Shown here piece after piece: positions 1 to 64,000 of a stretch of 64,000 nt of DNA. Each line of letters starts with the position of its first letter. The stretch's first letter is position 1. The DNA lies in contig NZ_CP045508.1 of NCBI RefSeq assembly GCF_013376475.1, forward strand, positions 2,888,001 through 2,952,000. The letters are read 5' to 3'. Below the pieces are notes generated by a model, which did no database searches, was not told the DNA's origin, and saw only the letters and a program-made list of their open reading frames with translations. The translations under genes and the position numbers were made by a program. The stretch is from Desulfolutivibrio sulfoxidireducens (GTDB taxonomy: Bacteria; Desulfobacterota; Desulfovibrionia; Desulfovibrionales; Desulfovibrionaceae).

Positions 1-676
1 TGTCCCGATCCAGGATGATCAACAGGTCCTGTACCGAGTCGAAGGTGCCCTCCCATTCCCGCTTGGCCCCGGAGATCAGTTCCGCCACCCGTTCGCGCTC
101 GCGAATCTCCCGGGTGAGGCGGTTGTTGGTCTCGGCCAGTTCCCTGGTGCGCTCGGCCACAATGGATTCAAGCCGGGTCTGCAGCGACAAAAAATCGCGT
201 TCGGAGGTCCATTTGGAGCACAAGGAGGCCGCGAACTGGCGAACCTCCTGGGGATGGAAGGGCTTTTGCTGATAGAGAAGGCGGTCCGGGGGCGGCACCC
301 GCCTGGCCATTTCCTCGGCGTCGATATCGGAAAAGGCGGTCATGATCACGATCTGGACGTAGGGGTCCAGGCGGCGGATCTCCTCGGCGGCCCACAGCCC
401 GCCACGGCCGGGCGGCATGCGCACGTCGAGAAAGACCACGGCGAAAGGGCGTTGCCGCGTGAGGGAGCGGCGGACCTCATCCACGGCCTCCTCGCCCTGG
501 CGGCAGGTGGCGACCTCGTACCGCGGCGAAGGCCGCCCCCCCGGGTCCTTGGGAAAAAGGTCGAATTCCTCGCTGGGGGCCAGCAGTTCCTTGAAAAGCT
601 CAAGGATCTGGGGCTCGTCGTCGGCGATGAGCAGGCGGTGCGGCTCGGCGTGGTCGGGTTGTCGGGTGGCGGGCAT
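1..676 (-). CDS. Receiver-PAS signalling protein (hybrid kinase or response regulator), 3' end cut by window
   Basis: The 225 visible residues start at an ATG at 676 and run off the window. Residues 15-145 are a CheY-type receiver: acidic pocket LLIADDE (15-21), phospho-acceptor Asp84 in VVFLDVRMPPG, and Lys138 in QQKPF. About 15 extra residues (near 36-52) separate helix 1 from strand 2. Residues 160-200 look like a coiled coil (ESIVAERTRELAETNNRL), and a PAS domain begins near 205 (EWEGTFDSVQDLLIILDRD). This order is usual for sensor kinases or PAS-containing regulators whose output domain follows. The output domain is not visible, so the enzyme class is open. It lies downstream of, and on the same strand as, a TPR lipoprotein gene. 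Confidence 0.85.
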   Translation of the reverse strand, partial: MPATRQPDHAEPHRLLIADDEPQILELFKELLAPSEEFDLFPKDPGGRPSPRYEVATCRQGEEAVDEVRRSLTRQRPFAVVFLDVRMPPGRGGLWAAEEIRRLDPYVQIVIMTAFSDIDAEEMARRVPPPDRLLYQQKPFHPQEVRQFAASLCSKWTSERDFLSLQTRLESIVAERTRELAETNNRLTREIRERERVAELISGAKREWEGTFDSVQDLLIILDRD

Positions 677-751
677 GGCCTCGTGTCTTACCGCCTTTCC
701 GGATCGCGCCGCGCGGTCGCGGACCGGGTGAAAGAGGTCGAAAGCCCGGCG

Positions 752-1924
752 TCAGGGCGTGGCTTGCGGGCCTTCGGTCGCGCCGGCCGGCGTCTGGCCA
801 TCCGGGACGGGCGGCGGGGGAGGCGCGGCATCGGGGGGGGCTTTGGCGCCGGACGTCTTGCCGGCCGCGGATTTCTCCATGGCCCGGGCCGCGCTTTCAT
901 CCACCGGCTCCGGGATGGCGGCGGGAGCGGCGGCTTTTTTCGGGGGTTTGCCGGACCTGGCCTCAGGCTTTTTCTCCCGGGTCTCCCGGGATGTCGGCCC
1001 GGTGTCCTTTTTCGGCGTTTCCGAGGCGTCCGGCGCGGCCGGGGGAGGAGGTCCGGAACTCGACATCCGGCTCAGGTTCTCCGAGGCCGTGCGATAAAAT
1101 CGGGGATTTCGGGCAATGGCCGCCTCGAACTCCGCAGCCGCCTTTTCCGGCATGCCCCGCTCCCGGTAGCACACCCCCAGGTTGTTGTGGGCCGCGGCCT
1201 CGCTCCCGGCGGCCAAAAAGGCGGCATAGGCCTCGTCGAAACGCTCCACCCGGCACAGGGCCAGCCCCAGATTGTTCCGGGTCCGGGGAGACTCCTTGAT
1301 GGCCAGGGCTCTGCCGAAGGCGGCCACGGCCTCGTCCGAACGCCCCAGGGCCAAAAGGGCCAAACCCAGGTTGTTTTCGGTGTCGGCGTCGCCGCCGGAC
1401 TCCAGGGCCTTTTGCAGGACCGTGACGGCCTTTTCGGGCTGCCTGGCCTGATGGTGGGCCAGCCCGAGCATCCTGGCCGCCTGGACCATATCCGGCCGGA
1501 CCTCCAGGGCCTTCTCGAAATACCCGACCGCGTCTTCCGGATCGTGCTGCATGAGGGCGGCGTATCCGGCCCCGTACAGGGCCTCGGGATCGTCCGGACG
1601 GGCCTCCAGGGCGGCGCGGCAGGCATCGAGGGCCTGGCGGTAGGTGCGTCCGGCCAGATGCGCCCGGCAGACGCGCCCCAGCACCAGGGCCTCGTCCGCC
1701 CCGGCATTTTTCGCCTGTCCGTACGCCGCCAGGGCCCGCCTGACGTCGCCCCCGGACAGGGCGGCATCGCCGGCCCGGATCAGCGCCGCACCGTCGCCCG
1801 ACGCCGGGCCGGATTTGTCCCCGGTCTTTCCGGAAGCGCCGGTCGTGCCCGCGCAACCGGACATCCCGGCGAGCATGGCCACACACGCCACAACGACAAA
1901 AAAACGGCCCATCGCCTCGGCCAT
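752..1924 (-). CDS. TPR-repeat lipoprotein
   Basis: A 390-residue predicted lipoprotein. Residues 7-23 are a hydrophobic signal ending in the lipobox LAGMSGC, with Cys24 as the likely lipidated residue. Residues 55-270 hold about six tetratricopeptide repeats (for example ALYGAGYAALMQHDPEDAVG and NNLGLALLALGRSDEAVAAF). The C-terminal third is low-complexity, rich in Pro, Ala, Lys and Glu. The reading frame stays open far upstream, but the ATG at 1924 is preceded by GGAGG six bases away and starts the signal peptide, so I use it. TPR lipoproteins usually act as protein-protein scaffolds at the envelope. The specific partner is unknown. Confidence 0.82.
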   Translation of the reverse strand: MAEAMGRFFVVVACVAMLAGMSGCAGTTGASGKTGDKSGPASGDGAALIRAGDAALSGGDVRRALAAYGQAKNAGADEALVLGRVCRAHLAGRTYRQALDACRAALEARPDDPEALYGAGYAALMQHDPEDAVGYFEKALEVRPDMVQAARMLGLAHHQARQPEKAVTVLQKALESGGDADTENNLGLALLALGRSDEAVAAFGRALAIKESPRTRNNLGLALCRVERFDEAYAAFLAAGSEAAAHNNLGVCYRERGMPEKAAAEFEAAIARNPRFYRTASENLSRMSSSGPPPPAAPDASETPKKDTGPTSRETREKKPEARSGKPPKKAAAPAAIPEPVDESAARAMEKSAAGKTSGAKAPPDAAPPPPPVPDGQTPAGATEGPQATP

Positions 1925-2109
1925 CGGTCCTCCGTGGGTTACGAGGGTCCATAACGCAAAGGGGCCAGGCGGTAAAGCAAGGCCCGCCGCATCACGGCCA
2001 CGTGTCTCGACGCATCCCTTCCCAACGGTGTGGGGCTGGTGTCGGGCCGAAAACGGGCACTTCCGGCGGGGATATCTCCGGGCGGGAATGCGTCCGGGAA
2101 AAAACAATG

Positions 2110-2158
2110 ATGGCGGAAGCGTATAGGAGTCGAACCTACCCGCGACCTCTCGGCCGCA
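2110..2158. repeat. Partial copy of the 3' end of selC (att-like direct repeat)
   Basis: These 49 bases are identical to 2810-2858, the 3' part of the selenocysteine tRNA (acceptor 3' strand with CCA, T arm and long variable arm). Similarity stops at once on the left and after one mismatch on the right. The two copies are exactly 700 bp apart and in the same orientation. This is what is expected when an element integrates site-specifically at the 3' end of a tRNA gene. Confidence 0.9.
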
Positions 2159-2185
2159 TAGTGCTCCTCCAAACCAAAACCCTTC

Positions 2186-2214
2186 TTGACAACAAACTAT
2201 CAAATACCTACAAA
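2186..2214 (+). promoter_or_regulatory. Candidate sigma-70 promoter of the toxin-antitoxin pair
   Basis: A perfect -35 box TTGACA (2186-2191) is followed, after 17 bp, by TACAAA (2209-2214). Transcription would begin within a few bases of the toxin ATG at 2222. No Shine-Dalgarno sequence lies upstream of that ATG, so the message may be leaderless. The -10 match is weak. Confidence 0.4.
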
Positions 2215-2221
2215 AACATAC

Positions 2222-2467
2222 ATGGTTCGCATCGAAATCTTGAAAAAGGCGCATAGGCAGCTTGGAAAACTTCCCGCCGCCGAAAGCGATGCGATTGATG
2301 ACGCCATTGATGCCTTGGCGTCCTGGCCGAACTGCCGGAATGTGAAGAAGCTGACCGACAGGGCCGGATACCGGCTTCGTGCTGGAGCCTACCGGGTTTT
2401 CTTCCAGGTGGAGGACGGAAAAGTGGTCATCACGGAGGTAAAAAAACGCAATGAACGTACCTACTAG
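2222..2467 (+). CDS. RelE/ParE-superfamily toxin
   Basis: An 81-residue basic protein of the size and pattern of RelE/ParE/HigB toxins: helix-rich N-terminus (EILKKAHRQLGKLPAAE), then GYRLRAGAYRVFFQVEDGKVVITEVKKRNE, which matches the family's beta-sheet core with Arg and Tyr at the C-terminus. Relatives cleave mRNA on the ribosome or inhibit gyrase; which applies here is unclear. The start at 2222 is chosen because family members begin just before this strand. An in-frame TTG at 2186 coincides with the putative -35 box and is unlikely. The end overlaps the antitoxin start by 17 bp, giving toxin-first order as in higBA modules. Confidence 0.8.
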   Translation: MVRIEILKKAHRQLGKLPAAESDAIDDAIDALASWPNCRNVKKLTDRAGYRLRAGAYRVFFQVEDGKVVITEVKKRNERTY

Positions 2468-2789
2468 CCCCCAGATCATCGAGCATGAGGGGCAGCCGCT
2501 CTTCGTGGTCCTGCCGTATGCGCAATACCTGGCCTTGACCAGGGAGGCAGTTGACGATGACGTTGCGATCCCCTGGGAGGTCTCAAAGCTCGCCCGCCGG
2601 GAAAAGAAGAGCCTGATGCGCGCGTGGCGCGAATACCTGGGGCTGACCCAGGAGGCGGTTGCGGCCAGGGCGGGGATTTCGCGCGGCGCATACGCCCAAA
2701 TGGAAGCCAAGGGGGCCAAGCCCCGCCGGGTGACCCTGCTCAAGATCGCCACAGCTCTGGGAGTCCGGCCCGAGCAGTTGACGGAATAA
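2451..2789 (+). CDS. XRE-family antitoxin with Phd-like N-terminus
   Basis: The 112-residue partner of the upstream toxin. Residues 8-30 (IIEHEGQPLFVVLPYAQYLAL) resemble the N-terminal segment of Phd/YefM-type antitoxins. Residues 58-108 form a Cro/C1 helix-turn-helix (YLGLTQEAVAARAGISRGAYAQME). It should neutralise the toxin and repress the shared promoter. It ends about 20 bp before the 3' end of selC, converging on the tRNA. Both genes lie inside the selC-bounded repeat block, so they were probably acquired together. Confidence 0.82.
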   Translation: MNVPTSPQIIEHEGQPLFVVLPYAQYLALTREAVDDDVAIPWEVSKLARREKKSLMRAWREYLGLTQEAVAARAGISRGAYAQMEAKGAKPRRVTLLKIATALGVRPEQLTE

Positions 2790-2810
2790 ACGCCCTGCCT
2801 GCCCGGAAAA

Positions 2811-2904
2811 TGGCGGAAGCGTATAGGAGTCGAACCTACCCGCGACCTCTCGGCCGCACACCGGATTTGAAGTCCGGGCGCCACACCGGTGACGATACGC
2901 TTCC
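2811..2904 (-). tRNA. selC: tRNA-Sec (anticodon TCA)
   Basis: Read on the minus strand the gene begins GGAAGCGT and ends ACGCTTCC-G-CCA, an 8-bp acceptor stem with encoded CCA. The anticodon loop CTTCAAA gives anticodon TCA, decoding UGA. The long variable arm and the length of 94 nt match bacterial tRNA-Sec rather than a tRNA-Ser. It implies the genome makes selenoproteins, though none is evident in this window. Its 3' 49 bp are duplicated at 2110-2158, so the gene stayed intact after an insertion at its 3' end. Confidence 0.95.
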
Positions 2905-3138
2905 GTGTCCAGATGAGGTCATGGGCTCTATCAGCTTTGGCCGAGGGTTTCAATCGTTTCGGCGCGCGGGGCGATACCGTGGCCGGGGTCGATTTCCCCC
3001 CCTGGCGTTTCTGGAGTTCCCGGGAATCTTGCGCTATAGGGTGAAAACCCGGTGCGTTGCCGCCCGGCGAGCCGCTCTCGCGCACACCGGCGGCCAAGCC
3101 CCCCGGTGTGCGCACCGGGAACCATACAAGGACACCCC

Positions 3139-3762
3139 ATGAAAAAAACATCCCTTCTCCTCGCGGTTTGTCTTTGTTTTACGGCCTGTTCGTGCTCGAA
3201 GGAAGACAAGCAGTCCTTCGCCCACGTGGACCACGACAAGGACAGCGGCGTCATCTTCGAGGAACTGGTGTTCGTGTACCCCGAGATCGTCGTGGAGAAT
3301 TTCGCGGCCTACGATACCGACCAGAACGGCATTCTCGACCAGAACGAATACGAGGCGTTCCGCAAGGAGGTGGTCACGGAAAAACAGCCACCGCGCGTGG
3401 CCAGGCTGTCCCCGACCCAACCGAAGCCCGGCGGCGCGGCGGTTCAGTCCGGGATGAGGACCCCCTCTCCCCGGCCGGACATCACCGTGACCGTGGAGGG
3501 GGAAAAGGCCCCGCCCTCCCCCTCCCCCCAGATCGAATCCGCCCCGCAGACCAAGCCCGCCTCGCCGGCCAAGCCCGCCGCGACCGAGCGCAAAAACCAG
3601 GAAAAATCCGGGCCGACGACCTACACCATCGTCCGGGGCGACACCCTGACCAAGATCGCCAAGAAGCACAACGTCACCGTGGAGGATATCCTCAAGGCCA
3701 ACGAGGGCCTGTCCGCGGACACCATCCGCGACGGTCAGGTCATCGCCATTCCGGGCCGATAA
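3139..3762 (+). CDS. EF-hand and LysM domain lipoprotein
   Basis: A 207-residue predicted lipoprotein with signal residues 1-16 and likely lipidated Cys17 (CFTAC). Two EF-hand-type loops follow: DHDKDSGVIFEE near 33-44 and DTDQNGILDQNE near 63-74, which carry the acidic ligand spacing for calcium. A Pro-rich linker follows (about 95-155). The C-terminal LysM domain (YTIVRGDTLTKIAKKHNVTVEDILKAN) binds peptidoglycan-type glycans. The ATG at 3139 has AAGGA eight bases upstream. It may be an outer-membrane-anchored, wall-binding protein that responds to calcium. Function is inferred from domains only. Confidence 0.82.
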   Translation: MKKTSLLLAVCLCFTACSCSKEDKQSFAHVDHDKDSGVIFEELVFVYPEIVVENFAAYDTDQNGILDQNEYEAFRKEVVTEKQPPRVARLSPTQPKPGGAAVQSGMRTPSPRPDITVTVEGEKAPPSPSPQIESAPQTKPASPAKPAATERKNQEKSGPTTYTIVRGDTLTKIAKKHNVTVEDILKANEGLSADTIRDGQVIAIPGR

Positions 3763-3968
3763 GTCCACGCCTCGGCCCATCTTTTCGGGGCTGGGCGCGA
3801 AAGGCGCGTCCGTGGCCCGTCCGGCCGCCCCCGCGCCGCCAGGCGCTCGGGGCGCGAGCGGCGCCCCACTGTCCGCCACACGCCCCGCTTCCGCCAGCCC
3901 TGCGGCTGGGCCGGCCGCGCCCCGGCGCGACGCGAAACCAACCACATGCAAGGGACCAGCCCACAACC

Positions 3969-4757
3969 ATGCAGCGAAGCCACACCTTTTTCCTGACTCT
4001 GTTCCTGTCCCTGGTCATCCCGGTCACAGCGGCCGCCCTGTCCAAGGACGAAGTCCGCGAGCGATCCCTCAAACGTCTGCGGCAAACAGGCGAAACGATC
4101 CGGACCGAGGGCCGCCAGGCGGAAGACGGCAGCCCCCGTTTCGGGCGACCGCCCCAGGAGCCGGAGGACGAGGTCCACAAGCCGGCGTCTCCCGGATCGG
4201 CCGGGACCGGCACGACACAGCCCCGGGGAATCGGCCGGGCATGGGAGCGCGGACAGGACCAGGCGGTCATCGTCCCGGTTCCGGCGTCCCCCCCCGGGTC
4301 CGGGCCTGTCTTTTCCCCGGCCTCCCCGACCCCTTCCCGACCCGCCCCGGAGACGCCGGGAAAAAGCGCCGCCGCCCCCACCCCGAGTCCGGCGGAGAGG
4401 GAAAAGGCCCTTGTCCTTTTTCGTCAGGCCCTGTCGGCGGCCGAAAGAAACGACCACCAAAAGGCCCTGGAACTCCTGAACATGGCCACGGCCCTGAACC
4501 CCACGGACCCCGACCTCTTCAACAACCGGGGCAACACCCTCAACAACCTGGGGAACCCCAAAAAGGCCCTGGAGGATTACAACACGGCCGTTTCCCTCAA
4601 GCCGAACGACCCGGCCTACCTGTGCAACCGGGGGGTGGCCTTCGAGCGGCTTGGCGACGACCAGGCGGCCTGTCGCGACTATCGCGGGGCCTGCGACCTG
4701 GGAGACTGCGGGTTTTACAACAGCTTCAAGAAGGAGGGGCGTTGCCCGAATCCGTGA
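3969..4757 (+). CDS. Exported TPR-repeat protein
   Basis: A 262-residue protein with an N-terminal signal peptide (FFLTLFLSLVIPVTAAALS, probable cleavage after TAA). A long Pro, Gly and Arg-rich spacer covers about residues 35-150. Three TPR units follow: KALVLFRQALSAAERNDHQK, LFNNRGNTLNNLGNPKKALE and AYLCNRGVAFERLGDDQAAC. The tail holds two Cys (ACDLGDCGF) that could form a disulfide. It follows the LysM lipoprotein by about 200 bp on the same strand, suggesting a joint envelope role. The interaction partner cannot be told from the sequence. Confidence 0.75.
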   Translation: MQRSHTFFLTLFLSLVIPVTAAALSKDEVRERSLKRLRQTGETIRTEGRQAEDGSPRFGRPPQEPEDEVHKPASPGSAGTGTTQPRGIGRAWERGQDQAVIVPVPASPPGSGPVFSPASPTPSRPAPETPGKSAAAPTPSPAEREKALVLFRQALSAAERNDHQKALELLNMATALNPTDPDLFNNRGNTLNNLGNPKKALEDYNTAVSLKPNDPAYLCNRGVAFERLGDDQAACRDYRGACDLGDCGFYNSFKKEGRCPNP

Positions 4758-4996
4758 CGCATTCAACAAAAAAACCGAAATATATTCTTGAATACGGACA
4801 CTTCGTTGCATTCGCTTCCCTGACGTCCAACTCCACAGGGGGTTGTTCCGTGCCAGGCCAGGGCTCTTGCCGGGCGTCTTGCCGGCCTCCCGGATCGTTT
4901 CTTGCATTATTTTTGCGGACCGACTGAATTTTGGCAGGCCCCTGGCCGCCAAAATGCTTGCGCACGCGCGCCGCGCCGCCCCCCGGAGTTGCGCCT

Positions 4997-5461
4997 ATGA
5001 AACAACACATCCTCATCGTGGATGGCGATCCGCTGGCCCTGACCTACCACGAGCACATCCTCTCCCAGCACTTTTCCGTGGAGACCGCCACAAGCGCCGA
5101 GGATGCTCTTGCCCGCCTGCGCCAGAACGGCCCCTTCGCCGTGGTGGTCTCGGACCTGTTCCTGCCCACCCGCGGCGGCAAGTCTTTCCTGGCCAAGGTG
5201 CAGCGCCTGTGCCCGGACATCGTGAACATCGTTCTGGCGGCCAACCCCACGCCTGAAACCATCATGGGCGCCATCAACGAGAACCACGTCTTTGGTTTTT
5301 TCTGCAAAACCGCCCCCCCGGCCGAACTGATCCGCAAGATCCGGGCCGCCCTGGAGCATCACCGGCATCAGTCGGGGCTCCGTCTGCCTTATGGGAAAAA
5401 CGTCCTGACCAGCGAGGAACGGGACTACCTCCACGACCTGACCAGTTCCTGGCCCTGCTGA
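4997..5461 (+). CDS. Single-domain response regulator receiver protein
   Basis: 154 residues, almost all one receiver domain. The acidic start is ILIVDGDP, with Gly where a second Asp is usual. The phospho-acceptor Asp lies in VVSDLFLPTRGG and the conserved Lys in FCKTAPP. The usual switch Thr/Ser after strand 4 reads VLAANP. These changes suggest altered phosphorylation chemistry, though the core Asp and Lys remain. A C-terminal tail (QSGLRLPYGKNVLTSEERDYLHDL) holds no DNA-binding domain, so output would be by protein contact. The start is preceded by CGGAG. No cognate kinase is adjacent. Confidence 0.8.
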   Translation: MKQHILIVDGDPLALTYHEHILSQHFSVETATSAEDALARLRQNGPFAVVVSDLFLPTRGGKSFLAKVQRLCPDIVNIVLAANPTPETIMGAINENHVFGFFCKTAPPAELIRKIRAALEHHRHQSGLRLPYGKNVLTSEERDYLHDLTSSWPC

Positions 5462-5707
5462 CCGCGCCGCGCAAAGCGACCTCCCCGACATCGCACGACA
5501 TCCGCCCAGCCCGGCCTCGCCTCGTTGACCGGCCGGATCGACTGTCGTATCAAGGATGTCGGGCCATCTGGCGCAATACGCCGGCGTTTTGCGCCCACAT
5601 CCCGGCAACCGGCCGGGACCGCCGGTTTCAAAGGCCGTACCGTCCGCCGCCGGAGCACGACGCAACCCCCTACGCCCGGCCAAAGAACCGGTGTCGCATC
5701 TCCTGCC

Positions 5708-6862
5708 ATGCCACGGGAAAACAAAAACGCCCCATCCCCGCCCGCCGCCAGGATCCTCCGTCGGGAGGATGCCGGCCACGGCCCGACCCTGACGCTCTCG
5801 GGACGTCTGGACGCCGCCGGAACGGCCGCCGTGTGGGACGCGGCCGTGGCCATGGTCCGCGCGGCGGGCACGGCCCCGGTGACCGTCGACGCCTCGGGAG
5901 TCACCCACTGTTCCGGCCCAGGCATCGGCCTGCTTTTGGAGTTGACCCTTCTCGCCCGCCAGGCCGGAGGGACCCTGGCCGTGACCGGCCTTGACCCGAA
6001 ATTCCACCGCCTGTTCGACCTGCACGACCCGGTCGCCTTTTTGAAAAACGCCCGCCGCCCCGGAAAACGCCTCAGCCTGCCCGAGGAACTGGGCCGGGAG
6101 GCCTGGCGGCTTTCCGTGGACGTGCGCCACCTGATTTCCTTTGTCGGGGAATTCGCCACAGCCCTGGCCGTGGCCGCGCGCCATCCGGGCCGGGTGCGCT
6201 GGAAAGACGCCCTGGCCGTGGCCGAGACCGCCGGGGTCAACGCCCTGCCCATCATCCTGCTCGTCGGCTTTCTCATGGGCCTGATCATGGCCTTCCAGTC
6301 GGCGGTTCCCCTGAAGCAGTTCGGGGCGGAGATCTACGTGGCCAAGCTCCTGGTCATCTCCATGACCCGGGAACTGGGCCCCCTGGTCACGGCCATCATC
6401 CTGGCCGGACGTTCGGGCTCGGCCTTCGCCGCCGAGATCGGAACAATGAGCGTCAACGAGGAGATACACGCCCTGGTGACCATGGGACTCGATCCGGTGC
6501 GCTTTTTGGTGGTCACTCGGGTCCTGGCCGCCGTGGCCATGACCCCCATCCTGTCGATCTTTTTCACTCTGGCGAGCCTGGTGGGCGGGGCCCTGGTCAT
6601 GCTCACCTTCGGGTATCCGCTGGTCACGTATCTCAATCAACTCCAATCCTCGGCATCCATCGGCGACATCCTGGGCGGGCTTTCCAAGTCCGCCGTCTTC
6701 GGCTTTTTCGTGTGCGGCATCGGCTGCCTGCGGGGCCTGCAGACCCGGGGAGGCCCGAGCGCCGTGGGCGACGCCACGACCAGCGCCGTGGTCAGCGGCA
6801 TCATCCTCATCGCCGTGGCCGACGGCGTCTTCGCCGTGCTGTTCTACGCCATGGGGTGGTGA
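5708..6862 (+). CDS. mlaE: STAS-MlaE-type ABC permease
   Basis: A 384-residue inner-membrane permease of the lipid-transporting Mla/MCE ABC system. Residues 1-120 form a STAS domain (LTLSGRLDAAGTAAVW; VTVDASGVTHCSGPGIGLLL), here fused to the permease. Residues about 150-384 are the MlaE fold with five or six hydrophobic segments, including the signature LVTAIILAGRSGSAFAAEIG. It should move phospholipids between the membranes with the ATPase MlaF and the MCE protein MlaD that follow. The next gene begins 3 bp after its stop. The start at 5708 gives the STAS N-terminus at the usual distance. Confidence 0.9.
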   Translation: MPRENKNAPSPPAARILRREDAGHGPTLTLSGRLDAAGTAAVWDAAVAMVRAAGTAPVTVDASGVTHCSGPGIGLLLELTLLARQAGGTLAVTGLDPKFHRLFDLHDPVAFLKNARRPGKRLSLPEELGREAWRLSVDVRHLISFVGEFATALAVAARHPGRVRWKDALAVAETAGVNALPIILLVGFLMGLIMAFQSAVPLKQFGAEIYVAKLLVISMTRELGPLVTAIILAGRSGSAFAAEIGTMSVNEEIHALVTMGLDPVRFLVVTRVLAAVAMTPILSIFFTLASLVGGALVMLTFGYPLVTYLNQLQSSASIGDILGGLSKSAVFGFFVCGIGCLRGLQTRGGPSAVGDATTSAVVSGIILIAVADGVFAVLFYAMGW

Positions 6863-6865
6863 ACC

Positions 6866-7648
6866 ATGCCCGACGCGACACCAACGCGGACGCCCACAGA
6901 CGATCCCATCATCCGGGTAAAGCGCCTCACGGCGGCCTACGGCGACCGGGTCATCCTCGACGATGTGTCGTTTCGCGTGAACCGGGGGGAGGTGTTCGTC
7001 ATCCTGGGCGGATCGGGAAGCGGCAAATCCACCCTGCTCAAACACATGATCGGCCTGTACGAACCGGTCAGGGGCGAGGTCTTCATCGAGGACCGAAACC
7101 TTACCCGGGCCTTTGGTCGGGACCGTCTGGACATCCTGTCCCGCTTCGGGGTCATGTACCAGGCCGGGGCGCTCTTCGGATCCATGACCCTGCTTGAAAA
7201 CGTGCGCCTGCCGCTTGCGGAGTTCACCCGGCTGCCCGAGGCGGCCATCGACCTCGTGGCCCGGATGAAGCTCGATCTGGTGGGCCTTGCCGACGCGGCC
7301 GATTGCATGCCTGCGGAGCTTTCCGGGGGCATGCGCAAACGCGGGGCCTTGGCCCGGGCCATGGCCCTGGACCCGGACATCCTGTTTCTGGACGAGCCCT
7401 CGGCCGGACTCGACCCGGTCACCTCGGCCGAACTCGACGCACTCATCCTCAAGCTCAAGGACCTGGGGATCACCTTCGTGCTGGTCACCCACGAGCTGCC
7501 GAGCATCCAGGCCATAGCCGACCGGGTGATCATGCTCGACGGGCGCACGAAAAAAATCATCGCCGAAGGGCCGCCGGCCTTTCTCCGCGACCAGGCCACG
7601 GACCCCTTTGTCCGGCAATTCTTCCACAGGGAGGCCCGCGCGGCATGA
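6866..7648 (+). CDS. mlaF: Mla-type ABC transporter ATPase
   Basis: 260 residues with every ABC ATPase motif: Walker A GGSGSGKSTLLKH (about 48-60), Q-loop in VMYQAGALFG, signature ELSGGMRKR, Walker B DILFLDEPSAGLDP and switch His in VTHELPS. The Met-Arg-Lys version of the signature and FGSMTLLENV are typical of MlaF/Ttg2A. It powers lipid transfer through the MlaE permease encoded just upstream. Its stop codon overlaps the mlaD start (ATGA), indicating translational coupling. Confidence 0.93.
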   Translation: MPDATPTRTPTDDPIIRVKRLTAAYGDRVILDDVSFRVNRGEVFVILGGSGSGKSTLLKHMIGLYEPVRGEVFIEDRNLTRAFGRDRLDILSRFGVMYQAGALFGSMTLLENVRLPLAEFTRLPEAAIDLVARMKLDLVGLADAADCMPAELSGGMRKRGALARAMALDPDILFLDEPSAGLDPVTSAELDALILKLKDLGITFVLVTHELPSIQAIADRVIMLDGRTKKIIAEGPPAFLRDQATDPFVRQFFHREARAA

Positions 7649-8625
7649 GCGCCAAGCCCAATTACTTCAAGCTCGGCCTTTTCATCATCACCGGGAGCCT
7701 GATCCTGGTGGCGGCCCTGATCATACTGGGCCTCGGCGGCGCGTCGCAAAAAACCATCAGGATGGAGACCTATTTCAAGGAATCCGTCCAGGGCATCGAC
7801 ATCGGCACCCCGGTCAAATTCCTCGGCGTCCGGGTGGGGAACATCACCCGCATCTCCTTCGCCTTCGTCAAATACCAGGATTTCGCCAGTTCGCACCTGC
7901 GCTACGTCCTGGTGGAGTTCGGCATCGACCCGAGCAGCTATTACACCGGCGGGGAAAATCTGGACTTCGAGGAGATCATCAAACGCGAGGTGGCCCGGGG
8001 CCTGCGCATCAAGACCGCGCCCCAGGGACTCACGGGCACGGCCTACCTGGAGATGGACTACGTGGACCCGGCCAAAAACCCGCCCCTGCCCATCGACTGG
8101 CAGCCCGCCTATTCCTACATCCCCTCGGCCCCCAGCACCATCGCCCGGCTGGAGGAGACGCTACGCATCTTCAGCGACACCCTGACCAAAATCCGCGACG
8201 CGGGCATCGACACCTCGGTGGCCAACCTCAACGGACTCATCACGTCCGCGCGCAAGGCCGTGGAAGACGCGCGGCTCGGGCAGATCAGCGAACGGGTGCA
8301 CAAGCTCATCGGCAGCCTGGACGCCACCAACGCCAGCCTGCACGCCTTTCTCGAAGGCCCCGACTTCAACGCCGGCGTCAAAAGCTTCGCCGCATCCATG
8401 GGGAACATCCAACGCGGCACCGACTCCCTGCCCCAGGCCGTGGAGGACACCCGCCGCCTGATCCGGGAGGTCCTGGACCTTTTGGCCGAACAGCGCGGCG
8501 AGATCCGCTCCATCCTGGAAAACACCGGCCAGACCATGGAGAACGTCAAGGACCTGACAGGGGACGCCAAACGCAATCCGGCCCGGCTCTTTTTCGGCGA
8601 GCCTCCGGCCCGCAAGGAACCATGA
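7645..8625 (+). CDS. mlaD: MCE-domain protein, MlaD type
   Basis: 326 residues: one N-terminal transmembrane helix (LGLFIITGSLILVAALIILG, about 9-28), then an MCE domain (residues 38-125) with VQGIDIGTPVKFLGVRVGNI. A long helical C-terminal region runs from about 160 to 305 (LEETLRIFSDTLTKIRDAGI), as in PqiB/Mce-like proteins that form hexameric tunnels. It is anchored in the inner membrane and projects into the periplasm to conduct lipids. It overlaps the ATPase and lipoprotein genes by 4 bp each, so all are one operon. Confidence 0.9.
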   Translation: MSAKPNYFKLGLFIITGSLILVAALIILGLGGASQKTIRMETYFKESVQGIDIGTPVKFLGVRVGNITRISFAFVKYQDFASSHLRYVLVEFGIDPSSYYTGGENLDFEEIIKREVARGLRIKTAPQGLTGTAYLEMDYVDPAKNPPLPIDWQPAYSYIPSAPSTIARLEETLRIFSDTLTKIRDAGIDTSVANLNGLITSARKAVEDARLGQISERVHKLIGSLDATNASLHAFLEGPDFNAGVKSFAASMGNIQRGTDSLPQAVEDTRRLIREVLDLLAEQRGEIRSILENTGQTMENVKDLTGDAKRNPARLFFGEPPARKEP

Positions 8626-9290
8626 CCATGAACATCGTCTCCCGCCCGGCCGTGATCGCGGTCCTTCTGGCCCTGGCGACGCTTGTCGCGGGCTGTTCCG
8701 CGCCAAAAATCCCGGCCCCGGAAAAACGCTTCTACGCCATAAACCCGACCCGGCCGGAAACCCTGCCGCCAGCCCCGGGCGGCCCGATCCTGCGGGTGCG
8801 GGCCTTTGAAATCTCTCCGGCCGTTTCCGGAAAGGAGATGGTCTACCGCCTGGCCGAGCACGAATTCGAGTCGGACTACTACAACGTCTATTTCGTGGCC
8901 CCGGGGCCGGCCGTGACCCAGGCCGCGCGGCAGTGGCTGCGCGCCTGCGGGCTTTTCTCCCTGGTGCCGCCCGAGGGCAGCCTGGCCGGCGGGGCGGCCG
9001 ACGCCGACCTGATCCTGGAAGGCTCGGTCACGGCCCTGTACGGCGATTTCCGGGACCGGGCCGCGCCCAAGGCCGTGGCCGAGGTGCAATTCTTCGTGGG
9101 CAAAAAGACCGGCGGCGCGCCGGAAGTCGTTTTCCAGCGCAACTACCGCGCCGCCGTGCCGTTTTCTTTCGACGGCTCGGACTCGGCGGCCCTGGCCGCG
9201 GCCCTGAATACGGCCCTGGCGGATGTCCTGTCCCGGTTCGAGGCCGACATGCGGGCCTGCCTCGCGGGACTCACGCCTGCCATGCCCTGA
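8622..9290 (+). CDS. ABC transport auxiliary lipoprotein (PqiC-like)
   Basis: A 222-residue lipoprotein with lipobox LATLVAGC (Cys about 25). The motif KRFYAINPTRP and the pattern RVRAFEISPAVSGKEMVYRL match the ABC_trans_aux/PqiC family, which supports MCE tunnels from the outer membrane. It is last in the permease-ATPase-MCE operon and overlaps mlaD by 4 bp. An in-frame ATG two codons later (8628) could also be the start. No mlaC or mlaA homologue is adjacent, which fits the PqiABC/MCE arrangement better than the classical mla operon. Confidence 0.82.
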   Translation: MTMNIVSRPAVIAVLLALATLVAGCSAPKIPAPEKRFYAINPTRPETLPPAPGGPILRVRAFEISPAVSGKEMVYRLAEHEFESDYYNVYFVAPGPAVTQAARQWLRACGLFSLVPPEGSLAGGAADADLILEGSVTALYGDFRDRAAPKAVAEVQFFVGKKTGGAPEVVFQRNYRAAVPFSFDGSDSAALAAALNTALADVLSRFEADMRACLAGLTPAMP

Positions 9291-9521
9291 CGCGTGACGG
9301 GGCCGCCCCTTCCGGCGAGTCCGCCCGGCCGTGCCCTAGACGACCCGGGGGACATCCCCCCTCGTCTCTCGCTTGCGCCGCGTCGGCCGCCCCCCCGAGG
9401 CCCGGACGCCACAAGGCCCGGACGGTCTCCCGCCCGAGCCTTGTCTGTTCCTGCGTCGCCGGAGCATTCCGATCCGGCGAACACGGCGCGAGGCGTGCGC
9501 GCCCCGCCCCTTCGCGAATCC

Positions 9522-10067
9522 CTACGCCAGCTTCGGCTTCACGTACAACTCGCCGCCCTTGGCGTCGTTTATCACCAGCAGCGGAAAATCCACCACGGAA
9601 AGCTCCCGGATGGCCTCGGGACCCAGGTCCTCGTAGGCAATGACCCTGGCCGCCTTGATGCACTGGGACAAAAGCGCGCCAGCGCCGCCCGTGGCCCCGA
9701 AATAGACCGCCGTGTACTTCGCCAGCGCCGCCTTGACCTCGTCGCTGCGCTTGCCCTTGCCGATGGTGGCCTTGAGCCCCAGGGAATGCAGCCTCGGGGC
9801 GTAGCTGTCCATGCGGTAGCTGGTGGTCGGGCCGGCCGCGCCTATGGGCCGTCCCGGGGGCGCCGGGGACGGGCCGACATAGTAAATGAGCGCCCCTTTC
9901 AGGTCGAAGGGCAGGGTCTCGCCCTTGTCCAGGGACTCCACCAGGCGCTTGTGCGCCGCGTCCCGAGCGGTGTAGATGGTGCCGGTCAGGAGCACCACGT
10001 CCCCGATTTCAAGCTTGGAGACGTCCTCGTCCGTAAGCGGGGTGCTCAGTTTGTATTGCGCGGACAT
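9522..10067 (-). CDS. fumB: Fumarate hydratase class I, beta subunit
   Basis: 181 residues matching the C-terminal half of the iron-sulfur class I fumarase: LKIGD-type strand (LEIGDVVLLTGTIYTARDAAHKR), YYVGPSPAPPGRPIGAAGPTTSYRMD and KGKRSDEV. With the alpha subunit it interconverts malate and fumarate. Its ATG overlaps the TGA of the alpha gene (TGATG), giving translational coupling. Two-gene class I fumarases are typical of anaerobes and archaea, whereas enteric FumA/FumB are fused. The symbol means beta subunit here, not the E. coli isozyme. Confidence 0.92.
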   Translation of the reverse strand: MSAQYKLSTPLTDEDVSKLEIGDVVLLTGTIYTARDAAHKRLVESLDKGETLPFDLKGALIYYVGPSPAPPGRPIGAAGPTTSYRMDSYAPRLHSLGLKATIGKGKRSDEVKAALAKYTAVYFGATGGAGALLSQCIKAARVIAYEDLGPEAIRELSVVDFPLLVINDAKGGELYVKPKLA

Positions 10068-10903
10068 CAGAGGGTCACCTCCCTGTGCCGAGAGGAATGG
10101 CACTGCACGTTGACCGCCAGGGGCAGGCTGGCCAGATGACACGGGGCCACGGCGATCTTGACCCCAAGGGAGGTGGTCTTGCCGCCAAGGCCCATGGGGC
10201 CGATGCCCAACTCGTTTATGGCCTCCAGAAGCTCCTTCTCCTTGGCCGCGATGTCCGGATCGGGATGCACGTCGTCAAGCTCGCGCAAAAGCGCCTTCTT
10301 GGCGATGATCGCCGACAGCTCGGCGTTGCCGCCGATCCCGACGCCGATCACCGTGGGCGGACACGGATTCGGTCCGGCCTCGGCCACCCGGCGGACCACG
10401 AACTCCTTGATGCCGGGCCAGCCCTGGGCGGGGCTTAAAAAGGTCACCCGGGACATGTTCTCGCTGCCGCCGCCCTTGGCCATAAAGGCGATCTTGAGCC
10501 TGTCCCCGGGAACCAGATCGATGTGGATGATGGCCGGGGTGTTGTCGCCGGTATTTTTGCGGGTGAAGGGATCACACGCGGACTTGCGCAGATAGCCGTC
10601 CTTGTAGCCCTTGCGCACGCCCTCGTCGACGGCCGCCCGAAGCCCGCCCTCGACCCGGCAGTCCTCGCCCATCTCCACGAAAAGCACGGCCAGCCCCGTG
10701 TCCTGACACAAGGGCAGCCTGGTCTCCTTGGCCAAATCCGCGTTCTCCAGCAGTTGCCGGAAAATCTCCTTGGCCGAAGGCACTTCCTCCCTGGCCGCAC
10801 ACTCGCGAAACTTGGCCCACACGTCGGCCGGAAGCTCCACATTGGATTCCATGCACATCGTGGCCACAGCCTCGATGACATCCGCCGCCGGTATGATTCG
10901 CAT
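10067..10903 (-). CDS. fumA: Fumarate hydratase class I, alpha subunit
   Basis: 278 residues matching the N-terminal, [4Fe-4S]-binding half of class I fumarase. Visible are LPLCQDTGLAVLFVEMG with a cluster Cys, SACDPFTRKNTGDNTPA with a second, and PPTVIGVGIGGNAELSAIIAKKALLRELD. The ATG at 10903 has GGGGG upstream; the open frame extends further but lacks family similarity there. The gene follows frdCAB on the same strand, so the two enzymes probably serve the malate-fumarate-succinate branch together. An 81-bp hairpin repeat lies in its leader, 36 bp from the start codon. Confidence 0.93.
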   Translation of the reverse strand: MRIIPAADVIEAVATMCMESNVELPADVWAKFRECAAREEVPSAKEIFRQLLENADLAKETRLPLCQDTGLAVLFVEMGEDCRVEGGLRAAVDEGVRKGYKDGYLRKSACDPFTRKNTGDNTPAIIHIDLVPGDRLKIAFMAKGGGSENMSRVTFLSPAQGWPGIKEFVVRRVAEAGPNPCPPTVIGVGIGGNAELSAIIAKKALLRELDDVHPDPDIAAKEKELLEAINELGIGPMGLGGKTTSLGVKIAVAPCHLASLPLAVNVQCHSSRHREVTL

Positions 10904-10938
10904 GATGCCCCCTTTGTGGGAGGAGGAGGAAGAAGGCG

Positions 10939-11019
10939 CCGGGAGGGGGAAACCCCTTTTTTGAAAAAAAGGGGTTTCCCCCTCCCGGACCCTCCCCCTT
11001 CCCCAAAAAACTTTAACGG
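10939..11019 (-). repeat. 81-bp hairpin repeat, copy A, in the fumA leader
   Basis: A perfect 24-bp inverted repeat (10939-10962 with 10965-10988, two-base loop) has an inner arm of CCCCTTTTTT. A conserved tail ends in CCCCAAAAAACTTTAACGG (to 11019). A second copy of the same length lies at 53631-53711. Read on the minus strand, the tail is transcribed first, then the hairpin, then the fumA ribosome-binding site. Confidence 0.85.
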
Positions 11020-11035
11020 TTACAGGTAAATCGGC

Positions 11036-11057
11036 AAAAAACACCGTCCCCCGACGG
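11036..11057 (-). terminator. Possible rho-independent terminator after frdB
   Basis: On the minus strand, stem CCGTC/GACGG with a loop of Gs (11044-11057) is followed by TG and six T residues (11036-11041). It lies about 80 bp beyond the frdB stop and before fumA. The stem is short and could allow read-through into fumAB. Confidence 0.45.
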
Positions 11058-11062
11058 GGGGT

Positions 11063-11124
11063 CCAGGGGGAATCATTCCCCCTGGCGGTGGAGGGGTCCG
11101 GGGAGGAGGCGGCGCCTCCTCCCC
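11063..11124. repeat. Two perfect hairpins at the 3' end of frdB
   Basis: An 11-bp inverted repeat CCAGGGGGAAT/ATTCCCCCTGG (11063-11073, 11075-11085) is followed by a 12-bp one, GGGGAGGAGGCG/CGCCTCCTCCCC (11100-11111, 11113-11124). Each has a one-base centre. Nearly the same first palindrome, CCGGGGGAAAT/ATTTCCCCCGG, lies at 18922-18944 downstream of another minus-strand gene, so this looks like a repeated 3'-end element. Confidence 0.7.
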
Positions 11125-11134
11125 GGCCTGGCCG

Positions 11135-11896
11135 CTACGCGTGCTTGTGCTTATGTTTGTGCTTGCCGACGATGCTTTTCAGCGCCGTAAAGGCCATCTT
11201 GCGGCGCAACATGCCGAGCTGGTCTTGAAGCGGCAGTCCCTTGGGACAGACGTCCTCGCACCCCAGAAGGCCCATGCAGCCGAAGATGCCCTGGTCGTTG
11301 CCCACGATCTCGAAGTATTCCGCGTCGGTACGCTCGTCGCGGGGATCGAGGATGAACCGGGCGATACGGTTTAAGCCCACGGCCCCCAGGAAATCCGGGC
11401 GCATGAGCGCGGTGCCGCAGGCGGCCACGCAGCAGCCGCATTCGATGCACCGCTCCAACTCGTAGATCTCCTCGGCCAGGGAGTTGTCCATGCGTTCCTC
11501 GAGGGCGGCCGGGTCAAATTCCTTGCTGGTATGCACCCAGGATTCGACCTTCTGGTACATCTCCCGAAACCAGGTGCCGGTGTCCACGGACAAATCGCCC
11601 ACGAGCTTGAAGGCCGGCAGCGGCATGAGCGTGATCTCGTCGGGCAGGTCCTTGGTCTTGGTGTGGCAGGCCAGGCCCGGGCGGCCGTTGATGATCATGC
11701 CGCAGGCGCCGCAGATGCCGGCGCGGCAGCAGAAGTCGAACATCAGCGAGGGGTCCTGCTCCTCGCGGATGCGGTTTAGGGCGATAAAAAGGGTCATGCG
11801 GTCGGTCTCGTCGAGCATGAACTTGTCCATGCGCGGCGGTGTGCCGGGATCCTGGGGATTGCAGCGGAAGATGTTGAACGTGAGTATTCTGGACAT
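11135..11896 (-). CDS. frdB: Fumarate reductase iron-sulfur subunit
   Basis: 253 residues. The N-terminal [2Fe-2S] ferredoxin domain shows CCRAGICGACGM and a later Cys in GLACHTK. The C-terminal [4Fe-4S]/[3Fe-4S] domain shows CIECGCCVAACG and CMGLLGCEDVCPKGLPL. It passes electrons between the diheme FrdC and the flavin of FrdA. It is third in the order frdC-frdA-frdB, as in Wolinella-type menaquinol:fumarate reductase. The C-terminus ends in alternating His and Lys (HKHKHKHKHA), an odd tail that could bind metal. Confidence 0.95.
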   Translation of the reverse strand: MSRILTFNIFRCNPQDPGTPPRMDKFMLDETDRMTLFIALNRIREEQDPSLMFDFCCRAGICGACGMIINGRPGLACHTKTKDLPDEITLMPLPAFKLVGDLSVDTGTWFREMYQKVESWVHTSKEFDPAALEERMDNSLAEEIYELERCIECGCCVAACGTALMRPDFLGAVGLNRIARFILDPRDERTDAEYFEIVGNDQGIFGCMGLLGCEDVCPKGLPLQDQLGMLRRKMAFTALKSIVGKHKHKHKHA

Positions 11897-11908
11897 GGCG
11901 TCTATCCT

Positions 11909-13726
11909 TTAGGCGCTGATGATTTTTCCGCCGCCGTAGCCACGGTCGCCGGGGGGGATTTCGAAGATCTTGGAGGCCGGTTCGTAGGCCAGTTCCGGCA
12001 GGGAGGCGCCCTCGGGCCAGGTGGCCAGGGTCCGGCTCAGCCAGTCGCGGTCGTTGCGTTCGGGGAAGTCCTCGCGGGTATGGCTGCCCCGGCTCTCGGT
12101 GCGTTTGAGCGCCCCGTAGGCCACGCACAGGGCCAACCTGACCATGCCCTGGATTTTCAGCGCCAGGGCCAGTTCGGGATTGGCCCCCAGGCCGTTGGAT
12201 TTGAGTCCCACCCGTCCGGCCCGTTCGTGGATGGCCGAAAGGGTCTCGACGCACTCGGTCAGGTCCTTCTCGTTGCGGAAGATGCCCGCGCCCTTCATGA
12301 TGGCGTCGAACATGGCCTCGCGCACGGCGTAGGCGCTCTCGGAGCCGTTTGTGCGCTCCCGCAGGGCGGTGATCCGGGCGGCCTGTCTGGCCACGGCATC
12401 GTCCACGACCCTGGAGTTGAAGACCGCCTCGCAGCCCTTGAGGTATTCCACGACCTTCTTGCCGATGATGTTGCCGGCCACCACGGTCTCGGCCAGGGAG
12501 TTGCCGCCCAGGCGGTTGAATCCGTGCATGTCCCAGCAGGCGGATTCGCCGGCCGAGAACAGTCCGGCCAGGCCGTAGGCCGCGCCGTCCTTGTTGGTGC
12601 GCACGCCGCCCATGCTGTAGTGCTGGGTGGGGCGCACGGGAATGAGCTGGTAGGCCGGGTCGATGCCCAGGAAGCTTTTACAGATCTCGTCCACCTCGCG
12701 CAGCTTGGTGCGGATGTGGTCGATGCCCAGGTGGCGGATGTCCAGCCACAGGTGGTCGCCGTAGGGACTTTTGACCCCGAATCCCCTTTGCATGTGCACG
12801 GTCATCCACCGGGAGACCACGTCGCGGGAGGCCAGTTCGGCCTTTTCCGGCTCGTATTCGGGCATGAAGCGGTTCTCATTGACGTCGAGCAGGGTCCCGC
12901 CGTCGCCCCGGCAGCCCTCGGTGACCAGGATGTCCGTGGGCACGATGCCGGTGGGATGGAACTGCACGGCCTCCATGTTGCCTAAGGGGACAACGCCGGT
13001 ATTCAGGGCGATGATCTGGCCGCCGCCGTCGTTGATGACCGCGTTGGTGGATTCGCGGTAGATGCGGCCGAACCCGCCCGAGGCGACCAGCGTGGCCTTG
13101 GCCAGGTACACGCGCAGTTCGCCGGTTTTCAGGCAGCGCACCACCGCGCCCATGCACCGCGCGCCGTCGTGGATAAGCGAGATGGCCTCGACCCGGTCGT
13201 GGACCACCACGCCGAGCTGGGCGGCCCGGTTGTCCATGGTGTAAAGGACCGTGTGGCCTGTGCCGTCGGAGGTGTAGCAGGTGCGCCACTTGGCCGTGCC
13301 GCCGAAGGCCCGGGCGGTGATCAGCCCCTCTTTCTCCTGTTTCTCGACCTTGGTGAATTCCTTGCCGCCCTTGAAGTATTTGGATTCGCCGGGCACCACG
13401 CGGTTCCAGGGCACGCCCCAGGCGGCCAGTTCGCGCATGACGATGGGCGCGGTGTCCACGAAAAGGCGGGCCACCTCCTGATCGCATCCCCAGTCGGACC
13501 CCTTGACGGTGTCGGCGAAGTGGACGTCGGGACCGTCGCCCTCGCCCATGGCGCAGTTGCCCAGCGCCGCCTGCATGCCGCCCTGGGCGGCCGAGGAGTG
13601 GGAACGCCGGGCGGGCACGAGGCTCAGGCACACGGCGTCGAAACCGGCCGAGGCCGCCTCGATGGCCACGCGTTCCCCGGCCAGGCCCGCGCCGATGCAC
13701 AACAGATCGGAATAAATCGTCTGCAT
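11909..13726 (-). CDS. frdA: Fumarate reductase flavoprotein subunit
   Basis: 605 residues, the catalytic subunit interconverting fumarate and succinate. The FAD-binding Rossmann motif is CIGAGLAGERVAIEAA (10-25). The motif RRSHSSAAQGGMQAALG contains the His that carries covalent FAD in this family. Active-site signatures are FHPTGIVPTDILVTEGCRG and RPTQHYSMGGVRTN. The length and lack of extra domains fit QFR/SDH flavoproteins. It lies 12 bp upstream of frdB in one operon. The direction in vivo (fumarate reduction or succinate oxidation) cannot be read from sequence. Confidence 0.96.
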   Translation of the reverse strand: MQTIYSDLLCIGAGLAGERVAIEAASAGFDAVCLSLVPARRSHSSAAQGGMQAALGNCAMGEGDGPDVHFADTVKGSDWGCDQEVARLFVDTAPIVMRELAAWGVPWNRVVPGESKYFKGGKEFTKVEKQEKEGLITARAFGGTAKWRTCYTSDGTGHTVLYTMDNRAAQLGVVVHDRVEAISLIHDGARCMGAVVRCLKTGELRVYLAKATLVASGGFGRIYRESTNAVINDGGGQIIALNTGVVPLGNMEAVQFHPTGIVPTDILVTEGCRGDGGTLLDVNENRFMPEYEPEKAELASRDVVSRWMTVHMQRGFGVKSPYGDHLWLDIRHLGIDHIRTKLREVDEICKSFLGIDPAYQLIPVRPTQHYSMGGVRTNKDGAAYGLAGLFSAGESACWDMHGFNRLGGNSLAETVVAGNIIGKKVVEYLKGCEAVFNSRVVDDAVARQAARITALRERTNGSESAYAVREAMFDAIMKGAGIFRNEKDLTECVETLSAIHERAGRVGLKSNGLGANPELALALKIQGMVRLALCVAYGALKRTESRGSHTREDFPERNDRDWLSRTLATWPEGASLPELAYEPASKIFEIPPGDRGYGGGKIISA

Positions 13727-13739
13727 GGTTCGGTCCTTG

Positions 13740-14390
13740 TTACACGGTGAGGGTAAGGAAGCGGATCAGGGTGATAAGCCCGATCACGATGAAAAACACT
13801 GTGAGGATGTTCTCGAACTTCTTGGCGTTCTTGCGGTTGTCGCGGCGGATAAGTCCCCATTTGACGCCGATGCGGTAGTAGCCGATGCCCACGTGCAGTT
13901 CGACCATGGGCAGAAGCAGCAGATAGAAGACCAGCCACCAGCCGCCCTGGACCCGGGCCGCGCTCTTGGCCGCGGTGATCGGCAGGTCGGTCAGCACCAC
14001 CCACATGTGGATGGACCCCATAAGGAGGATGACCATGGCCGTGCCGGCCTGGACCAGCCACAGCCAGGTATCGGTATGCCGCATGCGCCGGGCGTGGGCG
14101 ACCATGACCGTCTGCTGCTCGGCCCGAAAGGGCACCTTGCGCGCGGCCAGGACGAAATGGAACAGAAAGACCAGACCGATAAGCGGCCCGCCCACCTGGG
14201 CCATGCCCGTGGACTCGAAGAATTCCGCCAGGGCGTTCATGGGTCCGGCGCCGAAAATCACGCTCGAGACCAGAATCATGTGACTCCACATAAAAAGGAT
14301 CAGACTGGCTCCGGTGAGCATCTGGAGCCAGTCCAGCCAGGCGGAACACTTTCCGATGGGCTGGGCGTGCGTGGCCAGTGACAGGGACAT
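13740..14390 (-). CDS. frdC: Fumarate reductase cytochrome b subunit
   Basis: 216 residues with five hydrophobic segments (for example TGASLILFMWSHMILVSSVI and GTAMVILLMGSIHMWVVLTD). Conserved His residues (FMWSHM, FLFHFVLA, GSIHMW, VELHVGIGYY) fit a diheme cytochrome b of the Wolinella FrdC type. It anchors FrdAB in the membrane and reacts with menaquinone. The ATG at 14390 has an ideal GGAGG. It is first in the operon, and a promoter-like sequence lies about 55-80 bp upstream. Confidence 0.92.
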   Translation of the reverse strand: MSLSLATHAQPIGKCSAWLDWLQMLTGASLILFMWSHMILVSSVIFGAGPMNALAEFFESTGMAQVGGPLIGLVFLFHFVLAARKVPFRAEQQTVMVAHARRMRHTDTWLWLVQAGTAMVILLMGSIHMWVVLTDLPITAAKSAARVQGGWWLVFYLLLLPMVELHVGIGYYRIGVKWGLIRRDNRKNAKKFENILTVFFIVIGLITLIRFLTLTV

Positions 14391-14444
14391 GGTTTCCTCC
14401 CGCGAAGCGTTGGAATGACGGATGAAGAGCCCGAAACCGGTGTT

Positions 14445-14473
14445 TTCTAGAAACATCCGCGATCTTTTGTCAA
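14445..14473 (-). promoter_or_regulatory. Candidate promoter of frdCAB
   Basis: On the minus strand a perfect TTGACA (14468-14473) is followed after 17 bp by CTAGAA (14445-14450), a fair -10. The -10 sits in the near-palindrome TGTTTTCTAGAAACA, which could be an operator. The regulator is unknown. Confidence 0.4.
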
Positions 14474-14487
14474 CGCGAATGCGCCGC

Positions 14488-15720
14488 TCATCCGGACCTC
14501 GCAAGCCCGGGGTACCGCATGTAGAGCCATATTCCAGCCAATATAAGGGTCACGACGGTCACCGGAAATCCCACCCGAAAATGGGTCCTCCACCCCACGG
14601 ATACGCCCAGGCGTCCGGCCTGGTCGGCCACGATGAGGTTGGCGATGGATCCGAGCAAAAAGAAATTCCCGGCAAACGTGCTGGCCAAGGCCAGGACCAC
14701 GGCGGACCTTTGCGAGGAATCGGCGGGCAGAAGAAGCATGACCGCCGGGACGTTGGAAACGACGTTGGACAGGACCACAGTGACGGCCCCGAGCCAGAAC
14801 CCGTTTTTCAGGTCCAGCCCGCTCCGGTCGAGGAAGGCGTGCAGATCGGACAAAAGCCCTGAGGAGGCCACGGCGTGGTTGACCACGAAAAGGCCCATGA
14901 ACAGGATAAGAAGCGGCCAGTCCACCAGGGAGAAAAACCGCCCCGAGGTCAGGCGGCGGCTTGACAAAAGCACCCCGGCGCAAAAAAGGGCCGTGACCTC
15001 CCGGGGCCAATCCCCGATCAGGAAGGCGACGACCAGGAAGACCAGGGCCACGCAGCCCTTAAACGACTGCCAGGGGCTGAAGTCCGGGGCCTGGACCTTG
15101 ATGCGCGGGGCCTCCAGGCGCCAACGGCCACGCCATAAAATGGCGATGATGCCCCAGGCGGCCACGAGCCCGGCCACCACCGGGGGGGCGGCCTGAAGAA
15201 AATACCATCCAAAGGGGATGCCCGAGACCTGGCCGATGAGCATGTTCTGGGGGTTGCCGATGAGCGTGGCCGCCGAACCGATGTTCGCGGCGCAGGCCAG
15301 CCCCAGAAGATAGGGCAGGGGATCAAGGTCCCGGCCCCGACAGGTCTCCACCAGGATCGGGGTCATGGCCAGGCAGACGATGTCGTTGGCGAGCACGGCC
15401 GAAAGCACGGCGGCGGCCAGGATGACCAGAAAAAGGAGCCGGGGCGGAGAGCCGTCGGCCTTTGCCAGTTTCCTGGTGACGAAGGCGTAGAAGCCGCCCA
15501 GGCGGAACTGGGCCGAGATGACCATGAGCGCGAAGAGAAGGGCCATGGTGGGCACGTCCACGGCCCCCCAGGCCTCCCGCACGGTCATGGCCCCCCCGGC
15601 CAAAAGGGCTATGGCCCCGAGAAGGGCCACGCCCGCCCGGTCCAGGGCCAGTCCGGGCAGTCCGCCAAGGATCATGCCCACATAGACCACGACAAAAACA
15701 GCCAGGACGAATTCGGTCAC
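14488..15720 (-). CDS. SLC13/ArsB-superfamily anion permease
   Basis: 410 residues with about ten to twelve transmembrane segments and the paired hairpin signatures of the ion-transporter superfamily: SAVLANDIVCLAMTPILVE with NIGSAATLIGNPQNMLIG, and VVSNVVSNVPAVMLLLPA in the second half. Such proteins carry di- and tricarboxylates, sulfate or arsenite; the substrate is not determinable here. Start is GTG at 15720 (VTEFVLAVF). It lies between the frd operon and the carbonic anhydrase gene on the same strand, so a dicarboxylate or sulfate role is plausible but unproven. Confidence 0.8.
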   Translation of the reverse strand: MTEFVLAVFVVVYVGMILGGLPGLALDRAGVALLGAIALLAGGAMTVREAWGAVDVPTMALLFALMVISAQFRLGGFYAFVTRKLAKADGSPPRLLFLVILAAAVLSAVLANDIVCLAMTPILVETCRGRDLDPLPYLLGLACAANIGSAATLIGNPQNMLIGQVSGIPFGWYFLQAAPPVVAGLVAAWGIIAILWRGRWRLEAPRIKVQAPDFSPWQSFKGCVALVFLVVAFLIGDWPREVTALFCAGVLLSSRRLTSGRFFSLVDWPLLILFMGLFVVNHAVASSGLLSDLHAFLDRSGLDLKNGFWLGAVTVVLSNVVSNVPAVMLLLPADSSQRSAVVLALASTFAGNFFLLGSIANLIVADQAGRLGVSVGWRTHFRVGFPVTVVTLILAGIWLYMRYPGLARSG

Positions 15721-15784
15721 GCGTCAGCCTCCGGGCAATGCGCCGCCCGGACTGATACCCCCGGCCGACCTGCCCGGCAAGGGT

Positions 15785-16507
15785 TCAGGACGCCCCATCG
15801 GCCACAAGCCGGGCCTCCTCGGGATGCGGCCCGAGCCAGTCCACCTTGCCCGACTCGATGTGGTAAAACGCCCCGACCACCTTGATGCGGCCCGAGCGGG
15901 CCATGCCCCGCAACACGGGGCTGCCGGCATAGATGTCCGCAATGACCTGGAAGACATTTTGAATCGCTGCCATGCCGGCCACATCGTCGTCCGACGCGCC
16001 CGGATGGGCGTCCCTGACGGCCTTCACCACCGGAACGATGGGGGCCACGGCGGCCGGGATGTTGCCAGGTTCCTTGGCGTTTTTGGCCACGGCCGTCACC
16101 GCGCCGCACTTGGAATGGCCAAGGACCACCAGAAGGCGCGCGCCCAGGTGTTCGGCCCCGTATTCCAGGGAGCCGAGCTGCATGACCCCGGAGACGTTTC
16201 CCGCCGTGCGCACGGAAAAGATGTCGCCCACGCCCTGGTCGAAGAGAATCTCCACCGGGACGCGGGAGTCGGAGCAGGACAGGATCATGGCCAAGGGAAA
16301 CTGTCCCTGCCGGGCCGTGACCTCCCGCCGGGCCATGTCCCGGTTGCGATGGGTCGGGGCCTCGGCCAGGAAATGGGCGTTGCCTTCCTTGAGCCTGGCC
16401 AGGGCCTCATCCGGCGAAACCCCGGCCCCGTCCACGGTAGCCAGGGCCAAAACGGCGCTGAGAATCACCCCAATCACAGCCACAATACCCATGATCTTTC
16501 TATCCAT
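15785..16507 (-). CDS. Beta-type carbonic anhydrase with signal peptide
   Basis: 240 residues. An N-terminal hydrophobic signal (IMGIVAVIGVILSAVLALA, about 5-23) predicts export. Zinc ligands are Cys and Asp in CSDSRVP and His with Cys in HSKCGAV, the full beta-class set. GDIFSVRTAGN is also typical. It hydrates CO2 to bicarbonate, probably in the periplasm; most beta enzymes are cytoplasmic. The ATG at 16507 has GGGAGG upstream. The anion permease gene follows 64 bp downstream, which could link bicarbonate or anion handling. Confidence 0.9.
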   Translation of the reverse strand: MDRKIMGIVAVIGVILSAVLALATVDGAGVSPDEALARLKEGNAHFLAEAPTHRNRDMARREVTARQGQFPLAMILSCSDSRVPVEILFDQGVGDIFSVRTAGNVSGVMQLGSLEYGAEHLGARLLVVLGHSKCGAVTAVAKNAKEPGNIPAAVAPIVPVVKAVRDAHPGASDDDVAGMAAIQNVFQVIADIYAGSPVLRGMARSGRIKVVGAFYHIESGKVDWLGPHPEEARLVADGAS

Positions 16508-16724
16508 GACATGCCTCCCTGGGAAAAGGGTTATGCCCATGACATACAGATGCATCCCCTTTGCGTCAAAGCATAGTCCGCGCTTATCGCCTCGCCCCCC
16601 ACTCCACATATTTCCATGGACAGCGGGGGGTTGGCGCAGTTACATTCTTGTGAAGGTGCAGGCTGGACCGGGACATTTCTCATGGGCTACGCCCCATGTC
16701 CTCTGACGCCACAGGAGCGGCCCC

Positions 16725-18197
16725 ATGCTCGAACTCGTGGTTTTTTTGTGCGGCGCGGCGGTGATGATCCTGGAGATCGCCGGGGCCCGGGTGCTGGCCC
16801 CCTTCCTGGGGACCTCGACCGTGGTCTGGACCGGGCTTATCGGCATCGTCCTGGCCAGCCTCAGCCTGGGGTACTGGCTGGGCGGCAAGATGGCGGACAA
16901 ACGCCCTTCCCCCCGTATCCTTGGCGGCGTCATCCTCCTGGCCAGCCTCTTCACCCTGGGCACGGCCCTGTCCAAGACCCTGCTTCTGGACTTCCTGATC
17001 ACCTATTCCTCGGGACCGCACCTGGCCGTGATCGTGGCCAATCTGGTTCTCTTCGCGCCGCCAAGCGTCTTTCTGGGCATGGTCGCGCCCTACGCCATGC
17101 GTCTGAAACTCGCCAGCGTGGGCCAGGCCGGGCGCACCTCGGGCAACCTCTACGCCCTGTCCACGGCGGGCAGCATCGTCGGGACCTTCGCGGCCGGGTT
17201 CGTGCTCATCGCCTTTCTCGGGTCCACGGCCATCCTGTGCCTCGTGGCCGGACTCCTGGCCGTGACCGCCGTTTTCGCCTCACGGGCCGACATGGCGGGC
17301 AAGGCGGCGACAGTGCTCCTTATCGCGCTGTGCGGCGCGGGGTTCACGGCCTACGACCACACCCTCGCCGAGGAGGGATTTCACGACGTGGACACCCGTT
17401 ACAGCCGCATCCTGGTCTTCGAGAGCCGGGACCCGGACACGGGCGAACCCACCCGGGTCATGCTCACCCATCCCAAACACATCCAGTCGGCCATATATCT
17501 CGACCGGCCTTTGGATCTGGTCCTGGCGTCCACCCGTTTCTTCACCCTGGCCGACCATTTCGTTCCCGGGGCGAAACGCACGCTGCTTCTGGGCGGCGGG
17601 GCCTACAGCTATCCCCGGCGTCTTTTGGCCACGAATCCCGAGGCGACCATCGACGTCGTGGAGTTGGACCCCGGGGTGACCGAATTGGCCAGGGCCTACT
17701 TCGGGCTGGCCGAGAACCCCCGGCTGCGCATCTTCCACGAGGACGCCCGGAGTTTCCTCAACCGCAACGCCGGGCGCTATGACGTGATCCTGGGGGACAT
17801 CTTCAACGCCCACTACGCCGTGCCCTTCCACGTGGTCACGCGCCAGGCCGTGCAGCGCATCTTCGACGCCCTAAACGACGACGGCGTGGTCATCGTGAAC
17901 ATCATCGCGGCGGTTTCCGGGAAAAAGGGGCGGTTTCTCCGGGCGGTGCGGGCCACCTATGCGGACGTCTTCCCCACGGTGGCGCTTTTTCCCCTGGGCA
18001 GTCCGAACGATCCGGAGGGCATGCAGAACGTGATGCTGGTGGCGAAAAAAAACGGGCCGCTGCCGGACGCCCTTCCGAAGGACCCGGAGTTGGCCCTGTT
18101 CGTCGCCCGCCGGCTGGCGACCCCGCTTGCGGACGACGTGCCGGTCCTCACGGACGAATTCGCCCCGGTCGAGCGTTACGTCACGGCGTGGTGGTAG
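16725..18197 (+). CDS. Membrane-fused spermidine-synthase-like protein
   Basis: 490 residues. The N-terminal half has six or seven hydrophobic segments (for example VVFLCGAAVMILEIAGARVL and AVIVANLVLFAPPSVFLGMV). The C-terminal half has a spermidine-synthase fold: LLLGGGAYSYPRR for the nucleotide site, VVELDPGVTELA, and YDVILGDIFNA where true synthases have the catalytic Asp. These fused proteins are widespread, but aminopropyltransferase activity is often unproven. The 3' end overlaps the opposing vapC stop by 17 bp. The start has AGGAG nine bases upstream. Confidence 0.82.
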   Translation: MLELVVFLCGAAVMILEIAGARVLAPFLGTSTVVWTGLIGIVLASLSLGYWLGGKMADKRPSPRILGGVILLASLFTLGTALSKTLLLDFLITYSSGPHLAVIVANLVLFAPPSVFLGMVAPYAMRLKLASVGQAGRTSGNLYALSTAGSIVGTFAAGFVLIAFLGSTAILCLVAGLLAVTAVFASRADMAGKAATVLLIALCGAGFTAYDHTLAEEGFHDVDTRYSRILVFESRDPDTGEPTRVMLTHPKHIQSAIYLDRPLDLVLASTRFFTLADHFVPGAKRTLLLGGGAYSYPRRLLATNPEATIDVVELDPGVTELARAYFGLAENPRLRIFHEDARSFLNRNAGRYDVILGDIFNAHYAVPFHVVTRQAVQRIFDALNDDGVVIVNIIAAVSGKKGRFLRAVRATYADVFPTVALFPLGSPNDPEGMQNVMLVAKKNGPLPDALPKDPELALFVARRLATPLADDVPVLTDEFAPVERYVTAWW

Positions 18198-18591
18198 GGT
18201 TTGGTTCCTTGAGATTTACAATACGCACGCCCGGGGCCTCGTACCGGGTGAAATGACGATCCGTCGTGTAGATGGTTCCCACCCCGGACAGCAGAAACCC
18301 CGCCAGAATAAGGCCATCCATTGCTGGAATTCCCAGACCACGACACAGTCTGGCCCCCATGGAAAGTATCGCCGTGTCGAGCCAGACCACCTTACAGACT
18401 GCATGTATGCCTTCACAGAGCACGGAATGGTCTTCAATGACACCTTTGAGGCTAAGCCGTTCGAGTTCAAAAAGTGTCAGGCAGGAACAAATGGACGATA
18501 CTTTGTTTTGCATTGCATTGCGCTGTGTCTCCACAGGCAGGGCATCACCCTGTAATAATTGCATGAAAAAACCTGTATCAAATCCGAGCAT
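18181..18591 (-). CDS. PIN-domain toxin, VapC-like
   Basis: 136 residues with the four acidic PIN positions recognisable: Asp in LGFDTGFFM, Glu in LTLFELERL, Asp in PAMDGLILA and Asp in YTTDRHF. VapC toxins are Mg-dependent RNases acting on initiator tRNA or rRNA. The ATG at 18591 lies inside the antitoxin gene (14-bp overlap). The stop lies within the end of the convergent spermidine-synthase-like gene. Codon use is less GC-rich than in neighbours, which suggests acquisition. Confidence 0.8.
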   Translation of the reverse strand: MLGFDTGFFMQLLQGDALPVETQRNAMQNKVSSICSCLTLFELERLSLKGVIEDHSVLCEGIHAVCKVVWLDTAILSMGARLCRGLGIPAMDGLILAGFLLSGVGTIYTTDRHFTRYEAPGVRIVNLKEPNPTTTP

Positions 18592-18832
18592 CGTCGCCGC
18601 CCCTCTCGACATCCTCACGACGGCCCTCTTCAAGCACCGCATCCGCATTCTCGGCTACGACAACCCGCCCGGCCATGTCCAACACCCGCTGCCCGAATTC
18701 TCGGCGGCGCAGTTGGCGCACATATTCGGCAAAAGCTTCTCCAGCTAGCCGCGACATGGAGATGCCCCGCACCTCGGCCAACCGGCGTACATCCCGCCCC
18801 AGATCGTCTTCCAGGTTCACGGTCAGTCGCAT
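18578..18832 (-). CDS. Ribbon-helix-helix antitoxin, VapB-like
   Basis: 84 residues. The N-terminus MRLTVNLEDDLGRDVRRLAE matches a MetJ/Arc/CopG ribbon-helix-helix: a beta strand of alternating residues, then two helices (ISMSRLAGEAFAEYVRQLRR). The C-terminal tail should wrap the toxin. The start has GGGAGG upstream. It precedes and overlaps vapC, and would autoregulate through the TATGC repeats upstream of its start. Confidence 0.8.
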   Translation of the reverse strand: MRLTVNLEDDLGRDVRRLAEVRGISMSRLAGEAFAEYVRQLRRREFGQRVLDMAGRVVVAENADAVLEEGRREDVERGGDDARI

Positions 18833-18848
18833 GGTTTCCTCCCTGTGT

Positions 18849-18878
18849 TATGCATATTAACGCATACTCAGTCGCATA
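18849..18878 (-). promoter_or_regulatory. Likely VapB operator: spaced TATGC repeats
   Basis: On the minus strand TATGCG occurs twice (revcomp of 18873-18878 and 18861-18866, 12 bp apart) and a third, palindromic TATGCATA lies at 18849-18856. Repeats about one helical turn apart just upstream of a ribbon-helix-helix gene are typical autoregulatory sites. A TTGACC box lies further upstream at about 18888. Confidence 0.5.
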
Positions 18879-18921
18879 ACATCACTGGTCAATGCCCATC
18901 TCCCAGAAAAACCGAGGGGGA

Positions 18922-19051
18922 CCGGGGGAAATCATTTCCCCCGGGCGGGGTTCGGGGCGGCAGCCCCGACTCATCGCCTCCCCGGGCGGGGTTCGGGGCG
19001 GCAGCCCCGACTCATCGCCTCCCCGGGCGGGGTTCGGGGCGGCAGCCCCGA
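18922..19051. repeat. Hairpin plus three 41-bp tandem repeats after the exonuclease III gene
   Basis: A palindrome CCGGGGGAAAT/ATTTCCCCCGG (18922-18944) overlaps three tandem copies beginning at 18939, 18980 and 19021 with a 41-bp period. Each copy begins CCCCGGGCGGGGTTCGGGGC and ends with GGCAGCCCCGA; the first two are followed by CTCATCGCCT. The block lies directly 3' of the xth stop codon. It encodes nothing evident and may act in transcription termination. Confidence 0.85.
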
Positions 19052-19056
19052 TTCCC

Positions 19057-19824
19057 TTACGCCTGGACGTCCAGTTCCAGGCCCACCGGACAGTGATCGG
19101 AGCCCATGACCTCGCTGGCGATCCAGGCCCGTTTGACCTTCGGCCGCAATTCCTCGGAAACGAAGAAGTAGTCGATGCGCCAGCCGACGTTTCGGTCCCT
19201 GGCCTTGAAGCGGTAGTCCCACCAGGAATAGTGGCCGCCCTCGGGGACGAACATGCGGAAGGTGTCCAGGTATCCGGCGGCGGTGAAGCGGTCGAGCCAG
19301 GCCCTTTCGATGGGCAGAAATCCGCTGGTCTTCTCGTTGGATTTGGCGTTTTTGAGGTCCAGGGCGGTATGGGCGGTGTTGAAGTCGCCGCAGACCACGA
19401 TGGGCTTGTCCCGACGCAGGTTTTCGGCGTGCAGCAGGAAGGCGTCGTAATAGCCGAGCTTGTAGTCCAGGCGTTCGGGTCCCATGCCGCCGTTGGGGAA
19501 ATAGACGTTGAAAAAGTGGAAGCCCGGGTATTCCAGGTGCACGAGGCGGCCCTCGCCCTGAAAGCGGACGTCGGGAAGTTCCATGGCGATGGACAGGGGT
19601 TCGGGCCTGTAGAGGCAGCCCACGCCGGAATAGCCTTTTTTTACCGTGGAACTGGACCACACGGTGCGATACTTGGGGGTATGGCCGAAATCGGCCTCGT
19701 GTCCGGGCTGGATCTTGGTCTCCTGGAGCCCCACGACGTCGGCGCCGCACCCGGAGAGCCACTCCCAAAAGCCTTTCTGGACCACGGCCCGCAGGCCGTT
19801 GACGTTCCAGGAATAGAGAATCAT
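19057..19824 (-). CDS. xth: Exodeoxyribonuclease III
   Basis: 255 residues, full length for ExoIII/ExoA AP endonucleases. Motifs in order: SWNVNGLRA (Asn), LQETKIQ (catalytic Glu), NVYFPNGG, VVCGDFNTAH (Asp and Asn), YSWWDYRF and GSDHCPVGLEL (catalytic Asp-His). It cuts DNA 5' of abasic sites in base-excision repair. It begins 2 bp after the stop of the HD-GYP regulator gene, so it is probably co-transcribed. Confidence 0.95.
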   Translation of the reverse strand: MILYSWNVNGLRAVVQKGFWEWLSGCGADVVGLQETKIQPGHEADFGHTPKYRTVWSSSTVKKGYSGVGCLYRPEPLSIAMELPDVRFQGEGRLVHLEYPGFHFFNVYFPNGGMGPERLDYKLGYYDAFLLHAENLRRDKPIVVCGDFNTAHTALDLKNAKSNEKTSGFLPIERAWLDRFTAAGYLDTFRMFVPEGGHYSWWDYRFKARDRNVGWRIDYFFVSEELRPKVKRAWIASEVMGSDHCPVGLELDVQA

Positions 19825-19825
19825 G

Positions 19826-21595
19826 TCAGCTCGCTTTCGCGACCGCCTTGCGGCCGATTCCGCCCCGGGTCTCGTTGCGCTTCATTTGCAGGAAGGCCCT
19901 GGCGCACACGGGGCAGAACTGTTTTCCCATTTCCTCGGCGATGATGTCCAGGGCCTGTCGGGGGGCCATTCCCCCCCGGTAGGGCCTGTCCGAGGTCATG
20001 GCGTCGTAGGCGTCGGCCACGGCGATGATCCGTGCACCCAGGGGGATGTCCTCGCCTTTGAGGCAGGTGGGATAGCCCTCCCCGTCCCAGCGCTCGTGGT
20101 GGTACATGATAAGGGGCACCACGTTTCGCAAGGAGGCGATGGGCCGAAGAATCTCGGCGCCAATGACCGCGTGCTCCTGGATCTTGGCGTATTCCTCGTC
20201 GGTGAGGGAGCCGGGCTTTAAAAGCACGGCATCGCGCACCCCGATTTTCCCGATGTCGTGCAGATTGGCCGCAATCTCCAGGTCGCGAAGCGCCACGTCG
20301 GCCAGGCCCATAAACCGGCCCAGCCGCAGGGCCATGGCCGAGACCCGGGCGGTGTGGCCCTTGGTGTATTCGTCGCGGGCCTCAAGGGCGGTGACCAGGG
20401 ATTTCATGCTCCACAGGACGTGTTCGTATTCTTTTTTGTAGTGGCGGTAGCTTTCGGCCAAAAGCTGCTCCACAACCAAAAGCATCTTCTCCACGTCGAA
20501 GGGCTTGACGAAATAGCGGCTGATGCCCAGGCGCTCGCCGCGCTTGATGTCGCAGGTGCGGTCCCGGGCGCTCATCATGACCACGAAGGTGTTTTGCAGT
20601 TCCGGAACCTCGCGCAGGGCCTCGCACAGGCCGTAGCCGTTTAATTCCGGCATGTCCACGTCGGTGACCACCACGTCCGGATGTTCGGCCCGGGCGATTT
20701 CCAGGGCCTGGCGGCCGTTTTCGGCCACGAGCACGTTGAGGCCGCTTTTGATGAAGCTGTGCCGCAGCATCTCCCGGATGAGCTTGCTGTCGTCGACCAC
20801 GAGGATCTTGTTCTGGCGCTTGCGGTGCACGGCGTCCAGGTGGTCGGCGATCTTCTCGGCAAGCATGCGGGGGGTGAACGATTTGAGGAGATAATCGTCG
20901 GCGCCGCTGTTGAAGGCCGTGTCCACATCCAGGGGATCGTCGCTGCTGGAGAGGATGATGACCGGCAGGTATTTGCCGGCGTTGGACTCCTTGATGCGGC
21001 GGCACAGTTCCAGGCCGTCCATGCCGGGAAGCTGGACGCTGGTCAGGATGAGTTCGAAATCCTTTGCGGCGCACAGGTCCAGGGCCTCCCCGGCGTCCAG
21101 GGCATGGCGCAACTGGTAGCCGTTTGGGGCCAGGGAGGCCCGTACGACGTGAAAAAGGGTCCGGCCTGGATCGACGAACAGGATCTGGCCGGCCCGTCCA
21201 TTTCCGGATGCGGCGGCCTGTGGGGCCTTGTCGGCCTGGGCGCGCTCCTCCTGGAGGCGCTCGATGACCTCCCCCAGGTTTTCCCGGTTTACGTAGACCG
21301 ACTCGCCCCCGGGGCTTGCGCCGGCGTTTTCGTCAGGGGAGGTGCGCAGCACCAGGACGGTCGGGGACAATCCCTGGCGGGCGGCCAGGCCGCGCACGTA
21401 TCCGGCCACCGTGGCCCGGGAACGGTCATGGTAGCTGTCCTGAAGCAGCACCACGCCCGGGGAGAACGCGGACATTTTCTCGGCGATAAGGGCGCGATCC
21501 GGCCCGACGAACTGGTATTCCAGGCCCATGGGCAGGAAAAATTTGGAGAGAAAGGTCCGATACAGAAGGATGTCGATGATATTCAAGATCTTCAT
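19826..21595 (-). CDS. Two-receiver HD-GYP response regulator with one degenerate receiver
   Basis: 589 residues in three parts. Residues 1-120 are an unrecognised, possibly receiver-like segment. Residues 137-255 are a receiver-like fold whose phospho-acceptor position is Ser186 (ELILTSVQLPG), though Lys238 remains. Residues 263-380 are an intact receiver with ILVVDDS and Asp312 (VVVTDVDMPELNG). Residues 395-570 are an HD-GYP phosphodiesterase: HD at 446-447 (NLHDIGK) and HHERWDGEGYP near 499-509. HD-GYP domains degrade cyclic-di-GMP. The C-terminal tail has CPVCARAF. It precedes xth by 2 bp. Confidence 0.9.
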   Translation of the reverse strand: MKILNIIDILLYRTFLSKFFLPMGLEYQFVGPDRALIAEKMSAFSPGVVLLQDSYHDRSRATVAGYVRGLAARQGLSPTVLVLRTSPDENAGASPGGESVYVNRENLGEVIERLQEERAQADKAPQAAASGNGRAGQILFVDPGRTLFHVVRASLAPNGYQLRHALDAGEALDLCAAKDFELILTSVQLPGMDGLELCRRIKESNAGKYLPVIILSSSDDPLDVDTAFNSGADDYLLKSFTPRMLAEKIADHLDAVHRKRQNKILVVDDSKLIREMLRHSFIKSGLNVLVAENGRQALEIARAEHPDVVVTDVDMPELNGYGLCEALREVPELQNTFVVMMSARDRTCDIKRGERLGISRYFVKPFDVEKMLLVVEQLLAESYRHYKKEYEHVLWSMKSLVTALEARDEYTKGHTARVSAMALRLGRFMGLADVALRDLEIAANLHDIGKIGVRDAVLLKPGSLTDEEYAKIQEHAVIGAEILRPIASLRNVVPLIMYHHERWDGEGYPTCLKGEDIPLGARIIAVADAYDAMTSDRPYRGGMAPRQALDIIAEEMGKQFCPVCARAFLQMKRNETRGGIGRKAVAKAS

Positions 21596-21674
21596 GCCGT
21601 CCGCCGGGGTTGAGACTGTTCACCGGCCCGCCCCGGATGGGCATTCCCAAAAATCGAGCCAAGGACGGACCGGA

Positions 21675-22355
21675 TCAGATCACCGCCAAGGCCGCCTCCA
21701 CGCCGTGGGGCAGATCGCGGCCGACGTCGATGCGCACATACCCCCCGGCGGCCAGGGGACCCGGATTGATGACCGTGGTTGTGCCGACTAGGTCCACGGC
21801 CCGGGACTCGTGGATGTGCCCGGTGACGCATAAAAGTGGCTGCACCCGCTCCAAAAAGGCCCGCACGGCCGGGCTTCCCACATGGCCTCCCGAGGGCAGA
21901 CGGTCGGTGGCCGTCCCGTAAGGGGGGGTATGCACCACGACCACCAGATCGGAATAGCTTCCGGCCAGGGCGTGGGTCTCGTCGATCCACCGGGACAGGC
22001 CCGCCTCGGAGATTTCGCTTGGCGTGCCGAAGGGGGTGGGGGTGGACCAGCCGATGCCCATGAGGCCCAGGCCGGGAGCGAGTTCCACGACGCGGCGGTG
22101 GATGTTTATTTCCTCGGCGGTAAGCCAGTCGTCGATCTCCTGGCGGTCCATGTTGCCGATCTGGGCGTAGACGGCGGGGTTGACGGCGCGCACAGCCTCG
22201 ATGACCCGCTTTCCCTCGGACTGATCGCCGCGTATGGTCAGATCGCCGGTGACGATGACCCCGTCGGCCCGGGAGATCCCCGGGATACGGGCCAGATTGG
22301 CCACATCCCCGTGGATGTCGCCGACGGCGAAGAAGCGGCGTCCCGGTTTGTCCAT
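21675..22355 (-). CDS. Calcineurin-type metallophosphoesterase
   Basis: 226 residues with the binuclear metal motifs in order: AVGDIHGD (about 10-17), VTGDLTIRGD, QIGNMD, VVVHTPP and VTGHIHESRAVD. This resembles the YfcE/MJ0936-like phosphoesterases, which often hydrolyse cyclic nucleotides or phosphodiesters in vitro. The biological substrate is unknown. It is transcribed away from the 5-FTHF cyclo-ligase gene. Confidence 0.85.
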   Translation of the reverse strand: MDKPGRRFFAVGDIHGDVANLARIPGISRADGVIVTGDLTIRGDQSEGKRVIEAVRAVNPAVYAQIGNMDRQEIDDWLTAEEINIHRRVVELAPGLGLMGIGWSTPTPFGTPSEISEAGLSRWIDETHALAGSYSDLVVVVHTPPYGTATDRLPSGGHVGSPAVRAFLERVQPLLCVTGHIHESRAVDLVGTTTVINPGPLAAGGYVRIDVGRDLPHGVEAALAVI

Positions 22356-22470
22356 GCGTGCCTCCGTGCGTTGGGGATGAGCGGGAACGAGTCGCCTGTT
22401 TCTGGCGCCTCATTCGGCGCGCCCGGCGGGATGTCGCCAGTATGAAACCGTGACAAAAAGTTTGCAAGTC

Positions 22471-23064
22471 ATGAACCCGGCCGCACTCAAAAAATCCGAA
22501 CTGCGCGCCCGCCTCCTGGACGAAAGAGGCCGGCTGGACCACGACCGCGTGGCGCGCGAGTCCCTGGCCATGGCCAAACGACTTGAGGCGGCGGATTTCT
22601 TCGCCACGGCCAGGATCGTGATGCTGTACCTGCCGATCAAAAACGAGGCGGACACCCGGGAACTTTTTCCGGAGCTCTTCCGGCGGGGAGCCACGGTCCT
22701 TTTGCCGCGCTGCCGGGACGGCGAATCCGGGGAACTGGACGTATTTTGCGTCACCGGCCTGACCCAGGTCCGTCCCGGCCGGTTCGGCATCCTGGAACCG
22801 GACCCAGGGGTGTGCCTCCCGGCCGGGGACCTGTCTCCGGATGTGGTCGTGACGCCCGGGGTGGCCTTTGACCGGCGCGGCTACCGGCTGGGATTCGGGG
22901 GCGGCTACTACGACCGGCTGTTTTCCCGTCCGCGGATGCGGCGGACCATCCGGGTGGGGCTGGCCTACGATTTCCAGATCCTCGAAAAGCTGCCCATGGA
23001 GCCGTGGGACAGGCCCATGCACGCGCTGTGCACGCCAAAGGAGTTGATATGGACCAGGCCATAG
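22471..23064 (+). CDS. 5-formyltetrahydrofolate cyclo-ligase
   Basis: 197 residues from the ATG at 22471. Signatures are KKSELRARLLDER at the N-terminus, IVMLYLPIKNEADTREL and the family hallmark LGFGGGYYDR, part of the ATP and substrate site. It converts 5-formyl-THF to methenyl-THF with ATP and so rescues a folate by-product. An in-frame GTG at 22450 would add seven residues; neither start has a clear ribosome-binding site. The next gene overlaps the end by 16 bp. Confidence 0.9.
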   Translation: MNPAALKKSELRARLLDERGRLDHDRVARESLAMAKRLEAADFFATARIVMLYLPIKNEADTRELFPELFRRGATVLLPRCRDGESGELDVFCVTGLTQVRPGRFGILEPDPGVCLPAGDLSPDVVVTPGVAFDRRGYRLGFGGGYYDRLFSRPRMRRTIRVGLAYDFQILEKLPMEPWDRPMHALCTPKELIWTRP

Positions 23065-23828
23065 CGGCCATCGCCTTCACGTTCCCGGGGACTTCCGGGG
23101 TGCGTTGCGCCTTCGGCATGCGCGCCGCGCCCGGCGCCCGCGAAACGCCCGGCTCCGCCGAGACGGCCGACCCCTTTTCGGGCGGTAACATCTCCTACCG
23201 GGTGGGCGACGACCCCGGGCGGGTGACCCGTGCCCGGCGGGCCTTCCAAAAGGCCCTGGGCTTTCGCTCCTGGCACAGCCTGGCCCAGGTGCACGGCGCG
23301 GACATGGTCTTCGACCCGGAAAAGGACACCCTGACCGAGGCCAACGTCATCCAGGCCGACGGCCAGGCCACGTCCCGGCCTGGAGCGGCCCTGGTCATCA
23401 AGACCGCCGACTGCCAGCCCATCCTCCTGGCCCACGCCTCGGGTCGGCACGTGGCCGCCCTGCACGCGGGGTGGCGGGGCAACGTGCTGGGGTTTCCCGG
23501 AACCGGCGTGGCGGCCTTTTGCGCCCGGTACGGGTTGTCCCCGGCCGACTGCCTGGCCGTACGCGGCCCCAGCCTCGGCCCGGCGGCCTCGGAGTTCATC
23601 CATTTCGAGAGGGAGTTCGGCCCCGCGTTTTCGCCCTATTTCGACGAAAAAACCCGGACCGTGGACCTGTGGCGGCTGACCAGGGACCAGCTTGTCGCGG
23701 CCGGGCTCAGGCCGGAAAACATCTTCGGGCTTGACCTGTGCACGGCCGTCTCGACGCATTTTTTCTCGTATCGCCGGGCGCGGACCACGGGCCGGCAGGC
23801 CGCCTTCATCTGGATCGAGGACACTTGA
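23049..23828 (+). CDS. pgeF: YfiH/laccase-domain peptidoglycan-editing factor family protein
   Basis: 259 residues. The conserved metal site of the family is present: VHGAD (His), KTADCQPILLA (Cys) and ALHAGWRGN (His). YfiH family members (PgeF) act on misincorporated muropeptide precursors in E. coli, and others have purine nucleoside phosphorylase activity. AAAGGAG precedes the ATG at 23049, inside the cyclo-ligase gene. The cellular role here is inferred only. Confidence 0.88.
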   Translation: MDQAIAAIAFTFPGTSGVRCAFGMRAAPGARETPGSAETADPFSGGNISYRVGDDPGRVTRARRAFQKALGFRSWHSLAQVHGADMVFDPEKDTLTEANVIQADGQATSRPGAALVIKTADCQPILLAHASGRHVAALHAGWRGNVLGFPGTGVAAFCARYGLSPADCLAVRGPSLGPAASEFIHFEREFGPAFSPYFDEKTRTVDLWRLTRDQLVAAGLRPENIFGLDLCTAVSTHFFSYRRARTTGRQAAFIWIEDT

Positions 23829-23857
23829 CCGCCGACCGGCCGCGCCAAGGCACGCGA

Positions 23858-24802
23858 TCAGGCCGCCTTGCCCGTCAGGTCGGCCAGGGCCGCCCCGATC
23901 TCCGGAAAGCCGAACCGGAATCCCAGGGCTGACAGCCGGGAGGGGACCACCCGCAGGCTGGCCAGAAGCGCGGCGTCGGCCATCTCCCCAAAGGCCAGAC
24001 GCAGGGCGAAGGCCGGGACGCGAAGCACTGTGGGCCGGCCAAGGACCTGGCCCAGGGCGTCGCTTAAGCCCTTTCCGGTGACGATGCCCGGCGCGGCAAG
24101 GTTGAAGGGCCCCATGGCCTCGGCGCACTCCATGAGAAACATCATGGCCCGGGCCTCGTCGAGGGCGTGGATCCAGGGGAACCAGGCCCGGCCGTCGCCG
24201 ATGGGGCCGCCAAGGCCCAACCGGAAGGGCGCGAGCATGCGGGGGAAGGCCCCGCCGTCCGAGCCCAGCACCACGCCCGTGCGCGCCACCACCCGGCGCA
24301 CGCCCATGTCCTCCACCTCACGGGTGCTTTGTTCCCACATAACCGCCGTCTCGGCCAGAAAGCCCTTGCCCGGGGGCGCGGACTCATCGAGCACCTGTTC
24401 CCCCCGGTGGCCGTAATAGCCCACGGCCGAGGCCTGCACCACCACCCGGGGCCTGGCCCTGGCCGCGGCCTGGACCACGGCCGACCCGGCGGCAAGCCGG
24501 CTCTCCACGATATCCCGCTTTTTTTCGGCGCTCCAGCGTCCGTCGGCGATGTTTTCCCCGGCCAGATTGATCACGGCCGCGTCCTCGGCCAGATGCCCCC
24601 AGCCCCGATCCGTCATGCCGTCCCAGACCACATGGTCCACCTTGCCGGCGGGCTGGCCATCCGGACCGGGCGCATGCGAAGTCGCGGGGGGAGATGATCG
24701 CGGACGTCTGGTCAAAACGACGACGTCATGGCCCCGCCGCGTCAAAAGCCGGGTCAGGGCCCTGCCGATGAAGCCGGTTCCGCCGGTAATGACAACGCGC
24801 AT
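23858..24802 (-). CDS. TIGR01777-family NAD(P)-dependent epimerase-like protein
   Basis: 314 residues. The N-terminus ITGGTGFIGRALTRLL is a Rossmann NAD(P) site. VINLAGENIADGRWSAEKK and the SxV..YYG stretch ASAVGYYGHRG are typical of the YfcH/TIGR01777 branch of extended SDR proteins. C-terminal FPWIHALDEARAMMFLME and GPFNLAAPG also fit. Physiological substrates of this family are not established. It converges on pgeF, 29 bp away. Confidence 0.85.
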   Translation of the reverse strand: MRVVITGGTGFIGRALTRLLTRRGHDVVVLTRRPRSSPPATSHAPGPDGQPAGKVDHVVWDGMTDRGWGHLAEDAAVINLAGENIADGRWSAEKKRDIVESRLAAGSAVVQAAARARPRVVVQASAVGYYGHRGEQVLDESAPPGKGFLAETAVMWEQSTREVEDMGVRRVVARTGVVLGSDGGAFPRMLAPFRLGLGGPIGDGRAWFPWIHALDEARAMMFLMECAEAMGPFNLAAPGIVTGKGLSDALGQVLGRPTVLRVPAFALRLAFGEMADAALLASLRVVPSRLSALGFRFGFPEIGAALADLTGKAA

Positions 24803-25058
24803 GGTTCCTCCTTTGCAAAACCCGAAGGATCACCCTATGCCTCCGCCTATACCTGAATCGGCAAACTCCCGGCAACCACGAAACGGAAGAAACGGCCGCG
24901 GACTCTCGCGCAAAAACATCCATAGAGCCGTGTGCGATAAACGGAAACACGTCCCAGGGACCTCGCCACAGCCTCCCACACGGTCACTCCCACGGAGTGT
25001 GACAGGGCAAAGCCCGTTGCCCGCCGGAGGGTGTGCCGCCGCCTCTTTTTCAAAGGGC

Positions 25059-25703
25059 TCAGTAGGTGAAATCGAGGCGGTAGCGGACCTTGGGAACGAC
25101 GTCGAAGGACCAGAAAAACAGGGCGTTGCGTAAAAAGGCGGACACGTCCCCGCGCCCGAGTCCGATGCCGAGAACCAGCACATAGGCCTCACCGCGCTCC
25201 AAAAGGTCCCAGGAGCCCAGGTCCATGGTCATCTCGCCGAAGGCCCGGCGCAGGACCTCGGCCAGATCCGGGCCGGACACGGCCGGGACCTCCGGGGTGG
25301 CGGCGGTCCGCGAAGAGTCCGGCGCGGGAGAGGCCGACGAGGGCTCGACCACGTATTCGTCCCCGGCCTTGCGCAGCACGGCCATCCGGGAGGTCTCGGC
25401 CACCTGCCGGTCCCACAGGAGTTCCCCCTTGCGCGACAGGCGGGCATCCAGGCGCAGGGCCAGGACCTCGCCCTCGGCCAGGGCCGTGTGAAGCGGCGCG
25501 AGATCGGGAATGGACAGTCCGAAACGGACCTGGATCTTGCCGTCGTGGTTGTTCAGGACCAGGTTGCTGAGGTCCAGGGAGGCGGCCAGGGCGGACGCGG
25601 CGAACACGGTCCAGGCCAGGACCGCGACGAGGCACGCGACGACACCGCGCCGCGCGCCCCCGCCCGTCCTATGCGAAATATCTTGTCCGAAAGAACCGGC
25701 CAT
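25059..25703 (-). CDS. DUF4390-like exported protein
   Basis: 214 residues. A basic N-terminus and hydrophobic stretch (VVACLVAVLAWTVFAASALAA, about 21-41) predict a signal peptide. The mature part (LDLSNLVLNNHDGKIQVRFG, then LRLDARLSRKGELLWDR) has alternating strands and ends with VVPKVRYRLDFTY, resembling DUF4390 proteins. A Pro and Ser-rich insert lies near 120-145. Those proteins often sit next to sensor kinases, but here no kinase is adjacent. Function is unknown. The start at 25703 has GGAAGGA upstream. Confidence 0.65.
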   Translation of the reverse strand: MAGSFGQDISHRTGGGARRGVVACLVAVLAWTVFAASALAASLDLSNLVLNNHDGKIQVRFGLSIPDLAPLHTALAEGEVLALRLDARLSRKGELLWDRQVAETSRMAVLRKAGDEYVVEPSSASPAPDSSRTAATPEVPAVSGPDLAEVLRRAFGEMTMDLGSWDLLERGEAYVLVLGIGLGRGDVSAFLRNALFFWSFDVVPKVRYRLDFTY

Positions 25704-25857
25704 GATCCTTCCCCGTCGAAACACCGGCCCGGGACATCCCCGCCATGCCGCACACGTGGCCTAAACCAAGCGGCCACGCTTTGACAACACTTCTCGCCCG
25801 GGGCTACATCATGCCCCCATGCCCCAGGGGGCGCGACCCCGACTTCCCGGAGCCGTC

Positions 25858-26322
25858 TTGAAACCGATCCGCTTCGTCTTCGTGGGCCAGGCCAAGGCCC
25901 CCTTCTTCCGGCAGGCCGAGGACCACTACCTTGAGGCCGTGAACCGAAGTATCGCCGCCACGCGGGTCGTGGTCAAGGACGCCCGTGCCGGCCGGCCGGC
26001 CGAGCGCAACACGGCCGAGGGCCGAGGCCTCCTGGAACGCCTGGGTCCCAGGGATTTCGTCGTGGTCCTGGACGGCCGGGGAAAAATGTACGACTCCCTG
26101 GGTCTGGCCGCCCGCCTGCGGGTCCTGGTGGAGGACCCGGGCCGCGCGCCGTGCTTCGTGGTGGGCGGGGCCTACGGCCTCTCGGACGAGGTCCTGGCCA
26201 GGGCCGACGAGATCGTAAGCCTCGGGCCGGGCACCCTGCCCCATGAACTGGCCCGGGTGGTGCTTCTGGAACAGATCTACCGGGCCACGGCGATTTTGCG
26301 CGGGGCTCCGTACCATCATTAA
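25858..26322 (+). CDS. rlmH: 23S rRNA pseudouridine-1915 N3-methyltransferase
   Basis: 154 residues from a TTG start, the usual size for RlmH. Family features are the SPOUT fold motif FVVGGAYGLSDEVL, VVLDGRGKMYDS, and the C-terminal LPHELARVVLLEQIYRATAILRGAPYHH. It methylates pseudouridine 1915 in helix 69 of 23S rRNA using AdoMet. TTG at 25858 has GGAG seven bases upstream and begins the conserved LKPIRFVFVGQ; an ATG at 25819 would add 13 atypical residues. Confidence 0.93.
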   Translation: MKPIRFVFVGQAKAPFFRQAEDHYLEAVNRSIAATRVVVKDARAGRPAERNTAEGRGLLERLGPRDFVVVLDGRGKMYDSLGLAARLRVLVEDPGRAPCFVVGGAYGLSDEVLARADEIVSLGPGTLPHELARVVLLEQIYRATAILRGAPYHH

Positions 26323-26354
26323 CGCTCCCGCCGCGTCCCGGCAAAGGAGAAACC

Positions 26355-26570
26355 ATGCTCGACCCGTCGTATCTGGAAAAAATCGAGGCCTACATCCGCT
26401 CGGGGGACCTGGAATTCGACTTCGACAACGGCGATGACGACCGCAAAGGGGCCATCCTCGACTACCTGGAGCGGCTCATGGACCTGGCCGAACTGGCCGA
26501 CGAGACAGCCACCAAGCTGATCTTCAAAGGGTCTTTGGGGGCCATGGTCGGGATAAAAAGCGAGAAATAA
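26355..26570 (+). CDS. Small conserved-looking acidic protein
   Basis: 71 residues with an ideal AAAGGAG before its ATG. The sequence is rich in Asp and Glu (LEFDFDNGDDDRKGAILDYL) and predicted helical. It resembles no named family that I recognise. It follows rlmH by 32 bp on the same strand. Its last 109 bp overlap the 3' end of rsmG on the other strand, so one of the two ends may be misjudged, but its good start signal argues that it is real. Confidence 0.6.
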   Translation: MLDPSYLEKIEAYIRSGDLEFDFDNGDDDRKGAILDYLERLMDLAELADETATKLIFKGSLGAMVGIKSEK

Positions 26571-27244
26571 CGGTCCTTTCCGGCCACGCGGTAGGCCTTT
26601 TCGGCGAAAACGGCGAACCCGGCCCCGCCGACCACCCCGGGAGCGGCCGCCGGCCGTTCGGTGGTCATGGCCAGCACGGCGTACGGCCGGCCGAGGGGAC
26701 CGACATGCCCGGCCGCGAAGGCCAAAAACTTCTGCCAGGGCAGAAAGGCCCGGGACAGGCACACCACCATTCCCGGCCGGTCCGGGGCCACGAGCCGCGA
26801 CGGCGCGTCCTCGGCCTTGCCCGCGAACACCGTGGTCCGGGAAAGGCCCAGCCGGGCCAGGGCCTCCTTGAGAAACACGGCCCGCTTGGCCCGGATTTCG
26901 ATCAGGGCGTAGTCGCCGCGCGGCCAGACGATGCGTAGCGGAATGCCCGGCAGCCCGGCCCCGGCCCCGAAGTCCAGGCACACGGGCTCGCCGCCGGCCG
27001 ACCCGAGAAGCGTCGCCACCTCCGGGGAATCAAGGAAGGCGGCCAGATGCGGGCTGTCGGCCACAAGTTCGTCCAGGACCACGGTCCAGGCCGAGGGGCC
27101 GACCAGATTGACCCGGCGGTTCCAGGCGACGAGCACGTCCAGGTAGACGGCCAGCTTTTCGGCCTGTTCCGGCGTGACGCGCAGGTCCTGGGCGGCCAGG
27201 CGACCGGCCACGGCGGCGGCGGTGATGGCTGGGGGCGGGGTCAT
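26462..27244 (-). CDS. rsmG: 16S rRNA 7-methylguanosine methyltransferase
   Basis: 260 residues. Signatures of RsmG/GidB: LVAWNRRVNLVGPS in the N-terminal region, VCLDFGAGAGLPGIPLRIVWP for AdoMet binding, and LIEIRAKRAVFLKEALARLGL. It methylates G527 of 16S rRNA; loss confers low-level streptomycin resistance elsewhere. Start is taken at ATG 27244 (MTPPPAITAA); an upstream ATG (27331) is possible. The last about 27 residues, after YFSLFIPT, are beyond the usual family end and lie antisense to the small protein gene. Confidence 0.88.
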   Translation of the reverse strand: MTPPPAITAAAVAGRLAAQDLRVTPEQAEKLAVYLDVLVAWNRRVNLVGPSAWTVVLDELVADSPHLAAFLDSPEVATLLGSAGGEPVCLDFGAGAGLPGIPLRIVWPRGDYALIEIRAKRAVFLKEALARLGLSRTTVFAGKAEDAPSRLVAPDRPGMVVCLSRAFLPWQKFLAFAAGHVGPLGRPYAVLAMTTERPAAAPGVVGGAGFAVFAEKAYRVAGKDRYFSLFIPTMAPKDPLKISLVAVSSASSARSMSRSR

Positions 27245-27403
27245 GTCGGTGACGGTTCCTGTGGCGGCCGTAGCCGCAGGGCGGACGTACCTCGGCCGGA
27301 AGAATTTGGGAAGGGGTACGGCGGACAGCAAAAAAGGCGTCCCCCGGCCCGGCCACAGGCAACCGGAGACAGGGGACGCCGCGTTCTCGCGAGACGCGAG
27401 GGC

Positions 27404-29059
27404 TTACATGTCCCGGGTCAGGTCCATCTTGCGGATGGCGGCCCGCTTGATCTTGCCGCTTATGGTCTTGGGCAGCTCCGGCACGAACTCCACGATACGC
27501 GGATACTTGTACGGCGCGGTCTCGGCCTTGACGTGGTTCTGCAACTCCCTGGCCAGCTCGTCCGAGGGCTCGTATCCCGCCGACAACACCACCGTGGCCT
27601 TGACCGCCTGGCCCCGCACCGGGTCCGGGACCCCGGTCACCGCCGCCTCGATCACGGCCGGATGGGTGATCAGCGCGCTTTCCACCTCGAAGGGGCCGAT
27701 GCGGTAGCCGCTGCTTTTTATCAGGTCGTCGATGCGCCCCAAAAACCAGAAATACCCGTCCTCGTCCATCCAGGCCTTGTCCCCGGTATAGTACACCCCG
27801 TCGTGCATGACGGTCCTGGTCTTCTCCGGCTCATCCAGATAGCCGGTGAAAAGCCCGAGGTTCTTCCCCGGCCCGAGCCTTAAGCAGATCTCGCCCTCCA
27901 CCCCCGGCGGGCACGGCTCGCCGCGCTCGTCGAGCAAAATCACATCCCAGCCCGGCGTGGGCCGGCCGATGGACCCGGGCTTGGGGGTCATAAACGGAAA
28001 GGTGGCGATCTGCAGGCAGGTCTCGGTCTGGCCGTAGCCCTCGTAGATGGGCATGCCCGTGGCCTTTTTCCAGGCGTGGAACACGCTGTCGTTGAGGAGT
28101 TCTCCGGCCGTGGTGCAGTGCCTTAAGCGCGACAGGTCGTATTTCGAGAGGTCCTCGCGGATAAGGAACCGGTACACCGTGGGCGGGCCGCAAAACGAGG
28201 TCACCCCGTTTTTGGAGAGCACCTCCAAAAGCTCGGCCGGCACGAACTTGCCCCGGAAATCCCACACAAAGACCACGGCTCCGGCCATCCACTGCCCGAA
28301 GAACTTGCCCCACACGGACTTGCCCCAGCCCGTGTCGGCCAGGGTCAGGTGGATGTCCCCGGGCGCCAGGTCGTGCCAATAGACCCCGGTGGCCAGATGG
28401 CCCAGGGGATAGGCGTGGGTGTGCACCACCATCTTGGGCATGCCTGTCGTGCCCGAGGAAAAAAAGACCAACAGGGGATCGTCGCGCCTCGGAGAATCGG
28501 GGGTACGCGGGAAGTCCGTTGCGGCCTGCCTGCCGATCTCCTCGAAAGACACCCAGCCAGGGGGAAGCTCGCGACCGCCCACCTGGACCATGACCGACAG
28601 GCCGTGGCAGGCGGACCGGGCGGCCTCGATGCGCGGCACGATGGAGTCCTCCACGATGACCGCCTTGATCTTGGCGTAGTTGACCCGGAATTCGATGTCG
28701 TGAGGGGTCAGGAGGTTCGGGGAGGGCACGGGCACGGCCCCGATCTTCATCAGCGCCAGAAAGGTCACCCACCACTCCACCCGGCGGTACAGGATGACCA
28801 TGATCCGATCGCCCTTGGCGATGCCGAGCCGGGTGAAGGCATTCGCCATGCGGGCCGATTCGCGACTGAAAAAAGCCAGGTCGTAATCCCGGCGAGTTCC
28901 ATGCGGGCCGATATGGATCATGGCCGGCCGGGAGGGGTCCTCCCGGGCGACCTCATCCACGAAATCGAAGGCGAAATTGTAGTCCTCGGGGACATCAACA
29001 TGAAATTGTTCGCGAAATTCCCTGTATGAGGTGGGCGCAAGTTTTTCCGGGGTCTTCAC
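27404..29059 (-). CDS. AMP-binding acyl-CoA synthetase (medium-chain/acetyl type)
   Basis: 551 residues, one ANL-superfamily adenylating enzyme. P-loop LLVFFSSGTTGMPKMVVHTH, aromatic motif YEGYGQTETC, the Asp region GVYYTGDKAWMDEDGYFWFLGRIDDLIKSSGYRIGPFEVE and the catalytic Lys in PKTISGKIKRAAIR are all intact. It activates a carboxylate to acyl-AMP and then acyl-CoA; the pattern is closest to medium-chain or acetyl-CoA-type AcsM. GTG start with GGGAG upstream. The XRE-cupin gene 45 bp upstream is probably its regulator. Confidence 0.9.
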   Translation of the reverse strand: MKTPEKLAPTSYREFREQFHVDVPEDYNFAFDFVDEVAREDPSRPAMIHIGPHGTRRDYDLAFFSRESARMANAFTRLGIAKGDRIMVILYRRVEWWVTFLALMKIGAVPVPSPNLLTPHDIEFRVNYAKIKAVIVEDSIVPRIEAARSACHGLSVMVQVGGRELPPGWVSFEEIGRQAATDFPRTPDSPRRDDPLLVFFSSGTTGMPKMVVHTHAYPLGHLATGVYWHDLAPGDIHLTLADTGWGKSVWGKFFGQWMAGAVVFVWDFRGKFVPAELLEVLSKNGVTSFCGPPTVYRFLIREDLSKYDLSRLRHCTTAGELLNDSVFHAWKKATGMPIYEGYGQTETCLQIATFPFMTPKPGSIGRPTPGWDVILLDERGEPCPPGVEGEICLRLGPGKNLGLFTGYLDEPEKTRTVMHDGVYYTGDKAWMDEDGYFWFLGRIDDLIKSSGYRIGPFEVESALITHPAVIEAAVTGVPDPVRGQAVKATVVLSAGYEPSDELARELQNHVKAETAPYKYPRIVEFVPELPKTISGKIKRAAIRKMDLTRDM

Positions 29060-29104
29060 GTTCGGCTCCCTTTAAGCAATCGGCACGGCCGCCGTTTGTC
29101 GCGG

Positions 29105-29665
29105 TTAGATGATCACATCCAGGAATTCGGCCTCGCAATCGTCAAGGCCGCGCATGGCGTGGGGGGTGCGGGAATCGAAATACAGCGAGTCGCCCGGCTC
29201 CAGGACCGCAACCTCGTCGCCCAGGCGCACTTCCAGGCGTCCCCGCAGCATGTAGATGAATTCCTCGCCCAGATGCCGGTTGCACTCGACGGCGCTTTCC
29301 GGCTTGGGGGGCACGGTGACCAGAAAGGGTTCCATGGCCGGCTTGCGGAACCGGTAGGCCAGGCTGTGGTACGTGTAGGCCTTGCGCCGGTCCACGGACA
29401 GGCCATGCCCGGCCCGGACCAGGGAATAGGCGTGCAGGTGGGCCTCGCCGCCGGTCAACAGGGTGGTCAGATCCACGTTGCAGGCCTTGGCCACCTTGTA
29501 CAGGTAGCTGACGGGAATCTCCCGGTCGCCGGACTCGTAGGCCAAAACATCCGCGGCCTCGACCCCGGTCTTTTCGGCCATGGCCTCGGGGGAAAATCCC
29601 ATGATCTCGCGAATGCCGCCAAGCCGCATGGCGATGTCCCTGACCGGACCGACTTCCTCGTTCAT
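29105..29665 (-). CDS. XRE-cupin transcriptional regulator
   Basis: 186 residues. Residues 8-62 form a Cro/C1 helix-turn-helix (EAMAEKTGVEAADVLAYESG). Residues about 105-186 form a cupin (RHLGEEFIYMLRGRLEVRLGDEVAVLEPGDSLYFDSRTPHAMRGL). Such regulators sense small metabolites through the cupin. It lies immediately upstream of an acyl-CoA ligase gene on the same strand and is divergent from a second, similar regulator 211 bp away. The ligand, perhaps an acyl-CoA or carboxylate, is inferred from context. Confidence 0.88.
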   Translation of the reverse strand: MNEEVGPVRDIAMRLGGIREIMGFSPEAMAEKTGVEAADVLAYESGDREIPVSYLYKVAKACNVDLTTLLTGGEAHLHAYSLVRAGHGLSVDRRKAYTYHSLAYRFRKPAMEPFLVTVPPKPESAVECNRHLGEEFIYMLRGRLEVRLGDEVAVLEPGDSLYFDSRTPHAMRGLDDCEAEFLDVII

Positions 29666-29876
29666 GGCCGCTCCTGATGGCGAAAAGGTTGATCAAAAAG
29701 GCCAAAGGGCCTTGGGAGAGCGGTTTTTTCTTTTTCCGAATATTCTCCCGATGTCAAAGGGAAAATCGGCGGAAAAAGGTCGTGGGCGCCCAAAAAGGGA
29801 CTGGAATCCCGATGAAATATCCTGTACCGGAACCCGGGCGTCATGTCCCCGCCAAACCACGACCACGAGGTGTCGC

Positions 29877-30458
29877 ATGAACGGAAAAAAACTGGGCGAA
29901 CGTATCCGGGCCTTCCGGGAACTCCAGGACTTAAGCCGCGCGGATATGGCCGCGCGCACGGGACTTAGCGAGGAGTTCCTGACCAGTCTCGAAAATGACG
30001 ACATCTCCCCGTCGCTCGGCCCGCTTCTGAAAATCTCGCGCGCCCTGGGGGTCCGCCTGGGCACCTTCATGGACGACGAGATCGGCAGCGACTGTTGTCT
30101 GGTGCGCTGCAAGGACCTGGGCGGCACCGACGACGTGGTCATGCACACGGGCAAAACCAAGCGGGGCGCGGGGCTCAAGTTCCACTCCCTGGGCGCGGGC
30201 AAGTCCGACCGGCACATGGAGCCCTTTTTCATCGAGATATTTCCCGAGGAGGAAGGGACCGAGCCGGCCCTGTCCTCCCACGAGGGCGAGGAGTTCATCG
30301 TGGTGGTGTCGGGCGAGGTCGAGGTGGTCATCGCCCGGGAGACCCATGTCCTGACCCCGGGCGACAGCATCTACTTCAATTCCGTCATCCCCCACCACGT
30401 GGGCTGCGCGGGACCGGAAATGGCCGAAATCTACGCCGTCTTGTATCTCCCGGAATAG
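29877..30458 (+). CDS. XRE-cupin transcriptional regulator, second copy
   Basis: 193 residues with the same two domains: HTH residues about 6-60 (LSRADMAARTGLSEEFLTSLE) and cupin about 110-190 (SHEGEEFIVVVSGEVEVVIARETHVLTPGDSIYFNSVIPHHVGC). It is only distantly similar to the neighbouring copy. It ends 11 bp before the second acyl-CoA ligase, so the two are one operon. It probably senses the same class of ligand and controls the ligase and perhaps the symporter downstream. Confidence 0.88.
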   Translation: MNGKKLGERIRAFRELQDLSRADMAARTGLSEEFLTSLENDDISPSLGPLLKISRALGVRLGTFMDDEIGSDCCLVRCKDLGGTDDVVMHTGKTKRGAGLKFHSLGAGKSDRHMEPFFIEIFPEEEGTEPALSSHEGEEFIVVVSGEVEVVIARETHVLTPGDSIYFNSVIPHHVGCAGPEMAEIYAVLYLPE

Positions 30459-30469
30459 AGGAGCCGACC

Positions 30470-32125
30470 ATGTCCGAAGACACTCCCCTGTTCGACCTGA
30501 CCATGGGCCAGCTTCTGGCCAGGACCGCCGCCGCGCACCCCGACTCCGACGCCGTGGTCTATGTGGACCGGGACTTCCGCCTGACCTATTCCCAGTTCGA
30601 CAAGCTGACCGACGATCTGGGCAAGGGGCTCATGGCCCTTGGCGTCGAGAAGGGCGAGAAGGTGGCCGTGTGGGCCACCAACGTGCCCTACTGGGTGGCC
30701 CTGCAATACGCCACGGCCAAGATCGGGGCCATCCTGCTCACGGTCAACACCAACTACAAGCGAAACGAGCTCAAGTACCTCCTGACCAACTCCGAGGCCG
30801 AGAACATCTTCATCATCGACGGTTTCCGGGACTCGGACTACATCCAGATTCTCTACGACCTGGCCCCGGAACTGAAAACCATGGAACGCGGCCGCATAAA
30901 GAGCACCACCTTTCCGCATCTGAAGCGGGTGCTGTTCCTTGGCCATGAAAAACACCGGGGCATGTACAACATCCCGGAGATCCTGGGCCTTTCCCGCATG
31001 GTCACGGACGAGGAATTCGCCGCGCGCCAGGCCGCCCTGCATCCCGACGACGTGGTGAACATGCAGTACACCTCGGGGACCACCGGGTTTCCCAAAGGGG
31101 TCATGCTGTCGCACAAAAGCGTGGTCAATAACGGCTACTGGATCGGCGAGCGCCAGAGGTTTTCCCCAAAGGACCGGGTGTGCCTGCCGGTGCCGCTTTT
31201 CCACTGTTTCGGCTGCGTCCTCGGGGTCATGGCCTGCGTCAACCATGGGGCGGCCATGGTCTTCGTGGAGGCCTTCAACCCCATCGGGGTCATGACCTCC
31301 ATCGACCAGGAGAAGTGCACGGCGGTCTACGGCGTGCCGACCATGTTCATCGCCATCCTGGAGCACAAGCTTTTTGGCCGCTTCGACTTCTCCTCACTGC
31401 GCACGGGCATCATGGCCGGCTCGCCCTGCCCCATCCAGGTCATGCGCCAGGTCATGGACACGATGTTCATGAAGGAGATCACCATCTGCTACGGGCTGAC
31501 CGAGAACTCCCCGGTCATGACCCAGACCACGCCCGACGATCCCCTCAAATACCGGGTGGAATCCGTGGGCAAGGCCCTGCCGCACATCGAGGTCTGCGTG
31601 CGCGACCCCGAGACGGGCCTGGAAGTGCCGCGCGGCGTGCAGGGCGAGGTCTGCTGCCGGGGCTATTCGCTCATGAAGGGCTACTACAATAACCCCACGG
31701 CCACGGCCCAGGCCATCACCCCGGACGGCTGGCTCAAATCCGGGGACCTGGGGACCATGGACGAAAACGGGTATCTGGCCATCACCGGACGCCTGAAGGA
31801 CATGATCATCCGGGGCGGCGAGAACATCTATCCGAGGGAGATCGAGGAGTTCCTCTACACCCTGGACGGCGTCTCCGACGTGCAGGTGGCCGGGGTTCCC
31901 AGCCGCAAGTACGGCGAGGAGGTGGGGGCGTTCATCATCCTCAAAAAGGGCGTGACCATGGCCCCCGAGGACGTGCGCGACTATTGCCGGGGCCAGATCG
32001 CCTGGCACAAGATCCCGAAATACGTGGCCTTCGTGGACAGCTATCCCATCACCGCCAGCGGCAAGATCCAGAAGTACAAACTGCGGGAGTTGGCCGGCGA
32101 GATGTTCCCCGAGGCCATGGCATAG
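30470..32125 (+). CDS. AMP-binding fatty-acyl-CoA synthetase
   Basis: 551 residues. ANL motifs: P-loop MQYTSGTTGFPKGVMLSHKS, YGLTENSPVMTQT, the GWLKSGDLGTMDENGYLAITGRLKDMIIRGGENIYPREIEEFL stretch, and catalytic Lys in PITASGKIQKYKLRE. Pattern is nearest FadD3/FadK-like long- or medium-chain acyl-CoA synthetases. It makes acyl-CoA from a carboxylate, ATP and CoA. The XRE-cupin regulator lies 11 bp upstream and a sodium symporter gene 206 bp downstream, suggesting uptake and activation of a carboxylate. Confidence 0.9.
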   Translation: MSEDTPLFDLTMGQLLARTAAAHPDSDAVVYVDRDFRLTYSQFDKLTDDLGKGLMALGVEKGEKVAVWATNVPYWVALQYATAKIGAILLTVNTNYKRNELKYLLTNSEAENIFIIDGFRDSDYIQILYDLAPELKTMERGRIKSTTFPHLKRVLFLGHEKHRGMYNIPEILGLSRMVTDEEFAARQAALHPDDVVNMQYTSGTTGFPKGVMLSHKSVVNNGYWIGERQRFSPKDRVCLPVPLFHCFGCVLGVMACVNHGAAMVFVEAFNPIGVMTSIDQEKCTAVYGVPTMFIAILEHKLFGRFDFSSLRTGIMAGSPCPIQVMRQVMDTMFMKEITICYGLTENSPVMTQTTPDDPLKYRVESVGKALPHIEVCVRDPETGLEVPRGVQGEVCCRGYSLMKGYYNNPTATAQAITPDGWLKSGDLGTMDENGYLAITGRLKDMIIRGGENIYPREIEEFLYTLDGVSDVQVAGVPSRKYGEEVGAFIILKKGVTMAPEDVRDYCRGQIAWHKIPKYVAFVDSYPITASGKIQKYKLRELAGEMFPEAMA

Positions 32126-32331
32126 CATCGCTCCCTTAAAAAATACGTCGGTATTTTTCAAGAAAGAATAATTATTTTAAATAGTTCCTTTGACAATTCA
32201 TATGCACGAATTCTGAGGACACGACACGAGCATCCATCCCCCGGCCGGGACACCGTCTCCGGCCGGGTCCAACCCCCGCCCCGCGTGGACCGCCGCGCCG
32301 GGACGTCCAACCTCCGGGAGCGTGGCCGTAG

Positions 32332-33807
32332 ATGTTTTCCATCATCCTCTTGTGCGTCTTTTTCGCGTTCATGATCGGGGTGGGCGTATGGGGCATGCGC
32401 CGCACCTCGTCCCTCAACGACTTTTTCCTGGGCGGCCGCAGCATCGGCCCCTGGGTATCGGCCGTGGCCTATGGCACCACGTATTTTTCGGCCGTGCTGT
32501 TCATCGGGTTCGCCGGAAAGCTGGGCTGGGCCTACGGCCTTGACGCCCTGTGGATCGCCGGGGGCAACGCCGTGTTCGGATCACTCGCGGCCTGGCTGGT
32601 GCTCGGCAGGCGCACCCGGCGCATGACCAAGAACCTCGACGTCATGACCATGCCGGAGTTTCTACAGGAACGCTACGACGGCAAGTACCTCAAGATCATA
32701 AGCGCGCTTATCATCTTCGTGTTCCTCATCCCCTACTCGGCCTCGGTGTTCAAGGGCCTGGGCTACCTCTTCGAGGCCAACTTCCACATCTCCTACGATA
32801 CGGCCCTGTTGATCATGATCGGCATCACCGGCCTGTATCTGGTCCTTGGCGGCTATTTCGCCATCGCCTTCACGGACTTCATCCAGGGCATCATCATGGT
32901 CGGCGGGTCCATCCTCATGGTCTGCCTGCTGGTGCAAAAGGGCGGCGGACTGACCGAGGTCCTGGCGACCATCCCCGTCAGACACGCCCTGCACGTGCCA
33001 GCCGCCAAGCAGCCCGGGACGCTTCTTTTATGCGCCCTGGTGTTTATGACCTCGTTCGGCGTCTGGGGCCTGCCCCAGATGGTCCAGAAGTTCTACGCCA
33101 TAAAAAACGAATCGCTTATCACCAAGGCCGCCCTGGCCACCTGCCTCTTCGCCCTGATCATCGGCTTTGCGGCCTACTTCACGGGCTCCATGACGCATCT
33201 TTTCTACGACGCCCCGCCCATGACCTCCTCGGGCGCGCCGGACTTCGACCGGCTCATCCCGGACATGCTGAAAACATACCTTCCCGAGGCGCTCATGGCC
33301 GTGATCCTGGTCCTGGTGCTCTCGGCCTCCATGTCCACCCTGTCCTCCCTGGTCCTGGTGTCGGCCTCGGCCGTGGCCATCGACCTGTACAAGGGCCACA
33401 TCAATCCAGGGGTCTCCAGCCGAAAGTCGGTGGCCCTGATCCGGATCTTAAGCGCCCTGTTCATCGTCTTTTCCTTTGTCATCGCCCGGTACGACTTCGA
33501 CATCATCATCACGCTGATGTCCCTGTCCTGGGGCGCGGTGGCCGGGGCGTTCATGGCCCCGTACATCTACGGCCTGTTCTGGAAAGGGGCCACCAAGGCG
33601 GCGGTCAAGGCCGGCATGGCTGTGGGCCTTGGCACCAACATCGTCCTTTTTTTCGTCCTGGGGCCGGCCAAATCCCCCATCGCCGCCAGCGCGGCCATGA
33701 TCCTGCCCTTCGCGGTCATCCCCCTGGTCAGCCTTTTTACCCGTCCGCCGCGCCAGGACATCATCGCCCAGGCCTTCGGGAGAAACGCGACGGGACGAGC
33801 CCTTTGA
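32332..33807 (+). CDS. Sodium:solute symporter family protein
   Basis: 491 residues with about 13 hydrophobic segments. The SSS-family hallmarks are present: NDFFLGGRSIGPWVSAVAYG near the N-terminus and GLPQMVQKFYAIKNESLITKAA mid-protein. LVLSASMSTLSSLVLVSASAVAIDL contains the Ser-rich sodium site. PutP/PanF-like members import proline, pantothenate or carboxylates with sodium. Placement after two acyl-CoA ligases favours a carboxylate. The start has GGGAG about 11 bases upstream. Confidence 0.88.
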   Translation: MFSIILLCVFFAFMIGVGVWGMRRTSSLNDFFLGGRSIGPWVSAVAYGTTYFSAVLFIGFAGKLGWAYGLDALWIAGGNAVFGSLAAWLVLGRRTRRMTKNLDVMTMPEFLQERYDGKYLKIISALIIFVFLIPYSASVFKGLGYLFEANFHISYDTALLIMIGITGLYLVLGGYFAIAFTDFIQGIIMVGGSILMVCLLVQKGGGLTEVLATIPVRHALHVPAAKQPGTLLLCALVFMTSFGVWGLPQMVQKFYAIKNESLITKAALATCLFALIIGFAAYFTGSMTHLFYDAPPMTSSGAPDFDRLIPDMLKTYLPEALMAVILVLVLSASMSTLSSLVLVSASAVAIDLYKGHINPGVSSRKSVALIRILSALFIVFSFVIARYDFDIIITLMSLSWGAVAGAFMAPYIYGLFWKGATKAAVKAGMAVGLGTNIVLFFVLGPAKSPIAASAAMILPFAVIPLVSLFTRPPRQDIIAQAFGRNATGRAL

Positions 33808-34052
33808 AACAACGAAAACCTCTTTCCCCGGGAAACGATTTTTTAAATAACATTCCGTAATTATTTTTACTTGTTAGGGATACGTCCTTTGCCCGCCGCA
33901 GGCCCCGGCCGCCGCCCAGTCGCGCAAACGCCCCGGACAACCCCGGCGGCGCACACCCCACACCGGCCGGGGGATGCCCCCGGCCGGCGCCCCCGCTTGA
34001 CTTTGCCCTTTTGCTTTGCTCAGACAAACCATCCCTTCAATCGGAGAACTCC

Positions 34053-35510
34053 ATGCTGCTCTACAATACCCAGACCCGCTCCAAAGAGGTCTTCACCCCC
34101 CGCGTTCCCGGACACGTATTCATGTACGTGTGCGGCATCACCGCCTACGACCTGTGCCACATCGGCCACGCCCGGTCCTGCGTGGTCTTCGACGTGCTGG
34201 TCCGGCATCTGCGCGGCCAGGGCCTGGACGTGCGCTTCGTGCGCAATTTCACCGACGTGGACGACAAGATCATCAACAAGGCCAACGCCGAGGGTCTGAC
34301 GTCCATGGAGGTGGCCGAAAAATACATCGCCGCGTTCCACGAGGACATGGACGCCCTGGGCATCCTGCGGGCCGACGAGGAGCCCCGGGCCACGGCCTAC
34401 ATCGGCCCGATGATCGAACTGGCGTTGCGCCTGATCGAGCGGGGCCACGCCTACCAGACGGCCTCGGGCGACGTCTATTTCCGGGTCCGGTCCTTTCCCG
34501 GCTACGGCAAGCTCTCGGGCCGCGACGTGGAGGACCTGCGCTCCGGGGCCCGGGTGGCCCCCGGCGAAGAGAAGGAAGACCCGCTCGATTTCGCCCTGTG
34601 GAAGGCGGCCAAGCCCGGCGAACCCATGTGGCCAAGCCCCTTCGGCCAGGGCCGCCCGGGCTGGCACCTGGAATGCTCGGCCATGAGCGAGGGGCTTCTG
34701 GACCTGCCCCTGGACATCCACGGCGGCGGCCAGGACCTGATCTTCCCCCACCACGAAAACGAGATCGCCCAGAGCGAGGCCGCCCTTGGCCGGGAGTTCT
34801 GCCGTTTCTGGGTGCATAACGGGTTCGTGCGCATCAACACCGAAAAGATGTCCAAGTCGCTGGGCAATTTCGTCACCCTGCGCGACATCTACGCCGCCTA
34901 CCTTCCCGAGGTCCTGCGCTTTTTCCTGGTCTCGGCCCACTACCGGAGCCCCCTGGACTATTCGAACTCGGCCATGGACGAGGCCGAAAAGGGCATAAAG
35001 CGCCTCTACGCGGCCATGGAATCGGCCACCCAGGGCCTCACCCGGACCAAGTGGTCCGGGGCGGCGCTGCCGGCCGAGTTCTCCGAGGAACTGTCGCGCC
35101 TGGAAAAAGGCTACGCCGAGGCCATGGACGACGACTTAAACACCGCCGCCGCGCTTGGCCACGTGTTCGGCATGGCCCGGCTCATAAACCGGGTTCTGGA
35201 GGACAAGGCCCTGGCCAAATGCAAGGACACCCCCGACCTGCTGCGCCGATTCCTGGCGGATATGGCCGGATACGCCCAGGTGCTCGGGGTCTTCGGCACG
35301 GCCCCGGCGACATTCCGGGCCGGGCTCAAGGCCAGCCGGCTGTCGCGCACGGGCATCGACGCGGCCAAGGTGGAGGCCCTGGTGGCCGAACGCCAGACAG
35401 CCCGGGCGGGCAAGGATTTCGCCCGGTCCGATGCCATCCGCGACGAGCTGGCCGCCCTGGGGGTGGAGGTCAAGGACACCCCGGCCGGGCCGGAATGGGA
35501 CGTGGCCTAG
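34053..35510 (+). CDS. cysS: Cysteinyl-tRNA synthetase
   Basis: 485 residues. Class I signatures: MYVCGITAYDLCHIGHARS (HIGH-type motif HIGH in CHIGHAR), zinc ligands in CGITAYD and HLECSAM, HGGGQDLIFPHHENE, and the KMSKS motif EKMSKSLGNF. The Ala-rich C-terminal domain is shorter than in E. coli but complete. It charges tRNA-Cys. The start has CGGAG upstream. The metallo-hydrolase gene follows after 20 bp. Confidence 0.96.
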   Translation: MLLYNTQTRSKEVFTPRVPGHVFMYVCGITAYDLCHIGHARSCVVFDVLVRHLRGQGLDVRFVRNFTDVDDKIINKANAEGLTSMEVAEKYIAAFHEDMDALGILRADEEPRATAYIGPMIELALRLIERGHAYQTASGDVYFRVRSFPGYGKLSGRDVEDLRSGARVAPGEEKEDPLDFALWKAAKPGEPMWPSPFGQGRPGWHLECSAMSEGLLDLPLDIHGGGQDLIFPHHENEIAQSEAALGREFCRFWVHNGFVRINTEKMSKSLGNFVTLRDIYAAYLPEVLRFFLVSAHYRSPLDYSNSAMDEAEKGIKRLYAAMESATQGLTRTKWSGAALPAEFSEELSRLEKGYAEAMDDDLNTAAALGHVFGMARLINRVLEDKALAKCKDTPDLLRRFLADMAGYAQVLGVFGTAPATFRAGLKASRLSRTGIDAAKVEALVAERQTARAGKDFARSDAIRDELAALGVEVKDTPAGPEWDVA

Positions 35511-35530
35511 GCGTCCCGCTAGGAGGCCGC

Positions 35531-36334
35531 ATGGACATCACCTACATTCACCACAACTGCTTCGTCCTGCGTCACGCCGGGCGCGTGCTGCTCTTCGACT
35601 ACCCTTCCCCGAACCACCTGCCGCCCCAGGCCGCGGCCGTCGCCGCGCCGCTTCTGGCCGGGGCCGACCTCCTGGTCTTTTTCTCCCACAGCCATCCCGA
35701 CCACTTCGACCCGGACATCCTGGCCGTCACGGCCGCCGCGGCCTCGCGCCGCTTCGTGGTCTCCGACGACGTGGCCGACATGTTCCCGGACAGCCTGCCC
35801 CCGGACGCCGTGGTCATGGAGCCGGACCAGACCCGCAACGTCGAGGGCCTTTCCGTCGGTACCCTGGAGAGCAACGACCTGGGCGTGGCCTATCTCATCG
35901 CCTCCCCCGAAAAGCGCATCTATTTCGGCGGCGACCTGGCCCAGTGGGACTGGCCCACCCTGCCCGACCACGCCCGCGAGGAAACCCGCCGCTTTTTCGA
36001 CGCGGCGCTGGCCCGCATCGCGCCCTTTCGCCCGGACGTGGCCTTCACCAACTGCGACCCGCGCCTCGACTCCCTGGGCGGAGTGGTGCGCTTCGCCCGC
36101 GCGGTCCGGCCGGGACTGCTCATCCCCATGCATCTTTTCGGCGACGCCTCGGGCCTGTGGACCCTGCCGTCGCGCATCGCCGAGGACGATCCCGCCGATG
36201 AAGGGATCAGCCTTCCGGTCTTTTGCTACGAGCGCCCCGGAGACGCCGCCGCCATGGCCCTAAACGGAATCGCCTTCCGTCCGGCCACGGTGGAGGAAGA
36301 GAGGCCTCCGGCGGCCCGGGGGGAAACTTTTTAA
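35531..36334 (+). CDS. Metallo-beta-lactamase fold hydrolase
   Basis: 267 residues. Metal motif VFFSHSHPDHFDPD (HxHxDH-like SHSHPDH) lies near residues 56-62. Further ligand candidates are His-containing LLIPMHLFGD and YFGGDLAQWDW. Similar UlaG-like or YvcE-type hydrolases act on lactones or phosphodiesters, but the substrate is not evident. It follows cysS closely, with an ideal GGAGG before the ATG. The last codons run into the terminator hairpin. Confidence 0.82.
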   Translation: MDITYIHHNCFVLRHAGRVLLFDYPSPNHLPPQAAAVAAPLLAGADLLVFFSHSHPDHFDPDILAVTAAAASRRFVVSDDVADMFPDSLPPDAVVMEPDQTRNVEGLSVGTLESNDLGVAYLIASPEKRIYFGGDLAQWDWPTLPDHAREETRRFFDAALARIAPFRPDVAFTNCDPRLDSLGGVVRFARAVRPGLLIPMHLFGDASGLWTLPSRIAEDDPADEGISLPVFCYERPGDAAAMALNGIAFRPATVEEERPPAARGETF

Positions 36335-36355
36335 AAAAAGTTTCCCCCCGGGCCG
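36312..36355. terminator. Bidirectional terminator between the metallo-hydrolase gene and radA
   Basis: A perfect inverted repeat of about 21 bp (36312-36332 with 36335-36355, two-base loop) has an inner T5/A5 core and GC-rich outer arms. It lies between two convergent genes, and its left arm contains the end of the upstream gene. Both strands could terminate here. Confidence 0.7.
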
Positions 36356-36375
36356 GCGCGAGTCGAAACGGGGGG

Positions 36376-37710
36376 TCAGCCGAAAAGGGCGTCACGGAAG
36401 GCGGAGAGGTCGGAGAGACCCTGGTCGCCCTTGCCCGGGCTGGAGAAGAACAGCGGCCCGTAGCCCAGGCGCTTGGCCTGTTTGAGACGCATCCCGTGCC
36501 CGGACACGGGGCGGATGCGGCCGCCCAGGTCCACCTCGCCCCAGAAGACCGCCCCGGGGGGCAAAGGACGGTCGTGGAAGGAGGACAGGACGGCGGCGGC
36601 AAGCCCCAGGTCGAGTCCCGGATCGCGCATGGACAGCCCGCCGCCGAGCTTGGCGTAGATGTCGAACTGTCCCAGGCGCACGCCCAGGCGCTTTTCCAGG
36701 ACGGCCAAAAGCAGGTGAAGGCGGCCCTGGTCCACGCCAAGGGCCGTGCGCCGGGGAATGCCCAGATAGGAGTGGGCGGCCAGGGCCTGGACCTCCACGG
36801 CCAGAGGGCGCTGGCCCTCCACGGCCATGACCACCGCCGACCCGGACAACCCGGCGTCGCGCTCGCCCAGAAAAAAGGTCGAGGGATCGGGCACCACGGC
36901 CAGTCCCTTCTCGCGCATCTCGAAGACCAGCAGTTCGTCCGTGGGGCCGAAGCGATTTTTCAGCACCCGCAGGATGCGAAAGACGTGGCGGCGTTCGCCC
37001 TCAAGGTAGAGCACCGTGTCCACCATGTGCTCCATGATCTTCGGGCCGGCGATCTGGCCGTCCTTGGTCACGTGGCCCACGAGGATCAGCGCCGTTCCGG
37101 AACGTTTGGCCGCCTCGACCAGTTCCGAGGACACGGCCCGGACCTGGCCCACGCTGCCGCAGGCCCCCTCGGCGGCCGGGGAATGCATGGTCTGCACGGA
37201 ATCGACGATGACGAGGTCCGGGGGGGTGGAACCGGACAGCAGGGACACCGCCGCCGAGGCGTCGGTGGAGGACACGGCCAAAAGTCCCTCGTGCAGACAG
37301 CCAAGGCGCGCGGCCCGGGACTTGAGCTGGGTCAGGGACTCCTCGCCGGAAAAATACACGGGGGTCCGGCCCGAGGCGGCCAGCCGCCCGGCCAGTTGCA
37401 ATAAAAGGGTGGACTTGCCGATGCCCGGTTCTCCGCCAAGCAGGATGGCCCCGCCAGGGGCCAGCCCCCCGCCAAGCATCCGGTCCAGGTCGGCCAGTCC
37501 CGTGGGCGCGGCCGCGCCGCCCTCGTCGGGATGGGCGGCCAGGGACGCGGGCCTGACGTCAAGGCCAGCGGGGACGCCGCCATGTCCCGCGGCCGGGGCC
37601 ACGGCCTGGGGGGAAAGGGTGTTCCACTTGCCGCAACGCGGGCATTGACCCCGCCAGGACGGGGACACGCCGCCGCATTCGGAACAGACGTAACGTTGCC
37701 GGATCTTCAT
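36376..37710 (-). CDS. radA: DNA repair protein RadA/Sms
   Basis: 444 residues. An N-terminal zinc ribbon shows CSECGG and CPRCGK (residues 9-29). The RecA-like core has Walker A GGEPGIGKSTLLLQ, Walker B DLVIVDSVQ, and the RadA-specific KNRFGPTDELLVF. The C-terminal Lon-like domain is intact (PVSGHGMRLKQAKRLGYGP). It promotes branch migration in recombinational repair. It lies 24 bp downstream of the zinc-ribbon gene on the same strand. No good ribosome-binding site is seen; coupling to the upstream gene may compensate. Confidence 0.95.
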   Translation of the reverse strand: MKIRQRYVCSECGGVSPSWRGQCPRCGKWNTLSPQAVAPAAGHGGVPAGLDVRPASLAAHPDEGGAAAPTGLADLDRMLGGGLAPGGAILLGGEPGIGKSTLLLQLAGRLAASGRTPVYFSGEESLTQLKSRAARLGCLHEGLLAVSSTDASAAVSLLSGSTPPDLVIVDSVQTMHSPAAEGACGSVGQVRAVSSELVEAAKRSGTALILVGHVTKDGQIAGPKIMEHMVDTVLYLEGERRHVFRILRVLKNRFGPTDELLVFEMREKGLAVVPDPSTFFLGERDAGLSGSAVVMAVEGQRPLAVEVQALAAHSYLGIPRRTALGVDQGRLHLLLAVLEKRLGVRLGQFDIYAKLGGGLSMRDPGLDLGLAAAVLSSFHDRPLPPGAVFWGEVDLGGRIRPVSGHGMRLKQAKRLGYGPLFFSSPGKGDQGLSDLSAFRDALFG

Positions 37711-37734
37711 GGGAAGGGGAGGACGCGGCCCGGC

Positions 37735-38748
37735 CTACTGGCCGGGCGGGTCCTTGACGTCCACGACCTTGACCCCGAATTCCTTGACCGCCTCCGGGGG
37801 GTCGAAAAAGACGATCATAAACGGCGTCTCCGCCCCGGTCGCCAGATTGGTGTTGTTGGTCAGGACCCCGACCTGGGAGGACAGGGCCGACTCCAACTCC
37901 TGGCGGGTCATGACCTGAAGCTGGAACAGGGACACGGCGTTGCCGCTTAAGATGTCCTTGGAGACCAGGACCGTGCCCTTCTCGTCGAACAGGGCGGCCT
38001 CGAGCTTGATCATCTCCTTGGGCGACTTGAAGTTGTTGACCGCCTTGCCCTCGATGACGAAGAGCTGCCCGGCCTTCTCGTTGGTGACGTAATATTGACG
38101 GACGTTTTGGAGCACGATGTCCTTGACCTTGGCCGTCTCCTCGGCCCCAGCCGGCGGGGCCTGGGTCGCGGTCCGCTCGCCGTCCTTTGTGGCGGTCTCC
38201 TTGGCCGGCGCCTGTTCGGTCGCGGGAGGCGTGCCCTCCTTTCCGGTCCCGGGCCACAGACCCAGGAAATACAAGGCGCCAAGGGTGACCACGGCCACCC
38301 CGAAGAGGCACAGGGCCACGATCAGGGCCCGCCGCTTTGTGTCCTTGGCGGATGCGCCCTTGCCCGGCTGGCCGCTGATGTCGATGTTGGCCACGTCGTC
38401 CAGATTGAATCCCGGCCGGACCGGGGCCTGGTCGTCCTCGTCCTCATAGGTCTCGGAATGGAAGAGATCGCCGGGTTCGCGATCCGAGGACTCGTCGGGC
38501 GCGGCAAGGCCGGACGGTTCGGACTCCCGGGACGGCGCGGCCCGCTTTGGGGCAGTGGTCGCGTCAAAGGCGCCGCCCGGGGTTTCATCGCTCTCCGGGT
38601 AGTCGAAATCCCGCATATCCGGGGGGGAAGGCGGCTGCTGGTGAAAGACGTGCTTGCATTTGCCGCATCTGAGCTTGACGCCGTCGGGTCCGATCTTTTC
38701 GTCGGGCAGGCGAAACCTGCTGGCGCAATTCGGGCATGTTATGATCAT
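37735..38748 (-). CDS. Zinc-ribbon and DUF3426-type membrane protein
   Basis: 337 residues. The N-terminal MJ0042-type zinc ribbon shows CPNCASRF and CGKCKHVF (residues 5-35). An acidic, Pro-rich linker follows, then one transmembrane segment (ALIVALCLFGVAVVTLGALYFLGLWP, about 142-167). A Pro-rich stretch precedes the periplasmic DUF3426-like domain (QNVRQYYVTNEKAGQLFVIEGK to the end). These proteins are common in delta-proteobacteria, but their role is unknown. The gene lies between hpt and radA on the same strand. Confidence 0.82.
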   Translation of the reverse strand: MIITCPNCASRFRLPDEKIGPDGVKLRCGKCKHVFHQQPPSPPDMRDFDYPESDETPGGAFDATTAPKRAAPSRESEPSGLAAPDESSDREPGDLFHSETYEDEDDQAPVRPGFNLDDVANIDISGQPGKGASAKDTKRRALIVALCLFGVAVVTLGALYFLGLWPGTGKEGTPPATEQAPAKETATKDGERTATQAPPAGAEETAKVKDIVLQNVRQYYVTNEKAGQLFVIEGKAVNNFKSPKEMIKLEAALFDEKGTVLVSKDILSGNAVSLFQLQVMTRQELESALSSQVGVLTNNTNLATGAETPFMIVFFDPPEAVKEFGVKVVDVKDPPGQ

Positions 38749-38808
38749 AGGCCTTCTTCCCGAAATCCTTCGATTTTTGCGGAACTTGTAGCAAGTTCCG
38801 GGCCAGGA

Positions 38809-39348
38809 TCACACCTTACGCATCTCGTACACCCCGCGCAACTGCCGGTACCGCTCGGCAAGGTCCATGCCGTAGCCGACCAGAAACCCGTCCCGGGACG
38901 TGAAACCCGCGAAATCCACCCGCACATCCACTTCCCGGCGATCTTTCTTGTCGATCAGGGCGCACATGCGCAGGCTCTTGGGGTTACGCGCCGAAAAAAT
39001 CTCCAAAAGCCGGGCCGACGTCCGCCCGGTGTCCACGATTTCCTCCACCAGCAGGACGTGCCGACCTTCGAGGGGACAGTCCACGTCCACCAGGAACCGG
39101 ATGTCCTTGTCGGGAGACGTACCGCCGCCGTAACTGGCCATGCGGATGAATTCGAGCTGCGGGGAAAAGGGCAGAAGGCGCGTCAGGTCCGCAAAGAAAT
39201 AGACCGCGCCCTTGAGCACGCAGATGATCACAGGCGGATCGTCGTCCGTGTAGCGCCCGGCGATTTCCCCGGCCAGTTCCGCAACGCGCGCGGCGATGGC
39301 CTCCGCGCTGATGACTTCCCGCAAGTCTTGGCTCGTTTCGTTTTTCAT
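38809..39348 (-). CDS. hpt: Hypoxanthine phosphoribosyltransferase
   Basis: 179 residues, the usual length. The PRPP-binding loop is HVLLVEEIVDTGRTSARLLE, and ICVLKGAVYFFADLTR and YGGGTSPDKDIRFLVD are further family motifs. It salvages hypoxanthine or guanine to IMP or GMP. It lies in the minus-strand run between the GNAT and zinc-ribbon genes, 60 bp from the latter. The start lacks a strong ribosome-binding site. Confidence 0.93.
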   Translation of the reverse strand: MKNETSQDLREVISAEAIAARVAELAGEIAGRYTDDDPPVIICVLKGAVYFFADLTRLLPFSPQLEFIRMASYGGGTSPDKDIRFLVDVDCPLEGRHVLLVEEIVDTGRTSARLLEIFSARNPKSLRMCALIDKKDRREVDVRVDFAGFTSRDGFLVGYGMDLAERYRQLRGVYEMRKV

Positions 39349-39403
39349 ATCGCACTTTTGGGTGGGCGCAAAGCCCGCCCGGAAAAACCGGCCGCCGTGA
39401 GGG

Positions 39404-39880
39404 CTACATCTCCATGATCATGGCGATCTCGTCGCACTCCGGGAACTTGGGACAGTTGATGCAGTCCGCCCAGACCTTCTGGGGCAACTTTTCCTTTTCC
39501 ACCTCGACAAATCCCAGGTGCTCGAAAAACCCCTTTTGATAGGTCAGGGTGAACACCCGGTACAGTCCCAGGGTGACCGCCTCGCTCAGGCAGGCCTCCA
39601 CGAGTTTCCCGCCCCATCCTTTTTTGCGCAGGGACTCCACCACGGCCAGGGAGCGGATCTCGGCCAGGTCCTCCCAGGCGATGGTCAGGGCGCAACACCC
39701 GTGCACGGCGCGTCCGGAGCGCTCGGCCAGGACGTAGAAATCCCGCAGATGGCTGTAGAGCTGGCTGAACGACCGCGGCAGCAGAAACTCCTTTTTGGCG
39801 CAGTCCATGAGCAGGGCATGGATCTGCTTGACGTCTTGGATCTGGGCCTTGCGCAGATAGAGTTCGGTCATCCCGGTCAC
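39404..39880 (-). CDS. GNAT acetyltransferase (N-acetylglutamate-synthase-like)
   Basis: 158 residues. The acetyl-CoA motif is RSLAVVESLRKKGWGGKLVEACL (Q/R-x-x-G-x-G/A in KKGWGGK), and YQKGFFEHLGFVEVEKEKLP fits the ArgA-type branch. The C-terminal CINCPKFPECDE carries Cys residues that may bind metal. The GTG at 39880 overlaps the TGA of the thioredoxin gene (GTGA) and has GGAAAGG upstream. A start at ATG 39871 is possible. Likely N-acetylates glutamate, but unproven. Confidence 0.82.
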   Translation of the reverse strand: MTGMTELYLRKAQIQDVKQIHALLMDCAKKEFLLPRSFSQLYSHLRDFYVLAERSGRAVHGCCALTIAWEDLAEIRSLAVVESLRKKGWGGKLVEACLSEAVTLGLYRVFTLTYQKGFFEHLGFVEVEKEKLPQKVWADCINCPKFPECDEIAMIMEM

Positions 39881-40359
39881 GCGCCTTTCCCGGAGGGGTG
39901 CCGGGACAAAAGTTCACGCAGGGCCTCGGAGGGCATATAGCCTTCGCTGTTGTGGATGATCTCGCCCTTTCGGTCGAAGACGACCATCCGCGGGATGGAA
40001 CCGACGGAGAAAAGCCCGGCCACGTCGGCCCCACCCAGAAAGACCGGATAGTTGAAGGGCATCTGCTTGACGAACCGGAAGAACTGGGCCGGGTCCTGGT
40101 CCACGGAGATGCCCAGAAGCAGCAGGTCGTTCTCGGAATAGTCCCGGCGCAGGGTGATCAGTTCCGGAATCTCCTGGCGGCAGGGCCGGCACCAGGAGGC
40201 CCAGAAGTTGACCACCACGAACTTGCCCCGGGCCTGGCTTATGCGATTCACCAGATCCTTGGCGGTGATGGCGGATTCGCCCTGGGCCAGGGCCGGGAGC
40301 GGTCCGAGGCTGGCGGCGGCCAAAAAAAGGCACATGAAAACAAAAAGCGCTCGATGCAT
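39877..40359 (-). CDS. TlpA/ResA-like thioredoxin-fold protein
   Basis: 160 residues. Residues 1-25 are a signal peptide (LFVFMCLFLAAASLGPLPALA, cut after ALA). The redoxin domain has FWASWCRPCRQEIPEL with CxxC (WCRPC) and cis-Pro in GSIPRMVVFD. Such exported thioredoxins reduce disulfides in cytochrome c maturation or other periplasmic proteins. The start has GGGAGG. It is translationally coupled to the GNAT gene and follows metH by 50 bp. Confidence 0.9.
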   Translation of the reverse strand: MHRALFVFMCLFLAAASLGPLPALAQGESAITAKDLVNRISQARGKFVVVNFWASWCRPCRQEIPELITLRRDYSENDLLLLGISVDQDPAQFFRFVKQMPFNYPVFLGGADVAGLFSVGSIPRMVVFDRKGEIIHNSEGYMPSEALRELLSRHPSGKGA

Positions 40360-40409
40360 ACGATTCCCTCCCAAAAATACACCGCGCGCGAACGCGCCGG
40401 AAAAAAAGC

Positions 40410-42866
40410 CTAGCAGGTTTCCAAAGATTGGCAACCGCGCGCCGCGCCCACCAGGCGCGCGGCCTCGCGCACCGCGCCCACAGCGTCTGGGGAATAGCCG
40501 TCCGCGCCGATGGATGCGGCAAAGGCATCGGTGACCACCGCGCCGCCGACCATGATCCTGGCCCGGCAGCCCTTCTCGTCGCGCAGGCGCACGGTATCGG
40601 CCATGCGCACCATGGTGGTGGTCATCAGCGCCGAGAGCCCGATGACGTCGGCGTCGATGTCCAGGGCCTCGCCCACGATGCGTTCGGCCGGAACGTCCTT
40701 GCCCAGGTCCACCACCTCGTAGCCGTGGTTGGCCAGCATCAGGCACACGATGTTCTTGCCGATATCGTGGATGTCCCCCTCCACTGTGGCCATGACGATG
40801 CGTCCGGCGCCCTCGCCCTCCGAGGCGTCGGCCAAAAGGGGCCTGAGGCGGTCGAACCCCAGGCGCATGGTCTCGGCCGAGAGCAGAAGCTGGGGCAGGA
40901 AGTATTCCTTGCGCTCGTATTTTTGCCCCACCTCCAGGATGCCCGGGATGAGTTCGCCGTTGAGGATCTCCGAGGCGGCGCGGCCCGAGGCCAGGGCGGC
41001 CTCGATCATGGCCGGCAGGCCCGCCTTGTCGCCCTGGATCACGGCCTGGCGCAGGGTCGCGGCCGGCCCCCTGGCCGGGGCGCCTCCCGCCGCGTTGCCG
41101 GCTCCCTGTCCAGGAACGGCCGCCCCTCCCCCGTTTCCGGACCTCCATCCGGCATAGGAGGCGATAAACCTCCCGGCCTGGGGATCGCGGGCCCGCAGCA
41201 CCTCGGCGGCGAAGGCCGTCTCCCGAAGCCGCGCGGAATTGGGGTTGGCGATGACCGCGGCCAGGCCGCTTCCCATGCACATGGCCAAAAAGGTGGAATT
41301 GACCAGTTCCCTGGCCGGCAGCCCGAAGGAGATGTTGGACAGCCCCAGGCAGGTGGGCAGGCCCCAGGCCTCGCGGCAATGGCGGATGGTCTCGAAGCAG
41401 GCCAGGGCCGCCTCGGACTTGGAGGATACGGTCAGGGCCAGGGCGTCCACCATGATCAGGTGTTTGGGGATGCCCAGGCCAAGGGCCTTGTCCACCAGAC
41501 GCTCCACGATGCCCAGGCGCTCGGCGGCCGTGACCGGAAGCTTGCGGCCCTCCAGGGGAAGCAGGATAAAGGGCGCCCCGTGATGTTTGCAAAGCGGCCC
41601 CAGAAGTTCCATGCGCCCGGGCTCGCCGCTTATGGAATTGACCAGGGCCGAGCCGGGATAGGCCCACAGTCCGGCCGTAAGCGCGGCGATGTCGTTGGAG
41701 TCCAGGCACAGGGGGGCGTCCACCCGGCCGATGAGGCTTTGCACCAGGCGGGGCAGGATCTCGGCCTCGACCACCATGGGCGCGCCCACGTTGACGTCCA
41801 GGATGGCCGCCCCGGACTCGACCTGCTCCGAGGCCAGCCGCAGGGCCTCGGACAGCTCGCCGGCCTGGAGTTCGGCCGTGAGCACGGGCTTTCCCGTGGG
41901 ATTGACGCGTTCGCCGATGACCGCCAGGGGATGGGCTCCGCCCACGGCCACGGTTCGCGACCGGGAGGTGACGGCCAGGGGATTTTCGGCCTCGGGACGC
42001 CTCCAGGGCCGACCGGACACGGCCCGGGCCAGGGCCGCGATGTGGGCCGGGGTGGTGCCGCAGCAGCCGCACAGCACCTTGGCCCCCAGGTCCACGAACC
42101 CGGCCGTTTCCGCGGCGAACTCCTCCGGCCCCATGGGAAAGACGGTGCGGCCGTTTTCCAGCCGGGGCAGGCCGGCGTTGGGTTTGACCAGAAAGGGCAT
42201 GCTGGCGCGCGCCAGCCAGTCCCGGACCACGTCCATCATGCCGGCCGGCCCCAGGCCGCAGTTGACCCCGAGGAGATCGACCCCCAGGTTGCGCATGGTA
42301 TCGGCAAAGACCAGGGGGGTGGTCCCGGTCAGGGAGGCCAGGCCCTCGAAGGTCATGCACACGGCCACGGGCAGGTCGCAGACCTGGTGGCAGGCCAGGA
42401 CCATGGCCTTGGCCTCGGCCAGGTCGAAATGGGTCTCGGCGATGATCATATCCGCGCCGCCCTGGGCCAGCCCCCGGACCTGCTCGGCAAAAACGTCCAC
42501 CAGTTCCCGCAGGGTCAGCTCTCCCATGGGCTGGACGAATTTCCCGGTGGGCCCGATGCTTCCGACGACCAGGACGTCGTCCCCGGCCGCCTCCCGGGCG
42601 ATCTCGGCCATGCGGCGGTTGAGGGCGGTCACGTCCGTGCCGGGGGGCAGCTTGAAGCGGGAGCCGCCGAAGGTGTTGCTGGTCACGGCCCGGGCCCCGG
42701 CCCGGATGTAGTCGAGATGGGAGGTCCGTACGGCCTCGGGATGGGTGAGGCCGAAGAGTTCCGGGGATTGGCCGGGAGGAAGCCCCCGCTGCTGGAGCAG
42801 GGTTCCCGTGGCCCCGTCGAAAATGAGAATCTCACCGGACGCGAGCGCCCGTCTGGCTCTGTTCAT
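40410..42866 (-). CDS. metH: Cobalamin-dependent methionine synthase (lacks reactivation domain)
   Basis: 818 residues. Order: homocysteine S-methyltransferase (about 1-300) with zinc Cys in VNCGLGP and VLCGCCGTTPAH; pterin-binding (about 325-585) with VIGERVNPTGKP and ILDVNVGAP; B12 cap and binding (about 640-818) with VEGDIHDIGKNIV, whose His is the lower Co ligand, and GLSALMTTTM. The AdoMet-dependent activation domain of the 1,227-residue E. coli enzyme is absent, so reactivation needs a separate partner. The ATG at 42866 has AAGGAAA; an upstream in-frame ATG at 42896 is less likely. Confidence 0.95.
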   Translation of the reverse strand: MNRARRALASGEILIFDGATGTLLQQRGLPPGQSPELFGLTHPEAVRTSHLDYIRAGARAVTSNTFGGSRFKLPPGTDVTALNRRMAEIAREAAGDDVLVVGSIGPTGKFVQPMGELTLRELVDVFAEQVRGLAQGGADMIIAETHFDLAEAKAMVLACHQVCDLPVAVCMTFEGLASLTGTTPLVFADTMRNLGVDLLGVNCGLGPAGMMDVVRDWLARASMPFLVKPNAGLPRLENGRTVFPMGPEEFAAETAGFVDLGAKVLCGCCGTTPAHIAALARAVSGRPWRRPEAENPLAVTSRSRTVAVGGAHPLAVIGERVNPTGKPVLTAELQAGELSEALRLASEQVESGAAILDVNVGAPMVVEAEILPRLVQSLIGRVDAPLCLDSNDIAALTAGLWAYPGSALVNSISGEPGRMELLGPLCKHHGAPFILLPLEGRKLPVTAAERLGIVERLVDKALGLGIPKHLIMVDALALTVSSKSEAALACFETIRHCREAWGLPTCLGLSNISFGLPARELVNSTFLAMCMGSGLAAVIANPNSARLRETAFAAEVLRARDPQAGRFIASYAGWRSGNGGGAAVPGQGAGNAAGGAPARGPAATLRQAVIQGDKAGLPAMIEAALASGRAASEILNGELIPGILEVGQKYERKEYFLPQLLLSAETMRLGFDRLRPLLADASEGEGAGRIVMATVEGDIHDIGKNIVCLMLANHGYEVVDLGKDVPAERIVGEALDIDADVIGLSALMTTTMVRMADTVRLRDEKGCRARIMVGGAVVTDAFAASIGADGYSPDAVGAVREAARLVGAARGCQSLETC

Positions 42867-42969
42867 AGGCTTTCCTTGGCGGTTCGGCCGGGCCATTCGG
42901 TCCGGCGATGCGTTTGCACACCTGCCGGATCGGCCGGTGGCAAAACGCGCTTTCGTCTACTGAAAAACA

Positions 42970-42998
42970 TTGAAAAGGACAAACAAAAACTCTATGCT
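42970..42998 (+). promoter_or_regulatory. Strong sigma-70-like promoter of rpoH
   Basis: TTGAAA (42970-42975) and TATGCT (42993-42998) are separated by exactly 17 bp, an ideal spacing. It lies about 110 bp upstream of the rpoH start and points toward it. The divergent metH start lies on the other side. This would give the heat-shock sigma factor a housekeeping transcript. Confidence 0.65.
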
Positions 42999-43105
42999 TG
43001 GCAAGAGGGCATGTCGCCGTCACCCAAGGTCCCTGTTTCCCCGGCATATTCCCGGTACAAACGGATCGCTCGCCGCCGGGCGAGCCACGCCTTTTTTCAC
43101 CCGAA

Positions 43106-44116
43106 ATGAAAACGAAGCTCGCACATAACGACACGTCCTCCGAGGAGGAATATCTCCGGGAGTCCGATGACCCCGCCCCCGAGGCCGTGGATCCCGGGGA
43201 CGGGGAGGAACCCGTCCTCCTTCCCGCGCCCGTGGACTTCAAGCGCACGGGCATGGCCACCCGCGACCCCCTGCAGTTGTACCTACGGGAGATCAGCAAA
43301 TTCCCCATGCTGGCCCAGGACGAGGAATTCGACCTGGCCCGCAGGGTGCGCGACCAGGACGATCAGGATGCCGCCTTCCGGCTGGTTTCCTCGCATTTGC
43401 GGCTGGTGGTCAAGATCGCCATGGACTTTCAGCGCCGCTGGATGCAAAACGTCCTGGACCTGATCCAGGAGGGCAATGTGGGGCTTATGCGCGCGGTCAA
43501 GAAATACGACCCGGAAAAAGGCATCAAGTTCTCCTACTACGCCGCCTATTGGATCAAGGCCTACATCCTCAAATATATCATGGACAACTGGCGGATGGTC
43601 AAGATCGGGACCACCCAAGCCCAGCGCAAGCTTTTCTACAACCTGAACAAGGAACGCCAGCGGCTGCAGACCCAGGGGTTCGACCCCAGCGCCTCCAGGC
43701 TTTCGGAAAGCCTCAACGTCAGCGAATCGGACATCCTGGAGATGGAGCAGCGCCTCAGCGGCAACGACCTGTCCCTGGACGTCTCCCTGGGTGAGGATTC
43801 CTCGGCCACGCGCATCGATTTTCTGCCCGCCCTGACGCCGGGCATCGAGGACATGCTGGCCGACAGCGAGATGTCCACCCAGCTTGAGAAGCACATTCGG
43901 TCCATCCGCTCCAAGCTATCGGACAAGGAACGCGACCTCCTGGAAAACCGCATCCTCTCGGACTCGCCCCTGACGCTGCGCGAAATCGGGGCCAAATACG
44001 GCATCACCCGCGAACGGGTACGCCAGATCGAATCGCGGCTTTTAGGCAAGCTCAAGGATCATCTGTCCAATAAAATTCAGGATTTTTCCTCGGACTGGAT
44101 CAAAAGAAACGAATAA
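43106..44116 (+). CDS. rpoH: Heat-shock sigma factor RpoH (sigma-32)
   Basis: 336 residues. Region 1.2 is RDPLQLYLREISKFPML, region 2.2-2.4 includes VLDLIQEGNVGLMRAVKKYDPEKGIKFSYYAAYWIKAYIL, and region 4.2 ends TLREIGAKYGITRERVRQIESR. The RpoH box (TTQAQRKLFYNLNKERQR) identifies sigma-32 rather than RpoD/RpoS. It directs transcription of chaperone and protease genes. An acidic N-terminal extension of about 45 residues precedes region 1.2 and is longer than in E. coli. A strong promoter lies upstream. Confidence 0.93.
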   Translation: MKTKLAHNDTSSEEEYLRESDDPAPEAVDPGDGEEPVLLPAPVDFKRTGMATRDPLQLYLREISKFPMLAQDEEFDLARRVRDQDDQDAAFRLVSSHLRLVVKIAMDFQRRWMQNVLDLIQEGNVGLMRAVKKYDPEKGIKFSYYAAYWIKAYILKYIMDNWRMVKIGTTQAQRKLFYNLNKERQRLQTQGFDPSASRLSESLNVSESDILEMEQRLSGNDLSLDVSLGEDSSATRIDFLPALTPGIEDMLADSEMSTQLEKHIRSIRSKLSDKERDLLENRILSDSPLTLREIGAKYGITRERVRQIESRLLGKLKDHLSNKIQDFSSDWIKRNE

Positions 44117-44231
44117 CCGGTTGCTGCGAAGCGACGTCTTGCCGCGCCCGCGGCCCAAGGGGGGCGAAGCGTTGCGTCCCCGACACGACAAACCCGACAC
44201 GGCCATGCCGGACGATCCCCGGACCTTCTCC

Positions 44232-45911
44232 ATGCGATATCGTTTTCATTTTCTGTTCGTTCTGGCGCTGTTGCCGTGCCTGATAAGCAACTCCTGTTCG
44301 CCGAAAAATCCCGGCGGGCTGGGCCTTGGGGCCAAGGAGCTGTCCAGGCGGGCCGCCTCGGATTACTATTTCCTGGTCTATCAGGATCTGTTGCGTTCGG
44401 GGAAGCGGGACGAGGCCGCGGCGGTTTTGTCCACGCTGTCGGAGTTGACTCCGGCGCCGCGCCTTCTGCTCGATTTGGCCAACCTGTACTGGGGCATGAA
44501 CCAGCGCGACAAGGCCATCGAGATCCTGCAAGAGGGAGTGAAGCGGTTTCCCGAGGAAAAACAGGTCGTCTTTTACCTGGCCAGCGCCTACCAGATGCAG
44601 CGCCGCCGGGAGGAGGCCATCGCGGTGGTCCGCGCCTACCTGGACAAAAATCCCGGCGACCTGACCGGGCACCAGGAAATGGCCTCCCTGCTCATCGATT
44701 CCGAACGCTACCGGGAGGCCCTGGACTCCCTTGAGAAGCTCCAGGCCTCGGGACCCACCGCCGCCGTCTTTTTCTTCAAGGCCAAGGCCTTTTCGGGCCT
44801 GGGCGACCGCACGTCGGCCATCGCCTCGCTGCGCGAGGCCATCAAGACAGACCCGAACATGGTGGCCGCCTGGGCGGAACTCGGCTTTCTCCTGGAACAG
44901 GAAAAAGACTACAAGGGGGCCGAGGAAAGCTACAAAAAAATCCTGGATCTGGGGGAAGAGGGGCCGGAGGTGTGGCTGCGGCTGATCAAGCTCAATCTCA
45001 AGCTGAAAAACCCCTCCCGGGCCATGGCCCTGTTGGACAAGGCCCCCAGGGAAGACGCCTTTGTCCTGGAATCCCTGTCCGCATTTCTGGTCGAAGGCTA
45101 TGCCGCCGAGGCCGGAAAACTACTCGACCGTCTTGAAAAGACCTCCCCCGCCTCCCCGGACATGCTGTTCTACCGGGCCGTCGTGGCCTACGAGGGCGAG
45201 AAAAAACCGGCCAAGGCCCTGGCCTATCTGGAGCGCGTTCCGGAATCCCACGCCCACTACGACAAGAGCCTTGGTTTTCGCATCCAGTTGCTCCTCGAGA
45301 CGGACAAGTCCGCCAAGGCCCTGGAACTGGCCCGTCAGGCCGCCGAACGTTTCCCGGACAAAAAGGAATTCAGCCTGCTTGCGGCGGCGGCCCTGGAAAA
45401 AACCGGCGACGTCCGGGGCTCGGCCGAGACCCTGGCCCGGGCCGGCGAGAAATGGCCCGACGACCCGGAGATCCTCTACCGCCTGGGCGTGGTCCTGGAG
45501 CGACAAAACCGCCGGGACGAGAGCGTGGCGGCCATGGAAAAGATCATCGTCCTGGACCCCAACCATGCCGACGCGCTCAACTTCGTGGGCTATACCCTGG
45601 CCGACGAGAATCGCGACCTGGCGCGCGCCATGGAACTGATCGGACGGGCCGTGGCCATCGAACCGGACAACCCCTATTTTCTGGATTCCCTGGCCTGGGC
45701 CCACTTTCGCCAGGGAGAGCGCGAGAAGGCCTGGGAGGTCATCCGGCGGGCCGTGGCCCATCCCGTGGCCGACCCGGTGATCTGGGAGCACTACGGCGAC
45801 ATCGCCGCCTCCCTGGGCAAGAAGTCCGAGGCCGCCGAGGGATACCGCAAGGCCCTGTCCGGCAAGCCCGACAACGCGGACGAACTGCGCCGCAAGAAGG
45901 ACGCCCTATGA
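44232..45911 (+). CDS. TPR-repeat lipoprotein
   Basis: 559 residues with signal peptide ending at LISNSC (probable lipidated Cys near 20), followed by roughly fifteen TPR-like helical pairs (for example RLLLDLANLYWGMNQRDKAI and ILYRLGVVLERQNRRDESVA). The last repeats (HADALNFVGYTLADENRDLA) are typical of outer-membrane TPR proteins. ATG 44232 begins the signal sequence; ATG 44205 would add nine residues. The gene overlaps the next by 4 bp, so both are one operon and probably share an envelope task. Exact role unknown. Confidence 0.85.
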   Translation: MRYRFHFLFVLALLPCLISNSCSPKNPGGLGLGAKELSRRAASDYYFLVYQDLLRSGKRDEAAAVLSTLSELTPAPRLLLDLANLYWGMNQRDKAIEILQEGVKRFPEEKQVVFYLASAYQMQRRREEAIAVVRAYLDKNPGDLTGHQEMASLLIDSERYREALDSLEKLQASGPTAAVFFFKAKAFSGLGDRTSAIASLREAIKTDPNMVAAWAELGFLLEQEKDYKGAEESYKKILDLGEEGPEVWLRLIKLNLKLKNPSRAMALLDKAPREDAFVLESLSAFLVEGYAAEAGKLLDRLEKTSPASPDMLFYRAVVAYEGEKKPAKALAYLERVPESHAHYDKSLGFRIQLLLETDKSAKALELARQAAERFPDKKEFSLLAAAALEKTGDVRGSAETLARAGEKWPDDPEILYRLGVVLERQNRRDESVAAMEKIIVLDPNHADALNFVGYTLADENRDLARAMELIGRAVAIEPDNPYFLDSLAWAHFRQGEREKAWEVIRRAVAHPVADPVIWEHYGDIAASLGKKSEAAEGYRKALSGKPDNADELRRKKDAL

Positions 45912-46735
45912 GATTTCCCCTGCGCGCCCGTCTCGTCCTGGCCTGTGTCGCCGCTGTTTTTTTCCTGTCCGGCTGCGCCGCCAAGACCATGGCCCCGACC
46001 GGCCCGGACCCGGCCAAAACCGCCTGGGAGGCCTTTCGCGCCCGGGAAAAGTCCCCTGGCGCGGCCTGGAAGGCCTTTCGCCTGGACGCGAGCCTGAGCT
46101 TCGCCGCGCAGCAGCGTAGCGGTCGTCTGAATCTGGCCTTCTACGGCAATCTCGACCTGCCCCTGCGCCTGGACTTCACCCTGCCCATGGGCGCTCCCTA
46201 CGCCTTCTGGCGCGAGGACGGCGGCGGCTGGACAGCCTATTATCCCGGCAACCAGACGGCGTTTACCCATGAAAACACCCGGGAGGGCATCTCCCGGCTG
46301 GGCCTGCCCCTGCCCTTCGATCTGCGGGAGCTGGCCGCCGTGGCCATCGGCCGTTTCGGGGAACTCATCCCCGCCGCCCACACCTCGGTCAAGAAGCGTC
46401 CCGATGGCTACGAATACGCGCTTGGCCCGGATTCGCGCCTGGCCTCCATCACCCTTGACTTCGAGGGCAAACCGATACATCTCACCGGGCGGGGAATCGA
46501 GCCCTGGCGGGTGGCCTTTGAAGACTATCAGCCGGACCCGGAGGCCAAGGCCCCGCCCGAGCCCAAGCGCATCGTCCTGACCACCCCGGGCGGAACCGTG
46601 GTGAAGCTGCGCATCAAAACGGTCGAAGGCCGCGACCAGTCCTGGCCGGAGAGCGCCCTGACCCTGCCCATCCCGCCGGGCACGGCCGTGCGCTCCCTGG
46701 AGGCGGGCGGTCCCGTCGCGGTTCCGGACATCTGA
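45908..46735 (+). CDS. LolB-like outer-membrane lipoprotein
   Basis: 275 residues with lipobox AAVFFLSGC (Cys about 23). The mature part resembles the LolB/LppX-fold: AFRLDASLSFAAQQRSGRLNLAFYGNLDLPLRLDFTLP and an incomplete half-barrel pattern. LolB receives lipoproteins from LolA at the outer membrane. Here identity is modest, so a specialised lipid or lipoprotein acceptor is possible. It overlaps the TPR lipoprotein gene by 4 bp. Confidence 0.65.
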   Translation: MRFPLRARLVLACVAAVFFLSGCAAKTMAPTGPDPAKTAWEAFRAREKSPGAAWKAFRLDASLSFAAQQRSGRLNLAFYGNLDLPLRLDFTLPMGAPYAFWREDGGGWTAYYPGNQTAFTHENTREGISRLGLPLPFDLRELAAVAIGRFGELIPAAHTSVKKRPDGYEYALGPDSRLASITLDFEGKPIHLTGRGIEPWRVAFEDYQPDPEAKAPPEPKRIVLTTPGGTVVKLRIKTVEGRDQSWPESALTLPIPPGTAVRSLEAGGPVAVPDI

Positions 46736-46797
46736 CGACCCGGCGGACAGGGTCCCCGCCCTCCCCCGGAAAGCCGTTTCACAACCGGAGATTGGAC

Positions 46798-47259
46798 ATG
46801 TCAAAAACCGTTGTCATCGGCTCCGACCACGCCGGGGTCGCCCTCAAGAAACTCCTGTCCGACCACCTCGCGGCCCAGGGATACGACGTCGTCGACGTCG
46901 GCCCGGCCGACACGAAAAGCGTGGACTATCCGATCTTCGCCGCCAGGGCCTGCGACGCCGTATTGGCCCAAAACGCCCTGGGCATCCTGATCTGCGGCAC
47001 GGGACTTGGCATGTCCATGACCGCCAACCGTCGCCCGGGCATCCGCGCCGCACTATGCGCCAACGAATTCATGGCCCGCATGGCCCGCCTGCACAACGAC
47101 GCCAACATCCTGTGCCTGGGCGAGCGCGTCCTCGGGCAGGGTCTGGCCCTGGCCATTGCGGACGCCTTTTTCACCACCGACTTCGAGGGCGGACGCCACA
47201 AACGTCGCCTGGACCTCATGGAGTCCTGCCATGACCGCCCCCAACCCCAGCATCCTTAA
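46798..47259 (+). CDS. rpiB: Ribose-5-phosphate isomerase B
   Basis: 153 residues, the usual RpiB length. SDHAGVALK, SVDYPIFA, GILICGTGLGMSMTANRRPGIRAALC and ANILCLGERVLG are family motifs; Cys in LICGTGLG is the catalytic-site residue. It interconverts ribose-5-P and ribulose-5-P. The ATG at 46798 has CGGAG upstream. The tkt gene follows after a terminator-like hairpin; together with glpX it makes a pentose-phosphate and gluconeogenic module. Confidence 0.94.
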   Translation: MSKTVVIGSDHAGVALKKLLSDHLAAQGYDVVDVGPADTKSVDYPIFAARACDAVLAQNALGILICGTGLGMSMTANRRPGIRAALCANEFMARMARLHNDANILCLGERVLGQGLALAIADAFFTTDFEGGRHKRRLDLMESCHDRPQPQHP

Positions 47260-47295
47260 GGCGCGTCGGCCTTTCCCGCTCCCGCGCGTCATCCG

Positions 47296-47324
47296 AAACG
47301 GCTTCTCCCAAAAAGCCGTTTTTT
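47296..47324 (+). terminator. Rho-independent terminator after rpiB
   Basis: A 9-bp stem AAACGGCTT/AAGCCGTTT (47296-47304, 47313-47321) with an 8-base loop is followed by six T residues (47319-47324). It lies 37 bp after the rpiB stop and before tkt, so tkt-glpX may have its own promoter or depend on read-through. Confidence 0.75.
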
Positions 47325-47378
47325 CCGTTCCCGGACGCCCCCCTTCCCCCTTAAACCCGTAGCGCAAGGACGAAAGCC

Positions 47379-49376
47379 ATGCCTTCCGTAACCGACCTCG
47401 ACCACCAGGCGGTCAACGTCATCAAGGGCCTGATCATGGACGCCACCCGCAAGGCCAATTCCGGCCATCCCGGCGGGGCCATGTCCTCGGCCGACCTCGG
47501 ATACGTGCTTTTCCGGGAATTTTTGAACTCCGACCCGGACGACACCACCTGGTTCAACCGCGACCGGTTCGTGCTCTCGGCCGGGCACGAGTCCATGCTG
47601 CTCTACGCCCTGCTCGTTTTCCAGGGTGTCTTGCCCCTGGAGGACCTCGCGCGATTTCGGCAACTCGGGAGCCGCACCCCGGGCCACCCGGAAAACTTCC
47701 TGACCCCGGGAGTCGAGGCCACCACCGGCCCCCTGGGCCAGGGGTTCGCCATGGCCGTGGGCATGGCCGTGGCCGAGGCCATGCTGCGGGCCAGGCTCGG
47801 CCAGGACATCGTGAACCACTATACCTACGCCCTGGCCTCGGACGGCGACATCCAGACCCCGGTGTGCCTGGGCGCGGCCGCGTTGGCCGGACATTTCGAG
47901 CTTTCCCGGCTCATCGTGTGCTACGACAACAACAAGGTGCAGTTGGCCGGCCCCACCAGCCGCTGTGACCGCACCGACCATAAAAAGGTCTTCGAGGGCC
48001 TGGGTTGGCGGGTCCTGGAGATCGACGGCCACGACCACGCCCGGATACGCGCGGCCCTGGCCGAGGCCAAAACCGACGCCGGCAAGCCCACCCTGATCAT
48101 CGGGCACACCACCATCGCCAAGGGCTCCTGTTCCATGGAGAACAACTGCGACTCCCACGGCTCGCCCTTCTCCGAGCAGGAGATCACAAAGACCAAGGGG
48201 TGTCTGGGCCTTCCCGCCGACACGTCCTTTTTCCTGCCTCCCGAGGCCCTGGAACACTTCCGCGTCCGCCACGCCTCCCTGCGCCAGGCCAAGAAGGACT
48301 GGCTGGACTCCCTGTCCAAGCGCCTGGACGCGGATGGCGATTTCAAATCCCTGTGGCGGCAGTCACTGTGCGCCCCGTCCAAACGGACCTTCACCTGGCC
48401 CGAATTCGAACCCGGCGCATCCGTGGCCACCCGCAAGGCCTGGGGCGCGGCCCTGGCCGCGCTCATCGACCAGATGCCCCTTTTCGTGGGCGGTTCGGCC
48501 GACCTCGACCCCTCCAACCAGACCGCGAAATTCCGGGATGCCACCGGCATTTTTAGCCCGGACAACCCGGCCGGCCGCACCCTGTGCTTCGGGGTCCGCG
48601 AATTCCCCATGGGCGCGCTTATTAACGGCATCGCCCTGCACGGCGGCCTGGTCCCCTTCGGGGCCACCTTCCTGGTCTTTTCCGACTATGAGCGAAACGC
48701 CCTGCGCATGTCGGCCCTGCAGCGCCTACCGGTATTGCATGTCTTCACCCATGACTCCTTTTACGTGGGCGAGGACGGCCCCACCCACCAGCCCATCGAG
48801 CACGCCAGTTCCCTGCGGCTGATCCCGAACATGCTGGTCATGCGCCCGGCCGACGCCCGGGAGACGTGCCTTTGCGTGGACACGGCCCTCAAACAGGATA
48901 GCCGCCCCACCTGCCTGCTCTTGACCCGCCAGGGCCTGCCGGTCCTGGACGCGGCCCGGTTTCCCGGGGTGTCCGAGGGCGTGGCCAGGGGCGGGTATAT
49001 CCTCACCGACGCCCCGGACGGCAACCCGGACGGCATCCTTTTGGCCTCGGGCTCCGAGGTCTCCCTGGCCCTTGCGGCCCGCGCCCTTTTGCCGGAATTC
49101 AAGCTGCGGGTGGTCAGCATGCCCTGCATGGAGCTTTTCGACGAGCAGCCCAAGGCGTACCGCGAGGCCGTGCTGCCGCCCGCGGTGGCCCGGCGCTTCG
49201 CCGTGGAGGCCGGGCGTCCCGAACTGTGGTGCAAGTATACCGGCAGCCTGGACCGGGTCCTGGGCATCAGCCGTTTCGGGGCCTCGGCCCCGGCCGGGCT
49301 TCTGGCCGCCGAATACGGATTCACCCCGGACAAGCTGGCCAAACTGGTGCATCGGGCCTTTGGCGGGAAGGAGTAG
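47379..49376 (+). CDS. tkt: Transketolase
   Basis: 665 residues. TPP-binding motif region ASDGDIQTPVCLGAAALAGHFELSRLIVCYDNNKVQ, DATRKANSGHPGGAMSSADL at the N-terminus, EATTGPLGQGFAMAVGMAVAE, and HDSFYVGEDGPTHQPIEH in the pyrimidine domain are canonical. It transfers two-carbon units in the non-oxidative pentose pathway. The start has AAGGA eleven bases upstream. glpX follows after 2 bp. Confidence 0.96.
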   Translation: MPSVTDLDHQAVNVIKGLIMDATRKANSGHPGGAMSSADLGYVLFREFLNSDPDDTTWFNRDRFVLSAGHESMLLYALLVFQGVLPLEDLARFRQLGSRTPGHPENFLTPGVEATTGPLGQGFAMAVGMAVAEAMLRARLGQDIVNHYTYALASDGDIQTPVCLGAAALAGHFELSRLIVCYDNNKVQLAGPTSRCDRTDHKKVFEGLGWRVLEIDGHDHARIRAALAEAKTDAGKPTLIIGHTTIAKGSCSMENNCDSHGSPFSEQEITKTKGCLGLPADTSFFLPPEALEHFRVRHASLRQAKKDWLDSLSKRLDADGDFKSLWRQSLCAPSKRTFTWPEFEPGASVATRKAWGAALAALIDQMPLFVGGSADLDPSNQTAKFRDATGIFSPDNPAGRTLCFGVREFPMGALINGIALHGGLVPFGATFLVFSDYERNALRMSALQRLPVLHVFTHDSFYVGEDGPTHQPIEHASSLRLIPNMLVMRPADARETCLCVDTALKQDSRPTCLLLTRQGLPVLDAARFPGVSEGVARGGYILTDAPDGNPDGILLASGSEVSLALAARALLPEFKLRVVSMPCMELFDEQPKAYREAVLPPAVARRFAVEAGRPELWCKYTGSLDRVLGISRFGASAPAGLLAAEYGFTPDKLAKLVHRAFGGKE

Positions 49377-49378
49377 CC

Positions 49379-50365
49379 ATGATGGAGGCGCCGGACAGAA
49401 ACATCGGACTGGATCTCGTACGGGTCACCGAGGCCGCCGCGCTCAGTTGTTCCAGGTGGCTGGGCAAGGGCGACAAGATCGCCGGGGATCAGGCCGCCGT
49501 GGACGCCATGCGCCTGTCCTTCAGCACCGTGCCCCTGGACGGGATCATCGTCATCGGCGAGGGGGAAAAAGACGAGGCCCCCATGCTCTTTAACGGCGAG
49601 AAGGTGGGCATGGGCCTGGGGCAGGCCGTGGACGTGGCCGTGGATCCCGTGGAGGGGACCAACCTTCTGGCCTACGGTCGGCCCAACGCCATCTCGGTGG
49701 TCGGCGTGGCCCCGCGCGGCAGCATGTTCGACCCCGGGCCAAGCTACTACATGAAAAAGCTGGTGGTCCCGGCCGAGGCCAGGGACGTGGCCGACCTGGA
49801 CGCCCCGGTTACCGACAACCTGCGCACCATCGCCAAGGCCCTGGGCAAGGATGTGAACGATCTGGTGGTCTTTGTCCTGGACAAGCCGCGCCACAAGGGG
49901 CTTATCGCCGAGATCAGGCGGGCCGGGGCGCGCATCCAACTGCACACCGACGGCGACGTGGCCGGCTCGCTGATGGCCGTGGACCCGGCGGACGATGTGG
50001 ACGTGATGATGGGCACCGGCGGCACCCCGGAGGGCGTGCTCTCGGCCTGCGCCATCCGGGCCATGGGCGGCCGCATGCTGGCCCGGCTCGATCCCCAGAA
50101 AGACGACGAGAAAAAGGCCCTGGCCGCAGCCGGCACGGACACGAAAAGCATCCTGACCGAGGAGACCCTGGTTGGAAGCGAGGACACCTATTTCGCGGCC
50201 ACGGGCATCTCCGGGGGCACGTTTCTGCCCGGGGTGCGCTTCACCGGCCGGGGCGCGGTGACCCACTCCCTGGTGCTGCGCGGCAAGACCGGCACCCTGC
50301 GGCGCATCGAGACCTACATCTCCCTGGAAAAGCTCATGCGCTTCAGCGCCGTGAAGTACGATTAG
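49379..50365 (+). CDS. glpX: Class II fructose-1,6-bisphosphatase
   Basis: 328 residues. GlpX signatures: IVIGEGEKDEAPMLFNGE, VDPVEGTN for metal binding, and DDVDVMMGTGGTPEGVLSACAIRAMGG. It hydrolyses fructose-1,6-bisphosphate in gluconeogenesis; related enzymes also act on sedoheptulose-1,7-bisphosphate. The ATG at 49379 lies 2 bp after the tkt stop and shares its GGAG signal, so the two genes are coupled. Confidence 0.95.
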   Translation: MMEAPDRNIGLDLVRVTEAAALSCSRWLGKGDKIAGDQAAVDAMRLSFSTVPLDGIIVIGEGEKDEAPMLFNGEKVGMGLGQAVDVAVDPVEGTNLLAYGRPNAISVVGVAPRGSMFDPGPSYYMKKLVVPAEARDVADLDAPVTDNLRTIAKALGKDVNDLVVFVLDKPRHKGLIAEIRRAGARIQLHTDGDVAGSLMAVDPADDVDVMMGTGGTPEGVLSACAIRAMGGRMLARLDPQKDDEKKALAAAGTDTKSILTEETLVGSEDTYFAATGISGGTFLPGVRFTGRGAVTHSLVLRGKTGTLRRIETYISLEKLMRFSAVKYD

Positions 50366-50523
50366 GCCGCGCGGAAAAGGCGCCCTCGGCGACATCCGGC
50401 CGCTCCCCGCCCGGGATGATGAAATATCCTGGATGGGACCGCATCACGGAAATGCTTCCCTGCGCGGCGTTTGGCGCTGCATCCGCTCTTGCGGATCGCG
50501 GTGCCTGTCGCCGCGCGTTTCGC

Positions 50524-51489
50524 CTAGTAGAACCAGGTGCGGCAGCGCGGCCGGGGAATGGCCTTGTATGCCGGGCGCTGTCCCTTGTTCCAGAGCAGGA
50601 AATCCAACCGCAGGGGCGTGGCGCGCACCCCGCGCCTGCCGAGTTCCGCCGCGAGCAGTTCCACGACCCGCACCGTGGCCGCCCGCATCTCCACCTCCTG
50701 GGGCGAATCCTTCTCCAGCGGCTCTCCGGCAGCGATGCGTGCCTCTAACCCGGCTTCCAGCTTGAGGATGCCGTCCAGGCGCAGTACATGGGGCACGAGG
50801 TTGTCCGCGAACACCGTGAGATATTCCAGGTCGCGGAACCGGCCCGGCCCCTTCCCGCCAAAGGCCACGGCCAAATCCGCCGCCGTCAGTTGGGCGCGCT
50901 TGTAAAAGGCCGCCGGACCGGTGGCATACGGTTGTTCGTCGCGGAAAAGCTCCATCCGGGCAAGATCGCGGCACAGCGCCTCGGCGCTGCCGCCGGCCGC
51001 CTCGATGAGGGCAAGGGCGCTGCCACCATAATCGCGCCGCAACAACTCTCCCAGGTCGCGCAGGGCACGGGCGAAAAGCCCCATGAGTTCCATGACCACG
51101 GGATCATCTGCGTCCTGCCTGAAAAGCCGGGCCGCGTCCCCGGGCGTCATGACGGCAAGCGCGTCCGCGCCAAGGGGACCCTCGCCGGCGAAGTGTGCGG
51201 CAAGGCGTGTGGCGATGGTGAAATAGCCGGACTTGCCCGGGAGCTTGCGCAGGTGCGGGAAATAGCCCGAGCCGAAGTTCACGGCGTCGAGAACGAGGAA
51301 AAAATGCGCCGTGTCCACCCCGTGCCCCAGGTAATGGCTGGCCGGGTCGTGGGCCGGCGCGGCCAGGGCGGCGACGTCGCAACGAGCGGCATAGGCTGGA
51401 ATGGCCTCATGGTCGATGGTCACGAAGCGGGCGTCGCGGCAGACTCGGGCGGCGTCGGCGCGGATGCGCGCGAAAAGCGAAACAGACAT
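50524..51489 (-). CDS. Queuosine salvage protein family (DUF2419-like)
   Basis: 321 residues resembling the DUF2419/Qng1 family, which releases queuine from queuosine nucleoside or its monophosphate. Fitting features are AVNFGSGYFPHLRK, GYFTIATRLAAHF, a central FYKRAQLTAADLAVAF, and C-terminal RLDFLLWNKGQR... PRCRTWFY, close to the family's terminal Arg-aromatic signature. GGAG lies nine bases before the ATG. It diverges from a Nudix-type regulator gene across a shared palindrome. The assignment is from pattern recognition without a search. Confidence 0.75.
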   Translation of the reverse strand: MSVSLFARIRADAARVCRDARFVTIDHEAIPAYAARCDVAALAAPAHDPASHYLGHGVDTAHFFLVLDAVNFGSGYFPHLRKLPGKSGYFTIATRLAAHFAGEGPLGADALAVMTPGDAARLFRQDADDPVVMELMGLFARALRDLGELLRRDYGGSALALIEAAGGSAEALCRDLARMELFRDEQPYATGPAAFYKRAQLTAADLAVAFGGKGPGRFRDLEYLTVFADNLVPHVLRLDGILKLEAGLEARIAAGEPLEKDSPQEVEMRAATVRVVELLAAELGRRGVRATPLRLDFLLWNKGQRPAYKAIPRPRCRTWFY

Positions 51490-51514
51490 GGGAACTCCGT
51501 TGCGAAAAGCGTTT

Positions 51515-51562
51515 TTGACTTATTGTCATTAGTACAATAATATAAAAAAAAGAATACGTCAA
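51515..51562. promoter_or_regulatory. Back-to-back promoters overlapping one palindromic operator
   Basis: Plus strand: TTGACT (51515-51520) and TAATAT (51538-51543), 17-bp spacer. Minus strand: TTGACG (51557-51562) and TATTGT (51534-51539), 17-bp spacer. The palindrome TTATTGT-N7-ACAATAA (51520-51540) covers the plus spacer and the minus -10. A bound dimer would block both promoters. Confidence 0.65.
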
Positions 51563-51576
51563 TGGAGGGAGGTTGC

Positions 51577-52212
51577 GTGGCGTTTGACCGGGGCCGGGTG
51601 AGTCTTGCTGTGGATTGCGCGGTGTTCGGCTTTGCCGCGGGGGGGGTACGGGTGCTGACCGTCAGGCGGCGCGTGCCGCCTTTTGCCGACGGCTGGGCGC
51701 TGCCTGGCGGCTTTGTCGAGGCCGGGGAAACCTTGCTTTGCTCGGCGGCGCGGGAGCTTGAGGAGGAAACGGGCGTGGTCGCGGCGCATCTGGAACAGGT
51801 GGGCTGCTTCGACGCCCTGGACCGGGACCCGCGCGGCCGGGTGGTGTCCGTGGCCTTTGCCGGGCTTGTGCGGCGCGAGCACCTGACGCTCCGGGCCACG
51901 GCCGACGCTGGAGAGGCGCGCTGGGGGGACCTCGCCGACCGCCCCCCCCTGGTTTTCGACCATGAGGCCATACTGGCGGCGGCCCTGGCCCATGTGCGCG
52001 CCTCACTATGGCAACGCCCCCTTGCGCTTGCGCTTCTGGGCGCGCGCTTCACCCTGGCCGAGGCCCAGACGCTCTACGAGGCCGTGGCCGGCATGCGCTT
52101 CGATGTGCGCAATTTCCGCAAGCGGCTGCTTGCCACGGGCATGCTCGCGTCCCTCGATGCCAGGGAGACGGGCGTGGCCCACCGGGCTGCCCGGTATTAC
52201 GCCTGCCGCTAG
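51577..52212 (+). CDS. NrtR-type Nudix-winged-helix regulator
   Basis: 211 residues from GTG 51577, which has GGAGGGA six bases upstream; an ATG at 51562 would lack such a site. Residues about 5-130 are a Nudix domain: GGFVEAGETLLCSAARELEEETGV matches the full Nudix box GX5EX7REUXEEXGU. The C-terminal 75 residues (LGARFTLAEAQTLYEAVAGMRFDVRNFRKRLLATGMLA) are the winged helix seen in NrtR. NrtR proteins sense ADP-ribose or NAD-related metabolites. Here the divergent partner is queuosine salvage, so the ligand may differ. Confidence 0.85.
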   Translation: MAFDRGRVSLAVDCAVFGFAAGGVRVLTVRRRVPPFADGWALPGGFVEAGETLLCSAARELEEETGVVAAHLEQVGCFDALDRDPRGRVVSVAFAGLVRREHLTLRATADAGEARWGDLADRPPLVFDHEAILAAALAHVRASLWQRPLALALLGARFTLAEAQTLYEAVAGMRFDVRNFRKRLLATGMLASLDARETGVAHRAARYYACR

Positions 52213-52247
52213 TCAGGATATTGCATGACAAGATTGACGAAGCCTTC

Positions 52248-52595
52248 CTAGAACGTGACGATCTGGTACCCCTCGTCCATGTACCTGGCCATGCCCGGAT
52301 GCCCGTGCATGTCGTCAAGTAAGGGCAGCCCCTCCTTTTTCACCGCCTCCAGCGCCCCCAGGTTGGTGGCGCAGGCCTTGCACGCCCCGGCGAACAGCCC
52401 CAGCGACTTGGTCTTCTCGAAAAGCGTGTGCATGGGACTGGCCTCGTCGGCCAGCTTGGCCACCAGCGTCGTGGCCTCGCCCTCCAGCACCACCACCGCC
52501 TCGTAGCCCTTCTCCCGCATGTCGATGGCGTTTAACATCACGTGGATGAAACAGGTCACCTCCCCCCGAAACGCGAATATGGCCACTTTTTTCAT
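52248..52595 (-). CDS. DsrE-family small protein
   Basis: 115 residues. The fold pattern (VAIFAFRGEVTCFIHVMLNAIDMREKGYEAVVVLEGEA, then ACKACATNLGAL) matches DsrE/YchN-like proteins, with a Cys pair in CKACATN. Some relatives carry sulfur; others have no known role. The ATG at 52595 has GGGG six bases upstream; a second ATG at 52601 would add two residues. It lies at the 3' side of the kor gene pair on the same strand. Confidence 0.78.
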   Translation of the reverse strand: MKKVAIFAFRGEVTCFIHVMLNAIDMREKGYEAVVVLEGEATTLVAKLADEASPMHTLFEKTKSLGLFAGACKACATNLGALEAVKKEGLPLLDDMHGHPGMARYMDEGYQIVTF

Positions 52596-52756
52596 ATCCA
52601 TCCCCTTGCGTCGCGTCCGCGAGATTCAGGCATCCGAATCTTGAGGATAACAGGCTTGACGCAGTAGTATTTCCTAAACATACCGCCGCGCGTGCACCAG
52701 GCCGCGACACGCGGCGGCATCACCCGCAGCCGTGTTTCTTCCCGCCGCCACCGGCC

Positions 52757-53608
52757 TCAGGCATAGCTCTCCACAATCCCGGCCAAAGCGTCCATGTCCG
52801 GCGTGTGCAGGGCCAAAGCCCCCCGCGCCGCCTCGGGCAGTCGCCCGCCGAAGGGCGGCCGGTCGTTCTCATAGATCACCCCGATGGGGATGCGCTCCCC
52901 GAATTCCATGGCCCTGTCCATGGCCGCGCCGAAATCCGTGGGATCGTGCTCCTCGCCAAGCCTGTACACCCGCTCCTTGTACCAGGCGAAGGTGTTGACC
53001 TTGTTGAACGACACGCACGGCTGCAAGATGTCCACCAGGGAAAAGCCCCGATGCCGCACGGCCCGCTCGATAAGCCCCGACAGATGCCCCATGTCCCCGG
53101 AAAACCCCCGGGCCACGAACCCCGCCCGCATGGCCACGGCCACGGCCATGGGATTAAAGGGCATGGACGGCGCGCCCGAGGGCTGGGCCTTGGTCACCTG
53201 CCCCTCCATGGTCGTGGGACTGGCCTGCCCCTTGGTCAACCCGTAGATCTGGTTGTCGTGGGCCAAAAGCGTCATGTCCACGTTGCGCCGCAAGGCCGCC
53301 AGAAAATGGTTGCCGCCCTCGCCATAACTGCACCCGTCCCCGGACTCGGCAATGACCGTAAGCTTCGGATTGGCCAGCTTGGCCCCCTGCGCAGCCGGCA
53401 ACGAACGGCCGTGCAGCCCGTTGAACACGTTGGCCCGAAGATAATGCGGGGCCTTGGCCGCCTGCCCGATGCCCGAGACGAACAAGATTTCATGGGGAGA
53501 AAGACCCAGGGAGACAAGCGCGTCGATGACCGCCTTGCGGATCGAAAAATTCCCGCATCCCGGACACCACGCCGTCTCGAACTCGCCATAATCAGCTACC
53601 GTGACCAT
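52757..53608 (-). CDS. korB: 2-oxoacid:ferredoxin oxidoreductase, beta subunit
   Basis: 283 residues. TPP-binding motif AESGDGCSYGEGGNHFLAALRRNVDMTLLAHDNQIYGLTKGQ, N-terminal cluster-type WCPGCGNFSIRKAV, and HGRSLPAAQGAKLANP are standard. With the alpha-gamma subunit it oxidatively decarboxylates 2-oxoglutarate or a related 2-oxoacid to acyl-CoA with ferredoxin as acceptor. The exact acid cannot be told. AAGGAG precedes the start. The 81-bp hairpin repeat (copy B) lies 23 bp upstream. Confidence 0.92.
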   Translation of the reverse strand: MVTVADYGEFETAWCPGCGNFSIRKAVIDALVSLGLSPHEILFVSGIGQAAKAPHYLRANVFNGLHGRSLPAAQGAKLANPKLTVIAESGDGCSYGEGGNHFLAALRRNVDMTLLAHDNQIYGLTKGQASPTTMEGQVTKAQPSGAPSMPFNPMAVAVAMRAGFVARGFSGDMGHLSGLIERAVRHRGFSLVDILQPCVSFNKVNTFAWYKERVYRLGEEHDPTDFGAAMDRAMEFGERIPIGVIYENDRPPFGGRLPEAARGALALHTPDMDALAGIVESYA

Positions 53609-53630
53609 ATGGACTCCTTCGGAGGGAGAA

Positions 53631-53711
53631 CCGGGAGAAGGGAACCCCTTTTTTGAAAAAAAGGGGTTCCCTTCTCCCGGACCCTCATCCCTCCCCAAAA
53701 AACTTTAACGG
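53631..53711 (-). repeat. 81-bp hairpin repeat, copy B, between korA and korB
   Basis: A perfect 24-bp inverted repeat (53631-53654 with 53657-53680) is followed by a tail ending CCCCAAAAAACTTTAACGG (to 53711). It has the same length and layout as copy A at 10939-11019. On the minus strand it lies between the korA stop and the korB ribosome-binding site. Confidence 0.85.
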
Positions 53712-53747
53712 GTTGTGGCGATACATGAGCGTACCTTGAAAACGGAG

Positions 53748-55433
53748 TTACAGGTGATCGAGGATATATCGGGCCGTGAACGGCAGGCCGTCGTAGCGAA
53801 GAATGTGATGAGGAAAGGCAAAGCCGGTCTCCTGGCGGATGAGCCGCGCCAACTGCCCCGTGGAATTGCCCTCGATCATGACCGGGCGGGGGGTTTTCTG
53901 GAGAAGAGACAGGAAGTGGTCGGGAACCAGGGGAGAAACCTGGGAGAAGTGGAGAACGGCGCAGGATGTCCCGGATGCGCGCAGATGCGCCGCCGCCTCC
54001 AGGGCCGCGCCCAGGGTCGTGCCCCAGCAGGTGAGAAGGATGTCGGGATCAGGATCGCCGGAGAGGTCCGGGGGAAAGGCTTCGGCCCGAAGCCCGGCCA
54101 GCTTGCGCGATCGCTTGTCCTGCATGGCCACCCGAACGGACAAGTCCTCGGTGATGTGCCCGTCCGGGGTGTGCTCGTCGCTGTCGGCCACGACCAGATA
54201 GGGTCCGAAACCCGGGACAAGACGCGGTGAGACGCCGGAGTCGGTCACGGTGTAGCGTTCGTACGGCTCCGAGCCGTCGTGGGACGTCCCGGGCCGGGCC
54301 ACCAAAGGAAGGGAGGCCGGATCGAAGGGAGGAACGCCCCGGTAGGAATCGGCCAGAAACTGATCCGTGAGCACGAAGGTCGGGCCTTGGTATTTCTCGG
54401 CCAGATGCACGGCCCGGTGCGTCAGGTGGAAGCACTGCTCCACCGTGCCCGGGGCGAAGACGGCCCGGGGAAACTCGCCGTGCCCGGCGTAGAGCACGAG
54501 GTTGAGGTCGGCCTGCTCCGTGCGGGTGGGCAGCCCCGTGGCCGGCCCCGGCCGCATGGCCACGACAATGACCACCGGGGTCTCGATCATGCCCGAAAGG
54601 CTTATGCCCTCGACCATGAGCGCAAACCCGCCGCCCGAGGTGGGCACAAGCGCCGTGGCCCCGGCGAAGGACGCGCCCAGCGCCATGTTCACGGCCGCGA
54701 TCTCGTCCTCGGCCTGCTCCACCACCACCCCCATGGCCTGGCCCTTGGCCGCCAGGGTCAGCGCCACCGAGGTCCCCGGGGTCATGGGATAGAAGGAACA
54801 GAAGTTGACCCCGGCGGCCATGGCCCCCAGCGCGATGGCCTCGTTGCCGTTGACCATGATCCGCTTTTCCGTGTTCACGGCCGGGGCGATGCAGGTGAAG
54901 GTCACGTTTTGGGCCACGGTCCAGGCCCGGGCGGCCTCGAAGACTTGAAGGTTCGCGGCCACGATCTCTTCGCCCTTTTTGGCGAAGGTGTCGCGGATGA
55001 TCCGGGAGATCCAGACGGCGTCCAGGCACAACAGGGAACACAGAACGCCCAGCGCGGCCATGTTCTCGTAAATGGGCCGGGGGCACAGGTCCTTGAAGGG
55101 AACGCGCAGGGTGCGGAGACCGGCGGCCTCGTCCCCGTGGGCCGCGTCGATAATGACCACGGCCTTGTCCGAAAGCTGCCCGGCGTGCAGGCCGTAGGTC
55201 GCGGCGTCAAGGGCCACCAGGATGTCCACGGCCTCCACCGGGGCGGAGACCGGATCGGGGCCGACGCGCACGGCGTATGTGTTGTGGCCGCCCCGGATGC
55301 GGGACATGTAGTCCTGGGTGACCACGATCTCGTAGCCGGCCCTAACCAGGGCCTTGGACAGGAAATCGCCCACAGTGACCAGACCCTGTCCGGCCTCGCC
55401 GCCGATGAGGATGTTGACGCTGCTGTCGGACAT
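53748..55433 (-). CDS. korA: 2-oxoacid:ferredoxin oxidoreductase, fused gamma-alpha subunit
   Basis: 561 residues. The N-terminal third is the gamma domain (NILIGGEAGQGLVTVGDFLSKALVRAGYEIVVTQDYMSRIRGGHN). The rest is the alpha subunit: VNGNEAIALGAMAAGVNFCSFYPMTPGTSVALTLA and VEQAEDEIAAVNMALGASFAGATALVPTSGGGFALM, with the Glu near the TPP. It pairs with KorB. No separate ferredoxin-like delta subunit is adjacent, as expected for the two-subunit type. GGAG precedes the start. Confidence 0.92.
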   Translation of the reverse strand: MSDSSVNILIGGEAGQGLVTVGDFLSKALVRAGYEIVVTQDYMSRIRGGHNTYAVRVGPDPVSAPVEAVDILVALDAATYGLHAGQLSDKAVVIIDAAHGDEAAGLRTLRVPFKDLCPRPIYENMAALGVLCSLLCLDAVWISRIIRDTFAKKGEEIVAANLQVFEAARAWTVAQNVTFTCIAPAVNTEKRIMVNGNEAIALGAMAAGVNFCSFYPMTPGTSVALTLAAKGQAMGVVVEQAEDEIAAVNMALGASFAGATALVPTSGGGFALMVEGISLSGMIETPVVIVVAMRPGPATGLPTRTEQADLNLVLYAGHGEFPRAVFAPGTVEQCFHLTHRAVHLAEKYQGPTFVLTDQFLADSYRGVPPFDPASLPLVARPGTSHDGSEPYERYTVTDSGVSPRLVPGFGPYLVVADSDEHTPDGHITEDLSVRVAMQDKRSRKLAGLRAEAFPPDLSGDPDPDILLTCWGTTLGAALEAAAHLRASGTSCAVLHFSQVSPLVPDHFLSLLQKTPRPVMIEGNSTGQLARLIRQETGFAFPHHILRYDGLPFTARYILDHL

Positions 55434-55535
55434 GCGGTTCTCCGGTTGAAACATATTAAAATCGCGAGGAATCCCAAAAGGCTTTTGCCCTTTGGCCGCC
55501 GGAGGCATTCCCCCTGGCGCCTTGTGCGCGCGTCG

Positions 55536-56060
55536 TTACGCCCCGTCGAGCCCGGCGCGTTCTTTTTCCATGTACCAGCCCTGGGGGTCCTCGAAATAAT
55601 AGCGGGTGTCGGACAAAAGCACATGAAAACCGCGCTGGTCCCGGATCATCTCCGCCAGAAAGGCCTTTTCCACGGGGTCCGTGGTCTTTGCGGCATGTTC
55701 CCTGAAAAAGCCCAGGGCCAGAAGCTCCGCGTCGATGGCCGCGGAGAGCGCTCCGACCACGGTCATGCAGGCCGCCTTGCCCGGCGGAAGTCCGGGAACG
55801 AGTTGCGAAAAGACCTTGCGCATGTCCTCGGGCTGGTCCTCATGCAGCACACAGGCCGCCTCCCATTTCTTCCCGGCCACAAGGCCCTGGGAGACCTCCT
55901 CGATGCGCGCGCGCTGTTTTTTCTTATCCGCCACAAGCCGCTCGAAGACCTCGCGGCCCAGGGCCTCCGGGCAATCGGCCACGGCCTTGGCGTAAAATCC
56001 CACGGCCTTGTCCGCCAGTTCCAGGGCCTGGCACAGCATGTCCTGTGAGGGGTCCGGCAT
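55536..56060 (-). CDS. Rubrerythrin/ferritin-like domain protein
   Basis: 174 residues, all helical. The first helix AVGFYAKAVADCPEALGREVFERLVADKKKQRARIEEV has the four-helix pattern of rubrerythrin, though the usual Glu of ExxH lies only partly as expected. A second half has AIDAELLALGFFREHAAKTTDPVEKAFLAEMIRDQRGFH. No C-terminal rubredoxin is present. It may bind a di-iron site for peroxide removal. GGAGG precedes the start. It lies between korA and ferritin on the same strand. Confidence 0.75.
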   Translation of the reverse strand: MPDPSQDMLCQALELADKAVGFYAKAVADCPEALGREVFERLVADKKKQRARIEEVSQGLVAGKKWEAACVLHEDQPEDMRKVFSQLVPGLPPGKAACMTVVGALSAAIDAELLALGFFREHAAKTTDPVEKAFLAEMIRDQRGFHVLLSDTRYYFEDPQGWYMEKERAGLDGA

Positions 56061-56141
56061 GATTTCCTCCAGGGAAAGCCGAGGGGCCGTCAGACGTCAC
56101 CGGCATGACGGCCCCGTTCGGGCTTGAGGTGCTCGGTCAGG

Positions 56142-56654
56142 TTATTTCGCGACCGTCGGCGGCGTGAACACGCGCAGGGCCAGATCCTTGTCCAGCATGA
56201 ACCAGCCGCCGGGGGTGGATTCCACCAGCTTGAGCTTCTGGATGACCTCGGTGACGCTGGCCTCCTCCTCCACCTGCTCGGTGATGAACCACTGCAGAAA
56301 GGCGGCGGTGGCGTGGTCTTTTTCCTTCAGGGCCAGGTCCATAAGCGCGTTGATGCGCGCGGTGACCTTGCGCTCGTGGGCCAGGGATTCCTCGAACACG
56401 GCCAGGGGCGAGGCCCAGGTCACGGGCGGGGCCTCGATGGCCTGGAGCACCATCCGGCCGCCGCGCTCGTTGACGAAGGCATAGAACCTCTCGGCGTGGA
56501 AGCGCTCCTCCTGTTCCTGGACGTGCATCCAGTTGGCGAATCCGGCCAACCCCAGTTCCTCGAAGTAGGCGGCCATGGCCAGATACAGGTAGCCGGAAAA
56601 GTATTCCCACTTGACCTGGTCGTTTAGGGCCTGCTCCATCTTTTTGGACAGCAT
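56142..56654 (-). CDS. ftn: Ferritin
   Basis: 170 residues of the bacterial non-heme ferritin type: EQALNDQVKWEYFSGYLYLAMAAYFEELGLAGFANWMHVQEQEERFHAERF carries the first di-iron Glu residues and His. QWFITEQVEEEASV provides the second set. It oxidises and stores iron. It begins 3 bp after the desulfoferrodoxin stop, with AAGGA inside that gene's end, so the two are coupled. Confidence 0.94.
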   Translation of the reverse strand: MLSKKMEQALNDQVKWEYFSGYLYLAMAAYFEELGLAGFANWMHVQEQEERFHAERFYAFVNERGGRMVLQAIEAPPVTWASPLAVFEESLAHERKVTARINALMDLALKEKDHATAAFLQWFITEQVEEEASVTEVIQKLKLVESTPGGWFMLDKDLALRVFTPPTVAK

Positions 56655-56657
56655 GTC

Positions 56658-57035
56658 CTAGTCCTTTTTCCACAGCCCATGGATGTTGCAGTATTCACGG
56701 GCGGACACGGTTTCGGCCGCGACGCAAAATTCCGCCTCCGGCGTCTGTCCGGGTTTGAGGAAGGCCTTGTAGGACACGCCGTCGGCCAGAAGCTCGATCC
56801 ATTCGATGTAGTGTTTTTCCTCCATGGGGTGGGGCGCGGCGCCGACCTTGACCGTGTAGCCGGTGGCGGTCTTTTCGATGACCGGCACGTGTTTTTCCCG
56901 GGAGGCGTCGACGACGCCCTCCCGCATGAGTTTCATGGGCTGGCCGCAGCACACCAGATCGCCCGCGCCCGTGTGCAGCACCTCGACGATATTTCCACAG
57001 ATCTCGCATTTGTAGATTTCAAGCATCTTGGTCAT
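56658..57035 (-). CDS. dfx: Desulfoferrodoxin (superoxide reductase)
   Basis: 125 residues. N-terminal desulforedoxin site: YKCEIC (CxxC) and VCCGQPM (CC) bind a rubredoxin-type iron. The neelaredoxin domain has [25 protein letters not shown] and [11 protein letters not shown], giving the four His and one Cys of centre II. It reduces superoxide to hydrogen peroxide without oxygen evolution. AAGGAG precedes the start. It leads a minus-strand run with ferritin and the rubrerythrin-like gene, consistent with an oxygen-defence operon. Confidence 0.96.
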
Positions 57036-57326
57036 GGTCGTGATCTCCTTTTCGGGTCGTGTTTCCTGCCTCCCGGCCACGCCGGGCCGCCCGCCGACGA
57101 GGGAAGCGGACATGTCTTCCATAAACCACTTTGCCAACGCTTTCGCAACCCATAAATGGTATGTCTGGGGTCAGCGACATGCTTTTTGGAATATAAGTCC
57201 CTCCAGGCCACGGGCAACCCGTCTTGTCCGCTCCCCATCCCGGCGCTAAAGATTTTCCCGAATCCTCCGATGACGCAAAAGGAGCGCCCCAGAAAACAAT
57301 CCCACGGCAAACGCCGGGATACGGTC

Positions 57327-57881
57327 ATGAAACGAACACGAAATCTTCACATTGCCCTGCTCGCCGCCCTGGCCGTTGCCGTGGCGGTTCCCCGGCAGGC
57401 CCCCTGCGAACCGGCCCCCCTTCCCACCACCATCGGCATCCGGGATGCCAGCCAGCCGCCCGTGGCGGCCAGGGACCCCATGCCCTTTGTCCCGAAGGCG
57501 TCCACACGGAAAAAACCTCCCGCGCGAAAAAACGCGGCCTCAAGGCCACGTCCCCAGGCCTCGGCCAGGCCGGTCGCCCCGGTCCCCCCAAAGCCGCGGG
57601 TCCAGGCCGCGCCGCCCTTGCCCAGCCCGGAGGAACTCAACCGGCAATACACCACGCCCAAGGAGTCCCTCTCGACCCTGTTGGACGCGGCCCAGGCGCC
57701 GCCCGCGCCAGATTCCGGCCCCAAACCGGCCCAGGCCCCCTCCGGGCCGGCCCCCGGTCCGAAACCGGCCCAGGAGGCGCCCGTCGCGGCCCCCGGTCCC
57801 AAACCGGCCCAGGGCGAGCCCACGGCGGCCCCCGGTCCCAAACCGGCCCAGGCCACGGCCGCTGTGCCAAAAACGCCATGA
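57327..57881 (+). CDS. Secreted Pro/Ala-rich protein with GPKPAQ repeats
   Basis: 184 residues. Signal peptide LHIALLAALAVAVAVPRQAPC. The rest is low-complexity, rich in Pro, Ala and Lys, with four GPKPAQ motifs (near 130-180) separated by variable Pro-Ala linkers. The DNA of the repeats is also repetitive (57718-57855). No enzymatic domain is recognised; a wall- or polymer-associated spacer is possible. The start has a moderate upstream context; an earlier in-frame ATG at 57270 would add 19 residues. Confidence 0.6.
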   Translation: MKRTRNLHIALLAALAVAVAVPRQAPCEPAPLPTTIGIRDASQPPVAARDPMPFVPKASTRKKPPARKNAASRPRPQASARPVAPVPPKPRVQAAPPLPSPEELNRQYTTPKESLSTLLDAAQAPPAPDSGPKPAQAPSGPAPGPKPAQEAPVAAPGPKPAQGEPTAAPGPKPAQATAAVPKTP

Positions 57882-58014
57882 CCGTCCGATCCCGCCGCCC
57901 GCGTTGTTGTTTTCGCCCATCGGCCGCGACCACGGCGCACTCCCGGCGAGGACGGCCCAGGACAGGCCTGGATATCCCGATTTCACCGCCAACCGCCCAC
58001 GCGAGGACAATGCC

Positions 58015-58698
58015 ATGACCCCTTCCCGCGCACACGTCGGCGCCCGACCCGACCCCAGGACCCTGATGGTCCTGGCCCTTTTCCTGCTCGCCGCCGCGCT
58101 TCTGACCGCCGGCCCGGTCCGGGCCGGTCGGAATGACCAACCGCCGCCGCCGAGGTACCCCGAGGTGGCCATGGCCCTGGCCAACGACCTGGATCGACAG
58201 GCCGCCCCGCGCCTGGGCATCGGTTTTCCGGACAATTCCCGGGGACTCTACTGGGTGGTGGTCACTGTCCCGGCGGAAGCGGGCAATCTGGAGGCGTCAA
58301 GCGGCCTTGGACGGCTCATGGCCCAGGAACTGGCCACGGCCCTGGTGGCCTGGGGCTACAACGTGCAGGAGATCCGCAAGGCCTCGGAGATCGCCTTCTC
58401 CCGGGGCCAGGGGGAATTCATCCTCACCCGGGACACCCGGGCCCTGGCGAGACGGCAGGTGGCGGCCACCCTGGTGGTGGCCGGAACCTATACGGTCCTG
58501 CCCGGCGAGGTCCGCTTCACCATGGAGGTCATTGACGCCAGAAACAACAACATCGTGGCCATGAGCAGCCAAAGTCTGGCCAGAAGCCCGGAGGTGGCCG
58601 CGCTGCTTGGTCGCGGAGGTCTCTCGGAGGTGTGTCCCACCGTCTCCACAGTGGACCCGGAGGTGTTTCGCCGGGAGATCATGCCCTATCTGCGGTAG
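58015..58698 (+). CDS. FlgO-like exported protein
   Basis: 227 residues. Signal-type segment TLMVLALFLLAAALLTAGPVRA. The mature part holds LGRLMAQELATALVAWGYNVQEIR, LTRDTRALARRQVAATLVVAGTYTV and RFTMEVIDARNNNIVA, the pattern of FlgO-family outer-membrane proteins of the flagellar LPS ring. It follows the GPKPAQ-repeat gene. No flagellar genes are adjacent in this window, so a non-flagellar role is possible. Confidence 0.7.
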   Translation: MTPSRAHVGARPDPRTLMVLALFLLAAALLTAGPVRAGRNDQPPPPRYPEVAMALANDLDRQAAPRLGIGFPDNSRGLYWVVVTVPAEAGNLEASSGLGRLMAQELATALVAWGYNVQEIRKASEIAFSRGQGEFILTRDTRALARRQVAATLVVAGTYTVLPGEVRFTMEVIDARNNNIVAMSSQSLARSPEVAALLGRGGLSEVCPTVSTVDPEVFRREIMPYLR

Positions 58699-58767
58699 GT
58701 TCGATTTCAAGGCCGATCGCGGCGGAGACGGACGACGCGCGGGATATGCGGAGTACCCGGCGGGTGG

Positions 58768-59865
58768 TTAGCGGGACATTTCGGTGAGGATGGCCGCCGT
58801 CTTGTTTTTGATCTTCTCATAGCCGCTGGCGTTGGGGTGGCCGTCGTATTCAAAGAAATCATGTGAATGCAACATGACGGAATGCATTTGGCCAGACGAT
58901 GTCATGGAAGACAATTCCCGCATGATGCTTTTCGTTCTTTCTTCAAACTCCTGACGTTCAGCTTCCGGCCTGGTGCTTACGGCGAGAAACTCGACATTCT
59001 TTTTTCCTACCTCGGAGACGACTTTCCGTATGGCGTCAAGATTTTTTATGACAGCGCTCTTATATGCGGACTCGTCCATGAATGCCGAAGCGTCGGAAAT
59101 TGATTTTATTGTCGCTCGCAGATATCTATACGAATGCAGCCATCGCCGCAAGAAACCATCTATTTTGGTGGTTAGCGAACCTCCATGCCTACCCCGCTCT
59201 CTCGCATCAGTCGCGGCGATGATATCGTCATGACTTGTGGAAACATCTATTCCATACCAATAATCATCGGCACATACACCGGTATTAATGCAATCCAATT
59301 GATGCTGATCCCAACTGGACACACCCCTCTCAAAATCATTTTGTATGAATATGATCAGCACCTTGGAGATGGTATAGTCCTTGGCCGTATCGGCAAGAAA
59401 AAGCTCCCAGTGCTGCGGTCCGGTGGACATCAGCCCAAAATTCATCAACTGATAACGGAAGTTGTTTTTGCGAAATTCATCTTCAAGTTGAAAAAACCAG
59501 GGGTCGCACAATTGACCTTCCGTAAAGGAATCACCGAGGATGGCTATGGTTGGCTTGTCCTTGTCCACCTCATATTGCTGCACAAGGCCCAAGCTGTTTG
59601 TTTTAAAAAGAACATCGCCTTCAATAATTGGCTTCGTACCGGGATACTTGTATATGGTTACGGATCTGACCTGGGTATTCGGAGTATATGACCAATACTT
59701 GTCGTCAATATTATGCAAGGAATTCCTTGAACAAGAGAGGTAGCGGTACTCAAACTCATAAAAAATCTTCGGGAAAAAGTAGGAAAATACTTCTATCAAG
59801 GCGAGGCAGACAAGAACGACGACACATATCTCGAAGATTGCTTTTGTTGTTTTTCCGACGGACAT
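58768..59865 (-). CDS. SGNH-hydrolase-like membrane-anchored protein
   Basis: 365 residues with an N-terminal transmembrane segment (ICVVVLVCLALIEVFSYFF, about 13-31). The block-I-like motif GDSFTEG has the candidate nucleophile Ser113, and DGHPNASGY near the C-terminus supplies Asp341 and His343, as in SGNH/GDSL hydrolases. Relatives include AlgJ/AlgX-like acetyltransferases and capsular enzymes. Base composition is much more AT-rich than in neighbours, suggesting horizontal origin. No adjacent polysaccharide gene is clear. Substrate unknown. Confidence 0.72.
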   Translation of the reverse strand: MSVGKTTKAIFEICVVVLVCLALIEVFSYFFPKIFYEFEYRYLSCSRNSLHNIDDKYWSYTPNTQVRSVTIYKYPGTKPIIEGDVLFKTNSLGLVQQYEVDKDKPTIAILGDSFTEGQLCDPWFFQLEDEFRKNNFRYQLMNFGLMSTGPQHWELFLADTAKDYTISKVLIIFIQNDFERGVSSWDQHQLDCINTGVCADDYWYGIDVSTSHDDIIAATDARERGRHGGSLTTKIDGFLRRWLHSYRYLRATIKSISDASAFMDESAYKSAVIKNLDAIRKVVSEVGKKNVEFLAVSTRPEAERQEFEERTKSIMRELSSMTSSGQMHSVMLHSHDFFEYDGHPNASGYEKIKNKTAAILTEMSR

Positions 59866-61076
59866 CCTGTACTCCTTTCAAACAAAAAACGTATCAGGAA
59901 TGCAAGCGGCATGCCTATTGCATGCCGAGAAGGCAGCATTGCACTGCACAATGGCACATGAATCCATTTCCGAAGTACAAGAAAATCGCTCCGTCTCAAC
60001 GACCTCTGAACCATCAAAGGACCGTTGCGGCAGGCGCTACTGTTTTCGCTCAATACCGATAGCATCGCTCGGGGCAAAAAACCACGTAAAGCCAGCTGTT
60101 CAGAAATGGCGGCCAGCCCGAGCTTCCTCTGGCCATGGTGACCGTGTTATTCCTCGGCGCACTTAAATGTTGAACACTTCGCTTGGCTTGTCCAGCGAAA
60201 GCCCGTCTTGCGGGCATTTTCTGAAAACAGGGTGTTAAGAATTTCACGCCCTGAGCACTTGCGTGTACGGGCTCAAAGCACTCTATTTTGGTGAAAATCC
60301 TTCTTGGTTCAACGGAATCCGTGAGCGCGACACGGACGAGAAACAGCGGACCTGAGGCTTCCGACGGTCACGCCGCCCTTCGGAAGTTGGCCCTGAAAAA
60401 AGCCAAGACCAATCACGACCACACACGCCGCAATGATTTACGTACCACGAAATAATATTAATGTAAAGAAAATATTCTCTTTTGGCAAGAACTTCATGTA
60501 GTGATCATCCGTGCGCAAATTGCATATTATCCCTCGACGAAAATACTCATGCATGATGTGTTCTGTCCTTGATTTTATCCTTTACGAATCACTTTTTTGA
60601 CACTTTTTCAAATTCTGCTTATATTCTATTTTTTCCCAATTCATCTTGCCTCCCTTCCTTGCGAATACAGGCGTAACACATCACGTGCCTTCACGCTGTA
60701 CGTTGCCATTTTACGAAAAAAGGCAGGCCACGCGGGGAGTCTCCAGTTCCAACGCGGCAGGTCACAAAACTTGAACGCACATGCGGGCGTGCGCCTTTTC
60801 CCGTTTCAATCCATGAAAAAAATATCTCAAATTGGGGCCGTATTCCACGGGATCCTCTTTGAAACGAAGACAGCCCTTGGCGCCTGACGCTCGAAACACA
60901 AAAACTTTTCACAATAAAAAAGTATTTCATCTCGGCACGGTATGAGAAGCCGCCCTCGACATGGCCAATGGCGCCAGGCAACATTGCCAAATCCTGGCAC
61001 GATCCATGCTTCTTCTGCCTGGGACCAGTCTCGCCCGCACCTTGGCTCCAACCTTGAAACCACGGGCGCAGGACCA
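59866..61076. other. AT-rich 1.2-kb region without a confident gene
   Basis: No open frame here has a ribosome-binding site and recognisable similarity. The stretch near 60390-60440 reads as SDGHAALRKLALKKAKTNHD, which could be a decayed gene fragment, but I cannot name it. Long A/T runs lie at 60440-60620. It may be scarred DNA beside the SGNH-like gene. Confidence 0.5.
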
Positions 61077-61781
61077 ATGCACGGCCGGATACAGACTCCT
61101 TTGCGCATGTTCCCCTTCTGGAGGATCATCGTCTCCTGTCTGTTGTGCGGGGTTTCCCCCCTCCTCACCGGCTCCGTCCATGCCGGCGACCGGGCGCCGT
61201 CTCAAACCATCCATCTGGTTCAAAGCGGAGAGACCCTGTATTCCCTTTCCAAGCGCTATCACGTTTCTCTGCCGGCCCTTCTGGACGCCAACGGCATCAC
61301 CTCGCCCAACGCCCTGACCGCCGGAACCCGGCTTCGAATTCCCACGGCACACGGGGCCACGGCGCAACGGAAAAACCGCCTTTCGACAAAGACGGCGACG
61401 ATGCCGGAAACGCTGCGTGCCGACTGGAAATCCTCTGAGACAAAATACGGGATCATGGGCATCCCTCCCCAGGACGCACCGCCCTCGTCGGGCTCCATCA
61501 CGGATATCCCCCTGCGCCATGGCGCCGTCCTTTCCCCGGAGCACCGCGACCCGGGCGCGGTGATCATGGCTGGCGCGGCGAACAAGAAAGAAGACTTCCA
61601 GGGGCATTCCGTGGGCATGGTGACCAGGATACCCGCCGGAAAGGATACGCAGTTTGTCACCACCATGGGCTATGCCGTGGATGTGTCCGTAAATAAAAGC
61701 GACGCCTCCAAAATCGGCTACCAGACCGATACCAGCATCGGCGGTCTGGGCTACGGCCTTGGCCTGCGGCATTCGTTTTAA
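61077..61781 (+). CDS. LysM-domain exported protein with beta-barrel-like C-terminus
   Basis: 234 residues. Signal region near 10-35 (FWRIIVSCLLCGVSPLLTGSVHA). LysM: IHLVQSGETLYSLSKRYHVSLPALLDANGI, about 42-85. The C-terminal 45 residues (QFVTTMGYAVDVSVNK, then GGLGYGLGLRHSF) alternate hydrophobic and polar residues and end in Phe, like outer-membrane beta-barrel C-termini. AGGA lies five bases before ATG 61077; ATG 61107 is an alternative. It may be an envelope protein binding peptidoglycan. Function is inferred only. Confidence 0.7.
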   Translation: MHGRIQTPLRMFPFWRIIVSCLLCGVSPLLTGSVHAGDRAPSQTIHLVQSGETLYSLSKRYHVSLPALLDANGITSPNALTAGTRLRIPTAHGATAQRKNRLSTKTATMPETLRADWKSSETKYGIMGIPPQDAPPSSGSITDIPLRHGAVLSPEHRDPGAVIMAGAANKKEDFQGHSVGMVTRIPAGKDTQFVTTMGYAVDVSVNKSDASKIGYQTDTSIGGLGYGLGLRHSF

Positions 61782-62055
61782 GGCCCGGCCTGTGCGGGGC
61801 ATGAATCCTCGAACTCGGGAACTGTCCCCTCGCGGCGTCGTCTGGCCATAGAGACGCCGCATCCGTGGAAACAGACGGACCGGCCGGCAACTCCGGCCAT
61901 GCCCGGCGTGGCGGGTCCTGGAGGCCGGTGGACAGGACTTTTGGCGGTGCCGGCCCCGGGCTGCCCGCCGCCGGCCTTGCGACAAAAAAGACGGACCGGA
62001 TCCGCTGGATCCAGCCCGTCGACATGGCCTTGAGAGAGAGGAAGGAGAGGCCCGC

Positions 62056-62406
62056 TTAACTCACCTTGTCCAGGAATCGACTGACGGGAGGGGGCTTGCC
62101 CCCGGAGGAACGGTAGCCCGAAAGGCGTTCGTTTTCCTTCTTGGCGTGTTTCAGGTCTTTCTTGAGGGTTTCGTGAAGCCGCTTGGCCTCACTGCTCAAC
62201 TGTCCCTGGAGGCTTTGCAGACGCATGAGCTTGTCGTGGAGCTGGCTCGCCTTATCCGACTCGCGCATCCGCCACGCCTCCTCCATAAGCTTGCCCCGAT
62301 CAAAGGCGAGACGTTCGGCCTCCTCGATGTCGCCCGCCAGGAGACTGGCCAGTTCGCGTTCGCCCACTTCCAGGGCCATATCGATGAAGTTCATGCTTTT
62401 TGACAT
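62056..62406 (-). CDS. Small coiled-coil protein
   Basis: 116 residues, almost wholly helical: FIDMALEVGERELASLLAGDIEEAERLAFDRGKLMEEAWRMRES, then KLMRLQSLQGQLSSEAKRLHETLKKDLKHAKKENERL, a likely coiled coil. The pattern is like flagellar chaperones of the FlgN or FliT kind, but similarity is not strong. It starts 4 bp after the preceding gene's stop, so the two are cotranscribed. An internal ATG at 62394 is possible. Confidence 0.6.
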   Translation of the reverse strand: MSKSMNFIDMALEVGERELASLLAGDIEEAERLAFDRGKLMEEAWRMRESDKASQLHDKLMRLQSLQGQLSSEAKRLHETLKKDLKHAKKENERLSGYRSSGGKPPPVSRFLDKVS

Positions 62407-62410
62407 GGCG

Positions 62411-63016
62411 TTAGACCTTGGCCGTCTCCCTGATTTCTCCGCGCAGATCGTCGACGACCTGCTTCCAGCGGGAAACGGCGGGTATAAATTCGTATTCCAA
62501 CAAGTCGGACAAAAGGATCCAATCCTCATTCTCCACGACTTCCAGCATCTCCGAAAAAAGGGTCGAGATCTCCTCGGAGGCGTTGACGAAGGCCGGCTGG
62601 TTCTTCCCGCCGTATTCCTGGCGCAGAAGCCCGATCATGCCCATGAAGTCCTGGATGACATCGAGCAGGTCGCGGTAGATCTCCAGGGCCTCGGCGTCCT
62701 GGGCCTGCCGGAACAGATCCGACACCCCCCTGGCCCCCAGGTCCATAAGGGTGATCACCTTGTCCAGTTCCTCGGTGATGTTCACGGCCATTTCCGTGGC
62801 CGGAACGGTTCGGATCTCCACACTCTCGATCTCCCTGGCCTCGATATCCTCGGCCTGGTGCGGGTAGATCTCGGAGAAGGCCTCCTTGTTCACGAACACG
62901 TCGGTCACCACCCGGCCGCCGAGGTTCTCGTCCTCCATGACCTTGAGCAGGAGCTCCTCGAGGTTCTCGAAATTCTGAATGGACATTCCGGTAGTACGCC
63001 CATCGACGACGATCAT
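62411..63016 (-). CDS. Hypothetical acidic helical protein
   Basis: 201 residues, rich in Glu and Asp and mostly helical (LDKVITLMDLGARGVSDLFRQAQDAEALEIYRDLLDVIQDFMGMI). I recognise no named family. GGGAGG lies eight bases before ATG 63016. It ends 5 bp before the small coiled-coil gene. Together they may form a regulatory or chaperone pair for secretion, but this is inference. Confidence 0.6.
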   Translation of the reverse strand: MIVVDGRTTGMSIQNFENLEELLLKVMEDENLGGRVVTDVFVNKEAFSEIYPHQAEDIEAREIESVEIRTVPATEMAVNITEELDKVITLMDLGARGVSDLFRQAQDAEALEIYRDLLDVIQDFMGMIGLLRQEYGGKNQPAFVNASEEISTLFSEMLEVVENEDWILLSDLLEYEFIPAVSRWKQVVDDLRGEIRETAKV

Positions 63017-63107
63017 GGTCCGTCCTCCCTCTTCTCTCTGTTGTGGGCCGTTTTTTCCTTGGGGCATCTCTGGATTCGAATAATTCAAGTATCGTGCCAC
63101 CTCCGGA

Positions 63108-64000
63108 TCATGCCTGGCCCACCAGCCTTTTGGCGGCCGCGACGAGCCGGGCGTGGCGCTCGATAAGCTGCAAAAGCCCGGCCATGTCCACCCCCGGGGC
63201 CTGGGAAAGGTGCATCCACAGGTATCCCAGGGCCCGAAACCGGGGGTGTCCGCTCCACAGGGCGTGCACCCGCCGCCAGGTCGCCAGGAATTTGTCCTTC
63301 ATGGCCGGATGCGGCGCGCGGGCCAGGACCTGGGCCTGGCCGGAAAGAAGCTCAAGCAGCGCCCCGCTGTCCTCGAGGACCGCCCGGGCATCCCGGGCCG
63401 CCCCGGCGCTCAGGGAAAGGGGAGCGCCCTGAGGCCGCATGGGCTCGTCGTCAAGGAATTGACGAAAAACCCGGCGCAAAAGGGTCAGCCAGGCCGTCCG
63501 GTCCTCGGCGTCGTGCCCGGTCAGGGAACAAAGCCCCATGAACCCGTCCTCCCCGACAACGGTTTCCCAGGCCCTGGCCCCGGCATAGCCCCCCTTGGGG
63601 AAGCGGCCGTCGTCGAGGAAGGAAAAAAGGGCCTGTTGCGCCGTTTCCGGAGAAATGGCCCGGCGACAGGCCCGATCATGGGGGCAGACCGTGCCGAAGG
63701 CGCAGGGATGACAGTCCAGATCCGGTTCGAGGCTGACGCTTCCCGGACGGTAGGGGCCGGTGTCGAAGGGCTGGGCCGTGGCCAGGAAAAAGGCCAGGAC
63801 AGGGGTGCCGAGTCCCGCGGCCAGGTGCATGGTGCCCGTGTCGTTGGTGACCAGAACCCGGACCCGCGAGACCACGGCGGCAAGCTCTGGCAGGCTGGTG
63901 GCCCCGACCAGATCCACGGCCGGGAAACGGCTTTGGGCCAGATAGCGTCTTGCCAGTCCCCTTTCCCCCCCGGATCCCAAAAGTACCGGGGCCAGGGCGT
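63108..64000 (-). CDS. Family 9 glycosyltransferase (heptosyltransferase-like), 5' end cut by window
   Basis: The gene runs past the window end; about 297 residues are visible. The family 9 signature is VLVTNDTGTMHLAAGLGTPVLAFFLATAQPFDTGPY, near the donor site, with LLGSGGERG before it. The C-terminal half (about residue 105 on) has many Cys early (CHPCAFGTVCPHDRAC) and is unlike standard heptosyltransferases. Members add heptose or related sugars to lipopolysaccharide core. The Cys cluster may bind metal. Confidence 0.78.
   Translation of the reverse strand, partial: ALAPVLLGSGGERGLARRYLAQSRFPAVDLVGATSLPELAAVVSRVRVLVTNDTGTMHLAAGLGTPVLAFFLATAQPFDTGPYRPGSVSLEPDLDCHPCAFGTVCPHDRACRRAISPETAQQALFSFLDDGRFPKGGYAGARAWETVVGEDGFMGLCSLTGHDAEDRTAWLTLLRRVFRQFLDDEPMRPQGAPLSLSAGAARDARAVLEDSGALLELLSGQAQVLARAPHPAMKDKFLATWRRVHALWSGHPRFRALGYLWMHLSQAPGVDMAGLLQLIERHARLVAAAKRLVGQA

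Follow-up and report, generated by a model that had tools for sequence, protein, structure and literature searches.

A divergent gene pair consisting of an NrtR-family regulator and a DUF2419/Qng1-type N-glycosidase was found in the DNA analysed here (the window; 64,000 nucleotides from Desulfolutivibrio sulfoxidireducens, contig NZ_CP045508.1, positions 2,888,001 to 2,952,000). The pair is likely to work as a two-gene cassette, in which an NrtR-family repressor would act on the DUF2419-type target from one shared operator and would be released by a ligand; the confidence placed in the operator itself, as judged from its sequence, is higher still. Control of the DUF2419-type gene together with the regulator gene is the best reading, since the cassette is conserved and each genome with the pair contains a single exact operator. 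It is a known regulator design acting on a new kind of target, and an NrtR-family switch on a DUF2419-type gene looks new, no description having been seen in the accessible portions of open-licence full texts. If this reading is right, the NrtR family also serves a nucleoside-salvage-type gene, and the ligand of the regulator would reveal what the sister subfamily of DUF2419 proteins acts on; with one operator and two genes the cassette is an easy handle, a DNA-releasing ligand pointing to the substrate of the subfamily.

Arrangement of the locus

The DUF2419/Qng1-type N-glycosidase gene (321 aa; PF10343, E 2.1e-48; sister subfamily, motif FADNLVPH) occupies positions 50524–51489 on the minus strand, and the NrtR-family regulator gene (211 aa from GTG; Pfam NUDIX and NrtR_WHD) positions 51577–52212 on the plus strand. 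The divergence of a DUF2419-like gene and a Nudix-winged-helix gene, as given in the preliminary description, was borne out by Pfam (Q_salvage, PF10343, to the left; NUDIX and NrtR_WHD to the right). For the regulator, GTG 51577, preceded by GGAGG, is the most likely start codon, rather than ATG 51562, which would give 216 aa: in the relatives this GTG is conserved together with its ribosome site, and ATG 51562 is out of frame (comparison with genomes G029 and G060, read by eye). The gap between the genes is 87 bp long and A+T-rich (G+C 0.37 vs 0.65 for the window). Pfam scanning of four neighbours of the pair gave glpX, a weak DsrE match, rpiB and transketolase; none of the four was a NAD gene.

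The palindrome TTATTGT-N7-ACAATAA described at 51520–51540 was recovered as an exact match (no strand assigned), and its arms are conserved in G029 and G060. Both opposed promoters with 17-bp spacers were likewise present (2 found vs 0.1 expected in shuffles): the promoter-like site of the DUF2419-type gene, TTGACG-N17-TATTGT, lies at 51534–51562 on the minus strand (−35 at 51562), and that of the regulator gene, TTGACT-N17-TAATAT, at 51515–51543 on the plus strand (−35 at 51515). The palindrome is placed as described, with the minus −10 within its right arm and the plus spacer covered. At up to 3 mismatches the window contained 2 matches to the palindrome vs 0.15 expected, one exact and the other with 3 mismatches; a perfect 7-N7-7 dyad arose in 0.4% of single-base shuffles of the 87-bp gap, and a perfect dyad with any spacer of 4–9 in 2.5%. 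A palindromic operator adjoining the regulator gene is a feature of the NrtR family, and the candidate operator found here has this position. Reading by eye in G029 and G060 gave a weak plus −10 (TAACAA/TAACAG) and a minus spacer of 18 before TATTGT; true conservation is therefore confined to the −35 hexamers and the arms of the palindrome. A riboswitch search of the window gave none and returned only one tRNA-Sec (Rfam), a selenocysteine tRNA gene at 2815–2904 on the minus strand.

Conservation of the pair in related genomes

PF10343 matches were obtained in 5 of 297 genomes sampled from the class, and the divergent pair in 3 of these 5, namely the genome of the window (G000) and G029 and G060, which belong to another genus and are near each other; the remaining two (G140, G177) encode distant DUF2419 proteins, with no regulator within the 3.6–3.7 kb fetched. 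Of 14 genomes from the genus of G029 and G060, the only two with a DUF2419 gene are also the two with the pair. The family sample of 247 genomes contained NrtR_WHD in three, one gene in each, and these are the ones that carry the DUF2419-type gene; the family sample overlaps with the class sample (297) without being identical to it. Protein identity of G029 and G060 to the window was 76–77% for the DUF2419-type protein and 80–82% for the regulator.

Twelve window genes were compared with 17–18 kb round the pair in G029 and G060, and only the two genes of the pair matched; none of the ten others was found there. DNA similarity to both genomes spans window positions 50524–52203 only, i.e., from one stop codon to just short of the other. 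Within the gap the palindrome arms were identical at 14/14 positions and the spacer at 3/7 in both comparisons, the minus −35 at 6/6 in both, and bases 51514–51519 at 6/6 (by subtraction), vs 21/54 (G029) and 23/54 (G060) for the remaining gap bases, or 39–43%. The conserved arms and −35 within a diverged gap constitute a sequence footprint, one that amounts to about one independent comparison, with three genomes of which G029 and G060 are mutually close. A clean empty site was not obtained in the same genus (G007 and G015, 3.5–3.7 kb fetched), where no similarity to the next window genes was seen past glpX. A link with rpiB–tkt–glpX (ribose phosphate) was considered and rejected, as those genes are not near the pair in G029 and G060; among other genes near the pair in these genomes one TetR-type gene was scanned. 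Riboswitches of the c-di-GMP-I type occur some kb from the cassette in G029 and G060 (L152, 16499–16585; L153, 17293–17380).

For a wider view, 80 of 191 relatives from the genome collection were kept as loci of the enzyme subfamily. The regulator was found near the subfamily enzyme in none of the 80 (tblastn; 56 with more than 1 kb on both sides, 42 with more than 3 kb), and an operator-like site (at least 12 of 14) within 300 bases upstream in none of the 77 with enough DNA. None of 30 DUF2419 loci fetched from the phylum (34 genomes with a match) had a regulator match, and none of 30 NrtR loci a DUF2419 match, half of the latter having only about 1.5 kb of flank. The cassette is, as far as seen, a lineage-specific arrangement, since NrtR was found at 0/80 of these subfamily loci and 0/30 of the phylum DUF2419 loci. 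Among the neighbours at the 80 subfamily loci, leaving aside frames that overlap the DUF2419-type gene or run antisense to it, the commonest, at 12 loci, was a gene identified by eye as YegS-type kinase-like.

The putative N-glycosidase and its subfamily

The DUF2419-type protein matched PF10343 with 165.8 bits (cut-off 25) and the PDB entries 7uk3 and 7u07 with E values of 7e-40 to 8e-40. A model predicted from 35 sequences (mean pLDDT 94.5) superimposed on the Sphaerobacter queuosine-salvage enzyme 7u07/7uk3 with TM 0.89–0.90 (36% identity; Foldseek E 6e-21) and on the Sphaerobacter entries overall, queuosine-bound ones included, with TM 0.87–0.90; the Pfam score above cut-off and the predicted Qng1 fold agree. 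K197, D229, D296 and W300 correspond to K199, D231, D298 and W302 of the Sphaerobacter enzyme and are all conserved; D298 and W302 are named as active-site residues (PMC11592518, extract), and K199 and D231 are altered in two deposited Sphaerobacter variants (PDB titles). These four residues are kept in at least 95% of both the subfamily and the canonical group.

The tree, built from 113 sequences, placed the window protein in a clade of 84 (support 0.956), 82 of them bearing the ADN motif and two of them variants; the 29 canonical sequences, which include the characterised Sphaerobacter enzyme, stood apart. Twelve positions differ between the groups at 85%, and at nine of them the window enzyme has the subfamily residue; N230, L231 and H234 beside D229 are such residues (canonical Y, K and Q), as is F77 (canonical W), while positions 119 and 226 have neither group's residue and position 272 the canonical one. 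The subfamily members were gathered partly by the FADN-type motif, and motif counts are biased accordingly. In the alignment the human chain reads FADYR at the motif. The window enzyme thus resembles the Qng1/DUF2419 queuosine-5'-monophosphate N-glycosidase (Sphaerobacter 7u07/7u91, human 7ugk) in fold and in the active-site K, D, D and W, and is unlike the Sphaerobacter and human proteins in its residues at the nine group-specific positions; by sequence, it belongs to a sister subfamily of DUF2419 with the Qng1 fold and active-site residues retained. The sister subfamily (L070–L149; ADN motif at 78 of the 80 loci), in which FADNLVPH and NFGSGYFPHL replace FADYKxPQ and NFCFW, occurs across many phyla, with records named Chloroflexi, Desulfobacterales, Acidobacteria and others. 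A search for plasmid spread of the enzyme gave no match.

The regulator and its pocket

The regulator has the architecture of the NrtR family, an N-terminal Nudix domain (NUDIX, E 6.3e-17, 62.3 bits, cut-off 21.1) and a C-terminal NrtR winged helix (NrtR_WHD, E 4.5e-17, 62.4 bits, cut-off 27). Among solved structures the best match was AraR (5bs6, E 8e-35); NrtR 3gz5 gave E 9e-20. The score against NF050029, the NCBIfam equivalog for ADP-ribose-responsive NrtR, was 112.8 bits, below the cut-off of 400. In the accessible parts of the literature, NrtR-family regulators are linked to the control of NAD and of pentoses, with additional effects on secretion systems in P. aeruginosa.

Residue numbers of the regulator follow the 216-aa form, aligned with BtAraR and SoNrtR. 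R36, R88 and H134 occupy the arabinose-binding positions of AraR (R34, R86, H131), and R91 the position of the ADP-ribose-contacting R98 of SoNrtR, which is Gly (G89) in AraR (roles from the accessible text of PMC4666351). According to the same text, F15 of SoNrtR (N8 column of AraR) stacks on adenine. This column holds Arg in 3/3 members of the window clade; of nine other homologues, five have Tyr (Leptospira, Leptolyngbya, L170, Prevotella, Miltoncostaea) and the remaining four Asn, Pro, Ala or His. These residues hint weakly at a changed base site in the pocket, the alignment being poor over the N-terminal arm and not including that arm of SoNrtR itself. The Nudix signature, impaired in NAD-type NrtR and in AraR (PMC4666351, part of the text), is complete in the window regulator and in G029 and G060, and an intact box is not peculiar to this clade, since the Leptospira, Leptolyngbya and Prevotella homologues are also complete.

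On these sequence grounds the pocket looks like a ribose or nucleotide pocket of the NrtR/AraR kind. With the NrtR proteins of NAD metabolism (Shewanella, Mycobacterium; Leptospira by gene context) the regulator shares the Nudix domain and NrtR winged helix, a local palindromic operator with an N7 spacer as in Mycobacterium, and a position adjoining its target; unlike them, it has a DUF2419-type target, Arg at the adenine-stacking column and the low NF050029 score. The AraR/XylR sugar repressors of Bacteroidetes, also of the NrtR family, have the same architecture, and equivalents of the arabinose hydrogen-bond residues are present here; AraR differs in G89, at the place of R91, and in its impaired Nudix box (PMC4666351, as far as accessible), and the gene sharing the operator here is of DUF2419 type rather than a recognised sugar gene. 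As to sugar-use genes, the window has rpiB and transketolase at a greater distance from the pair, and neither is near the pair in G029 and G060.

Other operator copies and the queuosine context

Six genomes were searched for the palindrome with up to 1 mismatch. The exact palindrome occurred once in each of the three pair genomes and in 0/3 relatives lacking the pair; G029 and G060 had one extra one-mismatch site each, mutually different, adjoining an RHS-type and a lytic transglycosylase-type gene. A wider regulon was rejected: at up to 3 mismatches G000 gave 54 sites vs 48 for the reversed control, and the degenerate sites are therefore without signal. The sole two-mismatch site listed in G000 lies within an open frame without Pfam match. 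The regulator seems, by sequence, to control only this promoter pair, given the single exact operator per genome. NAD-gene targets were absent among the scanned neighbours, and there was no second exact operator in the genome.

Each of the 6 genomes checked has queA whether it carries the pair or not, and the pair therefore marks no lack of this step of queuosine synthesis. A QPTR-type (queuosine-precursor-transporter-type) gene was found in 3/3 genomes of the window's genus and 0/3 of the other genus. In a search for further palindromes near queuosine genes, the fetched stretches round queA gave 0 matches at up to 3 mismatches, those round the QPTR-type gene also 0, and no wider queuosine regulon is therefore seen. 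Riboswitches at the queA and QPTR-type loci (L194, L198–L200) were likewise absent. Recycling of queuosine from tRNA turnover is possible; salvage of queuine in bacteria via Qng1 and QueK has been described (PMC11130926, extract). The statement that no regulator of this kind had been described agrees with the titles listed from the literature on queuosine with repressor or transcription-factor terms, among which none on such a regulator was found; in the accessible portions of the literature on queuosine and NrtR, NrtR is merely named among vitamin regulons.

Proposed mechanism and alternative readings

From the genes, the site with its conservation and uniqueness, and the linkage, all read directly from the genomes, the following mechanism may be put together, with the dimer, repression and ligand release inferred from the NrtR family. 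A homodimeric NrtR-family repressor, bound to the palindrome across the plus spacer and the −10 of the minus promoter, would keep both genes of the pair silent, its own included. Entry of a ribose-bearing nucleotide or sugar phosphate into the Nudix pocket would cause the winged helices to leave the DNA, as in BtAraR, where the ligand drives rotation of the winged helices (PMC4666351, partial text); the ligand-bound regulator would thereby free both genes. The enzyme would then split a nucleoside or nucleoside-5'-monophosphate, probably of queuosine type, into base and ribose (phosphate), and the regulator may also hydrolyse its own inducer, given the intact Nudix box. Against this mechanism stand the small number of genomes with the pair (three, two of them mutually close), the plus −10 that is not conserved in the relatives, the lack of NrtR matches at the 80 subfamily and 30 phylum loci, a competing dyad in Leptospira, the position of the Leptospira homologue by nadE and the presence of queA irrespective of the pair. 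The control of modified-base salvage suggested in the preliminary description was supported in part, for the NrtR-family regulator, the shared operator and the DUF2419-type target; its queuosine side is the weaker one, as the enzyme falls into the sister subfamily and the queuosine-related ligand is a candidate only.

Judged from sequence, the candidate ligands are ADP-ribose, a Q-type nucleotide, a ribose phosphate or others. It is possible, if doubtful, that the regulator keeps ADP-ribose as ligand and that a signal of NAD turnover raises the DUF2419-type enzyme. The nadE-linked Leptospira homologue (43–44% identity, also with an intact Nudix box) is in favour, as are the apparent sugar contacts R36, R88 and H134 with the ADP-ribose contact R91; the Arg at the adenine-stacking column in 3/3 members of the window clade speaks against ADP-ribose, with a contrast to other homologues that is only partial, and so do the 0/4 scanned neighbours that are NAD genes and the one exact operator per genome. 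A similar, tentative standing is given to an inducer that is the substrate or product of the enzyme, i.e., queuosine(-5'-phosphate) or ribose-5-phosphate released by the enzyme. The sole exact operator stands at the DUF2419-type gene, the pocket appears to have sugar and phosphate contacts and to lack the adenine-stacking aromatic, and AraR shows that the fold can switch to a free pentose (PMC4666351, accessible part); queuosine as substrate of the subfamily is, however, itself only putative. That the regulator is a dedicated sensor of a queuosine-type nucleotide, with a rebuilt adenine site, a catalytic Nudix box that destroys the inducer and control over an N-glycosidase of an undescribed DUF2419 subfamily, is rather unlikely; if true, no protein repressor of queuosine salvage known to us would precede it.

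Compatible with either ligand is the suggestion, again possible and short of probable, that the sister subfamily cleaves a non-queuosine nucleotide and that the switch serves that pathway. The separate clade of 84 (support 0.956) and the subfamily residues at 9/12 group-specific positions, three beside D229, plus F77, point away from the characterised enzyme; yet the four active-site residues are kept, TM is 0.87–0.90 to Sphaerobacter entries with queuosine-bound ones among them, positions 119 and 226 have neither group's residue, 272 is canonical, and the motif-based collection biases the subfamily counts. Chance neighbourhood, with a palindrome that is autoregulatory only and the DUF2419-type gene as a passenger, would fit a pairing confined to three genomes as far as seen, but is very improbable, as both genes and the minus −35 are kept in another genus, away from ten other window genes.

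Homologues of the regulator in other genomes

For ten homologues from other phyla, stretches of 160 bases (150 before to 10 after the start codon) were searched with the pattern TTAnTGT-N7-ACAnTAA and compared with shuffles that preserve single-base content only. The sites were as follows: Leptolyngbya, 12/12, and Streptomyces, 10/12 (0 of 1000 shuffles as good for each); Rhizobium, 10/12 (P 0.007); Leptospira, 10/12 (P 0.05); the other 6/10 had no close site of this pattern. Upstream of the Leptospira gene there is also a different perfect dyad (7/7, P 0.027), which competes with the 10/12 site. The NrtR site of M. smegmatis is GTTTTCGA-N7-TCGAAAAC (PMC6800001, extract); with the N7 spacing of the homologues and of this site, the spacing of the palindrome therefore fits the NrtR family.

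The neighbours of the NrtR homologues fetched vary: nadE, NAD genes, arabinose genes, an ADP-ribosylglycohydrolase, a nucleosidase and others without clear theme, besides three records that carried no annotation. Among homologues whose neighbours are informative, the nadE-linked Leptospira protein was the closest seen (43–44% identity over the full length). Its locus (Leptospira interrogans plasmid p1, NZ_CP043881.1, 4995–10636) runs from NrtR to nadE and on to a 2OG-Fe(II) oxygenase gene and one for a hypothetical protein; HNH and TIR-domain genes lie beyond these. On a Streptomyces sp. M54 plasmid (NZ_CP059899.1, 2971–4884) the NrtR gene stands immediately before a PNP_UDP_1 nucleosidase gene, with TTATTGT-N7-ACATATA upstream of NrtR; a small tree with long branches places this NrtR with the window regulator (support 0.94). 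Nucleosidase linkage of the Streptomyces type as a general rule was rejected, no such gene being found beside four annotated relatives.

On a Leptolyngbya sp. NIES-3755 plasmid (AP017309.1, 1981–5681) NrtR is divergent from a class II Argonaute and SIR2-type operon (PADLOC pAgo_II, Aga_SIR2), i.e., a regulator of the ADP-ribose-sensing family faces a defence operon of NAD-consuming type. In P. aeruginosa, an NrtR-controlled salvage pathway counters a NAD-depleting toxin, according to the accessible part of that work, and this was the only work on NrtR with Argonaute met in the literature as far as accessible, Argonaute being mentioned in its references. A perfect TTAGTGT-N7-ACACTAA lies at 4933–4953 of the Leptolyngbya plasmid locus, between the NrtR gene and the Argonaute operon.
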